This document shows, piece after piece, positions 1 through 7,352 of a stretch of 7,352 nucleotides of DNA (position 1 is the first letter of the stretch; the number at the start of each line of letters is the position of its first letter). The notes below the pieces were generated by a model that saw only the letters and a list, made by a program, of their open reading frames with translations, made no database searches and was not told the origin of the DNA. The position numbers and the translations under genes were made by a program. The DNA is from a candidate division TA06 bacterium SM23_40 (lineage in GTDB: Bacteria > LJUI01 > SM1-40): positions 1 to 7,352 of the forward strand of contig LJUI01000127.1 of the NCBI GenBank assembly GCA_001303705.1. The letters run 5' to 3'.

Positions 1-103
1 CCTGGATCGTCGAATACTCCGCCGGCACGTAGCGCACCGTTCCCCACGCGCTCGCTGTGAGCGCCAGGCCGAACGCCGATGCCACGACAATTAGCCTTCT
101 CAC
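1..103 (-). CDS. Secreted beta-helix repeat protein, N-terminal fragment (third paralogue)
   Basis: Only the first 34 codons are in the window; the gene runs off the left edge. Translation from GTG at 103 gives a signal peptide (positive MRRL start, then a hydrophobic stretch ending near ALTASAWG) followed by VRYVPAEYSTIQ. This matches the mature N-termini of the two complete paralogues in the window (ILHVPSQYPTIQ and VIHVPQQHTTIQ), where it leads into the first turns of a right-handed parallel beta-helix. GTG is chosen because AAGGAGGG lies 9 nt upstream, and the ATG between them meets a stop after three codons. The gene follows the 495-residue paralogue after 109 bp with no terminator or good promoter visible, so cotranscription is plausible. 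Function beyond an exported repeat protein is unknown. Confidence 0.85.
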   Translation of the reverse strand, partial: MRRLIVVASAFGLALTASAWGTVRYVPAEYSTIQ

Positions 104-212
104 GGTGCCATTCCCTCCTTGGGTTCACACCATCCAATCCAGAATGACAACTCTGATACCGTCCGATCAGTGCTACTCGCGCACTCCGATGATCTCTTCT
201 GAGTGGCATATC
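104..212. other. Intergenic gap between two beta-helix genes
   Basis: These 109 bp hold the Shine-Dalgarno of the downstream gene. I see no stem-loop with a T-run and no hexamer pair with acceptable spacing; a TTGTCA has no -10 partner. The two genes may be read as one transcript. Confidence 0.5.
113..120 (-). promoter_or_regulatory. Shine-Dalgarno that fixes the GTG start at 103
   Basis: On the minus strand this reads AAGGAGGG, ending 9 nt before GTG. An ATG in the spacer opens a frame that stops at once, so the site serves the GTG. The other two beta-helix genes have the same GGAGGG core 8 nt before their starts. Confidence 0.8.
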
Positions 213-1700
213 TCAACGCCGAGCGTTCTCCGCTGCCTCCCATTCGCCCTCCTGCGGTAACACCGCAAACGAGAACCTGTCCTTATCGAAGAGGTTTGCA
301 GGCAACCCGACCTGCCACATGAAGTCCGACCATCCGAACGGCCACATCTCTGGTACTTCGTACTCCCTGACACACTGCCAGTTGTACTGCCGATGCATGA
401 TCCCATGGTCAGGCCCCTCAAGCGGATTCCCGGGCCACGGCTCACCGTTGGGCAGAGTCAGCTCGGCGATTCCCCAGCACGGCTGTGGGGCATCGTGGCA
501 GTTCACCAACGTGTACAGCACTCGCCAGCTCTCCCCCGGGTGAACAGCGAGAGTTTCCGGAGTCAAGTAGGTGACCAGAGCCTTCGACTGGTCAAAGATG
601 TATCTACCCATGTCGCGCCGCGTACCGTCAGGATCCCAGAGGTCTGGCTGACCCGCGTCGATACAGGGAGATCCCCAGAGAAGACGGTAATCCTTCCAGT
701 CCTCATGAACGAAGATAGGGTCTGCGTCGATATTCCCATCCTCCCAGTATAACGTGCAGCCGGGGTTGATAAAGGCCGCCGATGAGCCAGCTTCCACATT
801 GGAATACGCGACGGTGATGGAACTCCCTTCATAGAGGGCGATTTCCTGGCCTGTGCTCGCGCTGTCCCCCCAGAGAATGGAGTTGATCACCATCGGAGAA
901 GCCCAGTACGCGCACACTATGCTGCCGCCGACATTGGATGTGTTCCCTGTGATCGTGTTCCCGTCGATGATCGGGTCAGCGCTCCAGAAGCAAGCGATCG
1001 CACCGGCATTGGCGGTACCCGTATTCCCGGCAATTGTGTTGCCAGCGATGATCGGAGAGGATGTATTGCAGAAGATTCCGCCGCCCCTGTATCCGGCGAT
1101 ATTCGCCGTGATAGTATTGCCTCCTATGATCGGGTCATATCCCCCTCCTGTGCAGTAGATCCCTCCGCCTTCCCAGGTGATTGTCCGATTCCCAGTAATC
1201 GTGTTCCCCACGATGATGGAACTGCTCGCGCTACAATAGATCCCACCACCGGACCCGGTTGCTGTATTCCCCTCGATGCGGTTCCCCACGATCGTCGGGT
1301 ATGGTTCCACATCGAAAAAATTGATACAGATCCCTCCGCCCTTCGTTGCATATCCATTCCTGATCGTGAACCCCTGCACCACTGCATTCGCATCCTCTCC
1401 AGTGTGGAAGAGGAACCCGCGGTGGTGCTCTTGCTCGCTACCCTCACAGTCGAGGATCGTCGCCTCAGGCCCGTTCTCAGACATCACCACGATCGACGTC
1501 CCCCCGAAATCGATATCCCGATTTCCATCACCCGTGTAGGTGCCGTCCGCCACCAGGACTGTGTCCCCATCCACGGCCGCATCGATCCCCGCCTGGATTG
1601 TCGGATACTGGGAGGGGACATGGAGGATCGTCGCGCCCGCGCTCGCCACGAGCAAGCCCATGACGAGTACCACAGCCATTGCAGATCGGATTGACGTCAT
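213..1700 (-). CDS. Secreted right-handed parallel beta-helix repeat protein, 495 aa
   Basis: Predicted exported protein with a signal peptide (hydrophobic core about residues 8-22, cleavage near ASAGA). The conserved N-cap ILHVPSQYPTIQAGIDAA is followed by VDGDTVLVADGTY and a segment ending in VVQGFTIRNGY, typical of DUF1565/NosD-like beta-helix proteins. Five rungs follow, each of form IIxGNTIxxNT...GGGIYC...SP, roughly residues 130-270. Next come an ILWGDSAS cap, then NIDADPIF and GSPCIDAGQPD...DPDGTRRDMG, a segment like that found in choice-of-anchor Q proteins. The last 120 residues look Ig-like and end in a polar tail without the extra domain seen in the 945-residue paralogue. The ATG at 1700 is preceded by GGGAGGG with 8-nt spacing. 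The gene has its own promoter and a long structured leader. Binding target and activity are unknown; no lyase catalytic residues were identified. Confidence 0.9.
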   Translation of the reverse strand: MTSIRSAMAVVLVMGLLVASAGATILHVPSQYPTIQAGIDAAVDGDTVLVADGTYTGDGNRDIDFGGTSIVVMSENGPEATILDCEGSEQEHHRGFLFHTGEDANAVVQGFTIRNGYATKGGGICINFFDVEPYPTIVGNRIEGNTATGSGGGIYCSASSSIIVGNTITGNRTITWEGGGIYCTGGGYDPIIGGNTITANIAGYRGGGIFCNTSSPIIAGNTIAGNTGTANAGAIACFWSADPIIDGNTITGNTSNVGGSIVCAYWASPMVINSILWGDSASTGQEIALYEGSSITVAYSNVEAGSSAAFINPGCTLYWEDGNIDADPIFVHEDWKDYRLLWGSPCIDAGQPDLWDPDGTRRDMGRYIFDQSKALVTYLTPETLAVHPGESWRVLYTLVNCHDAPQPCWGIAELTLPNGEPWPGNPLEGPDHGIMHRQYNWQCVREYEVPEMWPFGWSDFMWQVGLPANLFDKDRFSFAVLPQEGEWEAAENARR

Positions 1701-1708
1701 TTCCTCAT

Positions 1709-1715
1709 CCCTCCC
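1709..1715 (-). promoter_or_regulatory. Shine-Dalgarno of the 495-aa beta-helix gene
   Basis: Minus strand GGGAGGG, 8 nt before ATG at 1700. It lies directly after the 14-bp palindrome and about 15 nt after the U-tract of a terminator-like hairpin, so folding of the leader could affect access to it. Confidence 0.75.
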
Positions 1716-1718
1716 GAG

Positions 1719-1732
1719 TTTGCTGCAGCAAA
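1719..1732. repeat. 14-bp perfect palindrome before the ribosome binding site
   Basis: TTTGCTGCAGCAAA is its own reverse complement. It overlaps the end of the U-tract of the upstream terminator-like hairpin and ends 3 bp before the Shine-Dalgarno. As DNA it could be an operator for a dimeric regulator. As RNA it could form a 5-bp stem with a TGCA loop. Which applies is not shown by the sequence. Confidence 0.6.
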
Positions 1733-1776
1733 AAGAAAAAGAACAGCTCCCCCGCCTCCCATGCTCGGTGCCGTTC
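1730..1776 (-). terminator. Intrinsic terminator or attenuator in the beta-helix leader
   Basis: On the minus strand GAACGGC (1776-1770) pairs with GCTGTTC (1747-1741), seven pairs including one G-U. Past an A-A mismatch, CC/GG can add two more pairs around a 15-nt loop. The stem is followed at once by TTTTTCTTTTT (1740-1730). This is the only hairpin plus T-run I found in the window. It lies about 185 nt downstream of a strong promoter and 30 nt before the ATG of the 495-aa gene. It could therefore attenuate that gene, end a small RNA, or stop read-through from the deaminase gene. Confidence 0.65.
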
Positions 1777-1815
1777 CCGAAGAGGTTGACTTATGCTAAT
1801 GCCACACAAGAGCCC

Positions 1816-1869
1816 TTCCCGACGCCACCGGGCATCTGCCGCTCCCCGGGGCAGCAGAAATGTCGGGAA
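1816..1869 (-). promoter_or_regulatory. Nested stem-loop in the leader RNA, possible three-way junction
   Basis: A perfect 8-bp outer stem pairs TTCCCGAC (1869-1862, minus strand) with GTCGGGAA (1823-1816). Inside it, TCTGCTGC (1858-1851) pairs with GCGGCAGA (1842-1835), eight pairs with one G-U, around an 8-nt loop. A small GCC-CGGT-GGC hairpin could form the third arm. The element sits upstream of a terminator-like hairpin, as an aptamer domain would. I do not recognise a known riboswitch consensus; in particular it does not look like the purine riboswitch. Pairing is read by eye and no energy was calculated. Confidence 0.45.
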
Positions 1870-1926
1870 TATACGCACTACGACGAGCCCAATCACCCCC
1901 TCTCCCACAATGAGCTCAAGCAGCGA

Positions 1927-1941
1927 GCGGCGATCTGCCGC
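1927..1941 (-). promoter_or_regulatory. Small hairpin near the 5' end of the leader
   Basis: Minus strand GCGGC-AGATC-GCCGC forms a perfect 5-bp stem with a 5-nt loop, about 20 nt after the predicted transcription start. The 9-mer GCGGCAGAT in it recurs at 1842-1834 inside the larger stem-loop, so the two copies could compete for the same partner strand. Confidence 0.4.
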
Positions 1942-1966
1942 ACCGCACGTTCCCAATCTCCCTATG

Positions 1967-1995
1967 ATTGTATCGCCGCTGCACGGCGATGTCAA
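1967..1995 (-). promoter_or_regulatory. Near-consensus sigma70-type promoter with a dyad in the spacer
   Basis: Minus strand -35 TTGACA (1995-1990), exactly 17 bp, then -10 TACAAT (1972-1967). The predicted start is about 1960, giving a leader of about 260 nt before the ATG at 1700. The spacer itself is a perfect inverted repeat (arms TCGCCG and CGGCGA, extending one base into each hexamer), placed where a bound dimer would block or reshape polymerase binding. The -35 begins 17 nt after the deaminase stop codon. Confidence 0.75.
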
Positions 1996-2011
1996 GGACA
2001 ACCTGACGCGA

Positions 2012-3049
2012 TCACAGTTCCGTCCAGCCAGGATCTGCGAGGAATTCCTCCATGAGCCGGAATTTCCTCTCGTCGGGCAGCCACGAGACGTCGATCGCCT
2101 GGAGGATCACTTTCCTTATGTCGTCTCGCGTGAACCCCAGATGCCGTCGGAGCAACGAGTACTCGTCCGCAAGCGACGTCCCGAAGAGCGCGGGGTCATC
2201 CGTGTTGATGCAGATGGGGATCCCCCGCTCGAAGTAGATCCTCGCGGGGTGCTCTTCGATCGAGCCGATCGCGCCGGTCCGTAGATTCGAGACAGGACAG
2301 AGCTCGAGTGGGATCGCATGCTGCGCCAGATAGTCGACCAGAGTCTCGTCTTCGCGTGCCGTGGTGGCGTGGCCGATCCGATCCGTGCGAAGTGAGCGGA
2401 TCACCCCCCACACGCTCTCAGGCCCGCAGACTTCTCCCGCGTGAGCAGTGGTTCTGAACCCGAGTTCTCGCGCCCGCTCATACACACCCTCGAATACCTC
2501 CGGCGGGACCAATTGCTCCGACCCGCCGATACCGACACCGATGACGCCGAGGTCGCGGACCTCGTTCATCTTCTCGAGGACGAGTGAGGCGGTTTCCGGG
2601 CCGAAGTCACGCACCAGATCTGCGACGAGAGCAACCTGAATGCCCGGCACTCGATCGAGACCTTCCCGTATCGCCTCAGTGAGCGCCTGGGGCTCGAGCC
2701 CGAACCTTCTGAAGTCCGCCGGCGAGAAGGACACCTCGATATATCGAATGTTCTGGGCCGCCAGGTCCTGAGCGACGGCTTCTGCCACGGACGTGAAGTC
2801 CTCGTACTCGCGAAGGAACTGGTTCTTCCACACCCAGGTATCGATGAAGTGCGGGAAGTCCGTGTACGTGAACTTCAGAGCAAGGGCCTGTCGATCCGGC
2901 GTGGACGGGTCTCCCCCGTACTTCTGGATCAGCTGCCACAGTGCAGCCAGCGGGATCGCTCCCTCTAGATGAAGGTGAAGCTCCACCTTGGGAAGCCGCT
3001 CCAACCATGCACGCTCTTGCTCTGGCGAATCGATGGGATCGAAGCTCAT
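2012..3049 (-). CDS. add: Adenosine deaminase superfamily enzyme (adenosine or aminodeoxyfutalosine deaminase)
   Basis: Zinc-dependent amidohydrolase of the adenosine deaminase family (PF00962), 345 residues, a normal length; cytosolic, no signal peptide. Known roles in this family are hydrolytic deamination of adenosine to inosine and, in some bacteria, of 6-amino-6-deoxyfutalosine in menaquinone synthesis. All landmarks are present: HLHLEG (H25, H27), HAGE (H203, catalytic E206), RIGHA (H227), LCPVSN and NTDDP (D284, D285). The GPESVWGVIR...RIGH and ALFGTSLADEY patterns fit the broad bacterial branch that includes both substrates, so the symbol is tentative. ATG at 3049 is preferred; a GTG directly before it (3052) would add one residue. 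No strong Shine-Dalgarno is visible, and a short CGGA-ACCC-TCCG hairpin lies just before the start. The gene has its own promoter, so its place between beta-helix genes need not mean shared function. Confidence 0.93.
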   Translation of the reverse strand: MSFDPIDSPEQERAWLERLPKVELHLHLEGAIPLAALWQLIQKYGGDPSTPDRQALALKFTYTDFPHFIDTWVWKNQFLREYEDFTSVAEAVAQDLAAQNIRYIEVSFSPADFRRFGLEPQALTEAIREGLDRVPGIQVALVADLVRDFGPETASLVLEKMNEVRDLGVIGVGIGGSEQLVPPEVFEGVYERARELGFRTTAHAGEVCGPESVWGVIRSLRTDRIGHATTAREDETLVDYLAQHAIPLELCPVSNLRTGAIGSIEEHPARIYFERGIPICINTDDPALFGTSLADEYSLLRRHLGFTRDDIRKVILQAIDVSWLPDERKFRLMEEFLADPGWTEL

Positions 3050-3127
3050 CACGGAGGGTTCCGATCGTCAGTTGCGCCAGTCGTGATCGAAGATTCGCAG
3101 TAACCATTCACTTCCGTCACTGTCGGC

Positions 3128-3156
3128 AGTATACTAGTGCCACCTCGAGCAGTCAA
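3128..3156 (-). promoter_or_regulatory. Sigma70-type promoter of the deaminase gene
   Basis: Minus strand -35 TTGACT (3156-3151), 17-bp spacer, -10 TATACT (3133-3128): five of six consensus bases in each hexamer with ideal spacing. The predicted start near 3121 leaves a leader of about 70 nt to the ATG at 3049. Confidence 0.75.
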
Positions 3157-3185
3157 GATACCGGGCCGCCCACGATCCCTGAAGA

Positions 3186-3227
3186 TCCGGTTGGCCCCCA
3201 CCCGACGGGCTTCTCTATTCAACCGGA
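3186..3227. repeat. Inverted repeat between the 945-aa beta-helix gene and the deaminase promoter
   Basis: Perfect 8-bp arms TCCGGTTG and CAACCGGA (3186-3193 and 3220-3227) enclose 26 bp that include a smaller CCC-GAC-GGG dyad. It lies 36-77 bp past the stop of the beta-helix gene. There is no T-run, so it is not a standard intrinsic terminator. It could mark a transcript end or bind a regulator of the deaminase promoter. Confidence 0.4.
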
Positions 3228-3262
3228 GGCGGCACAATCGCCAGCTCGATACACTCCTCTGC

Positions 3263-6100
3263 TCAGATGACCATCTGCACGAGCGGAAAACCGGGAACCC
3301 CGACCCCGCCGAGAGAGGACATAGCGTGACGCTTGCTCAGGTGTATCCGGTCATTCGGGACTGCTGGAAGCGGTACGGCATCACGATGGGAGTTCGCGCT
3401 GCGTGATGGCCGGCATCCCCATCGCTCCTCAAAGAAAGCCACGAATTCCGCCACGGCCTCAGCCAGGAAATCCACTCCGCCGAGTTCGAATGACGTCCCA
3501 ATCGTATGGCCGCCCGCCGGACTCTCGCCAGCCACCCCCACCCCGATGTTGTAGACCGGCTCGCAGAGAACGACCTCGCCAGGTGGCATCGCATCCAGCA
3601 GGTCAAGCCAGCTGTTTTCGCCGAAATAGGGAGAACTCAGGGCAGCCAGTCCGGGCATGAGCGTATTCTCGACGCCGTCTACGTTGTACAGATCACTCCA
3701 GCAGTTGCAAGTGCTGGTGATCCTGAAACTGGGACCGAAGTTGTGGCCACCCGCAGGCGGATCCTCATACCAGACATCCCCACCCTCCATGCAGACGTTC
3801 CCGCCGGTAGCGATGTACTCCTCAATCTGGGCAGCCTCCGGCGAGCCCTCCAGGATCATGGCGTTGTTGGGGTAGATACCCAAGCAGATAAAGATCCCCT
3901 GGAAGTCGTGCAGATTGTATCTCCCGAGAGGACCCTCCACGAACTCGGCACTCCTGCCGATGGCGCTGAGCGCATCCGTGATCGGCACGCCGCTGATCGG
4001 CGTCAGATCCGGCTCCCAGATGAGGTAGTCAGATGTCGAAGCCACCCTGAACGAGAAGCTATCCTCATCGTAGAGCGTCCCTGGGGGCACGCCGATCATC
4101 GACCGATACCTATACTCACCACACGGCGCCGCGGCCGGGACGTCGTGAGCGACCTGCTGCTGCACTGTGTGCTCGGCAGGCAACGTGTAGTGGTCCGGCC
4201 CCATCACTCTCAGGGTATCTCCGCCAGGGAGGATCGCTTCGCTCAGCACCCAGAAGGGCTCCGGCTCTGTCCGACGGTTGATCGCAGTGTAGACCACGCC
4301 GAGTTCGCCGCCGGGAGCAACCTCCCTCCTAACCGGCGTCAGATAGAGCGTGAGGTAGTCGCCCTGGTCGAAGAAGTGCGCCCCCATGTCACGCCACGTG
4401 CCATCGGGATCCAGGTCCATCGAGTCAGGACGTCCGGCATCGATGCACGGTGAACCCCACAGCAGACGGTAATCGCCGTAGGTAGGCGACACCCAGCAGG
4501 GATCGGCGTCGATGTTTCCCGTCCCCTGCCAGCCTCCTTCGATATCGGAATAATCGACGCTGATCGCACCTCCGCTCTCGACATGTATCTCGGGGTCAAC
4601 GTCCGCACTATCACCCCACAGGATGGAATTGAGGACCATCAGGAAAGAACCCTGCCGGCAGGATATCCCGCCACCCCAGGCAGCCGTGTTGTCGGTGAAC
4701 GTGTTCCGCTCCACTATCAGATCGGAGCTCCAGCCCAGGAGACCGCCCCCATCTTCCTCCGCCCTGTTGTCCACAATCGTGTTTTCAGCGATCGTGGCCG
4801 GAGGATAGAAAAAGTGGCCCACGCACAGAATGCCTCCCCCGTACGTTGCCGTATTCCCGGCTATCGTATTCGCGACGATCTCCACAGGACCCGGGGGATA
4901 TGGATTCCAGCAGCAGACACCACCGCCCCACGTGCCTGTGTTGTCGGTGATCGTGTTCCCCTCGACGACCGCCGTGCCTCCGTACGAGTACACCCCGCCG
5001 GCGTCAATGTCGGCCGCATTACCCGCGATCGTGTTGTTGACAACAGTGAGCGACGCGCCCAACCCGATGATTCCGCCACCGCGCTCAGACGTATTCTCGA
5101 CGATCGTATTCCCTTCGATGATCGGACACGACCCATAGCCGCAATAGATCCCTCCACCCCATTGCATGACGGCCGTATTCTCCGCGATGACATTATCGAG
5201 GATCATCGGGGAACAGTCATCATCAGCGCATATGCCGCCGCCGTTATCGTCGGCCGTATTGCCCGTGACGGTATTGCCTTCGATGGTCGGAAATGACTCG
5301 GGGGCGCAGTAGATCCCGCCGCCGTCTCCGAGACAGGTATTCCCGGCGACCGTGTTGCCCTCGATAGTCCGAAATGACTCGTGGGCACAGTAGATCCCTC
5401 CGCCGTCGTCAAGACAGGTATTCCCGCTGATCATGTTGCCCTCGACGGCCGGTGAAGAGTAGTCGCAGTATATGCCGCCGCCGTCTCCGTACGCGGCTGC
5501 GTTCCACGCGATCACATTGTTCGTGATCGTAGGACAGGCGTTATCGCAAAAGATGCCTCCCCCTCCATAGCAGGTCGCCGTGTTCATCGTGATCGTGTTG
5601 CCGACGATAACGGGGGAACAATCCCGGCAATAGATACCGCCGCCGTACACATAGGCTGTGTTCTCAGTGATCTCGTTTCCCTCGATGACAGGAGACGAGG
5701 CATCGCAGAAAATCCCACCTCCGGGCGCCTGCGGAAAGGGCCCGAACCCATACCCGTGCCGGATGCCGAACCCCCTCAGCACAGAGCCCGGGCCCTCTCC
5801 CGTGTGGAAATAGAAGCCACGGTGGGGTTCCTCCGGGCTTCCCCCGCAGTTGATGACCGTGGCTTGCGGCCCGTTCTCCGACGTCACGAGGATCGCCTTC
5901 CCCAGAAAATCGAGGTCCCGGTTTCCGTCCCCGCCGTACCAGCCGTCGGCAACGAGAACCGTATCGCCGTCGACCGCAGCGTCGATTCCTGCCTGGATCG
6001 TCGTATGTTGCTGCGGCACGTGGATCACAGTGGCCGCGGTGGTGGAGAAGAGGAAGGCCACAAGAGCGGATGCTGCCACCAGTAGCCATAATCGTCTCAT
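3263..6100 (-). CDS. Large secreted beta-helix repeat protein with C-terminal amidotransferase-like domain, 945 aa
   Basis: Signal peptide at residues 1-22 (MRRLWLLVAAS... to STTAA), then VIHVPQQHTTIQAGIDAAVDGDTVLVADG. Residues 137-490 hold 13 rungs of 25-29 residues, xIEGNTIxxNTA...GGGIYC...SP, the core of a right-handed parallel beta-helix. A WGDSAD cap and NIDADP...GSPCIDAGRPD...DPDGTWRDMGA follow (about 490-575), as in choice-of-anchor Q proteins, then an Ig-like region (580-686). Residues 690-890 (LIWEPD, IFICLGIYPNN, EYIATGGNVCMEGGDVWYEDP, GTSFELGGV) resemble the class I glutamine-amidotransferase-like domain seen in large secreted proteins of related phyla; I see no catalytic Cys-His pair I can assign. 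The last 55 residues match nothing I know. The start at 6100 is chosen over the in-frame 6145 because GAGGAGGG sits 8 nt before it and it gives a clean signal peptide. Role unknown; likely surface or extracellular. Confidence 0.9.
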   Translation of the reverse strand: MRRLWLLVAASALVAFLFSTTAATVIHVPQQHTTIQAGIDAAVDGDTVLVADGWYGGDGNRDLDFLGKAILVTSENGPQATVINCGGSPEEPHRGFYFHTGEGPGSVLRGFGIRHGYGFGPFPQAPGGGIFCDASSPVIEGNEITENTAYVYGGGIYCRDCSPVIVGNTITMNTATCYGGGGIFCDNACPTITNNVIAWNAAAYGDGGGIYCDYSSPAVEGNMISGNTCLDDGGGIYCAHESFRTIEGNTVAGNTCLGDGGGIYCAPESFPTIEGNTVTGNTADDNGGGICADDDCSPMILDNVIAENTAVMQWGGGIYCGYGSCPIIEGNTIVENTSERGGGIIGLGASLTVVNNTIAGNAADIDAGGVYSYGGTAVVEGNTITDNTGTWGGGVCCWNPYPPGPVEIVANTIAGNTATYGGGILCVGHFFYPPATIAENTIVDNRAEEDGGGLLGWSSDLIVERNTFTDNTAAWGGGISCRQGSFLMVLNSILWGDSADVDPEIHVESGGAISVDYSDIEGGWQGTGNIDADPCWVSPTYGDYRLLWGSPCIDAGRPDSMDLDPDGTWRDMGAHFFDQGDYLTLYLTPVRREVAPGGELGVVYTAINRRTEPEPFWVLSEAILPGGDTLRVMGPDHYTLPAEHTVQQQVAHDVPAAAPCGEYRYRSMIGVPPGTLYDEDSFSFRVASTSDYLIWEPDLTPISGVPITDALSAIGRSAEFVEGPLGRYNLHDFQGIFICLGIYPNNAMILEGSPEAAQIEEYIATGGNVCMEGGDVWYEDPPAGGHNFGPSFRITSTCNCWSDLYNVDGVENTLMPGLAALSSPYFGENSWLDLLDAMPPGEVVLCEPVYNIGVGVAGESPAGGHTIGTSFELGGVDFLAEAVAEFVAFFEERWGCRPSRSANSHRDAVPLPAVPNDRIHLSKRHAMSSLGGVGVPGFPLVQMVI
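5274..5435. repeat. 81-bp in-frame tandem duplication in the beta-helix
   Basis: Copies 5274-5354 and 5355-5435 abut exactly and match at 68 of 81 positions, far closer than other rungs. Each encodes one 27-residue rung (GNTCLDDGGGIYCAHESF and GNTCLGDGGGIYCAPESF). This is a fairly recent gain of one helical turn; the length keeps the frame. Confidence 0.85.
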
Positions 6101-6291
6101 TCCTCTCACCCTCCTCATATCGATGCCGTCGACTACCCTTGCCACCCATTACCGTCTGAGCGTGAATCGGCCTCTGTCACCCTCTCGGTCTGCGTCCGCC
6201 ATCATCCCGGCGACCGTCGCCGTCTGTCAGCATCTCAGCAACGGTCGTCGCATCCGCAGGCGGCACCGGTCATTCCCCCTCCACATGCGCG
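6101..6291. other. 191-bp gap between the radical SAM gene and the 945-aa gene
   Basis: No convincing promoter hexamers and no hairpin with T-run were found. It holds a perfect dyad GGCGAC-C-GTCGCC (6209-6221) and a longer-range pair of CGACCGT/ACGGTCG arms on the minus strand, which might fold in RNA. How the downstream gene is transcribed is unclear; read-through from the radical SAM gene is possible. Confidence 0.4.
6109..6116 (-). promoter_or_regulatory. Shine-Dalgarno that sets the start of the 945-aa gene at 6100
   Basis: Minus strand GAGGAGGG, 8 nt before ATG at 6100. It lies within the 15-codon extension that a start at 6145 would add, and matches the arrangement at both paralogues. 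Confidence 0.8.
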
Positions 6292-7352
6292 CTACGCCAT
6301 CCGTCCTCTGTCCGCGAATTCGGCATGTTGACACGTGGCCTGTCGGGCGCTCTCTTCGGCAGCCTGTCGAGCCCGCTCATCGGTCTCTTTCTGGCGTATC
6401 GTGGCTGCATGGGCGAGCACCATGCATCGGCGGCACGTGGCGATGTCGAGCTTGCGTCGCCGCAGGTGGAGCCGCCTCGCCTCCTTCAGTGCCGGACTCA
6501 TCCAGACGTCCTGGATGGAGTCTCTGTAGGCGTTGTTGGTCACTAGAGACGTACCAAGGTCGTGGGTACAGCACACGTACACCGAGCCGTCGTACCGCAC
6601 CTTGAGGAATTTCCAGATGGGGATGCATGGCGCCATCAGCGTCGGCTGATGACGAATAGCCTGGTATCCCGTCGCCTCTGCCTGCGACAGGATCGACTCC
6701 GCCTCATCCATCGGGACCCAGCTGATGAGCCCGGTGATTTTGATCCCATCGTGGTCCTCCAGATGCTCCTGCCAGTACGTGCGGAATGCTCCCACTTCAT
6801 GCTCGTTCTGGGCCGTCTGTATCATGCGCATGAGGATCCGTGGTCTGCCATTACCCCTGCTCCGCCTCAATTCGATCAGCCGGTGCATATTCTCGAGTAC
6901 CCGGTCGTATCTTGCCCCAACCCTCATCGCCTCATATGTCTCTTTTGTTGCTCCGTCGATCGTGACGGCGATCTCCTCCACCCCGAGATCGACGAGCAGC
7001 GACGCCCTCTCATGGTCGAGAAGCGTGCCGTTCGTCAAGATCCACATCGGGGCGACGCCCGCACGCTTGGCGTAGGCGACGTACTCCTCCCACCGAGGAT
7101 GTACCATCGACTCGCCCCGCCCGCCCAGAACGAGGAATACCCCCTTATGGAGGATAACTTCGTCGACTATTTTTCGGAACAGATCCTCAGCCATGAACCC
7201 GTGGTCCAGGATCTCCGACCGCTGCGGACACATGGGGCATCGCAGATTGCACTTGGTAGTCAGCTCTGCCGCAACGGAGGGAGGAAACGCAATCAGCCGC
7301 TCCCACGGGACCCACGACAGAACCCTCCCTGCACGCTCCTGCCTGAACAGAG
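6292..7352 (-). CDS. Radical SAM/SPASM domain protein, 5' end outside the window
   Basis: 352 codons are visible and the frame is open to the right edge. The cluster motif CNLRCPMC (CxxxCxxC; 7251-7228, fragment residues 34-41) binds the [4Fe-4S] cluster that cleaves S-adenosylmethionine. It lies mostly upstream of the first internal ATG (7233), so that ATG is not the true start. Further radical SAM landmarks are LGGRGE (75-80), LTNGTLL (105-111) and TIDGATKETYEAMR. The C-terminal part has a SPASM-like auxiliary cluster region: CIPIW...YDGSVYVCC (Cys 242, 260, 261) and CRRC (306, 309). The tail after that is rich in Arg, Glu, Gln and Ala and probably helical. Relatives modify peptides, sugars or other small molecules; substrate cannot be told. 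No precursor peptide gene was seen in the 191-bp gap downstream. Confidence 0.92.
   Translation of the reverse strand, partial: LFRQERAGRVLSWVPWERLIAFPPSVAAELTTKCNLRCPMCPQRSEILDHGFMAEDLFRKIVDEVILHKGVFLVLGGRGESMVHPRWEEYVAYAKRAGVAPMWILTNGTLLDHERASLLVDLGVEEIAVTIDGATKETYEAMRVGARYDRVLENMHRLIELRRSRGNGRPRILMRMIQTAQNEHEVGAFRTYWQEHLEDHDGIKITGLISWVPMDEAESILSQAEATGYQAIRHQPTLMAPCIPIWKFLKVRYDGSVYVCCTHDLGTSLVTNNAYRDSIQDVWMSPALKEARRLHLRRRKLDIATCRRCMVLAHAATIRQKETDERARQAAEESARQATCQHAEFADRGRMA

Follow-up and report, generated by a model that had tools for sequence, protein, structure and literature searches.

Organization of the leader

The window, i.e. the whole 7,352-nt stretch of DNA that was analysed, contains on its minus strand a gene for a secreted right-handed beta-helix protein, preceded by the leader whose parts are listed in Table 1. 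A sequence-only reading of this DNA had described a strong promoter, hairpins, a nested stem-loop, a U-tract and a ribosome site ahead of the gene, and all of them were found on the minus strand where it had placed them. The promoter (TTGACA-17-TACAAT, span 1995-1967) matches at 11 of 12 positions. The nested stem-loop (1816-1869) comprises a closing stem of 8 bp (TTCCCGAC/GTCGGGAA) and an inner stem of 8 pairs, and belongs, together with the terminator, to a conserved element of about 140 nt. In contrast, the hairpin at 1927-1941, which had been counted as part of the same arrangement and has a stem of 5 bp, lies outside this element. It is part of a 5' extension (1871-1960) that is present in the window copy and, with a different sequence, in one other copy (C168), and is missing in the remaining seven copies described below.

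Table 1. Features of the leader in the window
Feature	Position	Strand	Basis
-35 box TTGACA	1990..1995	-	read from sequence
-10 box TACAAT	1967..1972	-	read from sequence
5' extension of transcript, including hairpin 1927-1941	1871..1960	-	comparison of nine copies
Conserved ~140-nt structured RNA element, window copy	1731..1870	-	covariance-model match, 120 bits, E 5.8e-26
P1, 5' strand TTCCCGAC	1862..1869	-	alignment of nine copies
P1, 3' strand GTCGGGAA	1816..1823	-	alignment of nine copies
P2, 5' strand TCTGCTGC	1851..1858	-	single-sequence fold; homologous hairpin in all copies
P2, 3' strand GCGGCAGA	1835..1842	-	single-sequence fold
Near-invariant GCCCGGTGGC, weak 3-bp P3	1824..1833	-	alignment of copies
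CGGTG within GCCCGGTGGC, 5' side of proposed pseudoknot	1826-1830	-	conservation and complementarity
Variable linker	1779..1815	-	44% identity to and among divergent copies
Terminator hairpin: 5' arm GGGAACGGC..., 3' arm GGAGCTGTTCTT	1739..1778	-	fold and alignment
CACCG in terminator 5' arm, would pair with 1826-1830 in proposed pseudoknot	1766..1770	-	complementary in 9/9 copies
U-tract TTTTTCTTTTT	1730..1740	-	sequence; other copies with T-rich tail
Ribosome-binding region GGGAGGGATGAGG	1703..1715	-	read from sequence
Target gene, 495-aa secreted right-handed beta-helix protein, ATG at 1700	213..1700	-	ORF; Pfam PF13229, E 8e-11

A dyad, ATCGCCG-TGC-AGCGGCGAT, is located in the spacer that separates the two promoter boxes (1971-1990, minus strand) and is a possible operator; no such dyad was seen in C168. 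An adenosine-deaminase-family gene (2012-3052, minus strand) lies between both beta-helix genes of the window, and its stop codon is 17 nt upstream of the -35 box. Further along, a Radical SAM/SPASM protein (6292-7350, minus strand) is interrupted by the end of the contig.

Copies of the element, their promoters and their genes

A DNA search of the same genome showed that positions 1761-1870 recur on two further contigs with 73-76% identity, and a pattern built from these first copies yielded four additional ones. When this genome was searched with a covariance model, nine copies scored strongly (101.8-144 bits, all with E 1e-21 or better), namely two on C185 (C185a and C185b) and one each on C128, C160, C117, C28, C168, C89 (the window copy, 1731-1870) and C79. 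A tenth match (C2:2230-2323, 24-25 bits) was excluded, its P1 and P3 being broken, with no promoter and with the start codon far off.

A TTGACA-like box, a 17-nt spacing and a -10 box were found upstream of all nine copies. The end of the -10 box is separated from P1 by 15-19 nt in seven of them, so that the transcript is expected to begin almost at P1; the promoter is farther off in the window copy (96 nt upstream) and in C168 (88 nt). Eight copies are followed on the same strand, 29-40 nt from the end of the element, by a start codon; the exception is C79, which shows no tight spacing to an intact gene. In C79 (L003:1600-1990), the leader is separated from the head gene by near-duplicate stretches, and this gene, which contains an in-frame TAG, is probably decayed. 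We also considered that the element might be the terminator of the preceding gene. This was ruled out, since the upstream gene of C28, C128 and C168 is divergent and the promoter lies in between. C185a, C185b and C160 have sequence in common even 5' of the promoter. An inverted repeat, GAGCTGAGGCGAT...ATCGTCTCAGCTC, is found in these three directly 5' of the TTGACA box (L160:3230-3400, L160:5500-5676 and L161:6800-6974); it may act as an operator or may represent an upstream terminator that was duplicated with the module.

Secreted beta-helix proteins form a large surface-protein family specific to this lineage, with about 50 paralogous genes in the genome, many of which are arranged as tandem arrays (e.g. 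on C117, C185, C79, C42 and C80). On C117, C185, C128, C79 and C28 the element precedes the head gene of the array and is missing before the subsequent paralogs. Two targets are not beta-helix proteins: C185a precedes the gene for a 310-aa putative lipoprotein without a Pfam match, and C160 that for an FG-GAP protein (signal peptides and lipoboxes of the targets were assessed by eye). The module therefore goes with a class of products, secreted proteins, rather than with a single gene family, and is not simply carried along by gene duplication.

Outside this genome, a covariance search with our own model covered 385 further genomes from all over the domain and detected no copy. It was performed in two rounds (98, then 386 genomes including the genome under study), the second with strict filters and with eight candidates scored per genome, so that distant relatives could escape; the phylum of the window is represented by its own genome alone among the genomes searched. 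The element was likewise not found in the two-genome phylum that provides the best protein match. A pattern scan of genome contigs gave at least 116 stretches, of which 80 were screened with the covariance model together with 12 viral matches, all proving to be chance matches; in GC-rich genomes this pattern was not stringent enough. Provisionally, the element appears confined to one lineage. A search of Rfam 15 with lax thresholds, performed with seven of the nine copies including that of the window, returned only chance matches far below the gathering threshold, the models searched including c-di-GMP-I/II, T-box, crcB and epsC/EAR. The sequence-only reading had recognised no known RNA family.

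Conservation of the structure

The nine copies were aligned with plain MAFFT to test the structure. With the proposed pairing, 95.5% of the cells were paired, versus 44-57% when the partners were slid by 1-3 columns. In five pairs both partners had changed, and none of 500 shuffles reached the covariation score of the alignment; the shuffles keep the relatedness of the sequences, which are nine related paralogs of one genome. Most of the variation lies in P2 and in the terminator; in the latter, 98% of the cells are paired over the nine copies. Examples of variable pairs are U-A/U-G/C-G in columns 18-31, A-U/G-U/G-C in columns 101-132 and A-U/G-C in columns 104-129. In the alignment, the P1/P2/P3 fold is backed by both conservation and compensatory changes. 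In the window copy, the MAFFT alignment shifts the 3' strand of P2 by a few bases relative to the pairing in the single-sequence fold (TCTGCTGC/GCGGCAGA), which makes the counts for P2 conservative. A further helix, in which AGCTC in the linker would pair with GAGC in the terminator loop, was judged by eye and dropped, as it is broken in the three divergent copies.

Further evidence for selection on the structure was obtained from the comparisons that involve the divergent copies (the window, C168 and C79). The identity in these comparisons was 76-84% in the stems, and only 22% in the P2 loop, 30% in the terminator loop, 44% in the linker and 34-36% in the flanks. The stems have thus been kept while loops, linker and flanks drifted to near-random identity.

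The sequence-only reading had named the lack of a folding excess over shuffled sequence among the results that would speak against it, and no excess was observed: the whole 261-nt leader had a z-score of +0.33, with 125 of 200 shuffles folding equally well or better, and when windows of 60-160 nt were scanned on both strands of the same contig, the leader region was not among the strongest folds. The 55-nt P1-P3 domain by itself had a z-score of -2.9, and one of 300 shuffles was as good. The minimum-energy fold of the single sequence was a different structure for C168 and C28, the latter having one mismatch in P1. It is therefore on the comparison of the nine copies, and not on single-sequence folding of 261 nt, that we accept the leader as real, and the conclusion survives on this evidence. 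A z-score for the folding of a single sequence can overlook a real leader, which comparison within the genome exposes at once. As judged by sequence comparison, the leader is real, conserved and absent from Rfam 15, and represents a new family of cis-acting leader RNA with a terminator.

Terminator, proposed pseudoknot and possible mode of action

The terminator hairpin of the window, which spans 1730-1778 together with its U-tract, had a calculated stability of -14.9 kcal/mol for the span considered in the sequence-only reading and of -16.0 kcal/mol with its full context. Over the nine copies the values ranged from -14.9 to -18.0 kcal/mol, with a T-rich tail in all of them, the weakest being that of C79. 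Transcription is predicted to stop at this hairpin and its U-tract.

Two invariant stretches are unexplained by secondary structure: CGGTG (columns 44-48) and CACCG (columns 105-109), the latter located in the 5' arm of the terminator. They are complementary in 9/9 copies, one A to G change keeping a G-U pair; they vary too little for covariation to bear on the pairing, and complementarity between two conserved segments of such length could arise by chance at a level of a few per cent. When the five bases of CACCG were blocked, the terminators dropped to between -5.5 and -12.1 kcal/mol, a cost of 6-12 kcal/mol (-7.7 kcal/mol remaining in the case of the window). We infer that the pairing of CGGTG with CACCG forms a pseudoknot that would act as an antiterminator.

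The reading that we favor, with moderate confidence, is that of a cis-acting, transcription-attenuating 5' leader of a new family, riboswitch-like and with a pseudoknot antiterminator. Transcripts would start at a sigma-70-type promoter, and their first conserved part would fold as P1/P2/P3. About 140 nt along, RNA polymerase would meet the intrinsic terminator, 29-40 nt ahead of the start codon. Pairing of CGGTG, beside P3, with CACCG would hold the 5' arm and weaken the terminator, and a signal (a small molecule, an ion or a protein) that stabilizes the P1-P3/pseudoknot fold would turn on the operon, with its secreted beta-helix, FG-GAP or lipoprotein genes. The leader would in this way probably work as an on/off switch for secreted-protein genes. 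That switching occurs and depends on a signal would fit this arrangement of motifs, and the ON direction is at most hinted at by it. The layout that the sequence-only reading had likened to that of riboswitches and attenuators (folded domain, terminator, gene) recurs in the nine copies. If this reading is true, an undescribed cis-regulatory RNA family marks a surface-protein regulon in an uncultured bacterium that stands alone in its phylum among the genomes searched; a regulatory RNA module would front unrelated secreted-protein genes, and its nine natural variants offer a ready set for study.

The main rival explanation, which we find rather unlikely, is processive antitermination, in which the folded RNA would modify RNA polymerase either alone, as in HK022 put or EAR, or with a NusG paralog, as in the LoaP/RfaH type, the adjacent terminator being merely the first one to be ignored on long operons. 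RNA-only (put) and LoaP-type systems do exist (PMC9378689, PMC12691694), and the present elements head long tandem arrays of paralogs, of up to about nine genes in the case of C117. They also share with EAR (the epsC motif), put and LoaP/RfaH the presence, early in a surface or secretion operon, of a structured RNA that helps, or here would help, polymerase past terminators. However, no match to any Rfam family, including the epsC/EAR motif, was obtained with the seven copies searched, and the terminator lies within the conserved element, the overlap of the conserved CACCG with it fitting local attenuation better. Furthermore, the genome, which is about 90% complete, yielded a single gene of the NusG family, with no sign of a paralog, which argues against the LoaP/RfaH type though not against RNA-only antitermination.

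Each copy has its own promoter and its own terminator, and a terminated leader would accumulate as a short RNA anyway, as expected if the elements were independent small RNAs of about 150 nt acting in trans, their position before genes being incidental or historical. The sequence-only reading had also allowed for an independent RNA, of about 230 nt. This seems to us quite improbable, as the spacing of 29-40 nt between terminator and start codon is kept in 8/9 copies, before genes that are not homologous, and as nine copies of the same sequence would be redundant for an action in trans. The similarity of C128, C28 and C185b (80-83% across 215-235 nt), and that of C185a, C185b and C160 even 5' of the promoter, would suit a recently duplicated promoter-leader module devoid of switching, such as a constitutive 5' UTR or an insulator copied with the genes. 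The divergent copies speak against such a module, which we regard as improbable, since their stems and invariant motifs are preserved, whereas their loops and flanks are no more alike than expected by chance. Fixed spacing and selected stems thus make both the trans-acting small RNA and the passive module less likely. As to a leader peptide, whose translation from a short ORF would control the terminator, open frames do occur in some copies (e.g. 57 codons in the window copy), but frames, lengths and start codons vary over the nine copies and the indels are not multiples of three. With no frame conserved across the nine copies, this highly improbable mechanism was rejected.

The cis-acting attenuator that we favor recalls other known systems. 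In the crcB (fluoride) and pfl motifs, the conserved part overlaps the terminator, and the same logic has been applied there (PMC2864571): since conserved nucleotides overlap the terminator stem, as they do here, stabilization of the fold should inhibit termination. The present element nevertheless differs from these motifs by its sequence, structure and genes, and by its lack of a match in Rfam. The nearest functional analogy is with c-di-GMP riboswitches, which control surface proteins via terminators, e.g. in Clostridioides difficile (PMC6366702). Classes I and II share with our element the occurrence of several copies per genome, a terminator in the leader and surface proteins or adhesins as targets (PMC6366702), while the Rfam models of both fail to match it and its stem arrangement and motifs are different.

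A more specific reading, which we put forward tentatively, as it is rather less probable than the general one, is that of a new riboswitch class of one deep lineage, in which the loop near P3 would form a pseudoknot with the 5' arm of the terminator and a small molecule would co-ordinate the regulon of secreted beta-helix, FG-GAP and lipoprotein genes. The ligand of such a class might, for instance, be a nucleotide second messenger. No sequence feature singles out c-di-GMP, which is an available candidate signal in view of the nine GGDEF-domain matches found in this genome.
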